From assembly GCF_026262505.1 (NCBI RefSeq), contig NC_067204.1, positions 14,526,522-14,590,521 of the forward strand: a stretch of DNA of 64,000 nt. The letters are read 5' to 3'. Of the stretch, positions 1 to 64,000 are shown in pieces. How positions within the stretch are numbered: position 1 is the first letter of the stretch; each line of letters opens with the position of its first letter. The position numbers and the translations under genes were made by a program. Under the pieces are notes generated by a model. It did not search any database. It was not told the DNA's origin and saw only the letters and a list, made by a program, of their open reading frames with translations. The DNA comes from Trichomonas vaginalis G3. Taxonomy: Eukaryota; Parabasalia; Trichomonadida; Trichomonadidae.

Positions 1-887
1 AGTCTGCTTTCTATTCTCTTGCATTCAAATTTTTCGCATGTAAACTTAACTGGGTCCCAAGCAGTTCCAGCAGCATTGAAATAATAGTTTACTTCATTGT
101 TGAAGTTTGAGAAACCAAAGTCTAAGTCAACTTTGTCTTTGCAAAATTCGGCGAATGACGTTTGATTTGTTCCCTTTACGTCTGTAATAGTGAATGGGTC
201 TTGTGTTGGTGCAATGACTAAGTTATTTTTGCTTGGAGTAAGTTCGATAGAAATTTTTCCTGCCCAGTTTGGCAAGTATCTTAAAAACCTGAAGATGAGG
301 AAAGATGACAAAGGAACTCTAAGTTTCAGTTTTACTTTAGTGGCAGCAGTTCCATCTGAACCAGAAAGGTTAACATAAACTCCTGGAACGTTAGGGTCAA
401 GTCTTCTTATTTTCTCAATATTTGCATACTGGTCTGTTTGTTCTCTAGCTTGTGGTTGTACTGAGTTTCTCAAAGCGAACCATTCATAGTTTGCCCATGT
501 TACTGTTTTGAACTAAGTCAGAGTTAGAATATATCTTATATCCCATGAAAACTTCTGGAGCATATTGGTATCCGACATAGAAAATTCCATTGCAACCTTT
601 CTTGTCAGACAACTTGGCAGAAGGTTTTATTTCAATGTCTTGTTCCACGTATAAGAATGAGTTGTCAATAGAAATAATATGAAACCTGTCGCAAGCAATA
701 TCTACTGTTGTTGAAGAACCTTCTCCAAACTCACCTACGTTTCCATAAGAAACAGCAGTTGTATATTCGTAAGTTCCAGGAACTATTTCTGACCTTCTAA
801 TGGCATTGTCGCATTCGTTATACCATTCGGAAACATTTCCGTTCATGGCATCCAAACTGTTGGCGTTATATTCTGAGCGGCGTACAT
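1..887 (-). pseudogene. Major capsid protein candidate (Maverick A), partial and frameshifted
   Basis: This is the N-terminal half of the gene also found at 55816-57380. The matching start ATG is at 885-887. Comparison with copy B shows one base missing in an A-run near 853 and one extra T near 511, so the frame breaks twice. The piece runs off the left edge. I infer a double-jelly-roll major capsid protein from its place next to the minor capsid and structural genes in element B and from its beta-rich composition. No fold assignment was possible from sequence reading alone. The frameshifts sit in homopolymers, so assembly error is as likely as decay. Confidence 0.55.
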
Positions 888-1039
888 TTCATATGGGTAA
901 AAATATAGAATAGTTGGATTTATGTGTCATAATAGAACCCACTCGGACCAAGCTTTACTTTCTTCCTGACTGAGTTTTTAACTCTTCTTTTCCTTCATTG
1001 CCACTACTTTCACTAGATGAAGTTACTTCTTCACTATTT

Positions 1040-4000
1040 TCACTTTGTTCTACTCTTCTTCTTTGGTGTCGCTTTTGGTAACTTGCCCTCTGCTTCAAGT
1101 TGTTGCATCTTTGCCTCATGTTCACCTAGTATGTTGTAAATTTCCCATGTCCTTTTTGCCTTTGGGCTCTGGTCGCCCATCTCAGGTAACCTATATCCTA
1201 GAAAGATTTTGTCATAGTTTGTATTTGAGTCTTCGCGTATTGTTTGCATGACTCTTTCCTGAGTTTCCGGTTCAAGCTCTTCAAACAGAGCTTGTCCATA
1301 TGGAATAAGCTCGTTTCCAAATATATGTTTTTGTAGCCATTCTGGTTTTCTTTCCATGTTACCAATAATATCTTTTGTGAATGGGAAAGCTTTTACCCAA
1401 TGTTTCAGTCTTGCGTCATTTATTTCTGTAGTTGGTTTTATTTTGTCAAGGAACATGTTTTTCAATACTAACATTTCATTTGGTACTGTCCATTTGAGTT
1501 TTCTTAAATATTCATCCCTTCTCAGTTCATTGTCTGCAAAGTAAGTTTTTATGACATTTTGCAAACTTTCGTTTGCAAGGTCATGTACAATAGGTTCTCT
1601 TCCTTCTCTCTCCCTAACTTTCTTTCTAAACTCTTCACCAAATATACCATCTTTATGGTTCTGTGTAGTTCTTTGAGATAAATGTTCTAGAACGTCAGGT
1701 GTTATATTTCCATCAGCCATGTTCATTTCATACTGGTTCAAAATATCTGCATCTTTCATATCTTTCAATGGCATTAAAGCCGCGCTGAAAATACCAGCTA
1801 TATCTGGTTCACCATTCACTTCCATTGCGTCTACAACTTCTTGGAATTGTGGTTGTAAGTTTATGAACCACCTATCCGGATTAGCTTTATGACCCCATCT
1901 CATTGTAGTTCCATAGTCTGCAGAAACAAAAGTAGGTTTGTTTCCATATTGGTTAGGTTCTGAATGAACTTTAAACAATGTTTCATTTCTATATGTTTTG
2001 TTGAAATTTAACCTTTTATTTTCACCGAGTTCAGCCAAAGATTGAACGTTATATGGTCGTAAGTAAAAAGGATTGTTGTATTTGCGTACATTTTCTTTCA
2101 GTACTTCCATTCTATGCTGAATATTTTCATCTGATGTTGGAGTCTTTTGTATGTCGGCGAACATTTTTCGATATTCTTCTACTATGTCAGCCGAATTTTT
2201 CTTAGACTCTTGGAAAGATTCCATATTCCCCGCATACACTTGTTGAGGGTCAAGATTTTTCGGCTGTTCCAAATCTTCATCTAGTTCTGTGAAGTTAGTT
2301 TCCAAAGGAGGGACTTGTTCGTTTCCTTCAGGCTCTTCTAGCTGTTGTTGCTGAACTATTTCTTCCATGTCTGGTTGTATCTGAACTTCTTCCTGTGGAG
2401 TTTCTTGTACCTCATCTGCTGGCATTTCATATATTCCGAGACCGTTTTTAAAAAGTTCCCTATCTAAGTCATCCGGACTCATAAACCTTTCTTCTTTCGT
2501 TCCGTCTCTATTTTTTACGCGTTTCATGAAGAGAGTTGAATTATCATTTAGCTCTGACACCAAATATCTCGGAGTAAATTCAGTCATGTCATTTGGATGA
2601 TATGCTATTAAATCATATCTCTTAGCGAGCTTGTATTTTCCAGGTTTGAAATTATATCCCATTTGGTGCTGAACCATAAAGCTAAATAGGTTCGGGTCAG
2701 TATTTCCTTCCTTGAACTTTCTAATAGCTTCTTTATATCTGTCACTAAAGTCAAGAGTATCTGGGTAACCATAATCTTCCTTAAGCATTTTTAAGAATTC
2801 TTGGTTTCCTTGTTCTCTACTTCTTTTATGTCCTTGCTCTGTTTGTGGTTGTTGCTGTGCAGTGTTTTGAACTGTTGGTTGTGGTGCAGTGTTTTGAACT
2901 GTTGGTTGTGGTGCAGTGTTTTGAACTGTTGGTTGTGGTGCAGTGTTTTGAACTGTTGGTTGTTGTGTTGGTTGTTGTGTTGGTTGTTGTGTTGGTTTTG
3001 GTGCATGCCTGTGTCTGTGTCCATGTGACGATGTAAATGTTTTAGGTAGTCCTGGTGCAGGTGCTTCTCTTGGAGGGTTTGGTGGTATATAAGTTCCACT
3101 AGCTAGTATATAAGTTCCACCAGCTGGTATATAAGTTCCACCAGCTGGCACATATGTTCCATCTGCAGCATAATGTCCTACCTGACTTTTCGTTTTTAAG
3201 AAAGCATTTACTAGGTCTGTTTTGGTCTGTTGTAACTCTTTTTCTTGACTTTCCACAACAGTTGCTCTAACGGCGTCATAGGCACTTTGAACTGCCTGTC
3301 TCGTTGCTGCATCTGTTATTTTCGTCATATTTTGTGCTACTTCTCTTAACTCTTTGTCGAAACCTTCAGACTTCAGTTTCTTTCCAGATGAGAAGTCGTT
3401 CACTAGTTTCACCTTACTATGAAGAGCTTCGAAGGCGTTCTTAAAGTCAGCATTCATTAAAGCTTCATTTGAACTGTCTTCATCCGCTTGTATTTTTGTC
3501 CTTATTGACCCTATAAGTTGGGCTGCTTTAGCGTTGGCTTGGGCATCTAACCAGTCATTATTAGCTTTTATATATTCTGCGCTTTTCATTGCCTTTTGCA
3601 TGGCTGCGTCGTTATTTTTACTTTCTTGTGCTAAGTTTTCATACTGTACGGTTTGGTTTTGCAACTGTAAAAGTTTTTCTGCCTTTACATTTGCTTCAAC
3701 TTCTTTTTTATACTCATCGCTATCCATATATGTCTTCAGGGCTTTTTGTTTTATTTCTTCATCTTTCAGTACTTTATATTGAGTAGTATGGTTTTTCAAA
3801 TTTATAACATCTTGTTCCATTTTTGCTACTTCTGCTGCTTTTTCTGACACTTTTTTCGCATATTCCTCTGTACTTAGTTCTTTCAGTTGTTCTTCTTTCT
3901 TCTTTTTCTCTACGTTTAACTCATTGAGTTTCTTTGTGTGTCTGTCATATTCTAGTTTCTTTTCGTTTTCACTTATTTGTTTCTGTATGTCTATGTTTGA

Positions 4001-4303
4001 CTTTTTGACATCTGTTATTTGATTTTTGAGTGAACTCAAATTCATTTGACTTTGAGGGTTATAAGCTGTTCCGTCTGCAGCTCCACCATAGCCTGCCATT
4101 TTCGCTAAAAGTGCCGCTCTTAAACCTCCACTCTGTGCACCAATAACTCGGTTTAAAAGCATAGGGTTGCTTGACATTTGTTGCAACATAGTGGGGTCAT
4201 TCATCATTTGTTGTTGCAACTGTTGTTGTGGTGTCAGTTTTACTATTGGATGTTTCAATGCTCCCTTCCTCTTACGTATATTCTTACGTAGCTTACGTGG
4301 CAT
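1040..4303 (-). CDS. Maverick coiled-coil structural-type protein (1087 aa, intact copy)
   Basis: This long intact ORF has a very basic N-terminus (MPRKLRKNIRKRKGALKHP), then Q-rich and Gly-rich stretches. A long charged K/E-rich coiled coil spans about residues 85-370. Three to four GGTYIPA-like repeats follow near 375-405, then Pro/Gln repeats (PTVQNTAPQ, four copies, near 440-480). The C-terminal half is non-repetitive and mixed alpha/beta. I recognise no enzyme motif. It lies directly upstream of the capsid gene on the same strand in all three elements, which suggests a virion core or scaffold role. The initiator-like TCACTT lies just before the ATG. Copies B (two internal deletions) and C (frameshifted) are degraded relatives, so this is the reference copy in the window. 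Confidence 0.85.
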   Translation of the reverse strand: MPRKLRKNIRKRKGALKHPIVKLTPQQQLQQQMMNDPTMLQQMSSNPMLLNRVIGAQSGGLRAALLAKMAGYGGAADGTAYNPQSQMNLSSLKNQITDVKKSNIDIQKQISENEKKLEYDRHTKKLNELNVEKKKKEEQLKELSTEEYAKKVSEKAAEVAKMEQDVINLKNHTTQYKVLKDEEIKQKALKTYMDSDEYKKEVEANVKAEKLLQLQNQTVQYENLAQESKNNDAAMQKAMKSAEYIKANNDWLDAQANAKAAQLIGSIRTKIQADEDSSNEALMNADFKNAFEALHSKVKLVNDFSSGKKLKSEGFDKELREVAQNMTKITDAATRQAVQSAYDAVRATVVESQEKELQQTKTDLVNAFLKTKSQVGHYAADGTYVPAGGTYIPAGGTYILASGTYIPPNPPREAPAPGLPKTFTSSHGHRHRHAPKPTQQPTQQPTQQPTVQNTAPQPTVQNTAPQPTVQNTAPQPTVQNTAQQQPQTEQGHKRSREQGNQEFLKMLKEDYGYPDTLDFSDRYKEAIRKFKEGNTDPNLFSFMVQHQMGYNFKPGKYKLAKRYDLIAYHPNDMTEFTPRYLVSELNDNSTLFMKRVKNRDGTKEERFMSPDDLDRELFKNGLGIYEMPADEVQETPQEEVQIQPDMEEIVQQQQLEEPEGNEQVPPLETNFTELDEDLEQPKNLDPQQVYAGNMESFQESKKNSADIVEEYRKMFADIQKTPTSDENIQHRMEVLKENVRKYNNPFYLRPYNVQSLAELGENKRLNFNKTYRNETLFKVHSEPNQYGNKPTFVSADYGTTMRWGHKANPDRWFINLQPQFQEVVDAMEVNGEPDIAGIFSAALMPLKDMKDADILNQYEMNMADGNITPDVLEHLSQRTTQNHKDGIFGEEFRKKVREREGREPIVHDLANESLQNVIKTYFADNELRRDEYLRKLKWTVPNEMLVLKNMFLDKIKPTTEINDARLKHWVKAFPFTKDIIGNMERKPEWLQKHIFGNELIPYGQALFEELEPETQERVMQTIREDSNTNYDKIFLGYRLPEMGDQSPKAKRTWEIYNILGEHEAKMQQLEAEGKLPKATPKKKSRTK

Positions 4304-4306
4304 TTT

Positions 4307-4312
4307 AAGTGA
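4307..4312 (-). promoter_or_regulatory. Initiator-like motif TCACTT
   Basis: TCACTT lies 3 nt upstream of the ATG of the 1087-aa gene and fits the trichomonad initiator consensus TCA-Y-(T/A). The same motif is at the same spacing in copies B (59228-59233) and C (61390-61395). Confidence 0.5.
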
Positions 4313-4501
4313 AGTTAAAAAGCGGTTTTTGACAGATGTTTATATGACACTTTTTGTTCAGCACAAAAAACTACTCGGTCAAAGTGTTGTCAGTTTTGTA
4401 AAATAACCGTCCTATCTCATTCTATAAGGGAGAAAAGGCTTCTCAAAGTATACTTCCTTGGAACGCCTGTAACTTTTCCTGTAGCGACGATAGACCCTTA
4501 C

Positions 4502-4513
4502 TTGTCCGGACAA
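4502..4513. promoter_or_regulatory. Perfect 12-bp palindrome TTGTCCGGACAA upstream of the structural gene
   Basis: This perfect palindrome is retained in all three Maverick copies (4502-4513, 59421-59432, 61189-61200). It sits about 200 nt upstream of the structural-gene ATG inside a conserved leader. It is a candidate binding site for a dimeric regulator or for terminus processing. Confidence 0.4.
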
Positions 4514-4601
4514 AGTTATACTATTTTGAGTGCTCTACAAAAAAGTCACCGGCTGGTCGGCTGGGGTTCGGTCCTCCTCTTGGGTCTTGGGCAAAATTTC
4601 T

Positions 4602-4642
4602 TAGGGCTAGAAGGGGCGCAGCCCCTGGAAGCCCCTCATACC
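4602..4642 (-). repeat. Terminal repeat of Maverick A with hairpin
   Basis: This is the terminal sequence of element A. It contains the hairpin GGGGC-GCA-GCCCC (4613-4625), equivalent in position to GGCAC-TTC-GTGCC in the termini of B and C. The flanking CTAGCCC and CTTCCAGG blocks are conserved between elements. Confidence 0.65.
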
Positions 4643-4664
4643 TGACCTAATTTATAGAGCAATC

Positions 4665-5855
4665 ATGTATAATGACCTTGAAAGATTCATATACTTCACG
4701 GAAAGAGATGGATTTGATAAAGATCAAAAATTTCAAAGCAGTTTATATCCATCTTTTTTGGGAGGATATTCATTACTTGAATTATGTTGTTACCATGGAG
4801 CAGTTGATTGTTTCAAGCTATTAAGATCGAAATTCAACTCAGAAATAACTCAAAAATGTCTAGAATTTTCATTTTTAGGCCGAAATCAAGAAATCCTGAA
4901 TGAATGTTTGAAATATCAAAAACCACATAATCAATGTATGATATTTGCAATTATTTCACACAACATTGATTTTGTTACATTTTTGATGTATGAATACAAT
5001 ATAAATATCTTTTTTTATATTTGTGCACTCTCTAATAATTTTGAATCATTTTTAGTTTATTACGATAAAACTAATGATATTAACAATTGCTTTATTAATT
5101 CAGCGATGTTTAATATTCCATCTTTTTGCGAATATTTCTTATTACAAGGTGCAAATATCAATGAAAAAGATAAATGTGGAAATACCGCTCTTCATAAAGC
5201 AGCGAGTAATTATAGTAAAGAAACAGCCGAACTACTTCTTTTACATGGTGCAAATATCAATGAAAAAAATAGTTATGGAAAAACAGCTCTTCATCAAGCA
5301 GTACATAATAATAGAAAAGAAATAGCCGAACTTCTTATTTCACATGGCGCAAATATCAATGAAAAAGATAATGATGGAGAAACAGCTCTTCATAATGCTG
5401 CATGTAATAATAGTAAAGAAACAGCCGAACTACTTCTTTCGCATGGCGCAAATATCAATGAAAAAAATAATGATGGAAAAACAGCTCTTCATCAAGCAGT
5501 ACATAATAATAGAAAAGAAATAGCCGAACTTCTTATTTCACATGGCGCAAATATCAATGAAAAAGATAATAATGGAGAAACAGCTCTTCATTTCGCAGCA
5601 TGCAATAATAGTAAAGAAACAATCGAACTGCTTCTTTCGCATGGTGCAAATATCAATGAGAAAAATGAATATGGAAGAACAGCTCTTCATCGAGCAGCAT
5701 ATTTTAATAAAAAAGAAATAAGTGAACTTCTTATTTCACATGGCGCAAATATCAATGAAAAAGATAAAAATGGAAGAACGGCTCTTTATTTTGCCACACT
5801 CACTAATAGTACAGAAACGGTCGAACTTCTTATTTTACATGGTGCAATAAAATAA
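4665..5855 (+). CDS. Ankyrin-repeat protein, apparently 5'-truncated by Maverick A
   Basis: The 396-aa ORF has about 160 residues of non-ankyrin helical sequence, then seven ankyrin repeats of 33 residues (GANINEKDNDGKTALHxAA type) from about residue 160 to the end. This is one of the very large trichomonad ankyrin families. The first ATG is 22 bp inside the Maverick boundary. The frame stays open upstream of that ATG to the element edge, encoding P-D-L-I-Y-R-A-I before the Met. I infer that the Maverick inserted into a longer ankyrin gene and removed its promoter and N-terminus. The repeats are almost identical at the DNA level, which suggests recent repeat amplification. It could still be expressed from a promoter inside the element. 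Confidence 0.85.
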   Translation: MYNDLERFIYFTERDGFDKDQKFQSSLYPSFLGGYSLLELCCYHGAVDCFKLLRSKFNSEITQKCLEFSFLGRNQEILNECLKYQKPHNQCMIFAIISHNIDFVTFLMYEYNINIFFYICALSNNFESFLVYYDKTNDINNCFINSAMFNIPSFCEYFLLQGANINEKDKCGNTALHKAASNYSKETAELLLLHGANINEKNSYGKTALHQAVHNNRKEIAELLISHGANINEKDNDGETALHNAACNNSKETAELLLSHGANINEKNNDGKTALHQAVHNNRKEIAELLISHGANINEKDNNGETALHFAACNNSKETIELLLSHGANINEKNEYGRTALHRAAYFNKKEISELLISHGANINEKDKNGRTALYFATLTNSTETVELLILHGAIK

Positions 5856-6024
5856 AGCTTCTATATTAGATATCTCTCTTTTTCCACTTATTTTTTTATA
5901 TATTCGAAGATGAATTACATTATAAATAAAAATAATTAAGCTTTTGGCACTGAGTGTAAAATTTCACAATTTTGTAATTAATACATTAAATTCGTTGTCA
6001 CTTAGTGTAAATTTTCATACGCCA

Positions 6025-6240
6025 TACTGAGTAATATACAATACTGTTTCAATATCATATTTTAATGCTATCCTTCAATAAATAATTAATTGATTTCTTG
6101 TTCATTATATTTACAATATTTTGTGAAAACTTTAGGGGTACCATCTATTGAAGTTGGAAGTGAAATTTATATATAACATAAGAAAAGTTATCAATAAATT
6201 TATCAAAATCTTACAATCAAATAGGAAAACGAAAGAAAAT
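6025..6240 (+). repeat. Dispersed ankyrin-associated 3' flank repeat
   Basis: About 215 bp here match, in inverted orientation, the region immediately downstream of the ankyrin pseudogene at 29335-29812 (about 29095-29331). Matching blocks include GTTTCAATATCATATTTTAATGC and AACTTTAGGGG. It lies about 170 bp after the ankyrin stop. The rest of 5856-6465 is AT-rich with nothing recognised. Confidence 0.6.
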
Positions 6241-6465
6241 ATATAGAAATTATGTACACAGATTTTAATTTATAATACATTATTACACATCCAACAATTT
6301 GAGAATAGAAACTTCAGAATATTGTTATTGGCTAAATTTTTGACGCTGATGCAGCTATAGGAGGTGTCCAAGTGAGATAAACAGTTCCCATTTGAATTGG
6401 GCGCACTCTTTATTGGTAGTTCAGATTTCGATTATCAAAAGTGTCAGAATCTTTTTTTTTTCGAA

Positions 6466-8073
6466 ATGATATCTACAATTCCATATATTCAATTAGTGAA
6501 TGAAGGAGTTTCTGGTTTTGTAGATATTCAGGCATCAGATAGTATGGGAATGTTGAACTTTATTCCTTTAGAAATTATTCCAGAAAACAAACGTATCATT
6601 TTTTCACAGTTTTTATTCACACACAAAATTCCAAAGGTTTTATATGATTTACTCACTGATCAAGCAAAGATAATAATAATAGAGTTCAAAAATTTTTCTA
6701 TTTTAGAGCCAAAAATCGATAGCTGCGAATTTGTCTTTTCAAATGAAGAAGGCAAGTCATACACACTTAAATTCAATAATCCGTTTTATATGGAAACATT
6801 TTTCACAGCAATTTCATTTTATCATTGTGTTGAACTCCGAAATGAGACCCAATATGAAATCGGTCCTCAATTTAAACCAATTAGGATACAACCTCGCTCA
6901 TCACTGAGGAATTCTTTAACAAGTTGTGTTCATGATCTCTACGCACACCAATCTTTGTTGGAATTCCTCCATTTCCCAATGGATCCGAAGAAAAAAGAAT
7001 CCAACTTATTGCCATTCAAAGAAGAATGTATCTTGAAATTAATTGAAGAACCAACTGATATCGAAACCTTAGATTTGATTTCGAAATCTTATGTACCAAT
7101 CGAATACTGTTCAATCATGCTACTATTATTACTCCTCGATGGCCCTCTATACGAAGGAGAAAAAAATACACTTAATTCGGAGACTTCTCCCAAAAGAGCG
7201 CATAGATTTTCATTTAAAGGATCACAGACATCCAAATTACTGGAACAAATTGATATTACAAAACCATTAATAATTGAATCTCCATATCCAAAGATCTACG
7301 CCATTGATCAAGTTTCTATAGGTGGGTCAACGTCTATAGCCAATGATTACGCTGCTTTAAAGCATCAATGGTCAACAATTACGTCAACTCAGTTTAATCA
7401 TATGAATTCTCTTCGTATTTCATTTAAACTCCTTGAAAATGCGTTGACGACATACTACCAGAAAGGGCATCCATTGATACAGTCCGTATTCAATATTTTG
7501 GCATCATTATTTATTATGAAAGATGAATTCGAGACATTTAATTCAGAATTATACTCAATAGCCATAGATTGTGCTGAATTATTCCATGCCATCAACCAAA
7601 CACTAGATTTGGGCTTCTGTTCCTGTGAACATATTATTTTCTGGATTTTCTTCGCATTGATAACTAAAACAGGTATTGTAGATATGCTTGAAGATAAATC
7701 CACAGAAACTGTCCTCAAAACAACTCTCCATATCTTAATAACTTATCATCCTTTGTTACATACATTAATTGATAAGGCAGGACTTCAGAATTTCAGATTC
7801 CCTGTTACAGTGATCACATCTCTCTACACTAAAGTGCTTCCTCCTGAGAAATTATACCCAATTTGGATTGCAGCTTTAGCTTTTGGAGATCCGATGGAAT
7901 TCTTCCAACATCTGATGGCTACTGCATTGATCATGCTCTATCCCAACATTGTTGATGCTCCAAACTTTATAGAAACAACAGAAAAAGAATTGAAGAAATT
8001 CTTCGACGAATCTCCTTCAGATTTCTTAATTTCCAATACGCTCAAGCTTCTTGAAGCTATGAGAAGGAACTAA
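6466..8073 (+). CDS. Divergent TBC (Rab-GAP)-like protein
   Basis: The ORF encodes 535 aa from the ATG at 6466; the frame is open somewhat upstream but without an ATG. The N-terminal 150 residues are beta-rich and end in a segment (FSNEEGKSYTLKFNNPFYMETFF) that resembles the PH-like N-domain of Gyp7/TBC1D15-type proteins. The C-terminal 250 residues are all helical, with a YYQKG / FNILASLF / FWIFFALITKTG pattern reminiscent of a TBC domain, including the late DP.EFF....A block. The usual catalytic IxxDxxR arginine finger and YxQ dual finger are not evident. If it is a TBC protein, it may lack GAP activity. Trichomonads have many such divergent TBC proteins in vesicle traffic. The assignment is from pattern only. 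Confidence 0.45.
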   Translation: MISTIPYIQLVNEGVSGFVDIQASDSMGMLNFIPLEIIPENKRIIFSQFLFTHKIPKVLYDLLTDQAKIIIIEFKNFSILEPKIDSCEFVFSNEEGKSYTLKFNNPFYMETFFTAISFYHCVELRNETQYEIGPQFKPIRIQPRSSLRNSLTSCVHDLYAHQSLLEFLHFPMDPKKKESNLLPFKEECILKLIEEPTDIETLDLISKSYVPIEYCSIMLLLLLLDGPLYEGEKNTLNSETSPKRAHRFSFKGSQTSKLLEQIDITKPLIIESPYPKIYAIDQVSIGGSTSIANDYAALKHQWSTITSTQFNHMNSLRISFKLLENALTTYYQKGHPLIQSVFNILASLFIMKDEFETFNSELYSIAIDCAELFHAINQTLDLGFCSCEHIIFWIFFALITKTGIVDMLEDKSTETVLKTTLHILITYHPLLHTLIDKAGLQNFRFPVTVITSLYTKVLPPEKLYPIWIAALAFGDPMEFFQHLMATALIMLYPNIVDAPNFIETTEKELKKFFDESPSDFLISNTLKLLEAMRRN

Positions 8074-10086
8074 TCTCTCCAATAGTATAAATTGTTTGTT
8101 TTAAAATTATTATCTATCAATTTTATGTGTTTTTTCATATCTACATATGATATATCACTGTGTCAAAATAAATCATGTTTAGTATGATATCATAAGTTTT
8201 TATATATTTTATAAAATCTCAAATTTTTTAATATCAAAGCTAATATATATGTCTAATCATCATTGATAAAATCCATTACATATGGATTAATCTTTGGAAT
8301 AATTATATATGCCATATTACTATATTTAATGTAATATTTCTCCCATTCTTCTAATTAAGGTAGCACGTATAGAAATATTGCAACTATAGGCATGGTCAAA
8401 CTAAACATTTGCAATTCGCCTTCAAGAACGAAATTTGGTCGAAATTTTTCCTAGTCAAACTTCGTAAAACATAAATTAGTATGCTATAAAGATTGACATA
8501 TTCAGTTCTGTTAAGGAAGTCAATTTGGAAAATTGTTTTCACTTTAGGAGAATATAATTTTCCATTTGGAAAATTTAAAAAGTGAGACGCGCAGGATTCG
8601 AACTTTTTTAAAAGTTGATTTAAATGAATTTTAGTGTGGAATATAAGGATAATATCATATTTAAAATAAGAATATACTAGTTTAGGTGGTATTAATTTTT
8701 TCGATAAATTTGAGAGTATGTACGTTTAGGGCATGAAAAATGTCAATTCGCTCAGCGAAAGCTGAGCTAGCTTCGTTCTCGAAAGAATAAGGAGGGAGTG
8801 AAGGAGAATGATACAGAAGTTGACATTCATATCATTTCAACAAATTTGATCAAATTGAAATTCAATAAAATTCAATTCAATTCATATCCTTCAGTCAGTA
8901 CATTGATATCCTTCTGCATCACAATGATAACTCGGGCATCAATAGTTCTACAACTAACTCAGAAAAAACAAGATTATTACTTCCTGCTTACAGCTTTTAA
9001 AAAGTTTCGATGATAAAAATCACTCTACTCTCGTTTATCGACATATGGTGATAGTAGGTAAACATATTCTTATCGATATTAATAAAAATATTTGTACGAA
9101 AATCTTATCCAATTAGAGAGTTATTCATAAAGTATATGATAATTATAATTACTTTATCTTTGTTTTATCTTTGAATAAACAATTTAATTTAAATTGCATA
9201 ATATTTTTTGGTTGAAAGACAGGAAACTTAGTTGAGTTTGTATTATTTTTATCGTTTAATTCATCGTATCAGTGAGTGATCCAGATATTTAAGATATTTA
9301 GAAAAAAAATTATTAATTTGATTAACAAATTTTAATCAAAATAGCAAAAATCTATTTGATAGCTGTAAACAAACAATAATTTTTATTTCAAGCAAAATCA
9401 TTTATTTTCATCTAAACGTATAAAATTGTCAATTTTATGAAAATAAATTGAAAATCTCATGAAATGTAAAGGAGAGTAATATTTTTCAATTTTCTTTTTT
9501 CTTTGTCTCAAATATTTTCTGTTGGGAATTTTCTTGTTATCAAAAAATAATTTTAATATTTGTTTATTTCATTACATACAATAAAATTTTAAAAACTCTA
9601 TTTCTTCTCAAGAAAATTTTTTCCTTCATATGAAGAAACATTTTGTTCTCCATTTGATACTGAGTCTAAATCTCGATTTTTGAATTTTCTTCTTTCCAAA
9701 TTTCTTTTTTCCAAATTAGAAGTTTAATTCAAATTTTCAATAGTTTATATATTTTCTCAAACCGTCTCAGATTTTCTCACTTTTTAGGGATTTTCTCTCA
9801 AAATATACAAAAATAGTAATATCAATACATGTGTCTAATATACTTTAAAACCATCGTGACAAAATTCAAAAGCGAAGAGTTCTTCTCTCCAAATTTTTTT
9901 CAAAATCAAAAAAATGAGATAAAAAAGTACGTTTGGAAAATTCATTTTTAGCATTTTAGGAATTTTCTCACTTTTCTTCCAAATTGACATCCTTAGTTCT
10001 GACCATATTTTGCCAAAATAAAAAAATTGCTCATGACTTAGGAGGGCAAAAATTTACAAGAATTTTTTTTTCTAAAAAAATAAATC
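8074..10086. other. AT-rich intergenic region, no gene seen
   Basis: Two kilobases without a credible ORF. It contains poly-A/T runs, several TTTTCTCA/TTTCTCAAA-rich stretches and one short perfect hairpin at 8750-8767. A 71-codon frame near 8798 has no ATG and looks random. Confidence 0.6.
8750..8767. repeat. Short perfect hairpin GCTCAGC-GAAA-GCTGAGC
   Basis: Seven-bp GC-rich arms with a GNRA-type GAAA tetraloop in an AT-rich background. It resembles the hairpin group at 30096-31402. Confidence 0.5.
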
Positions 10087-12678
10087 ATGAGAACACACAA
10101 AGTACAATTATTATCAACCAGAAGAGGCAATGTAGTTAGACTCGTTAGAGAGCACTATTTGCGAAATGACATTGATTGCCGTCTTCCAGGCGCTTCAGAA
10201 AATCCATTTACAACTGAAGATGCAAAATTCGTACTAGCAATTGATTCTGAGACAATTTTGAATCAGATTGATGCTCTCCAGCATCAAGCATTCACAAATG
10301 TTGTCATTCTTCAAACAGTTTATGAAATGGTAAGACAAAAATCAAAATCCATACAGAAAAACTTAGACAAACTATTATCAACACCAGAGAAGCATTTTAT
10401 GCTCTTTGCAAACGAGCATCTTCTCGAAACATACGTAGAACAATCTGAAGATCAAACAATTCAACAAAATCATGACGCAAACATTATCAATGCACTTAAT
10501 TATCTTCAAAAACGCTTTCCAGTCAAATTTATTACCAACTTTACTAAAGATTTAGACAGATTTAAACAATATAACAATTTAGACTTCCAAATCATGGATA
10601 TTCACGAATTTGCCAAAGATGATGAATCTCTTGCTTCACGTCTTACTACAGAAGATGTCTTTGCAGCAAGCCAAGCCCCTATTTACGATGATTATCTTCC
10701 AAGTATCGAAGTCCAAAAACTTTACAAGGAAGGCAAAGTTACAATTGGCTATTTCAGTGCCATGCAACGTCAGCATGACCAAGGCGAGCTCAGAAACGAC
10801 AAAGAAACAATATTATTAAATGATGCGAAATCCGTCAACAGAGCACTTGATGGCGACAAGATTGCCGTGATCACCAACCCAGAATCTCAATGGGTAGGTG
10901 GTTATCCGACAGGAAAAGTCGTTTCCATTCTCTCCAGGAAGTCAAGAGTGATTTGTGGCACTGTTTTACCTCCAAAAGTCCAAACAAACGATTGGCAGTC
11001 ATTACTTGTTGTTCCACAGCAAGAAAACCTTCCAAAGATCAGGATCCGGTCCCGCCAAGTCCAAGAATTGATAGGAATGCGTGTACACGTTGCAATTGAC
11101 TCATGGGCAATCAATTCCAAATATCCTAGTGGCCATTACATTTCAACAATTGGTCAGGCAGGAAATTTACAAGCCGAAAGTGAAGTGATTCTCATGACCA
11201 ACGAAATTCCACATGACGCATTCAGTGACGCAGTTTTGAACTGTTTGCCACCAAAAGATTTCCAGCCAACACCAGAAGAAGTCAAGCGAAGAATGGACTT
11301 GAGGGACAGATGCGTTTGTTCCATCGATCCTCCGGGATGTACAGATATCGATGATGCATTACATTACAAAGACATCGATGAAGAAACATGCGAAATCGGT
11401 GTTCATATCGCTGATGTGTCATTTTTTGTCAGGGAAGGAACTGCGATTGATTTGGAAGCCAGAGACAGAGGAACAACAGTTTACTTGGTTGAGAAGAGAA
11501 TCCACATGCTTCCTTCTCTTTTGTCTGAAGATTTGTGCTCAATTAGAGGAGGAATCGAGAGATTGGCATTTTCTGTTGTCGCAATTATGAACAAAAAGAC
11601 AGCGGAAACAATCGATGTCAAATTTGGAAAATCCATCATCAAATCAAGAGCGGCATTGAGTTACGGAAGAGCTCAGGAGATCGTGGAAGACCAGAACGAC
11701 CAAAGCGAACTCGCAAAGGGAATAAGAGGACTATTGGCACTCTCAAAGATCATGAACAAAAAGAGAATGGATGATGGAGCTTTGACTTTGTCTTCTCCTC
11801 AACTTCACTTCACTTTAGATTCAGAAACAGCTGAACCATTGAGTGGAGAATTATACCAACATTTAGAGGTCAACTCCCTTGTCGAAGAGTTCATGTTGTA
11901 CGCAAACATCGAAGTCGCGAAGAAGATCTACGAAACATTCAAACAATCCGCCATGTTGAGAAGACACGAATCTCCAATTGCCGCGAGATTTGATTTCTTA
12001 AACAGAGCTTTGAAGAGATTCGGAGTTCAATTGAATCCAGACACGAATAAGTCATTGGTTGAGACTCTCGATGGTGTCGGAGAGAAAGTCAAAGACTTGG
12101 ACAATATCGTGAGAATAATGACAACAAGATGCATGCAGTTCGCCAAATATTTCGCTGCTGGAACACAAAGTTATGAAAATTTCAGACACTACGGTTTGGC
12201 CATGCCAATTTACACTCACTTCACTTCACCTATTAGAAGATATGCAGATCTTATTGTCCACAGACAATTGGCAGCAGCAATCGGATACGACAAAGCCACA
12301 GATATGTTGGCAAGCAAGTTAATGATGCAGGCTGTTGCAGAAAATTTGAATTTCAGACACAAAATGGCTCAAGACGCAGGAAGAAGTTCTTCTCAGCTGT
12401 TCATCATGGAAATGCTTAGGAGAACACCTGGAAAGATCGAGGAAGGAAAGGTTATTAAGATCAAGCCAACAGTGTTCGTGATTTTGCTTGAACAATACGG
12501 TGTCGAAGGACACGTTCATGTCGATGGAGAAAAATGGATTTACAACGAAACAGAAGAATCTCTCGAGAAGGATGGAAAGAGAATTTGTATTTTCGATAAA
12601 GTTAGAGTAAGAGTTAATGTAACACCTATTAACATGCATGGTAGATCTAGATTAGATTTAGAACTTATTGAAGAATAA
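10087..12678 (+). CDS. RRP44: Exosome exoribonuclease RRP44/DIS3
   Basis: This 863-aa ORF is the processive 3'-5' exoribonuclease subunit of the nuclear and cytoplasmic RNA exosome. The order is PIN domain (about 1-190), cold-shock-like OB folds (about 215-380), RNB catalytic domain (about 390-730) and C-terminal S1 domain (about 775-860). The RNB active-site stretch IDPPGCTDIDD is intact with Asp at 414, 420, 422 and 423. The N-terminus VVRLVREHYLRNDI is diagnostic of the DIS3 family. The PIN domain is degenerate: DSETIL keeps the first Asp, but the usual second acidic pair near residue 150-165 is replaced by ITNF-type sequence. Endonuclease activity may therefore be lost. Length is typical or slightly short for the family. 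Confidence 0.95.
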   Translation: MRTHKVQLLSTRRGNVVRLVREHYLRNDIDCRLPGASENPFTTEDAKFVLAIDSETILNQIDALQHQAFTNVVILQTVYEMVRQKSKSIQKNLDKLLSTPEKHFMLFANEHLLETYVEQSEDQTIQQNHDANIINALNYLQKRFPVKFITNFTKDLDRFKQYNNLDFQIMDIHEFAKDDESLASRLTTEDVFAASQAPIYDDYLPSIEVQKLYKEGKVTIGYFSAMQRQHDQGELRNDKETILLNDAKSVNRALDGDKIAVITNPESQWVGGYPTGKVVSILSRKSRVICGTVLPPKVQTNDWQSLLVVPQQENLPKIRIRSRQVQELIGMRVHVAIDSWAINSKYPSGHYISTIGQAGNLQAESEVILMTNEIPHDAFSDAVLNCLPPKDFQPTPEEVKRRMDLRDRCVCSIDPPGCTDIDDALHYKDIDEETCEIGVHIADVSFFVREGTAIDLEARDRGTTVYLVEKRIHMLPSLLSEDLCSIRGGIERLAFSVVAIMNKKTAETIDVKFGKSIIKSRAALSYGRAQEIVEDQNDQSELAKGIRGLLALSKIMNKKRMDDGALTLSSPQLHFTLDSETAEPLSGELYQHLEVNSLVEEFMLYANIEVAKKIYETFKQSAMLRRHESPIAARFDFLNRALKRFGVQLNPDTNKSLVETLDGVGEKVKDLDNIVRIMTTRCMQFAKYFAAGTQSYENFRHYGLAMPIYTHFTSPIRRYADLIVHRQLAAAIGYDKATDMLASKLMMQAVAENLNFRHKMAQDAGRSSSQLFIMEMLRRTPGKIEEGKVIKIKPTVFVILLEQYGVEGHVHVDGEKWIYNETEESLEKDGKRICIFDKVRVRVNVTPINMHGRSRLDLELIEE

Positions 12679-13099
12679 ATAAATATTTATATATTTAAAT
12701 TTTTTAAGGTTGTACTTTTTGACATTAGCTAATATCCAAATTATTAACGTAATATGTTAGTAAAATAGGATTATTTGTTAAAAGCACTTTGATATTTAAA
12801 TAAGTCCATATAAATTTTAATTTATATGCTAATTAAGGGTGCACATACACCCCTATGACAGGGCCTTCAATTCAAATGTTTAAGTTGTCAAAAATTTGAA
12901 TTAATTTGTACAAAAAAAGTTGGAAATTGAGAATTTTTCGATCGTCTTTTTTACTTTTTTCCACTAATATACAGCCCAATTTATGATGTCTGATTGTACA
13001 TTCATTGCACTTCAAAGACATTCATTTAAGCCACGGGCTGCAAGCACTTAGACTAAATGAAAAATAAACTTAATTAATAGAGGTTTCATATTATCTTTA
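12679..13099. other. Intergenic, convergent gene ends
   Basis: This lies between the stop codons of RRP44 and the Gly-rich gene. It contains GGGTG-(cacata)-CACCC near 12837-12852 and a block resembling 16085-16130 downstream of the BTB/Gly-rich interval (GTGCAC...CCC.T..GAC...TTCAAATTTTTGA), a weak dispersed repeat. Nothing else was recognised. Confidence 0.4.
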
Positions 13100-14206
13100 T
13101 TATCCTGAGAAAGTAATGAAAATTTCGAAATTAATAAAAAAATTAAAATATTGATATAATGTACATGTTTCTACTGGTGATATATAAAGAACTGTGATGC
13201 GGCAATATCCATTTCCCACATTACCACGTATGAATGTGTTGTTGAATGGACTTGGCATGAGATCTTTTCCGCTGATCATTTGTGTGTTAGTGAACATTAT
13301 CCCTGATCCATGGATCGATCTAAGTTCAATTGGTGTGTTTTCAGATGCGCTTGGACTCACACAACCTGGATGACCACTTATATACGAACTTCCACCAGTA
13401 CCACCAACATGAAATATGCCATCGACTTTAAGATCTGGAAAATTTTGATATCCACCTCGATAACCGCTGCCGCAACCTCCAGTTCCCCCTTGATTTTCTG
13501 ATGATGTAATTCCATCCATTCCGATACCTAATATTCCGCTTATTTGAGTTCCCCCATGTGTATATGGAAGGTTATCCACGGCGGTAATATCTCCTCCTGC
13601 AAATCCATCTAGTTCTCCATATCGATGCCAGTCTCCAGAGTTTCCTCCACCTCCAGAACCCGCAACGATTATTCTACTTTCAATTGATTTATTAAGAGTA
13701 TAATCATTGAAATTTGCGTGATTTATATCATAATATCGCAACCTTATATCTGTTGCACCACCTCCACATGCACCACCATCTGGTGGAGCAGAGTTCCCAG
13801 TATCATGAAACAAATCAATCCCACCATTTCCTCCAAAATTCCAACCGCATTTTGTAGGTATGGTGGTATAGGTATAGTTCAGCTGATCTTCTCCCTTACC
13901 TCCAAGGAAGAGGTACATATCATACGATTTCTTGAGTGCTAGATTCCCGGATACATATGAACCATGACCACCAGAATCTGGTCGGATATCTTTTGAGTTA
14001 GATAGTCTTGCTAATCCTCCAGATGAACCCCATAGTTCAATTTTGTAGTAACCTCGTGGGAAATGCAATAAGTATGGCTCGCATAGATAATTTGTTTGAC
14101 AAGGAAATTCAAATAAAAATGTTTCATTGCTTGTAAATGTCTTGATCACATTTACTTCGGCCTTCCCAGAAGAATTTAATACTCGGTATGAAAATTCATT
14201 GACTTT
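13100..14206 (-). CDS. Gly-rich (ALK/LTK-type) trichomonad protein, start unclear
   Basis: The protein has the motif order of the ALK/LTK Gly-rich domain: PRGYYKIELWGSSGG, GGHGSYVSGNLAL, GGKG, GGACGGGATDIRLR, SRIIVAGSGGGG, and GTGGCGSGYRGG. These form a poly-Gly helix lattice, known in receptor ectodomains and in a large trichomonad family. Cys pairs near the N-terminus (FPCQTNYLCEPY) suggest disulphides and an extracellular location. The frame is open to 14206 with no ATG; the first in-frame start-like codon is GTG at 14149. The N-terminus aligns with the paralogue at 14789-15910, so the initiating Met is probably lost or lies beyond a frameshift. The C-terminus has a short aromatic hydrophobic stretch. 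Confidence 0.7.
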   Translation of the reverse strand, partial: KVNEFSYRVLNSSGKAEVNVIKTFTSNETFLFEFPCQTNYLCEPYLLHFPRGYYKIELWGSSGGLARLSNSKDIRPDSGGHGSYVSGNLALKKSYDMYLFLGGKGEDQLNYTYTTIPTKCGWNFGGNGGIDLFHDTGNSAPPDGGACGGGATDIRLRYYDINHANFNDYTLNKSIESRIIVAGSGGGGNSGDWHRYGELDGFAGGDITAVDNLPYTHGGTQISGILGIGMDGITSSENQGGTGGCGSGYRGGYQNFPDLKVDGIFHVGGTGGSSYISGHPGCVSPSASENTPIELRSIHGSGIMFTNTQMISGKDLMPSPFNNTFIRGNVGNGYCRITVLYISPVETCTLYQYFNFFINFEIFITFSG

Positions 14207-14209
14207 CTA

Positions 14210-14788
14210 ATTCAATCTTGCGATATAAAATTAAAAAATAAAAATTATGAATATAATTGCTCCCTCAAATTTTTAATCACATCATCAAAAAGTTAAGCGT
14301 CCCGAATGTGAGGTGATGTGTTTTCGAGTATTGTACATAACTTCAAATTCTGAAAAGATATAAGCGTTGTAGAAATAAATATGAATAGTTTGCACACGCT
14401 TTTTTTATGTGATATCGAACTATTCATAATCTGATTTAAAGTGTTTGTGCATAAAAAATAAATCCGCTTGAAGTTGTTCATGAGAATTTTTTCCCCTTGC
14501 GAAATAACATATTTTTTGTGAACCTACCTTTAAAAAATATCTCAGTTTTCAAAAGCAATGACATAGTCATAATCTATCCATAACAAATTTTCATGCATTG
14601 TTCAACTTATCAGAAATACTTAAAATTTTTCACTAATTTCCGGTACTGGGATTGGACGGAAATTCGAAATTTTGGAAAGATGATAGGCAAATTTGACACG
14701 GACTCAATATTTTCAGCTATCAAACACAAATTTCGATGTAATTTAACTTATTACTTTTTGAAATAATGATTAGATCTAAAATAAAATT
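14210..14788. other. Intergenic, no gene seen
   Basis: AT-rich spacer between two Gly-rich paralogues on the same strand. A 62-codon minus-strand frame near 14293-14481 has no family resemblance and is probably random. Confidence 0.5.
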
Positions 14789-15910
14789 TTAGCTATCATA
14801 CATTAAAATAAAAACATAAATGCTGCTAATGAAATTTTGTCGATAACAAACACAAACTGTTGGACAGTTAATGAAATTAAGAATAGTAATGACAAGTTTA
14901 CCATTACCTTCCCAAACACCCGATGCATCAATGACATTGTTAAATATATAGTCTGCCTTCGTGAATGCATATTTAGATGTTCCAAGAAAATCATAAAAAC
15001 TATCATATGAAACAAGTTCATTCTCTGGAATAATAGCATCTCTAGACAAAATCCATGAACTTCCTCCACCCGAACCTCCATTTGCATGATGACTTGCAAA
15101 GCCACCAAACCAACCTGATCCTGCACCAGAATGTTCCCCACTCACATAATTTGATTGAACTCCTTGAGGATTCAATGATTTTGTTTCTTGGGCTGATTCC
15201 CCTGAACCAAAACTGAATCCAAATGTCAAATTTGCTAAATATGTTGAGTTGTAAACTCCATTTGCAAGCCATCCTTGTCCTTCTAAACCTCCTGAACCAC
15301 CTGCACCATCATCAGCTCCAAGAAATGTACCATCTCCGTTATCAGAACCACCTCCAGCACCGCTCACAATGACCCGATGCCAAAGATCGTTTTTGACAAA
15401 TTTGACAGCGGTTTGACCACCTCCTGAACTTGCTAAACTAATATAATTTGCAGCATATCCTCCACCTCCATAACCTCCTTCAGTCATGTTTTCTTTTGCA
15501 TAACATTCAGTAACATTTTTAAAGCTCTTCAATTTATAAATTCCTCGACCTCCAATTGTGGCATATGCGATAGTTTCATTAGATAAATATATGGTGCCAC
15601 TGATGTATGCACCTGCACCACCAAGACTAGGCTGTCGAAGACATTTAACATTACCTTTAACAGATTCAACAATTTTGTCTTCAATACATGAACCATTTGG
15701 ATACCGATATGATGATACATGACCAGTTGAACTTCCACCAGATGCACCATACAACTCAAATTTGTATACACCTGGTGAAAATGTGATGACGTAGTCTGTA
15801 CAATCATGGTTGTTTTCGCAAGGATATTCGAAGATATACTTATTTCGTATTTCTGTGACTTTCAACTTAGCATCATAATGACTTTCATTATACAATGAAT
15901 ACTTAATCAT
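14789..15910 (-). CDS. Gly-rich (ALK/LTK-type) trichomonad protein
   Basis: This 373-aa paralogue of the upstream Gly-rich gene has a normal ATG at 15910. The N-terminal 30 residues lead into FEYPCENNHDCTDYVITFSPGVYKFELYGASGG. It continues with GGAGAYISGTIYLS, IGGRGIYK, GGYGGGGYAANYISLASSGGGQTAVKF, RVIVSGAGGGSDNGDG and SGAGSGWFGGFASHHANGGSGGGSSW. This is the Gly-rich lattice domain found in ALK/LTK receptors and expanded in Trichomonas. The C-terminal tail (CPTVCVCYRQNFISSIYVFILMYDS) is hydrophobic and Cys-containing, and could be a membrane or lipid anchor. Function in trichomonads is unknown; the gene pair looks like a tandem duplication. Confidence 0.75.
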   Translation of the reverse strand: MIKYSLYNESHYDAKLKVTEIRNKYIFEYPCENNHDCTDYVITFSPGVYKFELYGASGGSSTGHVSSYRYPNGSCIEDKIVESVKGNVKCLRQPSLGGAGAYISGTIYLSNETIAYATIGGRGIYKLKSFKNVTECYAKENMTEGGYGGGGYAANYISLASSGGGQTAVKFVKNDLWHRVIVSGAGGGSDNGDGTFLGADDGAGGSGGLEGQGWLANGVYNSTYLANLTFGFSFGSGESAQETKSLNPQGVQSNYVSGEHSGAGSGWFGGFASHHANGGSGGGSSWILSRDAIIPENELVSYDSFYDFLGTSKYAFTKADYIFNNVIDASGVWEGNGKLVITILNFINCPTVCVCYRQNFISSIYVFILMYDS

Positions 15911-16176
15911 ATATTACTTAATATATCTAATATAAATATAAACAAATGATATTAATCATCAACATTTCATAAGTAAAATATAATAAACTTCAATTTGTAA
16001 GTATGACGCAATTCAAGTATATCTTGTAAACTAATTTATGATAAGTATTGTATAAAGTTTCATATGATAAAAAACGAAAAAGTGCCTTTAAGGCTGCACT
16101 TACGCCCATCTGACTTTAATTCAAATTTTTGACAACCAGCGTGAAGCGCCATTGAAAATTATCCTTGAACATCCGA

Positions 16177-16274
16177 ATTTTAACAAAATAGTTCGAAAAT
16201 TGAAATCCGCTTCATTTTAACAAAATAGTTCGAAAATTGAAATCCGCTTCATTTTATAAAATAGTTCGAAAATT
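16177..16274. repeat. 37-bp tandem repeat (2.6 copies)
   Basis: Two exact 37-bp units (16177-16213 and 16214-16250) are followed by a 24-bp partial unit. Each contains AATAGTTCGAAAATT, which has the palindromic core TTCGAA. It lies in the spacer between the divergent Gly-rich and BTB-family genes (15911-16393), otherwise featureless. Confidence 0.85.
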
Positions 16275-16393
16275 AACCTTGAACATCCAAATTTTCATTT
16301 ATAAAAAATCCGTCATTTTTTTATATCAAAAAAAAGGTTTTAATCCAACTCAATAATCAATTTCTTCAGAGAATAAATAACTATCAATCGCTT

Positions 16394-17555
16394 GATAAAG
16401 TTATATTGACAATCAATAATGTTGAAATTTCACTTACAAATCATTTGCAGTTGCAATTTCACAAACGTTTTATTCACAATATCTTTTAGACAACGATATT
16501 AACAAAATTGATATACAAACAGATATCACATCACCAAATACATATAATGTATTAAAAGATATTCTTCAATACAATAAAACAGAATTCGAATGTGACGAGA
16601 CTGTTTTGAAAGATCTTTTCCATATTGGAATATCTCTTGAAAGCCAAGAACTGATCAATTTCTATAAAACAAATATTATTGACAACATGAAAATCGACAA
16701 AAACAATTGTTTTCAATTACTTGAATTTTATTTGGATTTTTGTTCAAATGATAAAATCAATGAATGTTATCAATTCATATCATCACATTTTTATGAAATT
16801 AATTCTAATCAACTTAAAACTCTATCCGAAAAACTTGGTATTGACATTCTTCAACAAATATTTAGCAGTGGCAAACTTGAAGTCGAAAGTGAAGATTCAT
16901 TAGCAAATTTCATTATTTCTCTAACACAATACAACAACAATTTCTATCCATTGATTGAAAACATTCATTTTGAATTTTGCAGCGAAAACATAATCAAAAC
17001 AATCAAAGATTTAACTAATCTAAACAATTATCAATTTATTGTCAACTCACTCTCAGATTCATTAATCCGCTCAAGAAATCCTAAATCAAAGGATAGAACT
17101 AAAAATATTCCTATTGAAACTAATTATTTCGGAAGCGGAAATGTTGAAATGTCTGCTTCATCTATAGACAATGGAACCATTGATTTAATTAATAAATATA
17201 GAGAAGATAGTTATTTTGGAACTCAGAATATTCCTAATTCATGGGTTGAGTGGAAATTAAAGCAAAACTATTCAATTCAACCTACTGAATATATTGTTCG
17301 AACATTCCCTAAAAATTTATTCAAGACGAGCTTCAGACATGGAGAGTTGAAGGTACTACTATTAATGGAGAAACAAATGTTATTCATGAAATAAATAATT
17401 CAAAACTTAACAGTGGCGAAATACGAAAATATTCACTTAATACAAAAGATAAATTTATATCATTCAAATTAATTCAAACAGGCAAAAACAGTGACAATCG
17501 CGATTATTTGTATCTTGATGGTTTTGATTTTTCAGGTAGAGTTTATCACAATTAA
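16394..17555 (+). pseudogene. BTB-family protein with C-terminal galactose-binding-like domain, frameshifted
   Basis: Three frames are needed to read this gene. Residues KVILTINNVEISLTN come in one frame and FAVAISQTFYSQYLL onward in the next, with the break near 16440. The second frame runs to about 17335, where it jumps to the frame of TWRVEGTTINGETNVI, ending at 17555. The N-terminal part resembles the BTB core seen in a large trichomonad family. The end (SWVEWKLKQNYSIQPTEYIVRT ... LDGFDFSGRVYHN) resembles an F5/8 type C or similar beta-sandwich. There is no clear ATG at the 5' end. Two breaks plus a missing start suggest a decaying family member rather than a simple read error. Confidence 0.6.
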
Positions 17556-17611
17556 TACAAAAATTAGTCAAATAAACATATATGCTGATTTAATTAAATA
17601 AACTTTATTTA

Positions 17612-20600
17612 TTATTTACCATCAATAAGAACACGTTCACACCATTCACAAACAACAGGGTTTTGCTCTTTCATGTTATCAAGTTGGTCCTGGAACTGAA
17701 GTTCTTTAGCGATTCGGTAACGCTCAACCAAGTTAGGGATATTCTTCAAGAAACTCTTCATACGCTTATTCATCTCTTCGTCTGAGTTAGATTCTTTGTA
17801 CATCTTGACAACCTGAGAGCATAGGTTAGATGTGAGAGGTCTGAAGTACTGGAATGCTGTAAGAAACTCTTCTCCTTTATTCTGGACGCTCTGTGTGAAA
17901 ATAGCTTCTGCCCAGTTGACTTCTGTGTCCATGTCGTATGCGACTGCTGTTGTGAGTGCGAATGGGAAGTCTTTCGTCTTCATCAGATGGAGAACTTGTG
18001 ATTCGTCCAAATGGAGGACGTTCATATCTGGAACTTCAAGCTGAAGAGAAATCAATGAAAGCTTCTTGAGGCACTCCATAGAAAGTGAATAGCATTTTTC
18101 ATGCAAGAAATATGCAAGTGCCAACAAGAAGTGGCTGCTCGCTTCTTGCAATTTGTTCTTGTCTGGACTTCCTCGCAAAAGACGCAAGCCGCATTCCATG
18201 CGAAGTTCTGCGTGATCTCGGTAAAGCATATAGTTCAGTGTCAAGTCGAAGTACTTCTGTGGTTCGAATGGTTGAACGTGTCGTGCACAGTTCATGATAA
18301 CTCGGCCGACTTTCTTAGACAGAGTAGAATGTGGCAAAGCATCGAGCTTTTCTTGAGCAATCAAGTGCTGGAAATACCTTGGTAGCAATGCTGGGTCTTT
18401 GAAAATAGTGACAATGTTGATGATCAAACTGAGTTGTTTCTCTTCAACTAGCTTGTCCAAGATGTGGTCAAGCATTTCTGCGCATTCATCAATGTCACTT
18501 GTGCACATACTAGAGTGCAAAAGCAAGTTAACAATGACTGAGATTGGTTGCGATCCTTGAAGTTCTTTAGCCCGTTGGAATAAATGATCACCAACAGAAC
18601 TTGGATTTTGACAAAGTTTCGTGAATTCTTCGAATTTGTCTGAGAAATCTTTGACGTTCAAAAGACCTTGTGTCTGTTTAGGATGAGAACTTAGTTGGTC
18701 GATAACATGGTTAGTGAAAGATTTAGACAGTGAATTCGCTGTCTCTTCGTCTGTCAATTTACTGAATGAAATCAGATTTCGAACAATAGGCCACTGTTGG
18801 ATTGTGACTGATAGTTCGGATTCGATGAAATCTGTAGTCTTGCGCTTTAACAAATCGTTAGTTGGCCAACCAAGTCGACGGCATGCTTTGAAATGAAGAG
18901 AAATCAAACCAAATCGCCGGCCCATTTTAGATGAGATGCTGTCAAGAAGCTGTTCGATGTCATCGACATTGCCGAACTGCGAAAGATGCTGGTAACTTTC
19001 TTCGCTAAGCTTCTGACCTGAAATCAAATTCTGAACACTCTCCAACAACAAAATAGACTTAGGTGATTTGTTGCGCCACTCACAAAGAAGACGTGCATCA
19101 TCAACACGTCTGTTGTCAAGACAATAATCAATAGTAGTGTCAATCGACGAATCAAAGAAGCGCTGCAATGCACCGTTACCGTATAAAACAGGCAATGCAA
19201 TGCCAAGTTGGATCTTCTTAGGAACTTTGGATAAATCTGTACGTGGGAAAAGTAAATCCAATGTTTCACTCAATGGCATCATGACGTCTTGCACACGAGG
19301 AACTTCAATGGATAAATCGTGGCAAATGTCAAGATGGATCAAAAGTGCGTCAATAGATTTGGTCAAACTGTTTTCTTGCTTGAACAAACTGCGGCTGAAC
19401 TTCAAGATATCGTAAACTTCTGTGGGTTGTGCGTATGGAAGTAAAGCAGAGAAAAGTGAAACAAAAAACAGTTCATCGCCATCTTGGATAGAAGAAACAA
19501 TCTGTGAATGGATATCAAGGACTTGCGCTGGTGTTGTTGCTGTCGAATACTGGTGTTTAAGCCACTCTTGTGTCGCGTTAGATGATGAAGTACCAAGAAC
19601 TTGTGCAACACTTTGTCCAAGTTGAAGAGAATGATTTAATGCAAACTTTTTCACGATGTCTTCTGGTTTACCAAGTAAGTCGCATTCGAAAATAGCTTTC
19701 CTGAAATTCTCGAATTTCTCAATGACACATGACATAGAAACACGATCTGCAAGGAATGGTGATGGATTTGTTGTTTTGAGAAGTTGCAAAAATCGGAATA
19801 AGTGAACTTGTGACTTTTGTGAACAAAGTTTTGCCAAGTAATCTAATAATGGATGCCAAACTTGGATGATGTCTTTGATTTTGATGTTACCAACTAAATC
19901 ATCTTGATAATTAGTTTCTGGATCTTGGTCTTTGATAACTTTGTTGATTTCACTTAAAACGAGATCGGCCTGATGGAATAAAAAGTTTTGGACCGAATAA
20001 CTAAATGATGACAAATAGTAGACAATAGATTTGTCACTAAATAATTCAAGACTTTGTTTGACATTATTGACTTTGTCACTTTTTCTCAAAAGGTTTGAAA
20101 TAACTTGCATGAAGAGAGAAACAATTTTTTCATGTTCGATTTCTTGTGTTACATCAAATGTGAAATCTTTCGTCATCGTCAACAATACGACCAAAGCACA
20201 TATCATAGGGTTTGATCCTTCGATTGATGTAGCTAACAACGCGTATAGTTGGTTAGAATGATTGATTGATTCTTGCAATAAAGATATATATTGTGGTTTG
20301 TCTGTTCTTCTTACAGCTCTGAAAACGACTAAGGCAGGTGGAATATCTGCGTTGTTTGTTCCTTCTTCAGTTGGTAGTGATTGTGTCAAATGGAATAACA
20401 AGTGATCCTTGAGAGGATTTTCTGGCATCTCTTGTCTTATTATCTTGACGACTTCGTTTATTTGATAGTGTGCACCGATTTCGCTCGCCCTGTCAATGAA
20501 CAAAAGTAGTTCTGCAGGACGTGATTTTTTCGCAAAATTTGAGATTGGAGTGTAATCCAAACTCAATCCACATCGGACGCCTAATAGACTAGAAAGCAAG

Positions 20601-23600
20601 AATAATTCGATTTCGTTAGCCATAAGTTTCTTCTGTATATTCTTCGCTGATGTCTTGCAATGCTGAACGAAAACTTTTGATAATTCATCAAATAAAATTG
20701 TGTTGTTTTCATTTTGTAAATTATCAAAAATAGCAATGCATAATTTGTAGTCTGTTGCTGAATCAGTGTTGAATTTCAAGTCAACTAACTCTATGAATGT
20801 TAAAGCTGCTAACCTGATATTCCTGTCAAGCAAGGCTTCTCTCATACACTGCAAACAGAGTTCCTTAAATTTAGGTTCTGTCACTCCGTCATCGATTGCT
20901 TGTTGAAAAGCTGAAACAGGTAACATCGATTTGACGTAATGAACATAAGGAGGTTCGCTAGGAGCAGTGATGAGTTCTGGGTGGTCGAAGTGTGGGAAAG
21001 GAGGTTGTCCAGGAGTTTTTCCATAATAATCTGTGAAAACTTTGGAGAAATCGTAATCAAAATGTGCCTTCAAAAGATCATGTAATTCCAAGTCAAATTT
21101 TGAAGTGAAAATTGGAGATCTCCATGGGGATTGAGGAGGAGTCATTTGTGGAGATGGTGGATGAGGAATTTCTCCTTTAACTAATGAAGACAACAGCGGA
21201 TAATCTGTTTTCAATCTCTGGCTGAGTGCTTCTGTTTCAGGAGAACCAGGTTTGAACTTTTCAGGATCCCGATTCCAAACGAAAGAAGCCAAAGGAGCCA
21301 AAGAATCAGATGGGAGATGTTTCCATAATTCTATTGGATCATTTGATTTGGAATGAGCTATCAATTGCATGCAAGAAAGATTTGCTGCGGCAGGATCTCT
21401 CTTTACCCACAAATCCCAAATGAATTTAATCAATGGTTCATCGATATCAGACATGTCAATTTCTTTCGCTTTCGGATGCGAAACAATGAACATTTCGAAT
21501 GGCATAAACAAATTCTTTTTTGCGCAATAAACAGCGAAACTCTTAAAGAAATCAGTGAAGTTAAGTGTTGTCGTGTTCGACCACCAGCTCTGGTCAAACA
21601 AGAACTTGTTCTTACATATTCTTACAACTAATAAATCGAAATCATCCAATTCTTTTTGAACGAAAACTCCATTTTGACATAAAATGTCAAGTAATGTTTC
21701 AATTTCATACATATTCATTTGAGAATAATATGTATTAATGAATTTGACAGATATCAAATTCTTCTTTTGATCAGGTTTAGTTTTTTCCAATTCTTTCTTG
21801 AACATATTTACCATTTCAGTAACTCTATGTTCGCAATGCAAAATCCACAATCTTTCAACAGAGATTCCATCAGTTGTCAACATCTTTATTGTTTCAGGTG
21901 ATTGTGATTCAATCAAAGCAATGTTTCCTAAGAAATATTTGGGAGATTCAACGGGTGTTTCCTCAGGAATGTTGAATAATTCTGGGAAAACCATTGCTTT
22001 GTTTTCATTGAAATCAGTTGTTAAATCAACAATTGGTTGCCAACTTGGTAATTTCGATGGATCATTCAACGCTTTCATTGCAGGAGAGTTGTTAAGTTTC
22101 CTTGCAAGTTTGAAAGATGTATTTGGATATTTTGTTGTTATTTTCAACAAAATTTGATGGTTTTCGTCATCTTTTTGTGTCAACAATCCTTGTTTATGTA
22201 GATAATCATGCAAAACAGCACGCGTCTTGTTACGTGTCGTTTGACGCCACATTTCATGAAGATGTTGACCAGGATTTTCGCCTAATTTCTCTATAAGAAC
22301 TGTTGTATCTTGTATTCTTCCGCTGCAAACTAATAACCAACATTGCTGCAAAACAATCGTCCTGAAAAGATGGAAAGGAGAGAAATCAGGGAAAGAAACT
22401 GCTAACGTTGGTAATGCTGAGGTAATAGCGTTCCTTTGCAATGCATCTAATACAAAAGGTAACAGTTCTTTTTCCGAAATCGGGGGTGAATCTCCGATAC
22501 CTTGGGAAGGACGTTTGTATTGTGGTGGCTGCTTGGGGTATTGGACAATGGATCGAAATGTGCATAGAGGAGCAACGAATTTGTTGGAAAGTTCCGTACC
22601 GGAATTTATGCATTTCGCAATTAAACGGATAATTGTAGTGGAAATGGTAATTGCGAACTGGCGTTTGAACTCTGTATCGATGATGGAGGTCAGTTTCTGT
22701 ACAAATGATAGTGATAATGAGATATTTAGATCTTTTGTGAATTGATCGACCAATTCCTTGCTTTCGTGCTGGCAGGCTGCAACAGCAACAAGCTCCGCAT
22801 TATGCTCGCTCTGTTTGCCGTAGTCAATAAGGAATTGTAAAGCGAAATTTTGAGATATGACATCTAATAAGCGGCAAAGGTGTTCTTCGTCCTCGATAAT
22901 CATGATTTTATTGTCGTTTGCGAATACTGGACACTCAAATCGAGGATAACAGATGGAGTAGTTCGATGATATATTAAATAATTGATTATTTTGAACGTAA
23001 GTTGAAAAATGAGTGTTTTCTGGTATAGATATTTTCTCGCCGATACCGTTTTTCTTGTCAATGATGGTGATTTGGTTGTCTTTTATGGCTCCAAAAACTC
23101 CTGGTTTCAATGGACAAAGATATTGACATTCTACCTTATAGAAAATGAATTCATCGAGTGCGGTGTTCCAAATGGAAACAGTGTCTTGCGAAAAACCTGC
23201 AATGTTTGCGCCATCAAAAGCAAATTTTGTGCAATTATTAGAGGAGCAAGAACCTTGTAGATATAAACCATCGAGGTATAAAGTGTACTTTTCGAGTTGG
23301 TTTGAATTAACTATTAATAATGAGTTTGCATCGATTGATGTTGCTATTGTGGCATTTTCGGATAAAGGAAATTCAATAATTTTGTTCATGATGTCTGTAT
23401 TTGTTTTCATTGATATTGGAGCTTTGCGCGTTGATGCATCAAATATGACAATTTGTGGCAATTTATCTTCTGAAGTATAAATCAATAATTTGGACTGAGA
23501 AATAACGCATAGTAATTGGCTCTTAAAGTGAATACTTTCAATCCAACAAAAATCGGAAATATCATTTAATGTGAAGACGATATTTTTTGATTCTATGGAA

Positions 23601-23725
23601 TAAACCTTCAAAACATTGCTATTATCCAAAACACCGAAAAACTTGGGTGAAATTAAAGACATCTTCCAGTTAGATGGAGTTCCAAGCTCGGGTGGATAGT
23701 TAAAAATCGCTATTTCTTTCGTCAT
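17612..23725 (-). CDS. SPG11: Spatacsin (SPG11) homologue
   Basis: This single 2037-aa ORF starts with about 260 residues of beta-propeller-like sequence (IAIFNYPPELGTPSNWKMS...), then continues as alpha-solenoid to the end. The last 250 residues match the conserved spatacsin C-terminal domain. The diagnostic order is a helical FLLALAYFLHEKCYSLSMECLKKL, then QLEVPDMNVLHLDESQVLHLM, then VAYDMDTEVNWAEAIFTQSVQNKGEEFL and a final LVERYRIAKELQF block. In animals and plants spatacsin works with spastizin and AP-5 on late endosomes/lysosomes. It is somewhat shorter than human spatacsin (about 2440 aa). The initiator-like TCACTT lies about 10 nt before the ATG. I am confident of the C-terminal match, less so of the N-terminal architecture. 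Confidence 0.75.
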   Translation of the reverse strand: MTKEIAIFNYPPELGTPSNWKMSLISPKFFGVLDNSNVLKVYSIESKNIVFTLNDISDFCWIESIHFKSQLLCVISQSKLLIYTSEDKLPQIVIFDASTRKAPISMKTNTDIMNKIIEFPLSENATIATSIDANSLLIVNSNQLEKYTLYLDGLYLQGSCSSNNCTKFAFDGANIAGFSQDTVSIWNTALDEFIFYKVECQYLCPLKPGVFGAIKDNQITIIDKKNGIGEKISIPENTHFSTYVQNNQLFNISSNYSICYPRFECPVFANDNKIMIIEDEEHLCRLLDVISQNFALQFLIDYGKQSEHNAELVAVAACQHESKELVDQFTKDLNISLSLSFVQKLTSIIDTEFKRQFAITISTTIIRLIAKCINSGTELSNKFVAPLCTFRSIVQYPKQPPQYKRPSQGIGDSPPISEKELLPFVLDALQRNAITSALPTLAVSFPDFSPFHLFRTIVLQQCWLLVCSGRIQDTTVLIEKLGENPGQHLHEMWRQTTRNKTRAVLHDYLHKQGLLTQKDDENHQILLKITTKYPNTSFKLARKLNNSPAMKALNDPSKLPSWQPIVDLTTDFNENKAMVFPELFNIPEETPVESPKYFLGNIALIESQSPETIKMLTTDGISVERLWILHCEHRVTEMVNMFKKELEKTKPDQKKNLISVKFINTYYSQMNMYEIETLLDILCQNGVFVQKELDDFDLLVVRICKNKFLFDQSWWSNTTTLNFTDFFKSFAVYCAKKNLFMPFEMFIVSHPKAKEIDMSDIDEPLIKFIWDLWVKRDPAAANLSCMQLIAHSKSNDPIELWKHLPSDSLAPLASFVWNRDPEKFKPGSPETEALSQRLKTDYPLLSSLVKGEIPHPPSPQMTPPQSPWRSPIFTSKFDLELHDLLKAHFDYDFSKVFTDYYGKTPGQPPFPHFDHPELITAPSEPPYVHYVKSMLPVSAFQQAIDDGVTEPKFKELCLQCMREALLDRNIRLAALTFIELVDLKFNTDSATDYKLCIAIFDNLQNENNTILFDELSKVFVQHCKTSAKNIQKKLMANEIELFLLSSLLGVRCGLSLDYTPISNFAKKSRPAELLLFIDRASEIGAHYQINEVVKIIRQEMPENPLKDHLLFHLTQSLPTEEGTNNADIPPALVVFRAVRRTDKPQYISLLQESINHSNQLYALLATSIEGSNPMICALVVLLTMTKDFTFDVTQEIEHEKIVSLFMQVISNLLRKSDKVNNVKQSLELFSDKSIVYYLSSFSYSVQNFLFHQADLVLSEINKVIKDQDPETNYQDDLVGNIKIKDIIQVWHPLLDYLAKLCSQKSQVHLFRFLQLLKTTNPSPFLADRVSMSCVIEKFENFRKAIFECDLLGKPEDIVKKFALNHSLQLGQSVAQVLGTSSSNATQEWLKHQYSTATTPAQVLDIHSQIVSSIQDGDELFFVSLFSALLPYAQPTEVYDILKFSRSLFKQENSLTKSIDALLIHLDICHDLSIEVPRVQDVMMPLSETLDLLFPRTDLSKVPKKIQLGIALPVLYGNGALQRFFDSSIDTTIDYCLDNRRVDDARLLCEWRNKSPKSILLLESVQNLISGQKLSEESYQHLSQFGNVDDIEQLLDSISSKMGRRFGLISLHFKACRRLGWPTNDLLKRKTTDFIESELSVTIQQWPIVRNLISFSKLTDEETANSLSKSFTNHVIDQLSSHPKQTQGLLNVKDFSDKFEEFTKLCQNPSSVGDHLFQRAKELQGSQPISVIVNLLLHSSMCTSDIDECAEMLDHILDKLVEEKQLSLIINIVTIFKDPALLPRYFQHLIAQEKLDALPHSTLSKKVGRVIMNCARHVQPFEPQKYFDLTLNYMLYRDHAELRMECGLRLLRGSPDKNKLQEASSHFLLALAYFLHEKCYSLSMECLKKLSLISLQLEVPDMNVLHLDESQVLHLMKTKDFPFALTTAVAYDMDTEVNWAEAIFTQSVQNKGEEFLTAFQYFRPLTSNLCSQVVKMYKESNSDEEMNKRMKSFLKNIPNLVERYRIAKELQFQDQLDNMKEQNPVVCEWCERVLIDGK

Positions 23726-23734
23726 TCTATTAAA

Positions 23735-23740
23735 AAGTGA
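23735..23740 (-). promoter_or_regulatory. Initiator-like TCACTT of the spatacsin gene
   Basis: TCACTT on the minus strand, 9 nt before the ATG at 23725, matches the trichomonad initiator consensus. The 540-bp spacer beyond it (to 24280) is AT-rich with nothing else recognised. Confidence 0.5.
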
Positions 23741-24280
23741 CAGTATTCCATATTTCCGGTAACATCAATTTAAAAATCAAATCTAAATTGATATTTAACA
23801 AATTCACTAAATAGATTCTTGAAATAAAAATATATTTTTAGTAAAACTCCAAGCGAATCTTTTGATTTATAATATTTCCGTGTAAACTTTTAATTTATAT
23901 CAAAAATTGAAAGGATTTCGGAAACATAAAAAGGTCATTTGAATTTTTAAATGAAATTGATCTTGTTATTAGTAAGACACAATTAAAAGAACTACTAGTT
24001 ATTATTTATTGATATAATTCTTGTAAAAACAATTAGATATAAAATATTTTAAATATTCAAATCTAATAAATATTTAAAAACGAAATACTTAATACAAAAA
24101 GTCTATATTTTTAAAATCAGCATTAAAATTCACTTTCAAAATAAAAATTTCGAATCATCAAGATATAAGAATAAATAATGAAGAAATCATGATATGTGTT
24201 TGGTTGTAAAATAAAATTCTTTATTAGATTTTATAATTAGAATATTGATATTAAATATATCTAAAAAAATATAGATATAT

Positions 24281-25281
24281 TTACTCAACAAACTTTATAC
24301 AAACTGGATGAGGTATTCTGATCTCGTCTTGCTTTGTAATCAATCCAGTTTCAGGATTGCGGAGGTAAATTTCGATTGCATCGCTATCTCTGCAGCAAAC
24401 AAAGACGTATTTTCCATTTGGAGTGATTTCGAACATTCTTGGATGAATTCCTGTTAATTGATATCCGACTTTTTCAAGATGTCCATTTTCGGCATTAATT
24501 CTGTAAATAGAAATTCCATCACGCTTCAATCTATTGCTTGCATAGAGGAATTTGCCGTCTGGAGAAATGTGAATATCAGCAGATCCTCTTGCTTCAACTT
24601 CATCGCAAGCAATGCTTTGGAATTTGGTAAATGTACTGTTGTTATTAGAAAATCCGTATACTTGGCCGTTAAGTTCATTGATCAAGTACATGAATTTTCC
24701 ATCTTTTGTGAAAGCTGAGTGGCGAGGTCCTGATTCTGGCTCAACACTGATGTCTTCATATGTTTCTGAGAGGAAAGGAGCCTGAGAATTAACTTTGAAC
24801 TTATGGATTTTGTCAGCACCCAAATCATTGACAAGAAGGAACTTCTTATCTGGTGTGAAGTAGACGTGGTGAGCATGCGACATCTCCTGTCTTGATTTAT
24901 CCGGACCAGTTCCTTCAAACTTTATAACTTGGCTTGCTTCTTGAATTCCGCCATAAGGGTCTAATGGAAAAACAGTAATACTTCCGCTTGAATAGTTTGC
25001 TGTTACGACAAATCCTTCATGCCATGAGTTAAGTGAGAATTGATTAATTTAAAGTTGCCGGCTTCCTTTTCAAATTCCAAAGCAACAAGAGCTGCATTTT
25101 CGTTGTGCATCTCACTGACTGCGTAAACTCTTGTGTCCTTTTCATTCAAAATGAGGTAGGAAGGATTATCAACTTGAACTGTCTCAAGGAAGGAAAAGCT
25201 TCCGTCATTCTGGTTCACTTTTAATGAATAAATACCCTTGCTTCCATTATCTGTGTATGTTCCAACAACAGCTTTAAGCAT
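24281..25281 (-). pseudogene. Lactonase / 6-phosphogluconolactonase-like beta-propeller, broken
   Basis: The N-terminal piece (25281-25006) begins MLKAVVGTYTDNGSKGIYSLKVNQNDG and the C-terminal piece (open from about 25018 to 24281) includes GFVVTANYSSGSITVFP, SHAHHVYFTPDKKFLLVNDLGADKI, GPRHSAFTKDGKFMYLINEL and GIHPRMFEITPNGKY. Together these are the seven-bladed lactonase family (YbhE/Pgl type, often acquired laterally by anaerobic protists). At the junction, THGM passes directly to the FVVTANY blade. About ten residues usually present (the PCH-containing stretch) are absent and the frame changes. That suggests a small real deletion rather than a one-base error. Two initiator-like motifs (TCATTT at 25291-25296, TCACAA at 25285-25290) precede the ATG. 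Confidence 0.75.
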
Positions 25282-25593
25282 TTATTGTGAAAATGACATA
25301 ATCTTCTCAATTCCAATAGTTTGAAAATAACCTTAATTTTAATACAATGATTTGACAGAATAAGAATTGTTAATTTTCTTTATTAAGCATCTGCGTCTTG
25401 GTTTCATTTCTGGTATTATTATCTCGATCATACAAATTGTTAAAAAGTGACATAATTTATTGCAACTTATCAAACTCCCATTATTACATTGAGAGTTTCT
25501 TAACAAAGAAGCTCACACTCTTCCCATGAATTAAGATTAAGCTTTATTTGTAATAAAAATGAACCTTTAAAATCTTAAATCATCAAAGTATAA

Positions 25594-27999
25594 ATGACAC
25601 TTATTCGATCAGATTTCTATTATAATTCAGGAACACTTCTCAAAAGTGTCAATATGCCTGATCCAGATCTCATTATTTCCAGAAGTTGTATTGAAATTTA
25701 TGGAAATAATGAAAATGATTATTGTTTTTTATATTCAAGAGAAACATTAAAATCCTTCAAATTTGAATCTAACTCACAGCTTACTACTATTGGGAAATAT
25801 GCATTTTATAACTGCACAAAATTGCAAAGAATTGATTTGATGTCATGCACAAAGCTATCGATTATTAAAGTAAGAGCATTTTCCTTTTGCACATCTGCTA
25901 CAGAACTTTTCCTTCCAGAAGGACTAAAAAGCATTGAATCGTATAGCTTTTCAAACATAAAAATCAGATCGGTCCAAATACCATCAACTGTTATTGAATT
26001 GAAAAAAAATGCCTTCACAAAAGCCGAATCATTAACATCAATTACTTTCAAAGAAGGATCAAAACTTACCTCTCTTGTTTCCGATGTATTTTCACATACA
26101 AGTTTAATAGATTTTGAAGTTCCCGAGTCTGTGCAATCAATTAGCGGGGCATTTATATATAAAGTTATTTCATTAACAGCAATTCATGTTCATCCAAACA
26201 ATAAATATTTTGTAAGTGATGATTGTGCAGTTTACTCAAAAAATTATACAAAAATATTTTCTTTTGCTCCAAATTCTACATTTACATATGTAATTAATTC
26301 AAATGTGACTGATATTAATTTTGGAACATTCGTTAATGCAAAATGTACTTCGATAACAATACCTCCATCAGTTAAATATATTGGTGGTTCTGCTTTTTAT
26401 GAGACGAGAAATCTTAAACAAATCGTACTACCTCCAACATTAACAATTATTGAAGGCTATACATTTTATTTTTCAGCAATAACATCAATTGATATACCAG
26501 AGAATGTTACTAAAATTGAAGTAGGTGCATTTAAAGCATGTTTTTATTTGAATAATATTCTTCTTCCAGGAAATATGACTTCAATTGGAGGGGGAGCTTT
26601 TCCTCCAAATTCAGATATTAATATTACGTTTAAAGGAAATTCATCATTGAAGATTGATAAACAATTGTTATTGATGTCTAAAGATAACTCATCAATTTCA
26701 TCATTACTTGATCCTTCAGCAACTTCAATCATTATTCCCAGCCAAACTAAAATAATAAGAGATTGGGCGTTTTCATCTAATATTAATATCAGGGTGATTT
26801 CATGTGATGGTATCTCAGAATTAGAATTTATTGAAGCTAACGCATTTAATGGTTGCAATAGTTTGATATCAATTCCATATTTTCCAAAACTCAAGCAAAT
26901 AGCAATACAGGCGTTTGCAAATACGAGACTTTCTTCAGAATTCAGATTTCCATCATCTTTCACTCTTCTTCATCCTTTGGCATTCAAAAAAGTTACAACA
27001 TTACCAAGTATCTCTTTTTCATCAACTTCTACTAGTTTGACAATCAAGAATTCAGCATTCACAGGATGCACTTCTTTAAGATCTGTTTCATTCGAAGGAT
27101 GTACTTGTGATATATATATTGGAATAAATGCCTTTGCTGGATGCAGTTCTCTTTCTATGTTCAATATTTTAAAGAATTTCAAAAATATTGATTCTGGTTG
27201 TTTTATGAACAGTGGGATCAAAATAATAACATTTGAAGATAACATTACTTCATTCTATAATCTTCCTTCTATGTTTTTAAAAGGATGTACAAATTTGAAT
27301 GAAATTGATATTCCTAAGAATATCATCTCCATTGGTAGTGAATGCTTCAGCGGAACATCCATTTCGCATATAAACATACCTGAGAGCGTTGAATCTTTGT
27401 ATTCTCAGTGCTTTAGCTATTGCATTAATCTTGAACAGGTTGATATTCCATTTACATGCAATCTATACAAAATCTTCCCAGAGATATTCGAAGGTTGCAC
27501 ATCACTTTCATTTATCAGTGACTTTTCAAGCGATTATATTGTTTGTCACAACAGTACAATATATGACAAAAACTTCAGCCATGTTTATTTGCATGCCCCT
27601 GCATGTAAAGACAACTATATAAGCTTCGATCGAAGACTTAAAAGTGTTGCAGACAGTGCTTTTAAAAACTGTATTTATATTGAATTTGTTGTATTTGTCG
27701 ATTGCAGTGTAAAAAGTATTGGACGTCACGCATTTGAATCATGCATACGCTTGAAACAAATCAGTATTCCATTTAGTGTTTCATCAATTGGAGAAAAGGC
27801 TTTCTTCAATTGTGTCTGTCTTAAATGTGGCGTTCTATTCCAAAACAAATCTAAGGAATTTATGAATATCATCCAAAAGAGTGGTATTTCAAATTCAGCA
27901 TTACGTTCATGCGAGGTTGTTAGCTGTGGAATAATACAGATATATAGTATTCCTGTTGTCTCTGTTCTATTCACTCTTTTTGTTCACAGGTATAGCTAA
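25594..27999 (+). CDS. BspA-like leucine-rich-repeat protein
   Basis: This 801-aa protein consists of about 30 Treponema pallidum-type LRRs (for example YAFYNCTKLQRIDLMSCTKL, AFSFCTSATELFLPEGLKSIESYSFSN, IPPSVKYIGGSAFYETRNLKQIVLP). Trichomonas has hundreds of such BspA-like proteins, some of them on the cell surface, with proposed roles in adherence. There is no clear N-terminal signal peptide. The C-terminus ends in a hydrophobic stretch (IIQIYSIPVVSVLFTLFVHRYS) that could span the membrane with a very short tail, as in other surface BspA-like members. A non-repeat insertion (NNKYFVSDDCAVYSKNYTKI) occurs twice in variant form and is typical of the family. The ORF is intact. Confidence 0.9.
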   Translation: MTLIRSDFYYNSGTLLKSVNMPDPDLIISRSCIEIYGNNENDYCFLYSRETLKSFKFESNSQLTTIGKYAFYNCTKLQRIDLMSCTKLSIIKVRAFSFCTSATELFLPEGLKSIESYSFSNIKIRSVQIPSTVIELKKNAFTKAESLTSITFKEGSKLTSLVSDVFSHTSLIDFEVPESVQSISGAFIYKVISLTAIHVHPNNKYFVSDDCAVYSKNYTKIFSFAPNSTFTYVINSNVTDINFGTFVNAKCTSITIPPSVKYIGGSAFYETRNLKQIVLPPTLTIIEGYTFYFSAITSIDIPENVTKIEVGAFKACFYLNNILLPGNMTSIGGGAFPPNSDINITFKGNSSLKIDKQLLLMSKDNSSISSLLDPSATSIIIPSQTKIIRDWAFSSNINIRVISCDGISELEFIEANAFNGCNSLISIPYFPKLKQIAIQAFANTRLSSEFRFPSSFTLLHPLAFKKVTTLPSISFSSTSTSLTIKNSAFTGCTSLRSVSFEGCTCDIYIGINAFAGCSSLSMFNILKNFKNIDSGCFMNSGIKIITFEDNITSFYNLPSMFLKGCTNLNEIDIPKNIISIGSECFSGTSISHINIPESVESLYSQCFSYCINLEQVDIPFTCNLYKIFPEIFEGCTSLSFISDFSSDYIVCHNSTIYDKNFSHVYLHAPACKDNYISFDRRLKSVADSAFKNCIYIEFVVFVDCSVKSIGRHAFESCIRLKQISIPFSVSSIGEKAFFNCVCLKCGVLFQNKSKEFMNIIQKSGISNSALRSCEVVSCGIIQIYSIPVVSVLFTLFVHRYS

Positions 28000-28509
28000 T
28001 ATATATTAAATGTAAAACTTTTTACTACTTGAGATGGTGATACTGACTTTCAATCAATTTAAAAGCACTACCAGCAGAAAGTTATTTCTCTAAAAGAAAT
28101 GATGATTACAATATTGAAAATGTATTTGCAAAGGTAAGTGATCTTTATTGAATGAGTAATATAGTTCCAAACATTTACCAAGAAGCTAAGACTGCACTAT
28201 TTACATGACCAAAAAAGGTAATCAATGAATATTAATAAATTATGAACTAGCTTAAGTATTATATGATAATAAACGAACTTTCTACCATTAAATGCGCTAT
28301 GGAAATTGAATTCACACTAGAATATGTTTTTTCTCTTTCAATTTAACAATAAATATTATATCTAAACAAAATTAAGTTTCTTTTTGAAAAAAATCTAAAG
28401 AGATTATAAACATAATTTTTCCCGAAATGCATAATGCCCTAAAACTACCAAAAATATAATTCTTTGCATGTGCTAATTATTCTTATAAGTAGTCGCATTT
28501 ATTTTGATG
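28000..28509. other. Intergenic, no gene seen
   Basis: AT-rich spacer between the BspA-like gene and the Cwc21-like gene. No ORF or repeat was recognised. Confidence 0.5.
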
Positions 28510-28515
28510 TCATTT
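28510..28515 (+). promoter_or_regulatory. Initiator-like TCATTT of the Cwc21-like gene
   Basis: TCATTT occurs 9 nt before the ATG at 28525, in agreement with the trichomonad initiator consensus TCA-Y-(T/A) and the usual very short leaders. Confidence 0.5.
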
Positions 28516-28524
28516 TTTTAAAGA

Positions 28525-28848
28525 ATGTATAATGGTGTTGGAGTTCGAACCCCAAGAGGAACAGGAACAAGTGGCCATGTTCAGGATAGTTTAGCGGTAA
28601 TCAACTATGATAAGAAAATTAAACCAAAGCCACTCAACAATTCTTTCCAAAAATCAGATGCATTAAAAGACCACGAAAGTAGAGTTAAAATAGAGACAGA
28701 ATGTTATTTGCTCAGGAAGAAATTGCGCGAACAAAATATTCCAGAAGATCAAATCAAAACGCGGGTTGATAAATTTAGAGAGGAACAACTCGAGAAACTT
28801 TACCCCAAGAAAAAATTAGATATTAACACCTCTGATTCAAAAGCGTGA
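28525..28848 (+). CDS. CWC21: Cwc21 / SRRM2 N-terminal-type spliceosome protein
   Basis: The 107-aa protein starts MYNGVGVRTPRGTGTSGHVQ, which closely matches the invariant N-terminus of Cwc21/SRm300 (SRRM2) proteins (MYNGIGLxTPRGSGTNGYVQ pattern). A charged helical cwf21 domain follows (residues about 50-95: DHESRVKIETECYLLRKKLREQ ... KVDKFREEQLEKLYP-like). In yeast and humans this protein binds Prp8 and Snu114 at the catalytic spliceosome. Trichomonads have very few introns but a near-complete spliceosome, so a minimal Cwc21 is plausible. The ORF is complete with a canonical leader. Confidence 0.88.
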   Translation: MYNGVGVRTPRGTGTSGHVQDSLAVINYDKKIKPKPLNNSFQKSDALKDHESRVKIETECYLLRKKLREQNIPEDQIKTRVDKFREEQLEKLYPKKKLDINTSDSKA

Positions 28849-29094
28849 CATTTTAGCATCATTTAGCAATCATATTCAGAAAAATTACTTATTTCTTTGG
28901 CCAAATAATGACAATATTAATATTTTCCGATCAAAATGTTATGACAATAGTTGTTCACATACTTTTTTGATATAAATATCTGAAATGTTCTTCGAAATCA
29001 GTAATTGTTATATATTCCGAAGTATTCTATACTCAAATTGTTTGATATTTAATCACATCTAATAAATTAAAAACCGTATACATAATTTTCATAC

Positions 29095-29331
29095 ATTTTC
29101 TTTCGTTTTGTTATTTGATTGTAAAATTTTAATATAAATTTCTTGATATCAACTCAGTGAATCTTGCTTTTATTATGTTGCATATAAATTTAACTTCCAA
29201 TTTCAATAGATGATGCCCCTAAAGTTCTCATAAGGTATCATAAATATAATGACCACGAAATCAATTAAATATTTTATTGAAGGATTGCATTAAAATATGA
29301 TATTGAAACAACATTGTATTCTAATTACTCA
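29095..29331 (-). repeat. Copy of the ankyrin-associated 3' flank repeat
   Basis: It starts next to the stop of the ankyrin remnant and matches 6025-6240 in opposite orientation, including the block AACTTTAGGGG and TGTTTCAATATCATATTTTA. It may represent a shared 3' end of ankyrin-family duplications. Confidence 0.6.
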
Positions 29332-29334
29332 AGA

Positions 29335-29812
29335 CTAAACACATTCTGTGTGAGTGTATTCTGCAATTGAAAGTGGAGTATCTCCATTATAATTCATTGC
29401 ATCGTTCTCTGCTAAGACAGAAATAAGATATTTGACAATTTCAAGATAACCTTTTGATGATGCACAAATGAGTGGAGTATTTCCATAATTATTCTTTGCC
29501 TCTATATCTGCTCCGACCGAAATAAGATATTTGACAATTTCAAGCTTATCATTGACTGATGCAACGATGAGTGGAGTAGATTTTCCAGAATTCCTTGACT
29601 CTATATCTGCTCCAACAGATATAAGATATTTAACAACTTCAAGATGACCTTCTACTAATGCATATGTGAGTGGAGTCCATTTCAAACTATATTGATCCCA
29701 TATCAGCTCCAGCAGTAATAAGATATTTAACTACTTCAAGATTATTGTCGTCAATAAAATCTTCGAGTTGAGACCCAATGTATTCAAAATTTTGTTGAAT
29801 CTCTGCGCTCAT
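29335..29812 (-). pseudogene. Ankyrin-repeat gene remnant with one frameshift
   Basis: An ATG at 29812 opens MSAEIQQNFEYIGSQLEDFI, reaching one ankyrin repeat and stopping at TAG near 29692. The adjoining frame carries three and a half more repeats (LEVVKYLISVGADIESRNSGKSTPLI type) to the stop at 29335. One base change in length near 29690 joins them. The remnant would give about 158 aa. Its repeats are of a different subfamily from the 4665-5855 gene, yet the DNA just downstream matches that gene's 3' region in inverted orientation. Confidence 0.75.
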
Positions 29813-30095
29813 TAAAATTTTTCTTTACAAAAGGAGAAGTGATTCCACTCTCAATTTTGAACTTTTTTAAAAAATAAGTAGAAAAATAATATTGTGATAT
29901 ATTAAAAACCCTATATCCATCGTTTAAGGTGGCAGTTTCTGGTTGATAAACCCAAAATCTGGGACAAGCATGTCATGAAGCTTTTTGTCAGAATGAAATA
30001 AATAAAGTTTAATGATCTGTAGCGTGGATGTATATACTTGCAACAATTCTTTAGGTAAAAAAATCAAATTTGATATAATATAATTTCGGGCTTCA

Positions 30096-31402
30096 GTTGG
30101 CTAGGCATGCCCTTCGGGCAAGCGCAGCCAACTTCAGCAACATAAATATATTATGATTATAGGAAATGAGTTTATACAATTAAATTTGAATTTGTGCGAT
30201 TAATATTATATTTCAAAGATTATTATGTAAAACATACCAGAGATTTTTATATCCATCGAAGTGGTTTAGAGAATACTTTGAGATTTTAGCGATTTTTCGA
30301 AAGAAATATTGAAAGCAAAGCATTTATTAAGAATTTGTTGTGAAATGAATACACTTCGATAAGATATTAGATCAGCTTGTTACTTGGCAAAATTAGAGCT
30401 GAAGTCATGTTCATAAATGAAGAAAATGTCTTAGCTATAGCAAACGGTTGTAATGTATTTGAAACATTAATAGTCTTATTGTAATCTGATATCTATGCGA
30501 TCATAGATATTTTTTGAGAAAGTATTTCGGAAATTATGTAATTTGTAAGGATATTGAGGAGCTCTAAAGTTAAAGATTAATTAGGCATGTGATGACAAAG
30601 AACTTGTTATAGACGAAAATCTAGAATTTTAGAATTTTCAAAATTCATCTGTAACCAAATGGGCATATTGTGAATCATTTAAGGTATTATGGAACACCAA
30701 TGATGCATTAGATCAATGTGATACATTAGAAGTTTGTGCGAAAGTCTGGTTAAGAAAAGATGAAAATGTGAAATGAAAAAACAATATTTCTCTCAATTTT
30801 TCAAAAACTCTTTGCATATCGTTTGGGAAGCGGCGCTTCACGCCGCTAATTATATTTTGAGAACAACTTTGGTTGTTTGTTCGGCAAACTTATTTCAACG
30901 AATTACGATTTGCAATCAGATGTAACGTAATGATATCAGATTGATTTTGACTTTTGATAATAAAAAATTATTAAATAATTTGAAAAGTTATTTTCTTCGC
31001 TATTTGATTGGCGCAAAGCGCCAATCAAATAGCTCAGATTAATAATATGATATTATTTTAAATATGATGAAAATTTTTGAGTGAAAACTATCAAAACTAA
31101 GTCTTAAAAAATAGATATTTAAAAATGGTTTTTGATTGTTACACTACTTGTGAAAAAATGTCGATTAATCTTCTATATATATATATCATCTATCGGCGCG
31201 CTCTGCGCGCCGATAGATGAATGACAAGGCTGGCATGCACCAGTGTGTTATAACAGATCGATTTTATTTGAAATTTCATAAATTAATAATAATTATAATA
31301 AATTTGATATTCAGAGACGGCGCTACGCGCCTTTTAGCATTCTGGGCACTTACGTGCCCAGAATGCAAGATTGAGAAATTTGAAACTTCGTTTCAAATTT
31401 CT
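30096..31402. repeat. Cluster of at least seven short perfect hairpins
   Basis: The hairpins, with arms and loops, are: 30096-30132 (GTTGGCT...AGCCAAC, inner TGCCC-TTC-GGGCA); 30829-30847 (AGCGGCG-CTTCA-CGCCGCT); 30999-31033 (16-bp arms, loop AAA); 31186-31220 (15-bp arms, loop CTCTG); 31319-31331 (GGCGC-TAC-GCGCC); 31337-31366 (13-bp arms, loop TTAC); 31374-31402 (13-bp arms, loop TTC). All arms listed are perfect. Loops are 3-5 nt. Most stems are GC-rich islands in an AT-rich spacer. Stem sequences are all different, so they are not copies of one repeat. Confidence 0.8.
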
Positions 31403-31482
31403 GCCTTGCTGTTAGGCAAAAAGAAAGTCAGTACAAAAAAAATTTTGAAATTGAGAATAAAAATAATATTGTGAGTTTTTGT

Positions 31483-31713
31483 GATATATGGATTTTTTAG
31501 AAGATTTGAGAGATTGAATTCTCAATTTATAAAATTTTTTTAAATTGAGAGGAATTTTAATAATATTATTTTATTTGATATTTGGATTTTTTAGAAGATT
31601 TTAGAGATTGAATTCTCAATTTATAAAATTTTTTAAATTGAGAGGAATTTTAATAATATTATTTTATTTGATATTTGGATTTTTTAGAAGATTTTAGAGA
31701 TGCCAGTCTCAAT
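31483..31713. repeat. 93/94-bp tandem repeat, 2.5 copies
   Basis: Units are 31483-31576 (94 bp), 31577-31669 (93 bp) and a partial 31670-31713. Each full unit contains an internal inverted repeat CTCAATTTA...AAATTGAG. Confidence 0.85.
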
Positions 31714-32116
31714 TTAAAAAAATTTACAAAAAATGATCGTAAAATAATCGTTTTTGTTCAAATCCTTTTCATTTCGGGAAATTGAAGTTAAATATCAAAG
31801 AGATGGTCTATGCATATGTTAAATCAAATCATTAAAAAGTGTTTTGATGACTTTTTCTAACCGCAAATTATCACTTTTTGATGTTTTAAAATTATTATAT
31901 ATCCTATATGCATATAAGATACAAATTAATATTAAAACTCCAAAATCGATTTTTGAGAGAATCAAATTTATCACATCTCATCGTTGTTCCGAATTAATAT
32001 TTTATTTGTAATGTACATATTATCACAATTATATTTATCATATTAAAATTCAAAAATAATTTTTGAGTTTCAGATCTCCCTAATTTCCCATATAAATATA
32101 TGTTTATTTTATTAAA

Positions 32117-32121
32117 AATAG
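32117..32121. repeat. Left target-site duplication AATAG of Maverick B
   Basis: AATAG occurs immediately outside the A17 run at the left end and again at 60837-60841 outside the T11 run at the right end. It is consistent with the 5-6 bp duplications of Polinton integration. Confidence 0.65.
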
Positions 32122-32188
32122 AAAAAAAAAAAAAAAAAGGTAGTGGGGCTTCCAGGCACTTCGTGCCCTCTAGCCCCGAAGATGTTTA
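32122..32188 (+). repeat. Left terminal inverted repeat of Maverick B
   Basis: A17 followed by a 50-bp repeat (32139-32188) beginning GGTAGTGGGGC. It pairs with 60776-60825, with one mismatch at position 5. It contains the hairpin GGCAC-TTC-GTGCC (32155-32167). Confidence 0.9.
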
Positions 32189-32397
32189 GTATAAATGAAG
32201 TTTTTATTCGGAAAATTCTTAGTCTTCTGGTGTGAATTCGGAGGACTCTTCTTCTTCCTCCATTGCTTCTGGGAAGAAGCCTTCTTCTGGGTCGAAAACA
32301 TTATATAATGTGTCGCTTTTCACAAATTATATATGTTTTCATGCTTTGTCACTTTTCTGTCACTTTTCAGGAAAAACATTTTTATTATTATATATAA

Positions 32398-33216
32398 ATG
32401 AATTTTACAAAACCACCGTTACCGTTCTTTGGAAATAAGGGTAAATGTAAAGATATTATATTGAGAGAACTTAAGAAACTACCGAATGGTCTAACATTTG
32501 TAGATTTGTTCGGTGGAAGTTTCTATATATCCCATTTATGTCATACAATATTCCCAGACTCAAAGATTATATGCAATGACTTCGACAACTATATGGACCG
32601 TCTCAAACATATACCAGACACAAACAATATATTGAAAGAGTTAAAAGAAAAGATACCTATAGGTAAGATGGAACGTATACCATTAGATAAGAAAAATATT
32701 GTGAGAGAGGTTTTGAAAAAAGCAGAATATATAGACTGGGATAGTATATCTGCTAGACTATTATATAGTGGTGCTATAAGAGTTCATGACATTGAAACAC
32801 TTATGTCAAAAGTTTTATATCTTAACTATACAAATGTTTTCAAAGAGGACATAGAAAAATATATTGAGGGTATAGAGTTTGTGAGATGTCATTGGACAGA
32901 GTTGTATGAAAAATATAAAGACAAGGAAAATGTTTTCTTTATAGTGGACCCGCCGTTCTTTAACACATGGGATTTTCAATACCAAGTAGACTGGACTTTG
33001 AGAGACTCTTTAGAAACTTTAGACGTTATACATAACCATCCATGCTTTTACTTTACATCCGATAAAAGTGGTTTGGAAACCGTTATGAGATGGTTAGAGG
33101 ACATACATGACTATGAGTTTAGATATGACAAGATAGAATATGAGAGAGGTCCTATAAACTGGAGAAAGTGTCACAATAAAGAAATTTTATTAGTAAGTAA
33201 ATGTGGTTTGAAATAG
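32398..33216 (+). CDS. D12-class N6-adenine DNA methyltransferase (Dam-like)
   Basis: This 272-aa protein has the Dam-family motif set: PFFGNKGK at residues 9-16 (motif X, SAM binding), FVDLFGGS at 34-41 (motif I) and VDPPFF at 183-188 (motif IV, DPPY-type catalytic site, Phe replacing Tyr at 187). It transfers a methyl group from SAM to adenine N6 in DNA. Length is typical for the class. N6-methyladenine has been reported as the main DNA methylation in Trichomonas, with Maverick-derived methyltransferases implicated. It is the first gene after the left terminus of element B. DPPF occurs in some active members, so activity remains plausible. Confidence 0.88.
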   Translation: MNFTKPPLPFFGNKGKCKDIILRELKKLPNGLTFVDLFGGSFYISHLCHTIFPDSKIICNDFDNYMDRLKHIPDTNNILKELKEKIPIGKMERIPLDKKNIVREVLKKAEYIDWDSISARLLYSGAIRVHDIETLMSKVLYLNYTNVFKEDIEKYIEGIEFVRCHWTELYEKYKDKENVFFIVDPPFFNTWDFQYQVDWTLRDSLETLDVIHNHPCFYFTSDKSGLETVMRWLEDIHDYEFRYDKIEYERGPINWRKCHNKEILLVSKCGLK

Positions 33217-33332
33217 GACTACTTGTTTTAGGTTTTTTCCATTGTGTCATTTATTTATTTGACGTGGCAGAAAAGTACAGAGAATATGAAGATGAACCAA
33301 TGCCTGCAAATGTTCAGCATATGTACTCGTAA
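33201..33332 (+). CDS. Small single-pass membrane protein
   Basis: A 43-aa ORF begins with an ATG inside the last codons of the methyltransferase gene in another frame. Its first 20 residues (MWFEIGLLVLGFFHCVIYLF) are strongly hydrophobic, followed by a charged tail (DVAEKYREYEDEPMP). It fits a type of tiny membrane protein common in large DNA viruses. Coding is supported by the tight overlap and by the absence of another gene before 33356. Confidence 0.5.
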   Translation: MWFEIGLLVLGFFHCVIYLFDVAEKYREYEDEPMPANVQHMYS

Positions 33333-33355
33333 GAGATATTTTTATCTAATATTAA

Positions 33356-33718
33356 ATGGACGCACAGAACTTAGCGAATGCACAGCAACCTGGACAACCA
33401 AACCCAGAGAATATTCCAAATGAAGTTAGAATACAAACTGCAATGGCAAACTATGGTCAAGTGCCAACAGATGTACAAATGCAAACTGCCATGTCAAATG
33501 ACGCTGCGTTAGGTTTGCCACCATGGTATGCAAATATGAGATGGAAAGAGTTTTATACAAACCCTGAAGTGGGATATAAACAACTTTATGCAGATGACGC
33601 GAACACAGGAGTTGACCCAGAATATGTTTTCTACCAGAGGAGAAACAGAATGTATGAGCTCCAGTTAAAGAATGCTATGGAACTCAACAGGAAACGCAAA
33701 AGACTAGGCGGACATTAG
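33356..33718 (+). CDS. Hypothetical Maverick protein, 120 aa
   Basis: This protein has a Gln/Asn/Pro-rich N-terminus with a repeated EVRIQTAMANYG / DVQMQTAMSND motif (about residues 23-50). A central WYANMRWKEFYTNPEVGYKQLY block and a basic C-terminal helix (NAMELNRKRKRLGGH) follow. I do not recognise the family. It lies 18 bp upstream of the amphipathic 81-aa gene on the same strand, suggesting a shared transcription unit and a virion role. Confidence 0.65.
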   Translation: MDAQNLANAQQPGQPNPENIPNEVRIQTAMANYGQVPTDVQMQTAMSNDAALGLPPWYANMRWKEFYTNPEVGYKQLYADDANTGVDPEYVFYQRRNRMYELQLKNAMELNRKRKRLGGH

Positions 33719-33736
33719 ATTTTTACATATAGTAAA

Positions 33737-33982
33737 ATGGGTTTCTTCAGTAAGATAGGAAACTTCTTTCGAAATGTTGGAAGAGGTATATGGAATGGAA
33801 TAAAAACCGTAGGAAGAGGAATTTGGAACGGTGTCAAAAATATTGGTAAAAGGGTAGGTCAGTTTGTTGGTATTATACCTAAAGACCCTGAACCAGAAGA
33901 GCAAGCTCCTGTTATACAACAGCCTGAACCTGCACCACAGTCTAGTTGGCAACCAAATCCAACACCACAACCGGTATATTAA
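33737..33982 (+). CDS. Small amphipathic, virion-type protein (81 aa)
   Basis: The N-terminal half is a repeated amphipathic helix of Gly, aromatic and basic residues (IGNFFRNVGRGIWNGIKTVG, then RGIWNGVKNIGKRVGQF). The C-terminal half is Pro/Gln-rich and disordered. It resembles in style the membrane-active or DNA-binding minor proteins of adenovirus-like capsids, but there is no alignable match I can claim. The gene at 37236-37637 has the same design. Confidence 0.6.
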   Translation: MGFFSKIGNFFRNVGRGIWNGIKTVGRGIWNGVKNIGKRVGQFVGIIPKDPEPEEQAPVIQQPEPAPQSSWQPNPTPQPVY

Positions 33983-33986
33983 AAAA

Positions 33987-34835
33987 TTATATTTTTACCG
34001 TTCGATAGTAGTTGTATATGAAACTAAGTTCTAAGTAAAACGCATGGTATAATGGAATTATTCTTTTTCTTCCATCTGTAGTAAACCATACTTGAAAGTC
34101 TGAAATACTTCCACTTGGTGGTTCGTATAACTTTGTAGGTTTTTCGTAAAAGTCATTTGCCAAGCATAAGAAAGAGTTTTGGGCGCCAGAAAATGAAGCA
34201 TGAACAATAATAGCATCTTGGTCGAAAACATTTTCATATGTTCCATTAGGGTTTTCGACTTCATAAAAGTCTGGGTGTACTGGATATGCTGCAGGCTGAT
34301 TTAACATCCTCATAAATCTATACCATGCCAAGTTGTTATATTTTGTAGAAATATAAACGTTTTCTCCAAGGTCTTCTATTTTATTGATTTTAACAGTTGC
34401 ATTTTTCCTGTCATAAATAATATCGAGATGGTACTCTCCCTCGTCAATGTTATACTGGTTTGCATATTCGATATAGATATCGTTTATTTTTTCTTGAAAA
34501 GCTTGAAGAGTTGTTTCTAAGTTTACAAGCAAACTAACTTGTAAAAGTTTTCCCTGTTCAAATTTCTCATACATACGTTTTTCTTTGTTATAGTATCGAA
34601 CTTCAAACCCGACCGTAAATGGGAAACCATGTATGGCTTCTGAAATGAACTTCATTCTACGAAAGCCAATAGCTTTTGTGACAGATGGGTCTCTTAGCCA
34701 TCTTAATGGGTAGTCAAAACGATAGCCTTCATGCTTTACGGTCTCTGTCTCAAACTTTTGACCGACATTAGTAAAAAGTTCATCTAATGGTTTAGTTGTA
34801 GCAACTCTTGAATTTTCTTTTTCTATTGAAAGCAT
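33987..34835 (-). CDS. Maverick beta-rich protein, paralogue 1 (282 aa)
   Basis: This protein is homologous along its whole length (roughly 40 percent identical by eye) to 38843-39703 on the opposite strand. Shared blocks are GYRFDYPLRWLRDPSVTKAIGFRR near residue 37-60, a VFDQDAIIVHASFS block, NSFLCLANDFYEKPTKLYEPP and SDFQVWFTTDGRKRIIPLY near the end. The predicted composition is beta-rich with many aromatics, fitting a jelly-roll virion protein. I do not recognise a named family. Its ATG is 18 bp from that of the divergent fibre-like gene, so the two probably share a bidirectional promoter. Confidence 0.7.
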   Translation of the reverse strand: MLSIEKENSRVATTKPLDELFTNVGQKFETETVKHEGYRFDYPLRWLRDPSVTKAIGFRRMKFISEAIHGFPFTVGFEVRYYNKEKRMYEKFEQGKLLQVSLLVNLETTLQAFQEKINDIYIEYANQYNIDEGEYHLDIIYDRKNATVKINKIEDLGENVYISTKYNNLAWYRFMRMLNQPAAYPVHPDFYEVENPNGTYENVFDQDAIIVHASFSGAQNSFLCLANDFYEKPTKLYEPPSGSISDFQVWFTTDGRKRIIPLYHAFYLELSFIYNYYRTVKI

Positions 34836-34853
34836 ATTTTATCTAGAATAAAA

Positions 34854-36263
34854 ATGTCGAAAGATATTGCTTCCATGAGAGAAATACAACACAACCGACA
34901 ACTCATTATGCAAGCTCTAAATAAGAACACAACAAACTTTTCAAACTATTCTAAGATATCTGAGTCATTGAAAGAAGGAAACTTAAAACTGACATTAAAC
35001 CCAATGACAGATGAGTTTCTGTTTCAAGACAATAAGAACCATACTGTCTGTATAAATCCAACAAAAGGAACTTTAAACGAGAAACCTATAAATGAACTTC
35101 TTTTGAAAACAGATGTTGACAACAAAGCTGACAAAGAATATGTAGACGATGCAATAGCAAAAGAAGAAGAAAGAGCTAACAATGCTTATGCAACAAAAGA
35201 ACATACTCATCCTGAACTAGCAGACAAAACATATGTTGACAATAAAATGTCAAGTGAAGTGACGAGAGCTGAAAACGAATATTCTAAAAAGACTCATACA
35301 CATTCTATATCTGAAATAACAGACTTAAACGTTAGCCTTGAAAAGAAAGCAGATAAGGAATATGTGGCTAGTAAGTTAGAGAAGAAAGCGGATAAGGAAT
35401 ATGTGGATGAAAAAGATAACGAAATGAAAGAAAGGGTTGACTGGTACCATGAATGGACATCGAAGACTTTTAAAGTTAAAGCCGATACAGGATGGGTTTC
35501 AGGATGTTTAGACCTTAAAGCAGATAAAACTTATGTTAACGATGAGTTAGAGAAGAAAGCAGACAAGAACCATACACATACAAGTTTTACAACTGTTGCT
35601 ATAGAAAGTATTGAAGGAACGGTTGAAGAAACTGGTGGGGATGCAATATATTGTAAACCTCCTAACTTTCCACAAGGTTTAACATCGGATGACGACATAA
35701 CGACGATGAGAAACATTAGATGTAAAGATGTTTATGTCATGAAGGATGAACATAATATTAAATTCACTGCTCAAGATTTATATGACAAGAAAGCAGACAA
35801 AACAGAGCTTCAAACATTAAAGACAGAAATGCTTCAAACATTATATCCTATAGGCTCTATTTATACGTCAATGAACTCAACAAATCCAGAAACAGTTCTG
35901 GGTTTTGGAACTTGGACTCAAATAGTCGACAGGTTTTTGTATTGTGCAAACTCTTCAAAGGAAACAGGGGGAAGTAAAACGATTTCAGGTGAAAATTTAC
36001 CTGCACATAGTCACTACATAGATTTAAGTACATCTCAAGCAGGTTGGCATAAGCATAATTTTTGGGATTGGTCAGCAATGAAAAAAGGTAAAGGATATGA
36101 TGTTAAAGACGACGTTCAGTTTGCTATAAATTGTTTCTGGGGTAACACTCAGGGAGATGGAAACCATACACATCGCGTTTCGGGATATACACAAACAACG
36201 GGACAAAGTAAAGACTACATGCCACCTTACATGACAGTTTACGCATGGTATAGAAATGCTTAG
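34854..36263 (+). CDS. Fibre-like protein with phage tail/collar-type C-terminal domain
   Basis: The 469-aa protein has an N-terminal helical part, then repeated ADKEYVDEK / ADKTYVNDEL segments and HTH motifs across residues about 90-330, typical of trimeric phage tail fibres. The C-terminal 140 residues begin YPIGSIYTSMNSTNPETVLG and continue with GTWTQIVDRFL, LPAHSHY and a PPYMTVYAWYR end. This is the collar/receptor-binding-type domain found widely in Firmicutes phage structural proteins. The likely role is a host-binding fibre or spike on the Maverick virion. It is convergent with the integrase gene, overlapping it by 4 bp at the stop codons. A degraded second copy lies near 50200-50480. 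Confidence 0.82.
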   Translation: MSKDIASMREIQHNRQLIMQALNKNTTNFSNYSKISESLKEGNLKLTLNPMTDEFLFQDNKNHTVCINPTKGTLNEKPINELLLKTDVDNKADKEYVDDAIAKEEERANNAYATKEHTHPELADKTYVDNKMSSEVTRAENEYSKKTHTHSISEITDLNVSLEKKADKEYVASKLEKKADKEYVDEKDNEMKERVDWYHEWTSKTFKVKADTGWVSGCLDLKADKTYVNDELEKKADKNHTHTSFTTVAIESIEGTVEETGGDAIYCKPPNFPQGLTSDDDITTMRNIRCKDVYVMKDEHNIKFTAQDLYDKKADKTELQTLKTEMLQTLYPIGSIYTSMNSTNPETVLGFGTWTQIVDRFLYCANSSKETGGSKTISGENLPAHSHYIDLSTSQAGWHKHNFWDWSAMKKGKGYDVKDDVQFAINCFWGNTQGDGNHTHRVSGYTQTTGQSKDYMPPYMTVYAWYRNA

Positions 36264-37218
36264 TCGTCATTTTCAACTTCTTTAGCATATTCGTCAGGAG
36301 TTGTCTTATATTTGTTAGGAACTGTCTTTGAAAGTATACCACCTTGAACTTTGACAAGTTTGAAACGAGGTCTGACAATAGTAGTTTTATCTTCTGCTTG
36401 CAGTGTGTACATTTTGCCATGTTTGCCTAAAACTTCATAATATTCTCTTGTATACTTTCTTCTATTTTTACGAACACGAATGTGAGTACCTGTCGGGTTC
36501 CCATTGTTGTCATAGTCAATAGTATTTTCATATGGGTCGCGTTTAGGTATTTCTATTTTTACTTTGTCACCTTTCTGAAGTTTGAAGCCCGGCATTCTTT
36601 CTTGTTTGTCTCTTTTGAATAAATTATTAAATATATAGTCTTTCTCTAAGTCAGGGTTGTTTTTCATTTCTTCGGGGGAGTGGTTTCCCAACCTTTTTGT
36701 TTACGGTTGTTGTAAATATTTAAAACTTGTCTCATCTTTGCCATGGAGAAGTGTCTATATTTGTCGTCATATGACATTTCATTTGCTTCACCACCTTGTG
36801 GTTGGTTTAAGTCTCTTAACATTTTTATACAACCGTCAATGACACCAAGAGCAGAATGGTTTTGGTCGACAATGAAATATTGGTTTACATTTTTTGAACG
36901 CAGATAGTTTTTTACATCATCTGATTTGAAAGAACTTTCACAGTCAGATGTCAGTTTTGTTGGATGGTATTTGTCAACGAATATTGTCAAAGCTGCTAAG
37001 ATATCTAAAATATTTTTGGACTGTAATGGTATGGCTTCACAGTATCTTGTGTTTTGACCGACAAATATTAGCCAGTATGGTGGTCCATCTTCTCTATACC
37101 TCGGAATGTTTTCCAAGATATCCATAAACCAAGCATTTGGTGTTGAACTAAAGATTTTTATCATGAGTGCTTTCTTTGTCGCTTTAGAAACATAGGGGTC
37201 CTTGTTTGGATTCGTCAT
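36260..37218 (-). pseudogene. Maverick retroviral-type integrase, one frameshift
   Basis: The N-terminal ORF (37218-36664) holds the catalytic core: Asp33 in WFMDILENI, Asp92 in TSDCESSF and Asp127 in ALGVIDGC, where a Glu is usual. The second ORF (to 36260) holds a basic SH3/chromodomain-like DNA-binding tail (GDKVKIEIPKRDP, HIRVRKNRRKYTREYYEVLG). The two meet in a run of five C near 36680, where one base is probably missing, so this is likely one gene. Integrase inserts the element and makes the short target duplication. A different degraded integrase occurs near 48870-50100. If the third residue is truly Asp, activity needs testing. Confidence 0.8.
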
Positions 37219-37235
37219 TTTTTATCCTATAAGAA

Positions 37236-37637
37236 ATGGGTTTATTTGGCGCATTAGCAGGAGTTGCATCCAGATTTTTGCCCGCAGTGGGAACAATAGC
37301 CAGAGGTGTATTTGGAGTTGGAAGGAAGATTTTGAGTACATTAGGTATACTTAAAGAGAAAGCACAACCTATTATACAAACTGTACAGAAAGGTTGGGAG
37401 GTAGCACGAGATGCAACAAATCTTATTCCAAATCCTGAAACAAGAGGAAAAGTTCAAGGATGGATGGACAATGTAGGAAGACAAGCAGGAAACTATTATA
37501 ACAAAGCAAATGACTACTATAACCAAGCAGGACACTATATGGACCAAGGTGAAAGATTCTTTAACAGAGGATATAACCATGCACAACAATGGGTAAACAA
37601 TAACCAACCTCAACCGCCTCAAACGTGGGGAATGTAA
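37236..37637 (+). CDS. Amphipathic virion-type protein (133 aa)
   Basis: The N-terminus is small-residue and hydrophobic (MGLFGALAGVASRFLPAVGT), followed by an amphipathic basic helix (VGRKILSTLGILKEKAQPII). The central and C-terminal parts are Asn/Gln/Tyr-rich (NKANDYYNQAGHYMDQ). It has the same overall plan as the 81-aa protein at 33737. A capsid-internal, membrane-interacting role is a guess from composition. It is divergent from the integrase gene, 17 bp away. Confidence 0.6.
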   Translation: MGLFGALAGVASRFLPAVGTIARGVFGVGRKILSTLGILKEKAQPIIQTVQKGWEVARDATNLIPNPETRGKVQGWMDNVGRQAGNYYNKANDYYNQAGHYMDQGERFFNRGYNHAQQWVNNNQPQPPQTWGM

Positions 37638-37656
37638 AGTTTTTTACTGAGATGAA

Positions 37657-37830
37657 ATGAACAATACAGCATTGAGACAAATGGGTTCAAGATGGATTTG
37701 TCGACTTCCAGCAGTTACACAACGTGTTTGTCAAGTTCTTCCTATACCTCAGGAAGTTTTAGACCGACTTAAAAAACAACAACAACAGTTGAAAAAAACC
37801 AAACTAAATTTTTTTACTGAGATGAAATGA
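37657..37830 (+). CDS. Small hypothetical protein (57 aa)
   Basis: The ATG at 37657 opens MNNTALRQMGSRWICRLPAV and ends in a Lys/Gln-rich tail. Its stop overlaps the ATG of the next gene (ATGA). It is preceded by TTTTTTACTGAGATGAA, and the identical leader precedes the next gene at 37827, which supports both starts. Confidence 0.5.
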   Translation: MNNTALRQMGSRWICRLPAVTQRVCQVLPIPQEVLDRLKKQQQQLKKTKLNFFTEMK

Positions 37831-38409
37831 CCGAAGAAGTTGAAACGGTAGATTTGACACCAAACAAAAAGTTCAGAACCATTGTCAAAACCTGTCAAAG
37901 AACTTACAGATGAAGAGAAAAATTCAATAATAGAAAGTGCCAGGTCTGGAAATACAAACCCTAACTACAAAGTCACTTTTCATAAAAATGGAACGGCAAG
38001 TATCTCAAAAAAGAAACAGACTCTCACAAATAAAATATTGAAGTCTGAAGGAGCTTTCGAGACAACAGATGGAAAAGTTTACTTCACTGACCAACAGTTC
38101 ATTATAGAACATCTCATTGACTTAGAGTCGAAATATTCTAAACTTTACAACAAACACAAAAAGTTGAAAGGAAAACAAAAACAAATGGCATATGATATTT
38201 ATGAAGATGTTGACGACACAACTGTTCCTGCAAGTGAAGTAAAGTCAGAGAAACCGAAAAGTGACGAAAAACCGATAGAAGAAGAAAAACCAAAAACTGA
38301 AGATAAACCAAAACCAAAGTTTAGTTTGGAAACTAAACCAAGTCAACCTTCATTAGCTGGTATGGGTTGGCGTCAAAGACTTATGGCAGCAGGCGGTTAT
38401 GTAAAGTAA
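37827..38409 (+). pseudogene. Lys/Glu/Pro-rich hypothetical protein, frameshift near the start
   Basis: The ATG at 37827 (MTEEVETVDLTPNKKF) shares the leader TTTTTTACTGAGATGAA with the preceding gene. After about 18 codons the frame must shift to enter the long frame SKPVKELTDEEKNSIIESAR, which runs to 38409. The middle is a coiled coil (IEHLIDLESKYSKLYNKHKK). It ends in a Pro/Lys repeat tract (KPKSDEKPIEEEKPKTEDKP) and LAGMGWRQRLMAAGGYVK, which resembles a virion-protein tail. Function is unknown. The frameshift may be an assembly error. Confidence 0.55.
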
Positions 38410-38441
38410 AGAAAAAAAAATTTTTTTTTCTTTTTATAAAA

Positions 38442-38693
38442 ATGCCCCCATATAGAATGGATAGAAAATCTGCTAGAATAAAAGCAGAGTTACAAAGATA
38501 TGGTTGGAGAGTTTCGAAGAAGTTTAAATATAGGAAGGGAAGACCCATAAAAGTCTATGACAAATTGTCTGGTCTTCGCTACGAAATGGATTTGGAAACA
38601 GCACGTGCAAATTATCCAAACAGACTAGAGAGGTTAGAAGAAGAACGTCTTATGGACATGCCTTTCGATGTTAGTGAACATTGCATGAAATAA
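38442..38693 (+). CDS. Basic hypothetical protein (83 aa)
   Basis: From ATG 38442 the product is strongly basic (MPPYRMDRKSARIKAELQRY, then KFKYRKGRPIKVYDK) with an acidic-helical C-terminus (RLERLEEERLMDMP). It could bind DNA in the virion. The longer open frame upstream has no ATG. Leader is AT-rich after the previous stop. Confidence 0.55.
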   Translation: MPPYRMDRKSARIKAELQRYGWRVSKKFKYRKGRPIKVYDKLSGLRYEMDLETARANYPNRLERLEEERLMDMPFDVSEHCMK

Positions 38694-38737
38694 AAAATTA
38701 TTTTTAAAAAAGTGACATTTTTTTTATTTTATTTGAA

Positions 38738-38842
38738 ATGTACGCTGAGTTTGTTGGAGAAGACCGTTGGGAAACTTGTTTGTTAGATGAGAAATATGAA
38801 ATGGCATACCATTTTAAAACAATATATTTTTACATATATTAA
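38738..38842 (+). CDS. Possible micro-ORF (34 aa)
   Basis: MYAEFVGEDRWETCLLDEKY followed by an aromatic tail (MAYHFKTIYFYIY). Its stop is directly adjacent to the ATG of the 286-aa gene. It has its own AT-rich leader with GTGACATTTTTTTT. Weak evidence only. Confidence 0.3.
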   Translation: MYAEFVGEDRWETCLLDEKYEMAYHFKTIYFYIY

Positions 38843-39703
38843 ATGCTTCAGGTTGAAAAACAAAGAACAAAAGTAGCAGATACAAAACCGTTAGACTATA
38901 TCTTTACAAATGCTGGTAGGACTATTTCAGATGAAGAAATTTCATCCCGAGTATACAGGTTTGACTATCCAATTCGTTGGCTTCAAAGTCCTTCAGATGC
39001 AAAGGCAATAGGATTTAGAAGAGTTTTGTTTTCAAATAGAACTAACGCATTTATGTTCGCAGTATATTTTCATGGGCAGTATAAAGGTTCTGATGGTCTA
39101 ATAGACAAATTTGACGAAATGAGAATCTTTACAGTTCGTTCAGACGAAAGTCTTGAGAAAACTCTAAATGACTTTCAAACTCAAATGAACAAATATTATT
39201 GGGAATTTCAAGAAAAATACGACTCTTTACTAAATGGAACATACTATCTGAAACTAGAATATGACAAGATGAACTCCACCGTTTCATTTCAAAAGATTGA
39301 AATTAACCCTCCAAGAGATACAGAGTTTTTATTTTGGAAAGTAGACAAACGTTCTTGGGCACAATTTCTTCGGTTACTAAACCAGAACGAACCATTACCA
39401 CCAGATGGTCCATTTAAATTTATACTTCCACCAGCAGATTTGACAGTTTATAGAAACGTGTTTGACCCTCAAAATGTTATGTGTCATGCAAGTTTCAGTT
39501 CAAGCAACAATAGTTTTCTATGTATTGGTAAGGACTTTTATGACTTTGCTTCTAAATTCTACGAACCACCTAGTAACAGTTTCTCTGACTTTCAAGTTTG
39601 GTTCACAACAAATGGTGTGCAACATATTATTCCATTGTACTATGACTTTTATCTCGAATTGTCTTTCATATATAACTACGGAAAAGTGCTGAAAAAGTAT
39701 TGA
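38843..39703 (+). CDS. Maverick beta-rich protein, paralogue 2 (286 aa)
   Basis: This is the paralogue of 33987-34835 with the same block order: YRFDYPIRWLQSPSDAKAIGFRR, NVFDPQNVMCHASFS, NNSFLCIGKDFYDFASKFYEPP and SDFQVWFTTNGVQHIIPLYYDF. The pair lies in inverted orientation about the fibre, integrase and small-protein block. The family is not recognised; the beta-rich, aromatic composition suggests a capsid or vertex component. The ORF is intact. Confidence 0.7.
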   Translation: MLQVEKQRTKVADTKPLDYIFTNAGRTISDEEISSRVYRFDYPIRWLQSPSDAKAIGFRRVLFSNRTNAFMFAVYFHGQYKGSDGLIDKFDEMRIFTVRSDESLEKTLNDFQTQMNKYYWEFQEKYDSLLNGTYYLKLEYDKMNSTVSFQKIEINPPRDTEFLFWKVDKRSWAQFLRLLNQNEPLPPDGPFKFILPPADLTVYRNVFDPQNVMCHASFSSSNNSFLCIGKDFYDFASKFYEPPSNSFSDFQVWFTTNGVQHIIPLYYDFYLELSFIYNYGKVLKKY

Positions 39704-39717
39704 AAAATAATGTTTAT

Positions 39718-41128
39718 GTTAGCATGTTAGATCTAACACGTTTTCTAACATTTTTTCTAACCTCATGAATTTGTCATGACTTCTTCGTAAATGTTTTGTC
39801 AAGACTTCATCGTACATGTTTTGTCAAGACTTCATCGTACATGTTTTGTCAAGACTTCTTCGTAAATGTTTTGTCATGACTTCTTCGTAATGAGTGTAAA
39901 GGACCCAAAAATATATTTTAGGGTAGAAGGTTAGATCTAACCTGTTTTCTAACCTGTTTTCTAACCTCTTGAATTTTCATGACTTCTTCGTAAATGTTTT
40001 GTCAAGACTTCTTCGTAATGAGTGTAAAGGACCCAAAAATATATTTTAGGGTAGAAGGTTAGATCTAACCTGTTTTCTAACCTGTTTTCTACCCTCTTGA
40101 ATTTTCATGAATTTCCTTAAGATAGAAAAAATAAAGTTAGTTTTATTTTTTTATTTTGTATGTTAGATATGATTTCAGGGATTTTTTTGACGAAGTGTCA
40201 ATCTTCACTTCGTCAAAAAATAACAGTTATCTAATGAAAAAGTGTCATTTTTTTGTATTTTTTGTATGTAAGATATGATTTCAGGGATTTTTTTGACGAA
40301 GTGTCAATGTTCACTTCGTCAAAAAATAACAGTTATCTAATGAAAAAGTGTCATTTTTTTTCACCCTCTTGAATTTTCATGACTTCTTCGTACATGTTTT
40401 GTCATGACTTCTTCGTAAATGTTTTGTCGAAACTTCATCGTACATGCTTTGTCAAACATGAACGTAAATGTTTTGTCAAGACTTCTTCGTAAATGTTTTG
40501 TCAAGACTTCTTCGTAAATGTTTTGTCAAACATGAACGTACATGCTTTGTCATGATTTCATCGTAATGAGTGTAAAGGACCCAAAAATAATGTTTAGGTG
40601 AAGTGGTGCGATCTCACCTGTTTTTTCACCTCTTTTTTCACCTCTTGAATTTTCATGAATTTCCTTAAGATAGAAAAAATAAAGTTAGTTTTATTTTGTA
40701 TTTTTTGTATGTAAGATATGATTTCAGGGATTTTTTTGACGAAGTGTCAATCTTCACTTCGTCAAAAAATAACAGTTATCTAATGAAAAAGTTAGTTTTA
40801 TTTTTTTATTTTGTATGTAAGATATGATTTCAGGGATTTTTTTGACGAAGTGTCAATCTTCACTTCGTCAAAAAATAACAGTTATCTAATGAAAAAGTGT
40901 CAAGACTTCTTCGTATATGCTTTGTCATGACTTCTTCGTAAATGTTTTGTCAAGACTTCTTCGTATATGCTTTGTCAAGACTTCTTCGTATATGCTTTGT
41001 CATGACTTCTTCGTAAATGTTTTGTCAAGACTTCTTCGTATATGCTTTGTCATGACTTCTTCGTAAATGTTTTCTAACCTCATTTCTACCCTCTTGAATT
41101 TTCATGAATTTTCCCGAAATAAAAAAAT
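39718..41128. repeat. Iteron-like array 1 (25-bp repeats, palindrome clusters, hairpins)
   Basis: It comprises degenerate 25-bp units of the type GTCAAGACTTCTTCGTAAATG-TTTT, interspersed with clusters built on GGTTAGATCTAACC plus TTTTCTAACC half-sites (for example 39929-39942, 40057-40070), a TAACA-type cluster (39726-39760) and a TCACC-type cluster (40597-40650). Four leader-plus-hairpin cassettes are embedded (see 40169-40889). No long ORF. Confidence 0.85.
40169..40889 (+). other. Four repeated mini-ORF/hairpin cassettes with KilA-N leader
   Basis: Four near-identical 66-bp mini-ORFs (40169-40234, 40275-40340, 40718-40783, 40824-40889) each encode MISGIFLTKCQSSLRQKITV plus one Ile. Each follows the TTAGTTTTATTT...TTTTGTATGT leader used by the KilA-N genes. 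Inside each is a hairpin with 15-bp arms (TTTTTTGACGAAGTG / CACTTCGTCAAAAAA) and an 8-nt loop. A fifth copy lies on the minus strand (44533-44598). They may be leader peptides, regulatory RNA hairpins or stumps of deleted KilA-N genes. Confidence 0.6.
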
Positions 41129-41179
41129 AAAGTTAGTTTTATTTTTATTTATTTTTTTATTTTGTATGTAAGAACAGAT
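41129..41179 (+). promoter_or_regulatory. Shared leader of the KilA-N genes
   Basis: AATAAAGTTAGTTTTATTTT, then a T-rich tract and TTTTGTATGTAAGAACAGAT directly before ATG. Near-identical leaders precede 42367, 44675 and 45587, as well as the four mini-ORFs. Common regulation is inferred. Confidence 0.6.
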
Positions 41180-41842
41180 ATGTCAGTCGAAGCAAAAACG
41201 TTCACGAACAAATCTAATGGCGAAACATTCACAAAAGGCACTTATAACGGTATTGAAGTCTTACGTAGAGACAAGGATGGTTATATAAATGCAACAAATA
41301 TGTGTCAGCAGTTTAGGAAAGACTTTAGAAAGTTGTTGGAAAATAAGTCCTGGGAAGAGTATTATAAGGCATTTTGTGAAGAATATAGCAACCGCCGGAA
41401 TTCCGGCGGTTGGTTTTTATACAAAATTCATGCAGGAATTCCTGATGAAATCAGACAGGTTAGAGGAACGTATGTAGACCCAAGACTTATAAACTATATA
41501 ACAATGTGGGCTTCTCCAAAATATTGCATAGCAGTTGGAAAAATTATGGATTCCATAGACAAGAAAGTTCATGAGAAGTTAGATGAAGAAGAACTCGAAG
41601 ATACAGTAGAGAATGCTAAACCTTTGTTTGAAGAAGAAGTTGGAAAAATGTGCGAAAAACAATTAGAACATGAACGTGAGATATGTTATGGTTATAGAAA
41701 TTCTCCATACGAACTAGACCAATGGGAACAAGAAGATTTAAAGAGAGAATTTAGAGAATATGAACTCGCTAAGATAGCATTTGAAGCTGCAGAAAAGAAG
41801 TTAAAAGTTTGGGGTCGTTTTGTACAAAAATATTGTGAGTAA
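41180..41842 (+). CDS. KilA-N domain protein (220 aa)
   Basis: From the ATG at 41180 (MSVEAKTFTN). The KilA-N DNA-binding domain spans about residues 10-130: YNGIEVLRRDKDGYINATNM, then CQQFRKDFRKLLENKSW and YVDPRLINYITMWASPKYCIAVG. A charged helical tail to residue 220 has no second domain that I recognise. KilA-N proteins are abundant in large DNA viruses and phages as DNA-binding regulators. The coding sequence includes a perfect 24-bp GC-rich palindrome (41389-41412), encoding NRRNSGG, in the middle of the domain. The frame also continues upstream through TTG, but the shared leader favours the ATG. Confidence 0.85.
   Translation: MSVEAKTFTNKSNGETFTKGTYNGIEVLRRDKDGYINATNMCQQFRKDFRKLLENKSWEEYYKAFCEEYSNRRNSGGWFLYKIHAGIPDEIRQVRGTYVDPRLINYITMWASPKYCIAVGKIMDSIDKKVHEKLDEEELEDTVENAKPLFEEEVGKMCEKQLEHEREICYGYRNSPYELDQWEQEDLKREFREYELAKIAFEAAEKKLKVWGRFVQKYCE
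41389..41412. repeat. Perfect 24-bp palindrome inside the KilA-N ORF
   Basis: CAACCGCCGGAA followed by its exact reverse complement TTCCGGCGGTTG, centred on GAATTC. It keeps the reading frame. It is a GC island in an AT-rich gene, like the host-spacer hairpins. Confidence 0.9.
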
Positions 41843-41869
41843 AATGAACCATTTATTTTTATTGAATTC

Positions 41870-42310
41870 AGCAAAAATATATTTTAGGGTAGAAGGTTAG
41901 ATCTAACCTGTTTTCTAACCTGTTTTCTAACATGGTCTAAAACTCTCGAAAATCATGAAATTTACACCAAAAATATATTTTAGGGTAGAAGGTTAGATCT
42001 AACCTGTTTTCTAACCTGTTTTCTAACCTCTTGAATTTTCATGACTTCTTCGTAAATGTTTTGTCAAGACTTCTTCGTAATGAGTGTAAAGGACCCAAAA
42101 ATATATTTTAGGGTAGAAGGTTAGATCTAACCTGTTTTCTAACCTGTTTTCTAACCTCTTGAATTTTCATGACTTCTTCGTAAATGTTTTGTCAAGACTT
42201 CTTCGTAATGAGTGTAAAGGACCCAAAAATATATTTTAGGGTAGAAGGTTAGATCTAACCTGTTTTCTAACCTGTTTTCTAACCTCTTGAATTTTCATGA
42301 ATTTTCCCGA
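41870..42310. repeat. Iteron-like array 2, forward orientation
   Basis: Four GGTTAGATCTAACC palindromes (41895-41908, 41991-42004, 42119-42132, 42247-42260), each followed by TGTTTTCTAACC half-sites, the CTTGAATTTTCATGA block and 25-bp units. The last two clusters are nearly exact ~128-bp copies. Confidence 0.85.
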
Positions 42311-42366
42311 AATAAAAAATAAAGTTAGTTTTATTTTTTTATTTTTTTTTATTTTGTATAAAAGAT

Positions 42367-43305
42367 ATGATTTCAACAATAGGTTCTACAACACTTCAAA
42401 CAACAGCACCAAACTCGTTAGTCATGAATCCTACGTCAATGTTAGTAGAAATGAAAAGCTTCATTCCTTCTTCATATACTTTTGAAACAGAAATCCAGAA
42501 GATAAAGCAAGAACTTTTAACATGTAATTTAGACTGTAGTGCGAAAGATGAACAAAATGAACAGTATCTTTATGAAATGCAGGACATTATTGACCATTTA
42601 CCCAAATTGCCTGAAATTCAGCAACAAAAACTAACCATTCCTGAATTTGACGAAATTGAAGTCAAAGCAACTGACTCAGTAGAAATAAAGAAGTTCATTC
42701 GTAAGGTAAACTATGAGTTTCTAGGATTTCATTGCAACCATAAGGTTATGGACAAAGATTGCGACATGGTATATAAGAATGTTTCTGACATATATAAATC
42801 TGAAGAATTTAAGACCTACGACAACTTTGTTTCGTTAGTTGCTGAATGTGTATGGCAGATAAGAGATAAAGATAGAAGAGGTAAGGTATGGAACAAACAA
42901 ATAAAACCAACTGCTTCAGATTTAAAGAAAACCATTGACTCTTTAGTTGTTTTAGCAGGTAAGGTTTCAGAATATAACGCAAAAATGAACCCGCAATGTT
43001 CAAAATGTAAAGCGGCAATTAGGAAATATAACTACTCCGTCAAAGAGATAGAAAGAATGAGAAACGACTATGCAGACTTAAAGAAAGAAGCAGAAAAGCC
43101 AGCAGAAGATAAAATGGACATGTTGACATTTCTGAACAAAAACTATCCAACTGCTGACGATTTCCTTCTATCTGACGTCAAGAAGAAGTATAAAGAAACT
43201 TTCGGCATAGTTAAAACATTCGATGTACTAAAAGAAGAAATAGAAGCTACAAAACTGTTTAAAGTCATGAACCATCGCAACATATACCATGTAAAACGCT
43301 TGTGA
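42367..43305 (+). CDS. Hypothetical Maverick protein with the KilA-N leader (312 aa)
   Basis: The ORF starts MISTIGSTTLQTTAP right after the leader shared with the KilA-N genes. The body is helical and charged with a CNLDCSAKDE and PQCSKCKAAI pair of Cys motifs (residues about 55 and 213) that could bind zinc. The C-terminal 60 residues (MLTFLNKNYPTADDFLLSDV ... NHRNIYHVKRL) look like a winged-helix DNA-binding domain. No family is recognised. Repeat arrays flank it in opposite orientations, forward upstream and reverse downstream, placing this gene at the centre of a large inverted-repeat region. Confidence 0.7.
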   Translation: MISTIGSTTLQTTAPNSLVMNPTSMLVEMKSFIPSSYTFETEIQKIKQELLTCNLDCSAKDEQNEQYLYEMQDIIDHLPKLPEIQQQKLTIPEFDEIEVKATDSVEIKKFIRKVNYEFLGFHCNHKVMDKDCDMVYKNVSDIYKSEEFKTYDNFVSLVAECVWQIRDKDRRGKVWNKQIKPTASDLKKTIDSLVVLAGKVSEYNAKMNPQCSKCKAAIRKYNYSVKEIERMRNDYADLKKEAEKPAEDKMDMLTFLNKNYPTADDFLLSDVKKKYKETFGIVKTFDVLKEEIEATKLFKVMNHRNIYHVKRL

Positions 43306-44510
43306 AAAAACAGGTGAAAAAACAGGTTAGATCTAACCTTCTACCCTAAACATTATTTTTGCTGAATTCCGTATGAAATTTCATGAGTTTTGTGTGTTTT
43401 AGACCATGTTAGAAAACGTGTTAGAAAACATGTTAGATCTAACATTCTAACATAAACATTATTTTTGTCTGATTTACGCTCATTACGAAGAAGTCTTGAC
43501 AAAACATGTACGAAGAAGTCTTGACAAAACATGTACGATGAAGTCTTGACAAAACATGTACGATGAAATCATGAAAATTCAAGAGGGTAGAAAAGAGGGT
43601 AGAGAACAGGTTAGATCTAACCTTCTACCCTAAAATATATTTTTGTCTGATTTACGCTCATTACGATGAAGTCTTGACAAAACATGTACGATGAAATCAT
43701 GACAAATTCAAGAGGGTAGAAAAGAGGTTAGAAAAGAGGTTAGATCTAACCTTCTACCCTAAAATATATTTTTGTCTGATTTACACTCATTACGATGAAG
43801 TCTTGACAAAACATGTACGATGAAATCATGACAAAACATGTACGATGAAGTCTTGACAAAACATGTACGATGAAATCATGACAAAACATGTACGATGAAG
43901 TCTTGACAAAACATGTACGATGAAATCATGACAAAACATGTACGATGAAGTCTTGACAAAACATGTACGATGAAATCATGACAAATTCAAGAGGGTAGAA
44001 AAGAGGTTAGAAAAGAGGTTAGATCTAACCTTCTACCCTAAAATATATTTTTGTCTGATTTACGCTCATTACGAAGAAGTCTTGACAAAACATTTACGAA
44101 GAAATCATGAAAATTCAAGAGGGTAGAAAAGAGGGTAGAGAACAGGTTAGATCTAACCTTCTACCCTAAAATATATTTTTGTCTGATTTACGCTCATTAC
44201 GATGAAGTCTTGACAAAACATGTACGATGAAGTCTTGACAAAACATTTACGATGAAGTCTTGACAAAACATTTACGAAGAAGTCTTGACAAAACATTTAC
44301 GAAGAAGTCTTGACAAAACATTTACGAAGAAGTCTTGACAAAACATGTACGAAGAAGTCTTGACAAAACATGTACGAAGAAGTCTTGACAAAACATGTAC
44401 GATGAAGTCTTGACAAAACATGTACGATGAAATCATGAAAATTCAAGAGGGTAGAAAAGAGGGTAGAGAACAGGTTAGATCTAACCTTCTACCCTAAAAT
44501 ATATTTTTGC
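43306..44510. repeat. Iteron-like array 3, reverse orientation
   Basis: The same elements as arrays 1 and 2 but on the opposite strand: long runs of AAAACATGTACGATGAAGTC-TTGAC (25 bp, more than 20 copies), clusters at 43325-43338, 43431-43444 (TGTTAGATCTAACA variant) and further copies near 43610, 43740, 44015, 44145 and 44475. No ORF. Confidence 0.85.
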
Positions 44511-44532
44511 TGAAAAAAATGACCAAATTTCA

Positions 44533-44598
44533 TTATATAACTGTTATTTTTTGACGAAGTGAACTTTGACACTTCGTCAAAAAAATCCCTGAAATCAT
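44533..44598 (-). other. Fifth mini-ORF/hairpin cassette, minus strand
   Basis: An inverted copy of the mini-ORF cassettes. Its hairpin arms are 44547-44561 and 44570-44584 with loop AACTTTGA. It lies back-to-back with the leader of the next KilA-N gene. Confidence 0.6.
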
Positions 44599-44674
44599 AT
44601 CTTTTATACAAGACAGAAAAAATAAAGTTAGTTTTATTTTTATTTATTTTTTTATTTTGTATGTAAGAACATAT

Positions 44675-45284
44675 ATGACAAACATTGAGTTTGAAACAGT
44701 TAAAAAGATAGACAATGACACCAAATTGGTTAGAATAGGTGATTTAAACGTAAGATACTCAAAGAAATACAACAAATATTCTTTGTCAGACATTTATCTC
44801 CATCTGAAAGAAAACAAAGGACTGGGTTAGAATTGCTTCAACTCAGAAAATTTTGACAAGAAATCCTGAGCTTATGATATCGGTAAAATTCTATGGAACT
44901 GCAGCATATCTCATCGACAAAAGTCTTATACCAATAGTTTTGTTATGGTTAGACCCAGTTGTTGGATATAACTTCATAACATATGGTTCATTCGATACGG
45001 AACGTTGCAGTGAAGGCTTACTTTTACATCGTCAGAAACCGAAGGACTTCAATACAAAGAGATATAAGATAGGAAGAACATATAATATAACTCAAAGATA
45101 TGACAGTACAGTCAATATAGTCAAGGTTGTGTTCGTTAACGATATGAAGAGCTGCTGAAACAGAACTACTTGAAAAGTTGAGAAAATGTATGGTGCTCCC
45201 ACGAAAGGTAAAGAAACGTTTGAAGTAGATGAGATAGATAAAGCTATAAAATTATTTGACGAAGTTGCTGAAAAATACATGTAA
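44675..45284 (+). pseudogene. KilA-N + T5orf172 (GIY-YIG-like) protein, frameshifted
   Basis: The ATG at 44675 follows the shared leader: MTNIEFETVKKIDNDTKLVR. Near 44820 the frame shifts into WVRIASTQKILTRNPELMIS and continues to the segment KRYKIGRTYNITQRYDSTVN, the T5orf172 signature related to GIY-YIG nucleases. Near 45155 it shifts again to a GAPTKGKETFEVDEIDKAI ending at 45284. KilA-N fused to T5orf172 is a well-known combination in giant viruses and phages. At least two one-base lesions; error versus decay is unresolved. Confidence 0.7.
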
Positions 45285-45586
45285 AAATAACGTTTACCAT
45301 GTAAAACGCTTGTGAAAAAACAGGTGAAAAAACAGGTGAGATCGCACCTCTTCACCTAAAATATATTTTTGCTGAATTCCGTATGAAAATCTGAGTAAAA
45401 TGGCATAAGATTGCTACCCTCGAAAAACCGAGGATAGAGATTCCGTATGAAAATCATGAAGAACAGCGAGACCGACTTCCTTCGGGGTCGCCAAAACTCT
45501 ATGAAAATCATGAATTTCCTTAAGATAGAAAAAATAAAGTTAGTTTTATTTTTATTTATTTTTTTATTTTGTATGTAAGGACAGAT
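45285..45586. promoter_or_regulatory. Spacer with TCACC-type cluster and leader
   Basis: It contains GGTGAGATCGCACC followed by TCTTCACC (45331-45349), the TCACC variant of the palindrome cluster, a CCTCG-AAAAA-CCGAGG mini-hairpin near 45418, and then the KilA-N leader ending in GACAGAT before ATG 45587. Its first 60 bp repeat the end of the 42367 gene and beyond (CATGTAAAACGCTTGTGAAA at 43288 and 45297). Confidence 0.55.
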
Positions 45587-46407
45587 ATGTCAACATCAGA
45601 GAACACAACAACTGCTATCGTTCATGAAGCCATAAATGAAGAATACGAGTGGGTTCAGTTTAACAAACAACTCCGTCTCATTCGTTCGGTCAAAGACGAT
45701 ATGTACCAAATGCAAAGTATTTTGACAGCATGTTTTGCTCCAGACACTAAACACGCAGACGACTGGTTCAAAAACCAAAGCACACAAGAACTTTTGAGTG
45801 AAATTTCTCTAGACCGACTTTTTTCGGTTTTGCATAAAACACATGAAAATCGTAAAAATTTGCCAATAAATTTAAGAGGATATTATGTACATAGACTTTT
45901 AGTAAATGCAGTTGCAATGTGGGCTTCTCCTCGTTATGCATGGCATGTTTACAGACTTCTTGACGAAATTCATAGACAAGAACGTGAAGAGATGGAAAAG
46001 AAACTTCAAGCAAAAGATGAAGTCATTGAAGCAAAAGACAAAAACATTCAGAAAAGAATACACGTTCGGTACCAAAAGGTAAGGAAAAGAACTATAAGTA
46101 TATGATTTATACTGAAGAGATGGAAAATGAAGAAGATAAAGATATGGTTATGTTGCATTTAGTCAGAAGAAACAACAAAAGCTTTTACGACCTTGCTAAG
46201 ATTTACAAATCTGACAGAAATTGTTCTATCGCGAAAACTTACCGATTCAATGACACCGAATGAGATGTGAAACAAATAGTTCAAGATACGTTACCTCAAA
46301 CACACTATGATATTAAAGGTTGTACAATACTTACCTTCAAAGAAGATTTGCCATTGTTAAAGGAAAAAATAACAGAGTATTTTGACAACTTCAAACAAGT
46401 AGAGTAG
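45587..46407 (+). pseudogene. KilA-N-type protein with conserved C-terminal domain, broken
   Basis: The ATG at 45587 follows the shared leader. Residues about 15-130 form a divergent KilA-N-like domain ending GYYVHRLLVNAVAMWASPRYAWHVYRLLDEI, followed by a charged linker. Near 46060 the frame shifts to a domain reading NYKYMIYTEEMENEEDKDMV ... NRNCSIAKTYRFND, reminiscent of DUF3627-type partners of KilA-N in insect and giant viruses. An in-frame TGA at 46261 interrupts it, and the stop is at 46405-46407. Family placement of the second domain is tentative. Confidence 0.6.
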
Positions 46408-46483
46408 ATGAACCATTTATTTTTCAAGCTTGACTTCAGATGGCTCAGGTAGCTCTATAAAGTAAATTGCCTTGTCAAATCCT

Positions 46484-46760
46484 TCTGGCATTCCGAGTCC
46501 TTCCTTCCGACAAGAAAGTTTCTTCCTTCCGACAGAAAAAGTTTTTCCTTCCGACAGAAAAAATTTTTCCCGACGACAAGAAAAAATTTTCCAGTTGTCC
46601 GTCCGTAAACCATTCAAATTTTCGAAAATTGAGAACTTTTTGGTCGAACTTCAGGAAAAGTTCTTCCTTCCAACAGAAAAAATTTTTCCTTCCGACAGGA
46701 AAAGTTTTTCCTTCCAACAGGAAAAGTTTTTCCTTCCGACAGGACACAAACGGATGACTG
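46484..46760. repeat. Degenerate 22-27 bp repeats open on both strands
   Basis: About ten units of TCCTTCCGACAGAAAAAGTT type. The plus frame reads FFLPTEKVFPSDRK repeats and ends in a Pro-rich tail (PKPEEPTAPAPQQTY, stop 46829-46831). The minus frames read GRKNFFCRKE repeats. Neither has an ATG with a good leader. Coding status is unclear. Confidence 0.6.
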
Positions 46761-46850
46761 ACGTTCCTCTTCCTGAATGCCTTCCCAAACCAGAAGAACC
46801 GACAGCCCCAGCACCACAACAGACTTACTAAGACTAAACACTTACATTTT

Positions 46851-47722
46851 TCAAGCTTGACTTTTTACAATTTGAACTTTGTTCGCGTAGATATGAATTC
46901 TGAAAGAAGTATGAGGGTCTTGTATGACTTTGTACTTCTCCCATAGTTCATATCTGTCAAACTTACCTGCCATGGACTCTTTCATAAGTTCCATGAAATC
47001 GTCTTCGGACAATCCGGGGAAAAGTACAATGTCAGTAAGTATTCTTTTAACATCCTTACTTAAACTCTTTGCTGTCTGTACACATATTACGACTGAAATG
47101 TTAAAGTGTCTGAGCTTCTTAAGAATTCGACACATATCTTGTTCTCTATTCTTAAGCAAAGGATGAGAAGCAAAGTCATCTAAGATAAGAAGACATCTAT
47201 GAGGGTAAGTCTTCCAATCGTAAGATTGCAATTTCTTCGAAATGTATTCTATCTCTTTCTGTTTGTTTCTGAAGTGTTTCTCTCTAATATTCTCTGCATT
47301 TCCTCATTTGGTCTTTAAACTTCGAATTTATATACTCATTTATAGCATTATACTTCAAAACTCTTCTTTGGTACTTCTTTATCCAATCTAACAACTCAGT
47401 ATCCTTTATACATACTAACTTAGACTTCTTATAATATCTTTGAACGAATTGACGGTTTGGTCAAATTGACCAGAAGTACTACAAATGACAACTAACTCAT
47501 AGAAATGGGTTCTTCTCATCTAGTTCTTGTTGTTGTGCAGCCATTTAAGATAAGTGAAAGTCTTACCCGACCCAGGTGTGCAATTAGACCTGTTATACCA
47601 TTCTGAGCAAATAAGAACTTGTCATGTATAGGCTTTATCTGAGCATTTTCTAACTTCCTCTTGTTCTTGTTTAAAACATTCTCAAATTTCTTGTCAATGT
47701 CAGCAAACTTTTTTTCTAACAT
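46851..47722 (-). pseudogene. FtsK/HerA-type genome-packaging ATPase (copy 1), frameshifted
   Basis: The start at 47722 reads MLEKKFADIDKKFENVLNKN. The Walker A loop (GSGKT preceded by PP/TP) is visible near 47545-47580 but split by small indels. The Walker B block HRCLLILDDFASHPLLKN lies in the intact C-terminal ORF (47231-46851), with ICVQTAKSL as a sensor-type strand. This is the A32/FtsK-type ATPase that packages DNA in Polintons, virophages and poxviruses. About 290 aa overall, typical for the family. Indels match low sequence quality near the gap. Confidence 0.72.
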
Positions 47723-47757
47723 ATTTTTAGAAAATTAAAATTTTTATCTTTTAGAAA

Positions 47758-48200
47758 ATGTCTAGCGATTTCGCTATCTATATTCGAGACAAAACTTTTT
47801 GACAGCAAAACATCTGTCGACCATAAAATCTTACATAGTGTAAACAAGAAAGGTGAATTTGTTTCTAAAGTTCTGTTTCTGGGAATATGACAAGAACCAT
47901 AAAACATTAAGCAGAGCAGTCTTAAATTTGTCAATGACAGACTTGTTGACAGAGATGAGCCGATTGGAAAGATGAAGTCCAACAAAAGTTCTTAGAATGC
48001 AAAGAAGACACATGCGCTGTTCTGAAGATGAAATAGAAAACAGAATAGAAGAGCTATTAAAGGACAAAGAACTTTTACAAAAATATGTTTCTGAGAAGTT
48101 TGACATAACTCCACCAGAAAAGAAGAAGAGAAAAAGAAAGTAGAAGAAGAGAAGAAAAGAACCCGAGCCAGTTCCAGAGAAAAAGAAATTTGACATGTAA
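47758..48200 (+). pseudogene. Hypothetical charged Maverick protein (copy 1), frameshifted
   Basis: This is the same gene as 51642-52084. ATG 47758 gives MSSDFAIYIRDKTF, then frame breaks near 47795, 47870, 47930 and 47965 relative to copy 2. The C-terminus is Lys/Glu-rich and ends PEKKKFDM at 48200. Divergent from the ATPase gene. Confidence 0.55.
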
Positions 48201-48214
48201 AATAAAATTTTATT

Positions 48215-48634
48215 TTAGAACATTTCTGGGTCAATGTCAATGTTCTCTTCCTCTTTAGGAGCAAACACTGGCTTAGACTCTAAAATCTTTTTACCCAATT
48301 TACCTTGAACTTCAACTATCTTAGACTCATAATATTCATAGTCGTCTGCTTCTTGGTTCATAAGGTATAACAAGTTGTATGCTTTGCCTTCTTTAAAGGT
48401 TTGAAAACCTTCTGTCAAAACTTTCTTTGACTGCTAACGAACCTTCTATGTCTAAGTCTTCAAATTTCGCACCATTTTTAGTCACAATAGCAAAACTTAA
48501 CTGGTTCGATGTTCCAAACTTTGCTGAATGAAGACTTTTCAAAATGGTAAAGAAGTAAACATTCAAATATGTGAATGGTCTAGTTCTTCTTTAAGTCCTG
48601 ACATGTACTTGTTTACTGAAATATATTTCGTCAT
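48215..48634 (-). pseudogene. Hypothetical Maverick protein (copy 1), frameshifted
   Basis: Starts MTKYISVNKYMSGLKEEL at 48634 and ends with KPVFAPKEEENIDIDPEMF at 48215. The core (PVKFAIVTKNGAKFEDLDIE) looks like a small beta-rich OB-like fold, so a single-strand DNA-binding role is conceivable but unsupported. Frame breaks near 48420 and 48490. Confidence 0.5.
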
Positions 48635-48869
48635 CTTTTCTATCGGATAAAAAAATATTTTTTTTTAAATTTACTCATCAATTTTAAATTTTGAAACTCA
48701 CGGTTTGACACGTGCCATGTCATTTTTACTCAGAATTTTGTGGGCTGAATTCAGCAAAAATTATTTGTTTCATGGCTATGCCCGCCGTTGCGTCTTTATG
48801 TTAAATAAATGGTACCTTTAATGATATCATGACTGTTCTCGTTCATGTCTGATTTACATCTAATGAAAA

Positions 48870-50480
48870 GTTAGAAGAATTTTCTTATTCTTTCTGGCAT
48901 ATTTTGTCTTTCCAGAACTCCCGCCTAATGGTCCCAGATGTGTTGGCTTCGACTCTCTCAGTTCTTAGATGGTATAACATCTTCAACGCCTCCCTTATAT
49001 CTTACTTTATAAGTGTCATCGTTGTGTGTTATAGCCAGTATTTCAATAACCACTCCTCGCTTTGTCTCGTCAATGGTTTCAGCAAGTTTGGCCATTACTA
49101 CTTTCGACTAATTTATCGACGAGGGTAAAATGCAATGGAGTCGTCAGCAGCTTTTATATAGATATCCATTACCTTGGCGTATGAGTCTACGATTATAATA
49201 ATTTCGACTTAACCTAAACGTTTCTTTGTCAACTTGGTCGTGTCATAGAACTACACGAACTTTTTGTACCAGGAATGATGGGAATTGTGTTGATTTCTGA
49301 TTATTATGTTTGGCTTCGTTTCTTGTTTGTATTATATTCTTTTTCTTCTTTTGTTTGTGTCATTTGAATTTGGTGTATGTCCTGTTTGTAGAATGTGTTG
49401 AGGAGTTATTATAGCTTCGAGAAAATGTTTCATTGTTTCTTCGGTAAGTCTCGCTCTTGGTTTAAATCTCTGAGCGTCCTATGAAGGCGGTTTATGATGC
49501 TGAGTATGTATGGTTATGGTCTTCAGTAGTGTAGTGAGTTATGTTATCTTTAATGAGAATTTGTGATTTCGTTGCTGAGTTATGCACTGTCTTGTCTGAT
49601 GTTAAGTACTGGGTTATGTTCTGCTACAAACTTTTGTAAACTTTAACACTTCACGAGTCCTTGTATTCCTCATGTGGAATGCATATGCTTTGCGAGTGTT
49701 AACATTAATAAGATGAGGAATGGTTTATGTCACTCCTTTTCTGTTTGAATGAGAGTGTACAAATTGTGATGGCGTCAGGAGTGTTGGAGTAAATTGGTAA
49801 AAGTAGTCCGTAAGGGTTTATTTTTTGTTGATGTAAACATTTTTGTCAAAGAACTTTTTCACTTCATGCTCTGTTAGTAATCCCAACTTTGTTGGCTGCT
49901 TCATTGAACTTCTTAATGACCTCATGGATGTTTGTTCGAATACTTCTTTTCAAGCTCTTTATGTAAGTTAAAGGTTTAACCAACTCGTATCCAAGCGTGG
50001 CATTGTTAATTAAGGGGCATATAATCTTTTCCCATTATCCTTGCTCTGGGTTTTCGTTAATAACCAGCTACAATGTGTATTGATTCCTGTCAGCCACAGA
50101 AATATATTTACTGTCTAACATCTTTTTGGGTCACTTGAGATTACATTACTTGTTCAAATATCCCTTCTATCCGAACCCGCTGGCAAGATTTAGTATAACC
50201 CTTTTTTGTTCTTGAATGTGAATGGTTTCCTTCCACAGATGTTCTTACACTGAAGCCAATCATATTGAAGGAAGGTTTTTCAATACCTATTTTCTTTGAA
50301 CCCTCCCAATTTCATTGACTGGTATTAGTGTAGAATGGAAACTGTCCAACTTTTCATCACCATCTACAACAATAAAGTGTTTTGGATTTGATTGGGATCA
50401 TAGACGTATAAACAGCTCCTATAGGATATATTAAATATATATGCTCATAACTCTATCAAACATATTCTAAAGAACTTATG
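48870..50480 (-). pseudogene. Degraded second integrase and fibre-type gene remnants
   Basis: On the minus strand, scattered over three frames, are: a fibre-domain piece (YPIGAVYTSM near 50410, then EGNHSHSRTKKGY near 50215); integrase upstream helices (IHEVIKKFNEAANKVGITNR near 49910); core pieces VNTRKAYAFHMRNTRTREVL near 49670, a TTEDHNH piece near 49530 and an INRLHRTLRDLNQERD piece near 49490; and an SH3-like tail RGVVIEILAITHNDDTYKVR near 49060. Frame jumps occur every 30-100 nt. The integrase differs from 36260-37218 and shows Asn at the third catalytic position. The indel density suggests low-quality sequence next to the gap rather than normal decay. Confidence 0.6.
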
Positions 50481-50774
50481 TAATTAAATAACATTTGGGA
50501 ATGTATGCTCCCGGATGAATGTTTGCATTTTGTTCCACTTTTAATAATGTAATTTTATGTTCAAGTAGAATTATCCAAGAAACAGATTCAAAAGTATCTG
50601 TTGAAGACCGCTAACAATTCAAATGGAGTTGCCTGGTTCACCACATTATAATTTCTGTTGTAGAATCGTCATTCGTATCTGGTTTGAAAATTTCTTTGTT
50701 AGTTCTGTCATCCACATAAGTTTGTAATCTGCTTTTTTTTCTACATTGGCTTGTAGTCAGTGTGTTTCAAAGTT

Positions 50775-50874
50775 NNNNNNNNNNNNNNNNNNNNNNNNNN
50801 NNNNNNNNNNNNNNNNNNNNNNNNNNNNNNNNNNNNNNNNNNNNNNNNNNNNNNNNNNNNNNNNNNNNNNNNNN
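50775..50874. other. Assembly gap of 100 N
   Basis: Exactly 100 N, a conventional placeholder for unknown size. The right edge starts with a T/C-rich low-quality stretch. Confidence 0.99.
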
Positions 50875-50917
50875 CTTGATATTCTCTTTTTTTTTATTTC
50901 TCTTTTTTCTCTCTCTT

Positions 50918-51605
50918 ATTCTTTTAACATCCTTACTTAAAACTCTTTTGCTGTCTGTACACATATTACGACTGAAATGTTAAAGTGTCTGAGCTTCTTA
51001 AGAATTCGACACATATCTTGTTTCTCTATTCTTAAGCAAAGGATGAGAAGCAAAGTCATCTAAGATAAGAAGACATCTAATGAGGGTAAGTCTTCCAATC
51101 GTAAGATTGCAATTTCTTCGAAATGTATTCTATCTCTTTCTGTTTTGTTTCTGAAGTGTTTCTTCTCTAATATTCTCTGCATTTCCTCATTTGGGTCTTT
51201 AAACTTCGAATTTATATACTCATTTATAGCATTATACTTCAAAACTCTTCTTTGGTACTTCTTTATCCAATCTAACAACTCAGTATCCTTTATACATACT
51301 AACTTAGACTTCTTTATAATATCTTTGAACGAATTGACGTTTGGTCAAATTGACCAGAAGTACTACAAATGACAACTAACTCATAGAATGGGTTCTTCTC
51401 ATCTAGTTCTTGTTGTTGTGGCAGCCATTTAAGATAAGTGAAAGTCTTACCGACCCAGGTGGTGCAATTAGACCTTATACCATTCTGAGCAAATAAGAAC
51501 TTGTCATGTATAGGCTTTATCTGAGCATTTTTCTAAACTTCCTCTTGTTCTTGTTTAAAACATTCTCAAATTCTTGTCAATGTCAGCAAACTTTTTTTCT
51601 AACAT
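50918..51605 (-). pseudogene. Packaging ATPase (copy 2), 3' end lost at the gap
   Basis: Starts with the ATG at 51605, same N-terminus as copy 1, and ends at the gap. The Walker A region (near 51440-51470) carries indels in different positions from copy 1. Between them the two copies cover most of the gene. Confidence 0.65.
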
Positions 51606-51641
51606 ATTTTTAGAAAAATTAAAATTTTTATCTTTTAGAAA

Positions 51642-52084
51642 ATGTCTAGCGATTTCGCTATCTATATTCGAGACAAACTTTTTGACAGCAAAACATCTGT
51701 CGACCATAAAATCTTACATAGTGTAAACAAGAAAGGTGAATTTGTTCTAAAGTTCTGTTTCTGGGAATATGACAAGAACCATAAAACATTAAGCAGAGCA
51801 GTCTTAAATTTTGTCAATGACAGACTTGTTGACAGAGATGACGCCGATTGGAAAGATGAAGTCCAACAAAAGTTCTTAGAATGCAAAGAAGACACATGCG
51901 CTGTTCTTGAAGATGAAATAGAAAACAGAATAGAAGAGCTATTAAAGGACAAAGAACTTTTACAAAAATATGTTTCTGAGAAGTTTGACATAACTCCACC
52001 AGAAAAGAAGAAGAGAGAAAAGAAAGTAGAAGAAGAGAAGAAAGAACGAGCCAGTTCCCAGAGAAAAAGAAATTTGACATGTAA
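51642..52084 (+). CDS. Hypothetical charged Maverick protein (copy 2)
   Basis: MSSDFAIYIRDKLFDSKTSVDHKILHSV... is intact for about 140 residues. A beta-strand-rich N-terminus (KKGEFVLKFCFWEYDK) is followed by helices and a Lys/Glu coiled tail. A small indel near 52050 removes the native end (stop expected at 52082-52084). No family recognised. Divergent from the ATPase, so possibly coexpressed from the shared 36-bp spacer. Confidence 0.6.
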
Positions 52085-52100
52085 AAATAAAATTTTATTT

Positions 52101-52518
52101 TTAGAACATTTCTGGGTCAATGTCAATGTTCTCTTCCTCTTTAGGAGCAAACACTGGCTTAGACTCTAAATCTTTTTACCCAATTTACCTTGAACTTCAA
52201 CTATCTTAGACTCATAATATTCATAGTCGTCTGCTTTCTTTGGTTCATAAGGTATAACAAGTTTGTATGCTTTGCCTTCTTTTAAGGTTTGAAAACCTTC
52301 TGTCAAAACTTTCTTTGACTGCTAACGAACCTTCTATGTCTAAGTCTTCAAATTTCGCACCATTTTTAGTCACAATAGCAAACTTAACTGGTTCGATGTT
52401 CCAAACTTTGCTGAATGAAGACTTTTCAAATGTAGAAGTAAACATTCAAATATGTGAATGGGTCTAGTTCTTCTTTAAGTCCTGACATGTACTTGTTTAC
52501 TGAAATATATTTCGTCAT
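52101..52518 (-). pseudogene. Hypothetical Maverick protein (copy 2), frameshifted
   Basis: Counterpart of 48215-48634, start 52518, stop 52101. It is convergent with the preceding plus-strand gene. The frame breaks near 52300 and 52180; the middle (PVKFAIVTKNGAKFEDLDIE) is intact. Confidence 0.5.
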
Positions 52519-52554
52519 CTTTTCTATCGGATAAAAAAATATTTTTTTTTAAAT

Positions 52555-53775
52555 TTACTCATAAAAATTTTTCTTTGTATATACACCATTCTGTACGTCT
52601 AAAAGACTTTTGACATTTGCCAAGAATGTTCGTTTAGACGCTGTCATATAACCAATTCTTGACAATATTGTTTATACGAATCGTACAATGACCTTTCATC
52701 TAAACACTCAAAGTCAGTTTCATCTATGAACAGTTCATATACACTCTTGTTTGCTTCTAACAATGTTTGTCTCTCTTCGGTATGTGGAATTTGTCTTGGA
52801 TTGAACTTTGAAATATCTAATGTCATAAAATATGAGAACCAAGTGTAAAAGTCAGATGTCCAAAGTTTCTGCTAAGTCGTCCAAAATATTCTTATCTTGC
52901 ATATGAGAATCTTGACGTTCTGACAACTACATATCTTCTGTCAGAACTTTCTAACTTCATCGGAACAGCATTGTTTGAAACCATAATGAAGTTTGCAACA
53001 TTTTCACAAACTCTTTGGTCTTTATACTTCTTTCAACAACTCCAACTTTGTCTGTTTATAAGACTCTTCAAAGCATCTGAGTTCAAAACTTTTGTTGTAT
53101 CTATACTTTGAAGTTCATTGCAAACTATAAGTTTTCATATTCTCTATTGAGGAGTTAAATTTACCGCAGATGTTTTCTAAGTTTGTCATATTCGGGTTCG
53201 AATAGCCCTCTAACAGTTTGCACAAAATATCTGTAAGAATGTTTTCTTACCAGTTCCTTGTTTTCCAATTATAATGAGAGCAGTTTCATTTTAGCACTTG
53301 GATGTTGTAAGATGTTTGCAAACCAACATAAATATACTCATAGACTCTTTCGTTTCCATTGCATATAATTTCTTTGACATGGTCTAACCAAGCTTCTATA
53401 ATATTTTCTTTCCATTCTACTTGTTCGTATTTATATCCAGTGAAGATAGAATAGAAGTTTGGAGAAGGTGTTATAGAACTTTATACCTCGAACTGAAAAA
53501 TCTTCTAACTTTGACAATAAGATATCCCAAGCATCTAACATCTTCATTCCAACTTGTACAACTTTTATTTTCTTAAGTTTCTGTCTACATTCTTGTTCAG
53601 ACACTATTGTTGCTCTTGGTTTGTTAAAGACAACATCCCATTCTTTCATGACATAACATTCTGGGGCAGAGTCGACATAAATGACTAAACGTTTCAAATT
53701 CTCGACTGCTTTGTTATAGTCTCGAAATGGACACATATTTCTGAATGCTTGGAAGTCATAAAAATCTGAAAACAT
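52555..53775 (-). pseudogene. SF3/D5-like helicase, frameshifted
   Basis: Starts MFSDFYDFQAFRNMCPFRDY at 53775 and ends NGVYTKKNFYE at 52555. The Walker A loop IIIGKQGTGKKTF (near 53255) and the downstream LIVCNELQSIDTTKVLNSD block (near 53110) are the SF3 helicase signatures of the D5/phage P4 group. The Arg-containing TSRFSYAR-type block follows near 52905. About 400 codons but several one-base breaks (near 53450, 53300, 53160, 52990, 52830). It would unwind the element during replication. No primase domain is visible. Confidence 0.68.
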
Positions 53776-53816
53776 CTATTCTGTACATTTTTATAAAAAT
53801 AAAAAAATAATTTTTT

Positions 53817-54617
53817 TTATTCTTGACTTTGTTGTTCCATTTGTTGCATTTGTTGTTCTTGAGCTATTTGTTGTTGAAGTTGTTCTTGTAATACAATACT
53901 TTCACCAGTTTGCATCTTCCAATTCGAAACTTTCTGCCGTCATTGACAAATACATAGGACATAAAAGTTTTACAGGAACAAAGTTTGCGTCAACTAATGT
54001 CAACGTTATACTTGCCAAAGTGTTTGAGTTCACTAAGGTTGAAAATTCTGCATTCGAATGAACAATAGGCAAACCAGCAGAGAAAGTATTGTTTATACGC
54101 ATAAGTATCTTTTGTCATAATAGTTTCTGTCGACATTCGAATAACACTTTGAACCTAAGTTTGAAACAATATATAAGATTGGTGTGCTTAATGTCAATGG
54201 AATAGACATTCCTTGTATGACACCTTTTCCTGTTATAGGAAACTGTTGGTAGTAAAAACCAGAAATAAGTTTTGTATTATAGCTCATATCGTTTATAGTA
54301 AACTCAGTCGGACATCCAAACATAATTGAAACCTGCTCTAGTTGCAGCACCATGTTACTACCCGTACTTAAAGTATTAAATAAGTCAACAAAACCTGTTG
54401 GTGGTATATCTGAGTAAGTATCTTCAAAGGAGTATTTTTACCATTCACAACAATAAAGTCTTCTGGTGTCAAAAGAGCAAAACAGGCTTTAGTCGTCATT
54501 GTGTTTAAAGTTAGTTTACAATATCGTCCTTGAGGACTTTGTAAGTTTTGTTGTTATAGAATTATATGACTCAGGGTTTTTAGTCGTAATAGTATAAACC
54601 ATTATATCTTCTGCCAT
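53817..54617 (-). pseudogene. Penton-like minor capsid protein candidate, frameshifted
   Basis: Starts MAEDIMVYTITTKNPESY at 54617 and ends in a Gln-rich tail at 53817. Strand-rich pieces include FVDLFNTLSTGSNMVLQLEQ and ASITLTLVDANFVPVKLLCP, the latter matching the terminal strand pair typical of Polinton/virophage penton proteins. About 265 codons, right for a single jelly-roll. Frame breaks occur near 54530, 54430 and 54105. It lies upstream of two small genes and the major capsid candidate, the usual neighbourhood for the minor capsid gene. Confidence 0.55.
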
Positions 54618-54627
54618 TTATATATAT

Positions 54628-54858
54628 TTAAAAGTTTTTCTGAAAGTGGAGAAGAACTTCATCTAAACTTTCACATGGCGTTTCTTGAAGTTCTCTGTCT
54701 AAGAAGTTCAAATATTTTGTAAAGACATAGAACTTTCCTTTGTCTACACGAACAAACAAAACAGGGTCTTTCATATCGTTCAAAAGTGTGTAAAGTCCTT
54801 TACATGAAATAAAGTCTATATTATTTTTCTTCAAACATCTTTCAAGAAGTTTTGACAT
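54628..54858 (-). CDS. Small hypothetical Maverick protein (76 aa)
   Basis: MSKLLERCLKKNNIDFISCK... ends DEVLLHFQKNF, intact and compact. The layout (helix, then strand-turn-strand around DPVLFVRVDKGKFYVFTKYL) suggests a small alpha/beta fold. It lies 10 bp from the penton-like gene, same strand. Not recognised. Confidence 0.6.
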   Translation of the reverse strand: MSKLLERCLKKNNIDFISCKGLYTLLNDMKDPVLFVRVDKGKFYVFTKYLNFLDRELQETPCESLDEVLLHFQKNF

Positions 54859-54864
54859 TTTTAC

Positions 54865-55397
54865 TTAGCAAATAAATTTTAATGAAATGTTGTGGTCGTC
54901 AAATATTTTTATGACGTCTGGGAAACTATACTTTAAGTTCAACGTTTCACCTCCTTTCATAACGTATATCTTGTCAATGACATTATATGAAACACCACAG
55001 CAACTAATGTCGGGTTCTATTTCTTTGATGTTTATATCGTCTGCCTCTGTCAAAAGTTTCAATAGTTCTTTCAAAACTTCATGAGGTGCAATGACATATG
55101 AGTTCACTTTTACAGGGTTGTGTTCGACCAAGTTTAACATTATACTTAAAGCTTGACAAATCTTCTCCTGAGTTTGAAGTTTGGCTTTCAGTTGTTGGTA
55201 GTCGTTTCGAATATCTGCAACAGAACTTAAGTCTCTGCTAACTTCAGGATATGTTGGTTCTTTTACAGGAACAATTTTATACCATCTTCGTCCTCGTATG
55301 GTTTCCCCACTTCAACATCTCTGTCTTTGACATTGACAATAACACTTTGACTGTTTGTTTGAGTTGGTGAATTTAACTTCACATCTGCCACCGCCAT
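54865..55397 (-). pseudogene. Hypothetical Maverick protein, one frameshift
   Basis: ATG at 55397 gives MAVADVKLNSPTQTNSQSVI through a KPYEDEDG segment. The frame then shifts near 55285 into a coiled stretch (IRNDYQQLKAKLQTQEKICQ) and the intact end LVEHNPVKVNSYVIAPHEVL ... ISLKFIC. About 177 codons. It fits between the capsid genes on the same strand; a virion or assembly role is inferred from position only. Confidence 0.5.
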
Positions 55398-55460
55398 TAA
55401 ACTTTTGAAACACTTACGCTTCTATTTTTCGGAAATGACATTTTACTTAGAATAAAAAAG

Positions 55461-55828
55461 ATGGACGTATTCGAGTATCTCTTCGAATTGAAGCAGAACA
55501 AAGTTTACACACACAAACAATACAAATACATTGACAGAATAGTTCTTTATACAAACAATGGTAAATGTTATAGAATAGCAATATTTGCTGAACCAAAATA
55601 TTTCCATAAAGCAAAGAAAGTTGGTATAACTGAAATGGTGAAAAGTTCTTGACGTTGACAAAAATATAACAACAAAACTTACAGATATTTCTAAAGGTAA
55701 GTTTATCTTACAATATTATGTCAAAACTGGCGTACTGTCAATATTTGACGGAGAGAAGTCAGTTCAAGAACAACTTACTGACCTGCTGCCAAAATCTGCT
55801 CGATGGAAGCTGTCGTTATGCCAATCTG
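55461..55828 (+). pseudogene. Hypothetical Maverick protein, frameshifted, 3' end uncertain
   Basis: MDVFEYLFELKQNKVYTHKQ... runs 63 codons, then shifts near 55645 to LDVDKNITTKLTDISKGKF and ILQYYVKTGVLSIFDGEKS. The 3' end depends on the frame chosen; a stop at 55826-55828 would avoid overlap with the capsid gene on the other strand. Not recognised. It stands alone on the plus strand within the minus-strand virion gene block. Confidence 0.45.
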
Positions 55829-57380
55829 AGGAGCCCAGCAGGTTTCATCGAACGAATCTTCAAAAGAGCATCTTCCGTGAAAAGTGCTATTGGTTTTGTA
55901 AACTTCTTTGCTCTCAGTTCATCTGGACCGTCTCTGTCACCAGTATATTGTATTTGTACAGTACCAACAGTTGAAATACCACCCATAAAGTCTTCTGAGT
56001 CAGCAAATGGAATGCCAAGCCAAAAGTTTGAACGGTCTCCATTTGTATATTGAGTTTTTTGACCTCCTGTATGAGTCCATACTTTCACATATGGCATAAT
56101 AGAACTTTGCATTTCAGGGTTAATGGTTGTTGTGAAGTTGTTGTTAAAGTTCATAGCATCTAATGTCAAGTTGTATGACCTCATATCCTCAACTGTAGAA
56201 TATTCTTCTCTTGGATAATATTTGCCATCTATGTTTATATGATATTTAATACCGGGGTTGTAGAAACAAGAATAGTCATTTATAGTTCGTCTGAACAGTA
56301 CAAACATAGTATCTGCATGTTTCATTGCAGTTGTTAAAGCAATATCTGTTCTTGACCTGGGTCAGCACTTTGGTTTCCAACTTCACCTGCAAAGTCTTTG
56401 ACAGATATTTGGTGTATAGGGAACATAAGTGGAACTGCAATATATTTTGGCAGCTAAAGCATTTGAAATATCTGGGTCCAACATATAGACTGCAAGTCTG
56501 CTTTCTATTCTCTTGCATTCAAATTTTTCGCATGTGAACTTAACTGGGTCCCAAGCAGTTCCAGCAGCATTGAAATAATAGTTTACTTCATTGTTGAAGT
56601 TTGAGAAACCAAAGTCTAAGTCAACTTTGTCTTTGCAAAATTCGGCGAATGACGTTTGATTTGTTCCCTTTACGTCTGTAAGAGTGAATGGGTCTTGTGT
56701 TGGTGCAATGACTAAGTTATTTTTGCTTGGAGTAAGTTCGATAGAAATTTTTCCTGCCCAGTTTGGCAAGTATCTTAAAAACCTGAAGATGAGGAAAGAT
56801 GACAAAGGAACTCTAAGTTTCAGTTTTACTTTAGTGGCAGCAGTTCCATCTGAACCAGAAAGGTTAACATAAACTCCTGGAACGTTAGGGTCAAGTCTTC
56901 TTATTTTCTCAATAGTTGCATACTGGTCTGTTTGTTCTCTAGCTTGTGGTTGTACTGAGTTTCTCAAAGCGAACCATTCATAGTTTGCCCATGTTACTGT
57001 TTGAACTAAGTCAGAGTTAGAATATATCTTATATCCCATGAAAACTTCTGGAGCATATTGGTATCGACATAGAAAATTCCATTGCAACCTTTCTTGTCAG
57101 ACAACTTGGCAGAAGGTTTTATTTCAATGTCTTGTTCCACGTATAAGAATGAGTTGTCAATAGAAATAATATGAAACCTGTCGCAAGCAATATCTACTGT
57201 TGTTGAAGAACCTTCTCCAAACTCACCTACGTTTCCATAAGAAACAGCAGTTGTATATTCGTAAGTTCCAGGAACTATTTCTGACCTTCTAATGGCATTG
57301 TCGCATTCGTTATACCATTCGGAAACATTTCCGTTCATGGCATCCAAAACTGTTGGCGTTATATTCTGAGCGGCGTACAT
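55816..57380 (-). pseudogene. Major capsid protein candidate (Maverick B), frameshifted
   Basis: ATG at 57380 (MYAAQNITPTVLDAMNGNVS). At least three one- or two-base breaks (near 57064, 56400 and 56335) split it. The parts sum to about 520 codons, the size of Polinton double-jelly-roll capsid proteins. Strand-rich blocks such as VPGVYVNLSGSD, IKYHINIDGKYYPREEYST and DFMGGISTVGTVQIQYTGD fit that fold. It is flanked by the penton-like and coiled-coil structural genes. Copy A supplies the base missing near 57064, so the lesions are copy-specific. Confidence 0.62.
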
Positions 57381-57533
57381 TTCATATGGGTAAAAATATA
57401 GAATAGTTGGATTTATGTGTCATAATAGAACCCACTCGTACCAAGCTTTACTTTCTTCCTGACTGAATCTTTAACTCTTCTTTTTCCTTCATTGCCACTA
57501 CTTTCACTAGATGAAGTTACTTCTTCACTACTT

Positions 57534-59224
57534 TCACTTTGTTCTACTCTTCTTCTTTGGTGTCGCTTTTGGTAACTTGCCCTCTGCTTCAAGTTGTTGC
57601 ATCTTTGCCTCATGTTCACCTAGTATGTTGTAAATTTCCATGTCCTTTTTGCCTTTGGGCTCTGGTCGCCCATCTCAGGTAACCTATATCCTAGAAAGAT
57701 TTTGTCATAGTTTGTATTTGAGTCTTCGCGTATTGTTTGCATGACTCTTTCCTGAGTTTCCGGTTCAAGCTCTTCAAACAGAGCTTGTCCATATGGAATA
57801 TGCTCGTTTCCAAATATATGTTTTTGTAGCCATTCTGGTTTTCTTTCCATGTTACCAACAATATCTTTTGTGAATGGGAAAGCTTTTACCCAATGTTTCA
57901 GTCTTGCGTCATTTATTTCTGTAGTTTCCAAAGGAGGGACTTGTTTGTTTCCTTCAGGCTCTTCTAGCTGTTGTTGCTGAACTATTTCTTCCATGTCTGG
58001 TTGTATCTGAACTTCTTCCTGTGGAGTTTCTTGTACCTCATCTGGTGGTATATAAGTTCCACCAGCTGGCACATATGTTCCATCTGCAGCATAATGTCCT
58101 ACCTGACTTTTCGTTTTTAAGAAAGCATTTACTAGGTCTGTTTTGGTCTGTTGTAACTCTTTTTCTTGACTTTCCACAACAGTTGCTCTAACGGCGTCAT
58201 AGGCACTTTGAACTGCCTGTCTCGTTGCTGCATCTGTTATTTTCGTCATATTTTGTGCTACTTCTCTTAACTCTTTGTCGAAACCTTCAGACTTCAGTTT
58301 CTTTCCAGATGAGAAGTCGTTCACTAGTTTCACCTTACTATGAAGAGCTTCGAAGGCGTTCTTAAAGTCAGCATTCATTAAAGCTTCATTTGAACTGTCT
58401 TCATCCGCTTGTATTTTTGTCCTTATTGACCCTATAAGTTGGGCTGCTTTAGCGTTGGCTTGGGCATCTAACCAGTCATTATTAGCTTTTATATATTCTG
58501 CGCTTTTCATTGCCTTTTGCATGGCTGCGTCGTTATTTTTACTTTCTTGTGCTAAGTTTTCATACTGTACGGTTTGGTTTTGCAACTGTAAAAGTTTTTC
58601 TGCCTTTACATTTGCTTCAACTTCTTTTTTATACTCATCGCTATCCATATATGTCTTCAGGGCTTTTTGTTTTATCTCTTCATCTTTCAGTACTTTATAT
58701 TGAGTAGTATGGTTTTTCAAATTTATAACATCTTGTTCCATTTTTGCTACTTCTGCTGCTTTTTCTGACACTTTTTTCGCATATTCCTCTGTACTTAGTT
58801 CTTTCAGTTGTTCTTCTTTCTTCTTTTTCTCTACGTTTAACTCATTGAGTTTCTTTGTGTGTCTGTCATATTCTAGTTTCTTTTCGTTTTCACTTATTTG
58901 TTTCTGTATGTCTATGTTTGACTTTTTGACATCTGTTATTTGATTTTTGAGTGAACTCAAATTCATTTGACTTTGAGGGTTATAAGCTGTTCCGTCTGCA
59001 GCTCCACCATAGCCTGCCATTTTCGCTAAAAGTGCCGCTCTTAAACCTCCACTCTGTGCACCAATAACTCGGTTTAAAAGCATAGGGTTGCTTGACATTT
59101 GTTGCAACATAGTGGGGTCATTCATCATTTGTTGTTGCAACTGTTGTTGTGGTGTCAGTTTTACTATTGGATGTTTCAATGCTCTCTTCCTCTTACGTAT
59201 ATTCTTACGTAGCTTACGTGGCAT
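57534..59224 (-). pseudogene. Maverick structural-type protein, internally deleted copy B
   Basis: Equivalent of 1040-4303 with the same ATG context (59224) and N-terminal 385 residues. Two internal in-frame deletions remove about 860 bp (between positions equivalent to 1434 and 2298) and about 700 bp (2415 to 3125), taking out the Pro/Gln repeats and half of the C-terminal region. A further missing C near 57640 shifts the last 35 codons, giving a premature stop. Both deletion joints lie at short repeats (TAGTT; CTGGTGGTATA). It may be non-functional. Confidence 0.75.
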
Positions 59225-59420
59225 TTTAAGTGAAGTTAAAAAGCGGTTTTGACAGATGTTTATATGACACTTTTTGTTCAGCACAAAAAACTACTCGGTC
59301 AAAGTGTTGTCAGTTTTGTAAAATAACCGTCCTATCTCATTCTATAAGGGGAAAAGGCTTCTCAAAGTATACTTCCTTGGAACGCCTGTAACTTTTCCTG
59401 TAGCGACGATAGACCCTTAC

Positions 59421-59432
59421 TTGTCCGGACAA
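59421..59432. promoter_or_regulatory. Palindrome TTGTCCGGACAA, copy B
   Basis: Same palindrome as 4502-4513, in the same leader of the structural gene. Confidence 0.4.
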
Positions 59433-59462
59433 AGTTATACTATTTTGAGTGCTCTACAAAAA

Positions 59463-59645
59463 AGTCAACGGCGACGACTCTCAAAAACCGTTGTGTAAAA
59501 AGTTTTACCGTTGGACAAAAAGTATATATAGAAAACAAAAAACGTTTATAGTTCATTCAATATTTGAGATGGAACGGTTTGCCAACGGTAACTATTAAAT
59601 AAAATAAAAAAATAGAGGGGGTTACCGTTGACGAAAACGGTTTAT
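59463..59645. promoter_or_regulatory. Cluster of five CAACGG (Myb-type) motifs
   Basis: Exact CAACGG/CCGTTG at 59466, 59488, 59508, 59583 and 59625, plus two AACGG variants near 59573 and 59636, within 183 bp upstream of ATG 59659. YAACKG is the core Myb site, and trichomonads have large Myb families. Elements A and C lack this segment. Confidence 0.5.
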
Positions 59646-59658
59646 TTTAAACTTTTCT

Positions 59659-60231
59659 ATGAGTAGTCCGAAAAAAACAGTTTATTTTTGTCTAATGGCA
59701 TTCGCTAGCGTGTTCGCTCCAAATTCACCTGAAGAAATTGCTTGCAAACTTTCAGCACCCACAGGTTTAGAGCCTCAATATCAAACTGCAGCATCTACAC
59801 ATTCTCCAAGCAGAACAGACAATTCGCTCAATCCAAAGCCACTTTCACTACCAAAAACAATACCAAACGAGCTCCGTATTACAAAGAACCACAGCAACGC
59901 TGAACTACGCAAAATACTACTCAGATTGTCTGAAGAATACTTCAATTCAAAGCCAGAAGAAAGAGTTGCTGCAACTTTTAACAAAGAATATTGTGAACAA
60001 CTCAACAAAGTTCTTGCAGACTTTACCAAACTACAAAAAGAAACACCTGACCCATTCGAATTAGGTGACACAATTGTCACTATTTTTCCAACAATAACAA
60101 AGATAATGGTTGACAGAACTATATGTCAGCTTATTGAAAGTCTTCCACCCAAAGCTGCAAAAAAAGTCGAACAGTTTTGGGTCGAATTCAAATTAAAGAG
60201 TATGGATATCAGGATGACGAGAAGAACGTGA
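59659..60231 (+). CDS. Hypothetical Maverick B cargo protein (190 aa)
   Basis: MSSPKKTVYFCLMAFASVFA gives a basic start and a short hydrophobic run that could be a signal peptide or a chance match. A Ser/Pro-rich linker follows, then a helical domain (NAELRKILLRLSEEYFNSKP ... PPKAAKKVEQFWVEFKL). Not recognised. It is present only in B, between the structural gene leader and the right terminus. The last 10 codons may be frameshifted. Confidence 0.6.
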   Translation: MSSPKKTVYFCLMAFASVFAPNSPEEIACKLSAPTGLEPQYQTAASTHSPSRTDNSLNPKPLSLPKTIPNELRITKNHSNAELRKILLRLSEEYFNSKPEERVAATFNKEYCEQLNKVLADFTKLQKETPDPFELGDTIVTIFPTITKIMVDRTICQLIESLPPKAAKKVEQFWVEFKLKSMDIRMTRRT

Positions 60232-60252
60232 GTACGGACAAGAAACAGCAAA

Positions 60253-60738
60253 ATGCAATGTCTTAGCTCACTCAACCCCAAGTTCAAACCATTATTTTAC
60301 TCAGACAACAACACAATTCAAGTACGCAAAATTGCTATTCATTTCGTTAACCAAGCAGAAGACATTGAAGAAGGAGACTCTATCTCAGTTTATGTTTGCT
60401 ACTGCAAGTTTTTCAAGGACGAATTTGGAGGACCAATTCTCATGCATGTCTTCAAGCCACGTCAGCAACTCTACGTGAAACTAAATAACACTCATGCATG
60501 GAATGTATCTCAAGTTGAAAGCCAATTGGAAAACACATACAACATTTGGCTTTCATACATTCAGTTCGATACACCAGATGACTTTGATGTTGAAGAAGAA
60601 GACTCTACTCAAGAAGATGAACCACAAGACTCACCTGATGATGACGAATTTGTACCCGAAGAAGAAGAATATCATTCAAGAACACCATCAGAAGACGACC
60701 AACAAATGGCAGATGCAATGGACAGTCAAGTTCCATGA
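60253..60738 (+). CDS. Hypothetical Maverick B cargo protein with acidic tail (161 aa)
   Basis: Residues 1-105 appear strand-rich (KIAIHFVNQAEDIEEGDSIS, VYVCYCKFFKDEFGGPILMH), then an extreme Asp/Glu tail (DDFDVEEEDSTQEDEPQD ...) to the end. A globular domain plus acidic tail is common in nucleic-acid or histone mimics, but nothing specific is recognised. It lies 21 bp after the 190-aa gene and probably shares its promoter. Confidence 0.6.
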   Translation: MQCLSSLNPKFKPLFYSDNNTIQVRKIAIHFVNQAEDIEEGDSISVYVCYCKFFKDEFGGPILMHVFKPRQQLYVKLNNTHAWNVSQVESQLENTYNIWLSYIQFDTPDDFDVEEEDSTQEDEPQDSPDDDEFVPEEEEYHSRTPSEDDQQMADAMDSQVP

Positions 60739-60775
60739 AACTAAACATCTAATTTTACCTCAATTCCAACTTTTT

Positions 60776-60836
60776 TAAACATCTTCGGGGCTAGAGGGCA
60801 CGAAGTGCCTGGAAGCCCCAATACCTTTTTTTTTTT
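60776..60836 (-). repeat. Right terminal inverted repeat of Maverick B
   Basis: 50-bp repeat (60776-60825) plus T11, matching the left end with one mismatch. Hairpin GGCAC-GAA-GTGCC at 60797-60809. AATAG duplication at 60837-60841. Confidence 0.9.
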
Positions 60837-60910
60837 AATAGAATGTCCAATTATTGATAAAAATCGATCCGCTTTTCTACCGGTCAAGCTGTATATATAT
60901 AGAACCCATC

Positions 60911-60981
60911 CATGTAAACCCCGATGTCACTTTTGCAGCCTCGCTCCGCTCGGCTGCAAAAGTGACATCGAGGTTTACATG
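60911..60981. repeat. Hairpin with 30-bp arms between Mavericks B and C
   Basis: Left arm 60911-60940, right arm 60952-60981, 29 of 30 positions paired, 11-nt loop TCGCTCCGCTC. It is the longest inverted repeat in the host spacer. Confidence 0.85.
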
Positions 60982-61114
60982 ATGGAAAAGCCAGTGGGGG
61001 AAAAATATTTGGCGATTATTTTTTTGTAAAGTTTTTACTATTATTTGACATAGAATATCTAAATACATAAATACTTGTTTTTACGATACCAATATATGCC
61101 TTAGTAGTATATGT

Positions 61115-61180
61115 AAAAAAAAAAAAAAAAGGTAGTGGGGCCTCCAGGCACTTCGTGCCCTCTAGCCCTGAAGATGTTTA
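61115..61180 (+). repeat. Left terminal repeat of Maverick C
   Basis: A16 plus 50 bp closely matching the B terminus (GGTAGTGGGGCC..., two or three mismatches), hairpin GGCAC-TTC-GTGCC at 61147-61159. Homology to the B TIR ends at GATGTTTA. Confidence 0.85.
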
Positions 61181-61398
61181 GTATAACTTTGTCCGGACAA
61201 GTAAGGGTCTATCGTCGCTACAGGAAAAGTTACAGGCGTTCCAAGGAAGTATACTTTGAGAAGCCTTTTCCCCATTATAGAATGAGATAGGACGGTTATT
61301 TTACAAAACTGACAACACTTTGACCGAGTAGTTTTTTGTGCTGAACAAATAGTGTCATATAAACATCTGTCAAAAACCGCTTTTTAACTTCACTTAAA

Positions 61399-64000
61399 AT
61401 GCCACGTAAGCTACGTAAGAATATACGTAAGAGGAAGAGAGCATTGAAACATCCAATAGTAAAACTGACACCACAACAACAGTTGCAACAAACAAATGAT
61501 GAATGACCCCACTATGTTGCAACAAATGTCAAGCAACCCTATGCTTTTAAACCGAGTTATTGGTGCACAGAGTGGAGGTTTAAGAGCGGCACTTTTAGCG
61601 AAAATGGCAGGCTATGGTGGAGCTGCAGACGGAACAGCTTATAACCTCAAAGTCAAATGAATTTGAGTTCACTCAAAAATCAAATAACAGATGTCAAAAA
61701 GTCAAACATAGACATACAGAAACAAATAAGTGAAAACGAAAAGAAACTAGAATATGACAGACACACAAAGAAACTCAATGAGTTAAACGTAGAGAAAAAG
61801 AAGAAAGAAGAACAACTGAAAGAACTAAGTACAGAGGAATATGCGAAAAAAGTGTCAGAAAAAGCAGCAGAAGTAGCAAAAATGGAACAAGATGTTATAA
61901 ATTTGAAAAACCATACTACTCAATATAAAGTACTGAAAGATGAAGAGATAAAACAAAAAGCCCTGAAGACATATATGGATAGCGATGAGTATAAAAAAGA
62001 AGTTGAAGCAAATGTAAAGGCAGAAAAACTTTTACAGTTGCAAAACCAAACCGTACAGTATGAAAACTTAGCACAAGAAAGTAAAAATAACGACGCAGAC
62101 ATGCAAAAGGCAATGAAAAGCGCAGAATATATAAAAGCTAATAATGACTGGTTAGATGCCCAAGCCAACGCTAAAGCAGCCCAACTTATAGGTCAATAAG
62201 GACAAAAATACAAGCGGATGAAGACAGTTCAAATGAAGCTTTAATGAATGCTGACTTTAAGAACGCCTTCGAAGCTCTTCATAGTAAGGTGAAATAGTGA
62301 ACGACTTCTCATCTGGAAAGAAACTGAAGTCTGAAGGTTTCGACAACGAGTTAAGAGAAGTAGCACAAAATATGACGAAAATAACAGATGCAGCAACGAG
62401 ACAGGCAGTTCAAAGTGCCTATGACGCCGTTAGAGCAACTGTTGTGGAAAGTCAAGAAAAAAGAGTTACAACAGACCAAAACAGACCTAGTAAATGCTTT
62501 CTTAAAAACGAAAAGTCAGGTAGGACATTATGCTGCAGATGGAACATATGTGCCAGCTGGTGGAACTTATATACCAGCTGGTGGAACTTATATACTAGCT
62601 AGTGGAACTTATATACCACCAAACCCTCCAAGAGAGCACCTGCACCAGGACTACCTAAACATTTACATCGTCACATGGACACAGACACAGGCATGCACCA
62701 AAACCAACACAACAACCAACAGTTCAAAAATCCAGCACAACAACCAACAGTTCAAAACACTGCACCACAACCAACAGTTCAAAACACTGCACCACAACCA
62801 ACAGTTCAAAACACTGCACCACAACCAACAGTTCAAAACACTGCACAGCAACAACCCACAAACAGAGCAAGGACATAAAAGAAGTAGAGAACAAGGAAAC
62901 CAAGAATTCTTAAAAATGCTTAAGGAAACTATGGTTACCCAGATACTCTTGACTTTAGTGACAGATATAAGAAGCTATTAGAAAGTTCAAGGAAGGAAAA
63001 TACTGACCCGAACCTATTTAGCTTTATGGTTCAGCACCAAATGGGATAAATTTCAAACCTGGAAAATACAAGCTCGCTAAGGGATATGATTTAATAGCAT
63101 ATCATCCAATGACATGAATGAATTTACTCCGAGATATTTGATGTCAGAGCTAAATGATAATTCAACTCTCTTCATGAAACGCGTAAAAAATAGAGACGGA
63201 ACGAAAGAAGAAAGGTTTATGAGTCGGATGACTTAGATAGGGAACTTTTAAAAACGGTCTCGGAATATATGAAATGCAGCAGATGAGGTACAAGAAACTC
63301 AACAGGAAGAAGTTCAGATACAACCAGACATGGAAGAAATAGTTCAGCAACAACAGCTAGAAGAGCCTGAAGGAAACAACAAGTCCCTCCTTTGGAAACT
63401 AACTTCACAGAACTAGATGAAGATTTGGAAACAGCCGAAAAATCTTGACCCTCAAAAGAGTATGCGGGGAATATGGAATCTTTCCAAGAGTCTAAGAAAA
63501 ATTCGGCTGACATAGTAGAAGAATATCGAAAAATGTTCGCCGACATACAAAAGACTCCCAAATCAGATGAAAATATTCAGCATAGAATGGAAGAATGAAA
63601 GAAAGTGTACGCAAATACAACAATCCTTTTTACTTACGACCATATAACGTTCAATCTTTGGCTGAACTCGGTGAAAATAAAAGGTTAAATTTCAACAAAA
63701 CATATAGAAATGAAACATTGTTTAAAGTTCATTCAGAACCTAACCAATATGGAAACAAACCTACTTTTGTTTCTACAGACTATGGAACTACAATGAGATG
63801 GGTCATAAAGCTAATCCGGATAGGTGGTTCATAAACTTACAACCTCAATTCCAAGAAGTTGTAGACGCAATGGAAGTGAATGGTGAACCAGATATAGCTG
63901 GTATTTCAGCGCGGCTTTAATGCCATTGAAAGATATGAAACATGCAGATATTTTGGACCAGTATGAAATGAACATGGCTGATGGAAATATAACACCTGAC
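61399..64000 (+). pseudogene. Maverick structural-type protein (copy C), many frameshifts
   Basis: Third copy of the 1087-aa gene, ATG at 61399 with initiator TCACTT at 61390-61395. Relative to the intact copy A it has breaks near 61490, 61645, 62193, 62295, 62460, 62640, 62700, 62930 and repeatedly up to 63910. The GGTYIPA and PTVQNTAPQ repeats are present (62540-62860). It runs off the right edge. Indels are mostly in homopolymers and become denser after 62400. Confidence 0.8.

Follow-up and report, generated by a model that had tools for sequence, protein, structure and literature searches.

The window analysed here, a 64-kb stretch of the Trichomonas vaginalis genome, includes a gene module of the order KilA1 - DUF3839 - KilA2, which was found again at other loci of the genome. 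In the window the module is surrounded by 16 clusters of short half-sites (Table 1), 13 uniform in type and three mixed. All lie within 39.70-45.37 kb and the remainder of the 64-kb window includes no further cluster. The element carrying these arrays is likely to be a Maverick/Polinton, because Pfam profiles match an rve integrase (6e-8, 36664-37218) and a Pox_A32-like ATPase (2e-7, 46851-47231), both in short ORFs. Pfam showed no PolB in a scan of 29 ORFs that included host ones. Inverted repeats, not necessarily the terminal ones expected of a Maverick, were also found. A broken gene at ~44.7-45.2 kb shows only a weak T5orf172 match and no match to KilA-N. The inverted arrays might in principle enclose an invertible cassette. 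In one survey KilA1, DUF3839 and KilA2 lie on the same strand wherever at least two of them are present (22 loci by our count, several overlapping), and one opposite-strand case, L082, came from another survey.

Table 1. Genes of the module and half-site clusters in the window
Feature	Position	Strand	Remarks
KilA1 gene, KilA-N domain	41162..41842	+	Pfam KilA-N 1.9e-24; listed from TTG, first ATG at 41180
DUF3839 gene	42367..43305	+	Pfam DUF3839 2.2e-155; array H5 sides on both flanks face the gene
DUF3839 codons 300-307, C-terminal three-allele block	43264..43287	+	type 2 allele here, VMNHRNIY
KilA2 gene, KilA-N domain	45569..46105	+	Pfam KilA-N 3.6e-27; first ATG at 45587
Cluster, type 2	39704..39762	+	H1-H4 TGTTAG; last half-site type 1
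Cluster, type 1	39908..39966	+
Cluster, type 1	40036..40094	+
Cluster, type 3	40584..40642	+	H2 is GGTGCG, the palindrome therefore imperfect
Cluster, type 1	41874..41932	+	last half-site type 2
Cluster, type 1	41970..42028	+
Cluster, type 1	42098..42156	+
Cluster, type 1	42226..42284	+
Hybrid cluster	43301..43359	-	H1-H3 type 1, H4 type 3; overlaps DUF3839 stop codon
Cluster, type 2	43407..43465	-
Cluster, type 1	43585..43643	-
Cluster, type 1	43714..43772	-
Cluster, type 1	43993..44051	-
Cluster, type 1	44121..44179	-
Cluster, type 1	44449..44507	-
Cluster, type 3	45311..45369	-	H5 cut short; scored uniform from four half-sites

Cluster anatomy and half-site agreement

Read in its own orientation, each cluster is composed of an anchor, AAAATAATGTTTA or AAAATATATTTTA, followed by H1, H2, the palindrome centre, H3, H4 and H5. 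The five half-sites are about 7 bp long and their spacing is fixed: 8 bp for H1-H2 and 12/12 for H3-H4-H5 in 90 of 116 clusters (in 16 others H5 was unrecognised). They occur in three types, GG(T/G)TAGA (type 1), TGTTAGA (type 2) and GGTGA(A/G)A (type 3). The bases informative on type occupy equivalent positions in all five half-sites, mainly positions 1 and 4, and almost no type signal is carried by the anchor (mean mutual information 0.01) or the H3-H4 spacer (0.07). In types 1 and 3, H1 has its own variants, GGGTAG (42) and GGTGAA (44), versus GGTTAG (43) and GGTGAG (34) at H2.

Within the window, the pattern GKTNNGATCNNAMC has 14 matches versus 0.13 expected from shuffles, and the type 2 pattern TGTTAGATCTAACA occurs at 39725 and 43431. 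The palindrome positions of the original prediction were reproduced. Its ten clusters were all confirmed but 16 were counted, the six that it lacked being on the reverse strand (43325, 43609, 43738, 44017, 44145 and 44473). Genome-wide, exact matches to the 16-bp palindrome of type 1 number 1,772, with none for the reversed control, and two anchor-plus-GATC patterns in which the half-sites were left free gave 5,277 and 3,153 matches (reversed controls, 0 and 1), a total of 8,430 places. A type 1 pattern had no match in viral contigs outside this genome.

Among 162 distinct clusters, 88-94% of half-site pairs are of matching type versus 36-38% by chance, the extremes being H1-H4 (133/152) and H1-H2 (152/161). 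Where all five half-sites are readable, 105 of 129 clusters are uniform, versus 2.5% expected, and 24 are mixed. The coordinated change of half-sites that had been claimed for these clusters therefore holds both in the window and in the genome, and their assortment is clearly not random. H3, H4 and H5, which lie on the same strand, agree mutually nearly as well as does H2 with H3 (119/131 for H3-H5; 146/158 for H2-H3).

The association is much weaker at the surrounding bases. Cramer's V is 0.80-0.90 between half-sites and only 0.16-0.26 between the anchor and half-sites (shuffle 95% for anchor-H2, 0.21). Between H3 and H4, base 36 of the spacer is shuffled to a large extent (V 0.23-0.31), and the type signal of spacer base 48 is moderate (0.42-0.53). 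When each locus contributes a single cluster (n=56), V is 0.92 for H1-H5 and 0.31 for anchor-H1, inside the shuffle 95% of 0.35. Thus, at 4 bp from H1, the anchor is nearly shuffled with respect to type, while the half-sites are matched over about 46 bp from H1 to H5, these two being 40 bp apart. The original reading of coordinated half-site change, as the mark of an array which tracks the specificity of a protein, is supported: the half-sites are matched beside a largely shuffled anchor and H3-H4 spacer base.

The elements pose a second puzzle. GATC is strongly avoided in them except within the palindromes. An invariant GATC core was considered and rejected: when the six core bases of the pattern were left free, AGATCT was found in 3,503 of 4,737 places, and among the 100 of these places that were listed, 25 differ from AGATCT, of which 24 lose GATC (counted by eye). 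GATC is retained in 133 of the 162 distinct clusters, a biased sample because it mixes loci picked for lacking GATC with GATC-requiring patterns. The avoidance resembles what a eukaryotic element would show if it were evading a four-base cutter. Neither the D12 methylase (PF02086) nor the DpnII (PF04556) profile matched the genome, which proves little. For T. vaginalis, 6mA is described as more enriched in WATW and TAT contexts than in SATS (PMC12695648), which provides no link to GATC, and giant-virus GATC restriction (PMC7253447) is an analogy only.

The DUF3839 C-terminus and array type

Codons 300-307 of DUF3839 form a C-terminal block with three alleles. A very large protein set includes 323 DUF3839 homologues. 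The 120 among the matches listed all bear the name T. vaginalis and 116 of these carry one of the three blocks. In 30 of 31 distinct loci the block has the class of the first half-site downstream, and in 26 of 30 that of the upstream array, ~0.9 kb away, versus a mean of 12.0 and a maximum of 23 matches in 20,000 shuffles. The window itself is among the four upstream mismatches. In this set of 30, labels were read by eye and, for five loci, the block was taken from a BLAST alignment instead of a direct anchor. The set excludes L090 and L029 as near-duplicates (L029 being a mismatch, as is its twin L093); L072, which shares its DUF3839 with L071; L096 and L065, whose upstream arrays are mixed; and L012 (upstream half-sites 211221, C-class 3), which would add one mismatch.

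Block and array type co-segregate also in the more body-divergent half of pairs (effect 0.60, reached by 0 of 5,000 shuffles). Grouped in the same way as windows of the protein body, codons 300-307 share 0.57 bits with the upstream type, versus 0.07-0.35 for the body windows; by allele class, a different grouping from that of the body windows, the value is 0.84 bits. Nearest-neighbour agreement with the upstream type is 0.75 for the block, only slightly above the body windows (0.40-0.68). In the per-codon analysis, some of whose columns near codons 300-307 are blurred by gaps in the BLAST alignments, codon 309 has no type signal (-0.03) and codon 311 scores 0.22, with few variants. Comparison of the alleles with the half-sites suggests a two-part code, in which G at half-site position 1 would go with alleles that start S-x-I-H, and T at position 4 with those that end N-(V/I)-Y. 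The one pattern searched for a half-site with T at position 1 and G at position 4 gave no match.

A role in replication would be implied by 'organellar and viral DNA polymerase type B', the name that NCBI gives to several DUF3839 homologues; Pfam shows no such match. Since the DUF3839 structure model is poor (pLDDT 40), a winged-helix fold at the C-terminus is only suggested. Nothing credible was found with the DUF3839 profile against PDB sequences or with the C-terminus against Pfam and PHROGs.

Candidate readers of the arrays

The clusters are best read as protein-binding arrays, types 1, 2 and 3 representing three recognition specificities. Lying in intergenic DNA of a Maverick regulatory module, they would be operator- or enhancer-like. 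As a partner for them, DUF3839 appears a better candidate than the KilA-N proteins. We tentatively propose that the element's own DUF3839 is the cognate factor, that its residues 300-307, whose three alleles co-travel with the array types, set specificity, and that bound arrays govern the promoters of the module itself, much as an immunity repressor does from its operators in phages. A more far-reaching version, possible but doubtful, is an allelic recognition system, in which the three-allele C-terminal segment would be paired with matching arrays on both sides, the pairs being kept while the rest of the module recombines, and would let element types act independently in one nucleus, as a eukaryotic counterpart of phage immunity groups.

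The original prediction had pointed to the neighbouring KilA-N paralogues. Arrays of three specificities might be read by KilA-N proteins (KilA1, KilA2 or others elsewhere) acting in trans over thousands of copies, which we consider unlikely. A KilA-N domain (Pfam) and an APSES-like fold (model) are both present, and the predicted KilA1 structure resembles the Mbp1 DNA-binding domain. KilA1 copies 93-96% identical to that of the window are found beside type 1 (L021 and the window) and type 3 arrays (L082, L085 and, mostly, L062), 94% identical pieces beside type 2 (L071, L072), and a second KilA1 lineage also adjoins both type 1 (L026) and type 3 (L057, L036). A KilA-N partner is unsupported because similar KilA1 copies thus adjoin different types. 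No KilA1 or KilA2 column predicts type above shuffled labels (the best were reached by 0.13 and 0.94 of shuffles), in a test of low power with 14 and 10 distinct rows of types 1 and 3 only. As proteins from thousands of copies act in trans, the lack of cis-linkage still leaves room for such a partner. Relatives of KilA1 were found among proteins of Tritrichomonas, Histomonas and metagenomes; its profile had no match in viral contigs and nothing credible among PDB sequences.

Slightly less probable again is that there is no cognate factor, with conversion, slippage and exchange keeping the repeats homogeneous and the adjacent downstream array dragging the DUF3839 C-terminus along. The block lies ~25 bp from this array and its DNA is near-identical within each class (28/28, 6/6 and 14/15 rows, counting overlapping loci and ignoring the first codon of type 1), a sign of exchange within one linked DNA segment. 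Homogenisation of the flanking arrays within elements is real: at neutral positions, upstream and downstream arrays of the same element are more alike (0.889) than same-type arrays from different elements (0.824; 0 of 5,000 shuffles, 18 of 20 elements tried, with matching upstream and downstream types only), so that type may pass from one side to the other. Type agreement between clusters declines with distance, from 46/51 at <250 bp to 415/1246 at 60-200 kb (100 listed places of one anchor pattern and 59 of the 100 listed of the other, to 4.05 Mb), and mosaic clusters occur. Linkage and homogenisation could therefore produce the co-segregation of allele and array without binding. Against this, the anchor is near equilibrium with type so close to H1, yet H1 to H5 are matched, and H1 in types 1 and 3 keeps its own variant instead of a copy of H2. 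Moreover, the types partly share the linker that leads from block to array, TTATAAAATAACTGG being found beside both type 1 (L092, L099, L003) and type 3 (L036, L064), and codon 309 is without type signal.

It is improbable that the half-sites are read by a host transcription factor, for example a Myb-like protein of the parasite. TCTAACC and TCTAACA contain an AAC core, the kind of site which Myb proteins read, but type 3 (TTCACC) does not, the clusters in the window are limited to one element module, and three coexisting versions would suit an element-encoded allelic system better. It is very improbable that the half-sites covary through mutual pairing in a hairpin of RNA or single-stranded DNA: H1 and H2 complement H3-H5, and folding of the palindrome is conceivable, yet H3, H4 and H5 agree on one strand, where they cannot pair mutually, and pairing is broken by the type 3 H2 variant GGTGCG, which is retained in six clusters.

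Binding arrays with DUF3839 as candidate factor would have a parallel in Cluster A mycobacteriophages, which combine an immunity repressor with stoperators (PMC6550527; PMC9283540), and in which repressors with identical helix-turn-helix but differing C-terminal regions are described with distinct stoperator motifs (PMC6550527). Like stoperators, the T. vaginalis arrays repeat one short site at many scattered places in a virus-like mobile genome, the sites occur in related versions, and the candidate factor comes from the same genome, as does the phage repressor. Phage-type operators occur as multiple copies of a short site, and here there are 16 clusters in the window and 8,430 matching places in the genome. 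In contrast to the phages, the arrays sit in a eukaryotic Maverick of a protist, their clusters comprise five half-sites and a palindrome and, in the window, are limited to one module, and all three types can share one element. A second comparison is with the homologous regions (hr) of baculoviruses, imperfect palindromes in tandem to which IE1 binds. The arrays resemble these in their repeated palindromes, tandem-repeat spacers, location in a large DNA element and possible enhancer or origin role, but they come in three matched specificity types and, as far as the window shows, lie around one gene module. Several hr are spread over the whole baculovirus genome. At the level of search results, the literature yielded no description of DUF3839, Maverick palindromes or Trichomonas GATC avoidance, and its open-access part none of T. 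vaginalis Maverick arrays or DUF3839 alleles.

The pattern is reduced to a direct question, that of three natural protein versions versus three natural DNA sites. If the proposal is true, DUF3839 would gain a function, and the arrays would show how a virus-like transposon present in very many copies separates self from non-self regulation in one nucleus.

Clusters and the agreement of their half-sites

Sixteen clusters, eight on each strand, are present at 39704-45369, and a scan of the 64-kb window for the palindrome form revealed no cluster outside this interval. The palindrome pattern has 14 matches in the window vs 0.13 expected by chance. In the orientation of the cluster, each is composed of an anchor, half-sites H1 and H2, the palindrome centre and half-sites H3, H4 and H5, with a spacing of 8 bp for H1-H2 and of 12 bp for H3-H4-H5. 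The half-sites exist in three versions (types 1, 2 and 3). Type is uniform in 13 of the 16 clusters (one scored on four half-sites) and mixed in three.

The T. vaginalis assembly (180.85 Mb, 86 contigs) was searched with two patterns including the anchor and GATC at a fixed distance and leaving the half-sites free. These identified 2467+2810 and 1527+1626 places, vs 0 and 1 with the reversed controls. The loci fetched provided a readable sample of 162 distinct clusters from 66 loci, in which pairwise type agreement ranged from 133/152 (H1-H4) to 152/161 (H1-H2), vs 36-38% expected. The original observation that half-sites change together within a cluster is borne out: of the 129 clusters in which each of the five half-sites could be read, 105 are uniform, vs 2.5% under independent assortment. 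H1 and H2 are also of the same type in 156 of the 159 places listed on contig C1, which overlap with the fetched loci. This contig also carries a mirror-image series of clusters (C1:2948707-2953611; type 3 then 2 on the + strand, type 2 then 3 on the - strand) centred on a gap of about 350 bp.

The Maverick module and its sequence context

The window spans positions 14526522-14590521 of contig C2. Maverick-type genes are found in it from about 32 kb and include an rve integrase, a Pox_A32-like ATPase, two KilA-N genes (KilA1 and KilA2) and a DUF3839 gene. Across the surveyed loci, the order of the module is + clusters, KilA1, + clusters, DUF3839, - clusters and KilA2, with the genes on one strand; clusters adjoining DUF3839 point their H5 side toward this gene. 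The window holds six identical copies of the word AATAAAGTTAGTTTTATTT, vs 0.01 expected. Every copy follows an array group, at sites which include those before KilA1, DUF3839 and KilA2, and the word may be a shared promoter element. A hairpin whose stem is near-perfect (TTTTTTGACGAAGTG ... CACTTCGTCAAAAAA) is also found five times in the arrays; these copies may function as terminators or represent small transcription units. Between clusters are tandem arrays of a 25-bp unit, in opposite orientations to the left and right of DUF3839.

Features of the window (window coordinates)
Feature	Position	Strand	Remark
KilA-N gene (KilA1)	41162-41842		
DUF3839 gene	42367-43305		
KilA-N gene (KilA2)	45569-46105		
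AATAAAGTTAGTTTTATTT	40130, 40678, 41126, 42318, 44621, 45533	+	
Hairpin	40183-40220, 40289-40326, 40732-40769, 40838-40875, 44547-44584		
25-bp tandem arrays	39770-41073, 43484-44438		TCAAGACTTCTTCGTAAATGTTTTG-like unit
ORF in the Maverick stretch	34854-36263		matches to Gp10_C (phage baseplate) and a phage tail repeat
548-nt perfect inverted repeat	58431-58978 / 61645-62192		encloses about 2.7 kb; inside DUF4106-related sequence

GATC is rare in the element outside the clusters. At 32301-64000 it has 2 copies where trinucleotide frequencies predict 35.5; no other of the 256 words has so low a ratio, although z is larger for ATCA and TGAT. Host DNA at 4.5-32 kb has 84 copies vs 101.6 expected. 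The GATC ratio is again the lowest in 21 less redundant loci (37 vs 96.8). With synonymous shuffling, 16 element ORFs contain 0 vs 21.0 expected (SD 3.5) and host ORFs 66 vs 65.8. Counts are 0 vs 68.4 across 34.9 kb of DUF3839 sequence (47 distinct pieces, which are related copies), 1 vs 6.2 in KilA1 pieces and 0 vs 4.7 in KilA2 pieces. GAY codons preceding C are 0 GAT and 25 GAC in element ORFs vs 31 and 10 in host ORFs. By synonymous-shuffling z-score GATC ranks fifth, behind ATCA, ATTA, AATC and AATT, and GGCC is also low; since further words are depleted, a wider codon-context effect contributes to GATC scarcity. With a free-core pattern, about a quarter of the matching places are without an AGATCT centre. 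Eight of ten loci fetched around such clusters (L076-L085) include no GATC whatever; their palindromes have lost GATC (centres GATA, GATT, GATG and AATC) and their half-sites are largely intact.

The DUF3839 C-terminus and array type

The DUF3839 gene as a whole does not sort with array type: types are interspersed in a 19-row tree with few well-supported forks. Type information is concentrated at codons 300-307, a block with three alleles, (I/V)SRIHNVY, VMNHRNIY and ISNIHRTI, which accompany downstream types 1, 2 and 3 respectively. The mean excess of downstream-type information is 0.62 bits in the last bin of the gene and does not exceed 0.05 in any other; the corresponding values for upstream type are 0.24 and at most 0.10. 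Among 31 distinct loci, block class equals that of the first downstream half-site in 30 and that of all readable half-sites within 98 nt downstream in 29. The sole first-half-site mismatch is the window, where a type 2 block adjoins a cluster that is a type 1/type 3 hybrid.

These associations could arise without binding, if the block and the downstream and upstream arrays co-segregate through linked exchange and conversion. The block adjoins the downstream array, and block DNA hardly varies within a class; the two may therefore be exchanged as a single tract, and mosaic loci such as L029, L091 and the window are consistent with this. The upstream and downstream arrays of the same element are more alike at neutral positions than expected by chance (0.889 vs 0.824; 18 elements, 0/5,000 shuffles) and share the same anchor in 83% vs 48% of cases (18 elements), and therefore convert each other. 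In 26 of 30 loci (null mean 12.0) the block is of the same class as the upstream array, which lies about 0.9 kb from it, and this agreement persists when only those gene pairs in the more divergent half are considered (difference 0.60, 0/5,000 shuffles). With the same grouping procedure, codons 300-307 carry 0.57 bits on upstream type vs 0.07-0.35 for windows in the rest of the gene, and the allele class itself carries 0.84 bits. Nearest-neighbour agreement gives a smaller contrast (0.75 vs 0.40-0.68; chance 0.38).

Of 323 DUF3839 homologues, 120 were listed, all named Trichomonas vaginalis; 116 could be classed to a block and four are one residue off. DUF3839 models poorly. With low confidence, the helix-helix-helix-strand-strand order predicted for residues 252-311 would be consistent with a winged helix in which codons 300-307 correspond to the wing. 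NCBI labels several homologues 'organellar and viral DNA polymerase type B', a caution on DUF3839 as a binder, and Pfam here matches only DUF3839. We consider DUF3839 a candidate array binder, at slightly less than an even chance. A link to the KilA-N proteins, originally named as one example of a protein whose specificity the arrays might track, is not supported: KilA1 close to that of the window adjoins types 1 and 3 and, among pieces, type 2, and a second KilA1 lineage is also found beside types 1 and 3. The KilA1 model (mean pLDDT 82.5) has the Mbp1 DNA-binding domain as its best fold matches, with middling scores.

Descent, selection and probable protein binding

Neighbouring clusters agree in type in 46/51 cases at <250 bp, 51/62 at 250-600 bp, 101/139 at 600-1600 bp and 415/1246 at 60-200 kb (chance 0.36). 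Since this sharing decays with distance, part of the agreement is inheritance. Within a cluster, the type signal lies mostly at matching positions of the half-sites, with next to none in the anchor or in the H3-H4 spacer. The anchor, which has two forms differing by three bases, adjoins H1 yet is nearly in linkage equilibrium with type: V is 0.16-0.26, the anchor-H1 value exceeding the anchor-H2 shuffle 95% of 0.21 and the anchor-H2 value lying within it. By contrast, half-site pairs up to 40 bp apart have V 0.80-0.90. When each locus contributes a single cluster (n=56), V is 0.92 for H1-H5 and 0.31 for anchor-H1 (shuffle 95% 0.35). Short-tract exchange therefore splits type from its surroundings and seldom splits the half-sites, which points to selection keeping the half-sites of a cluster matched; a weaker point against this is the association of spacer base 48 with the half-sites (V 0.42-0.53).

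H3, H4 and H5 are unable to pair mutually, but their agreement is almost as good as that between the two halves of the palindrome, and protein binding is therefore favoured over base pairing. The arrays are probably protein-binding arrays of three specificities. Their closest working analogy is the immunity repressor and stoperators of Cluster A mycobacteriophages, in which immune specificity is influenced by the C-terminus of the repressor (PMC6550527); the likeness is one of function, and no membership is claimed.
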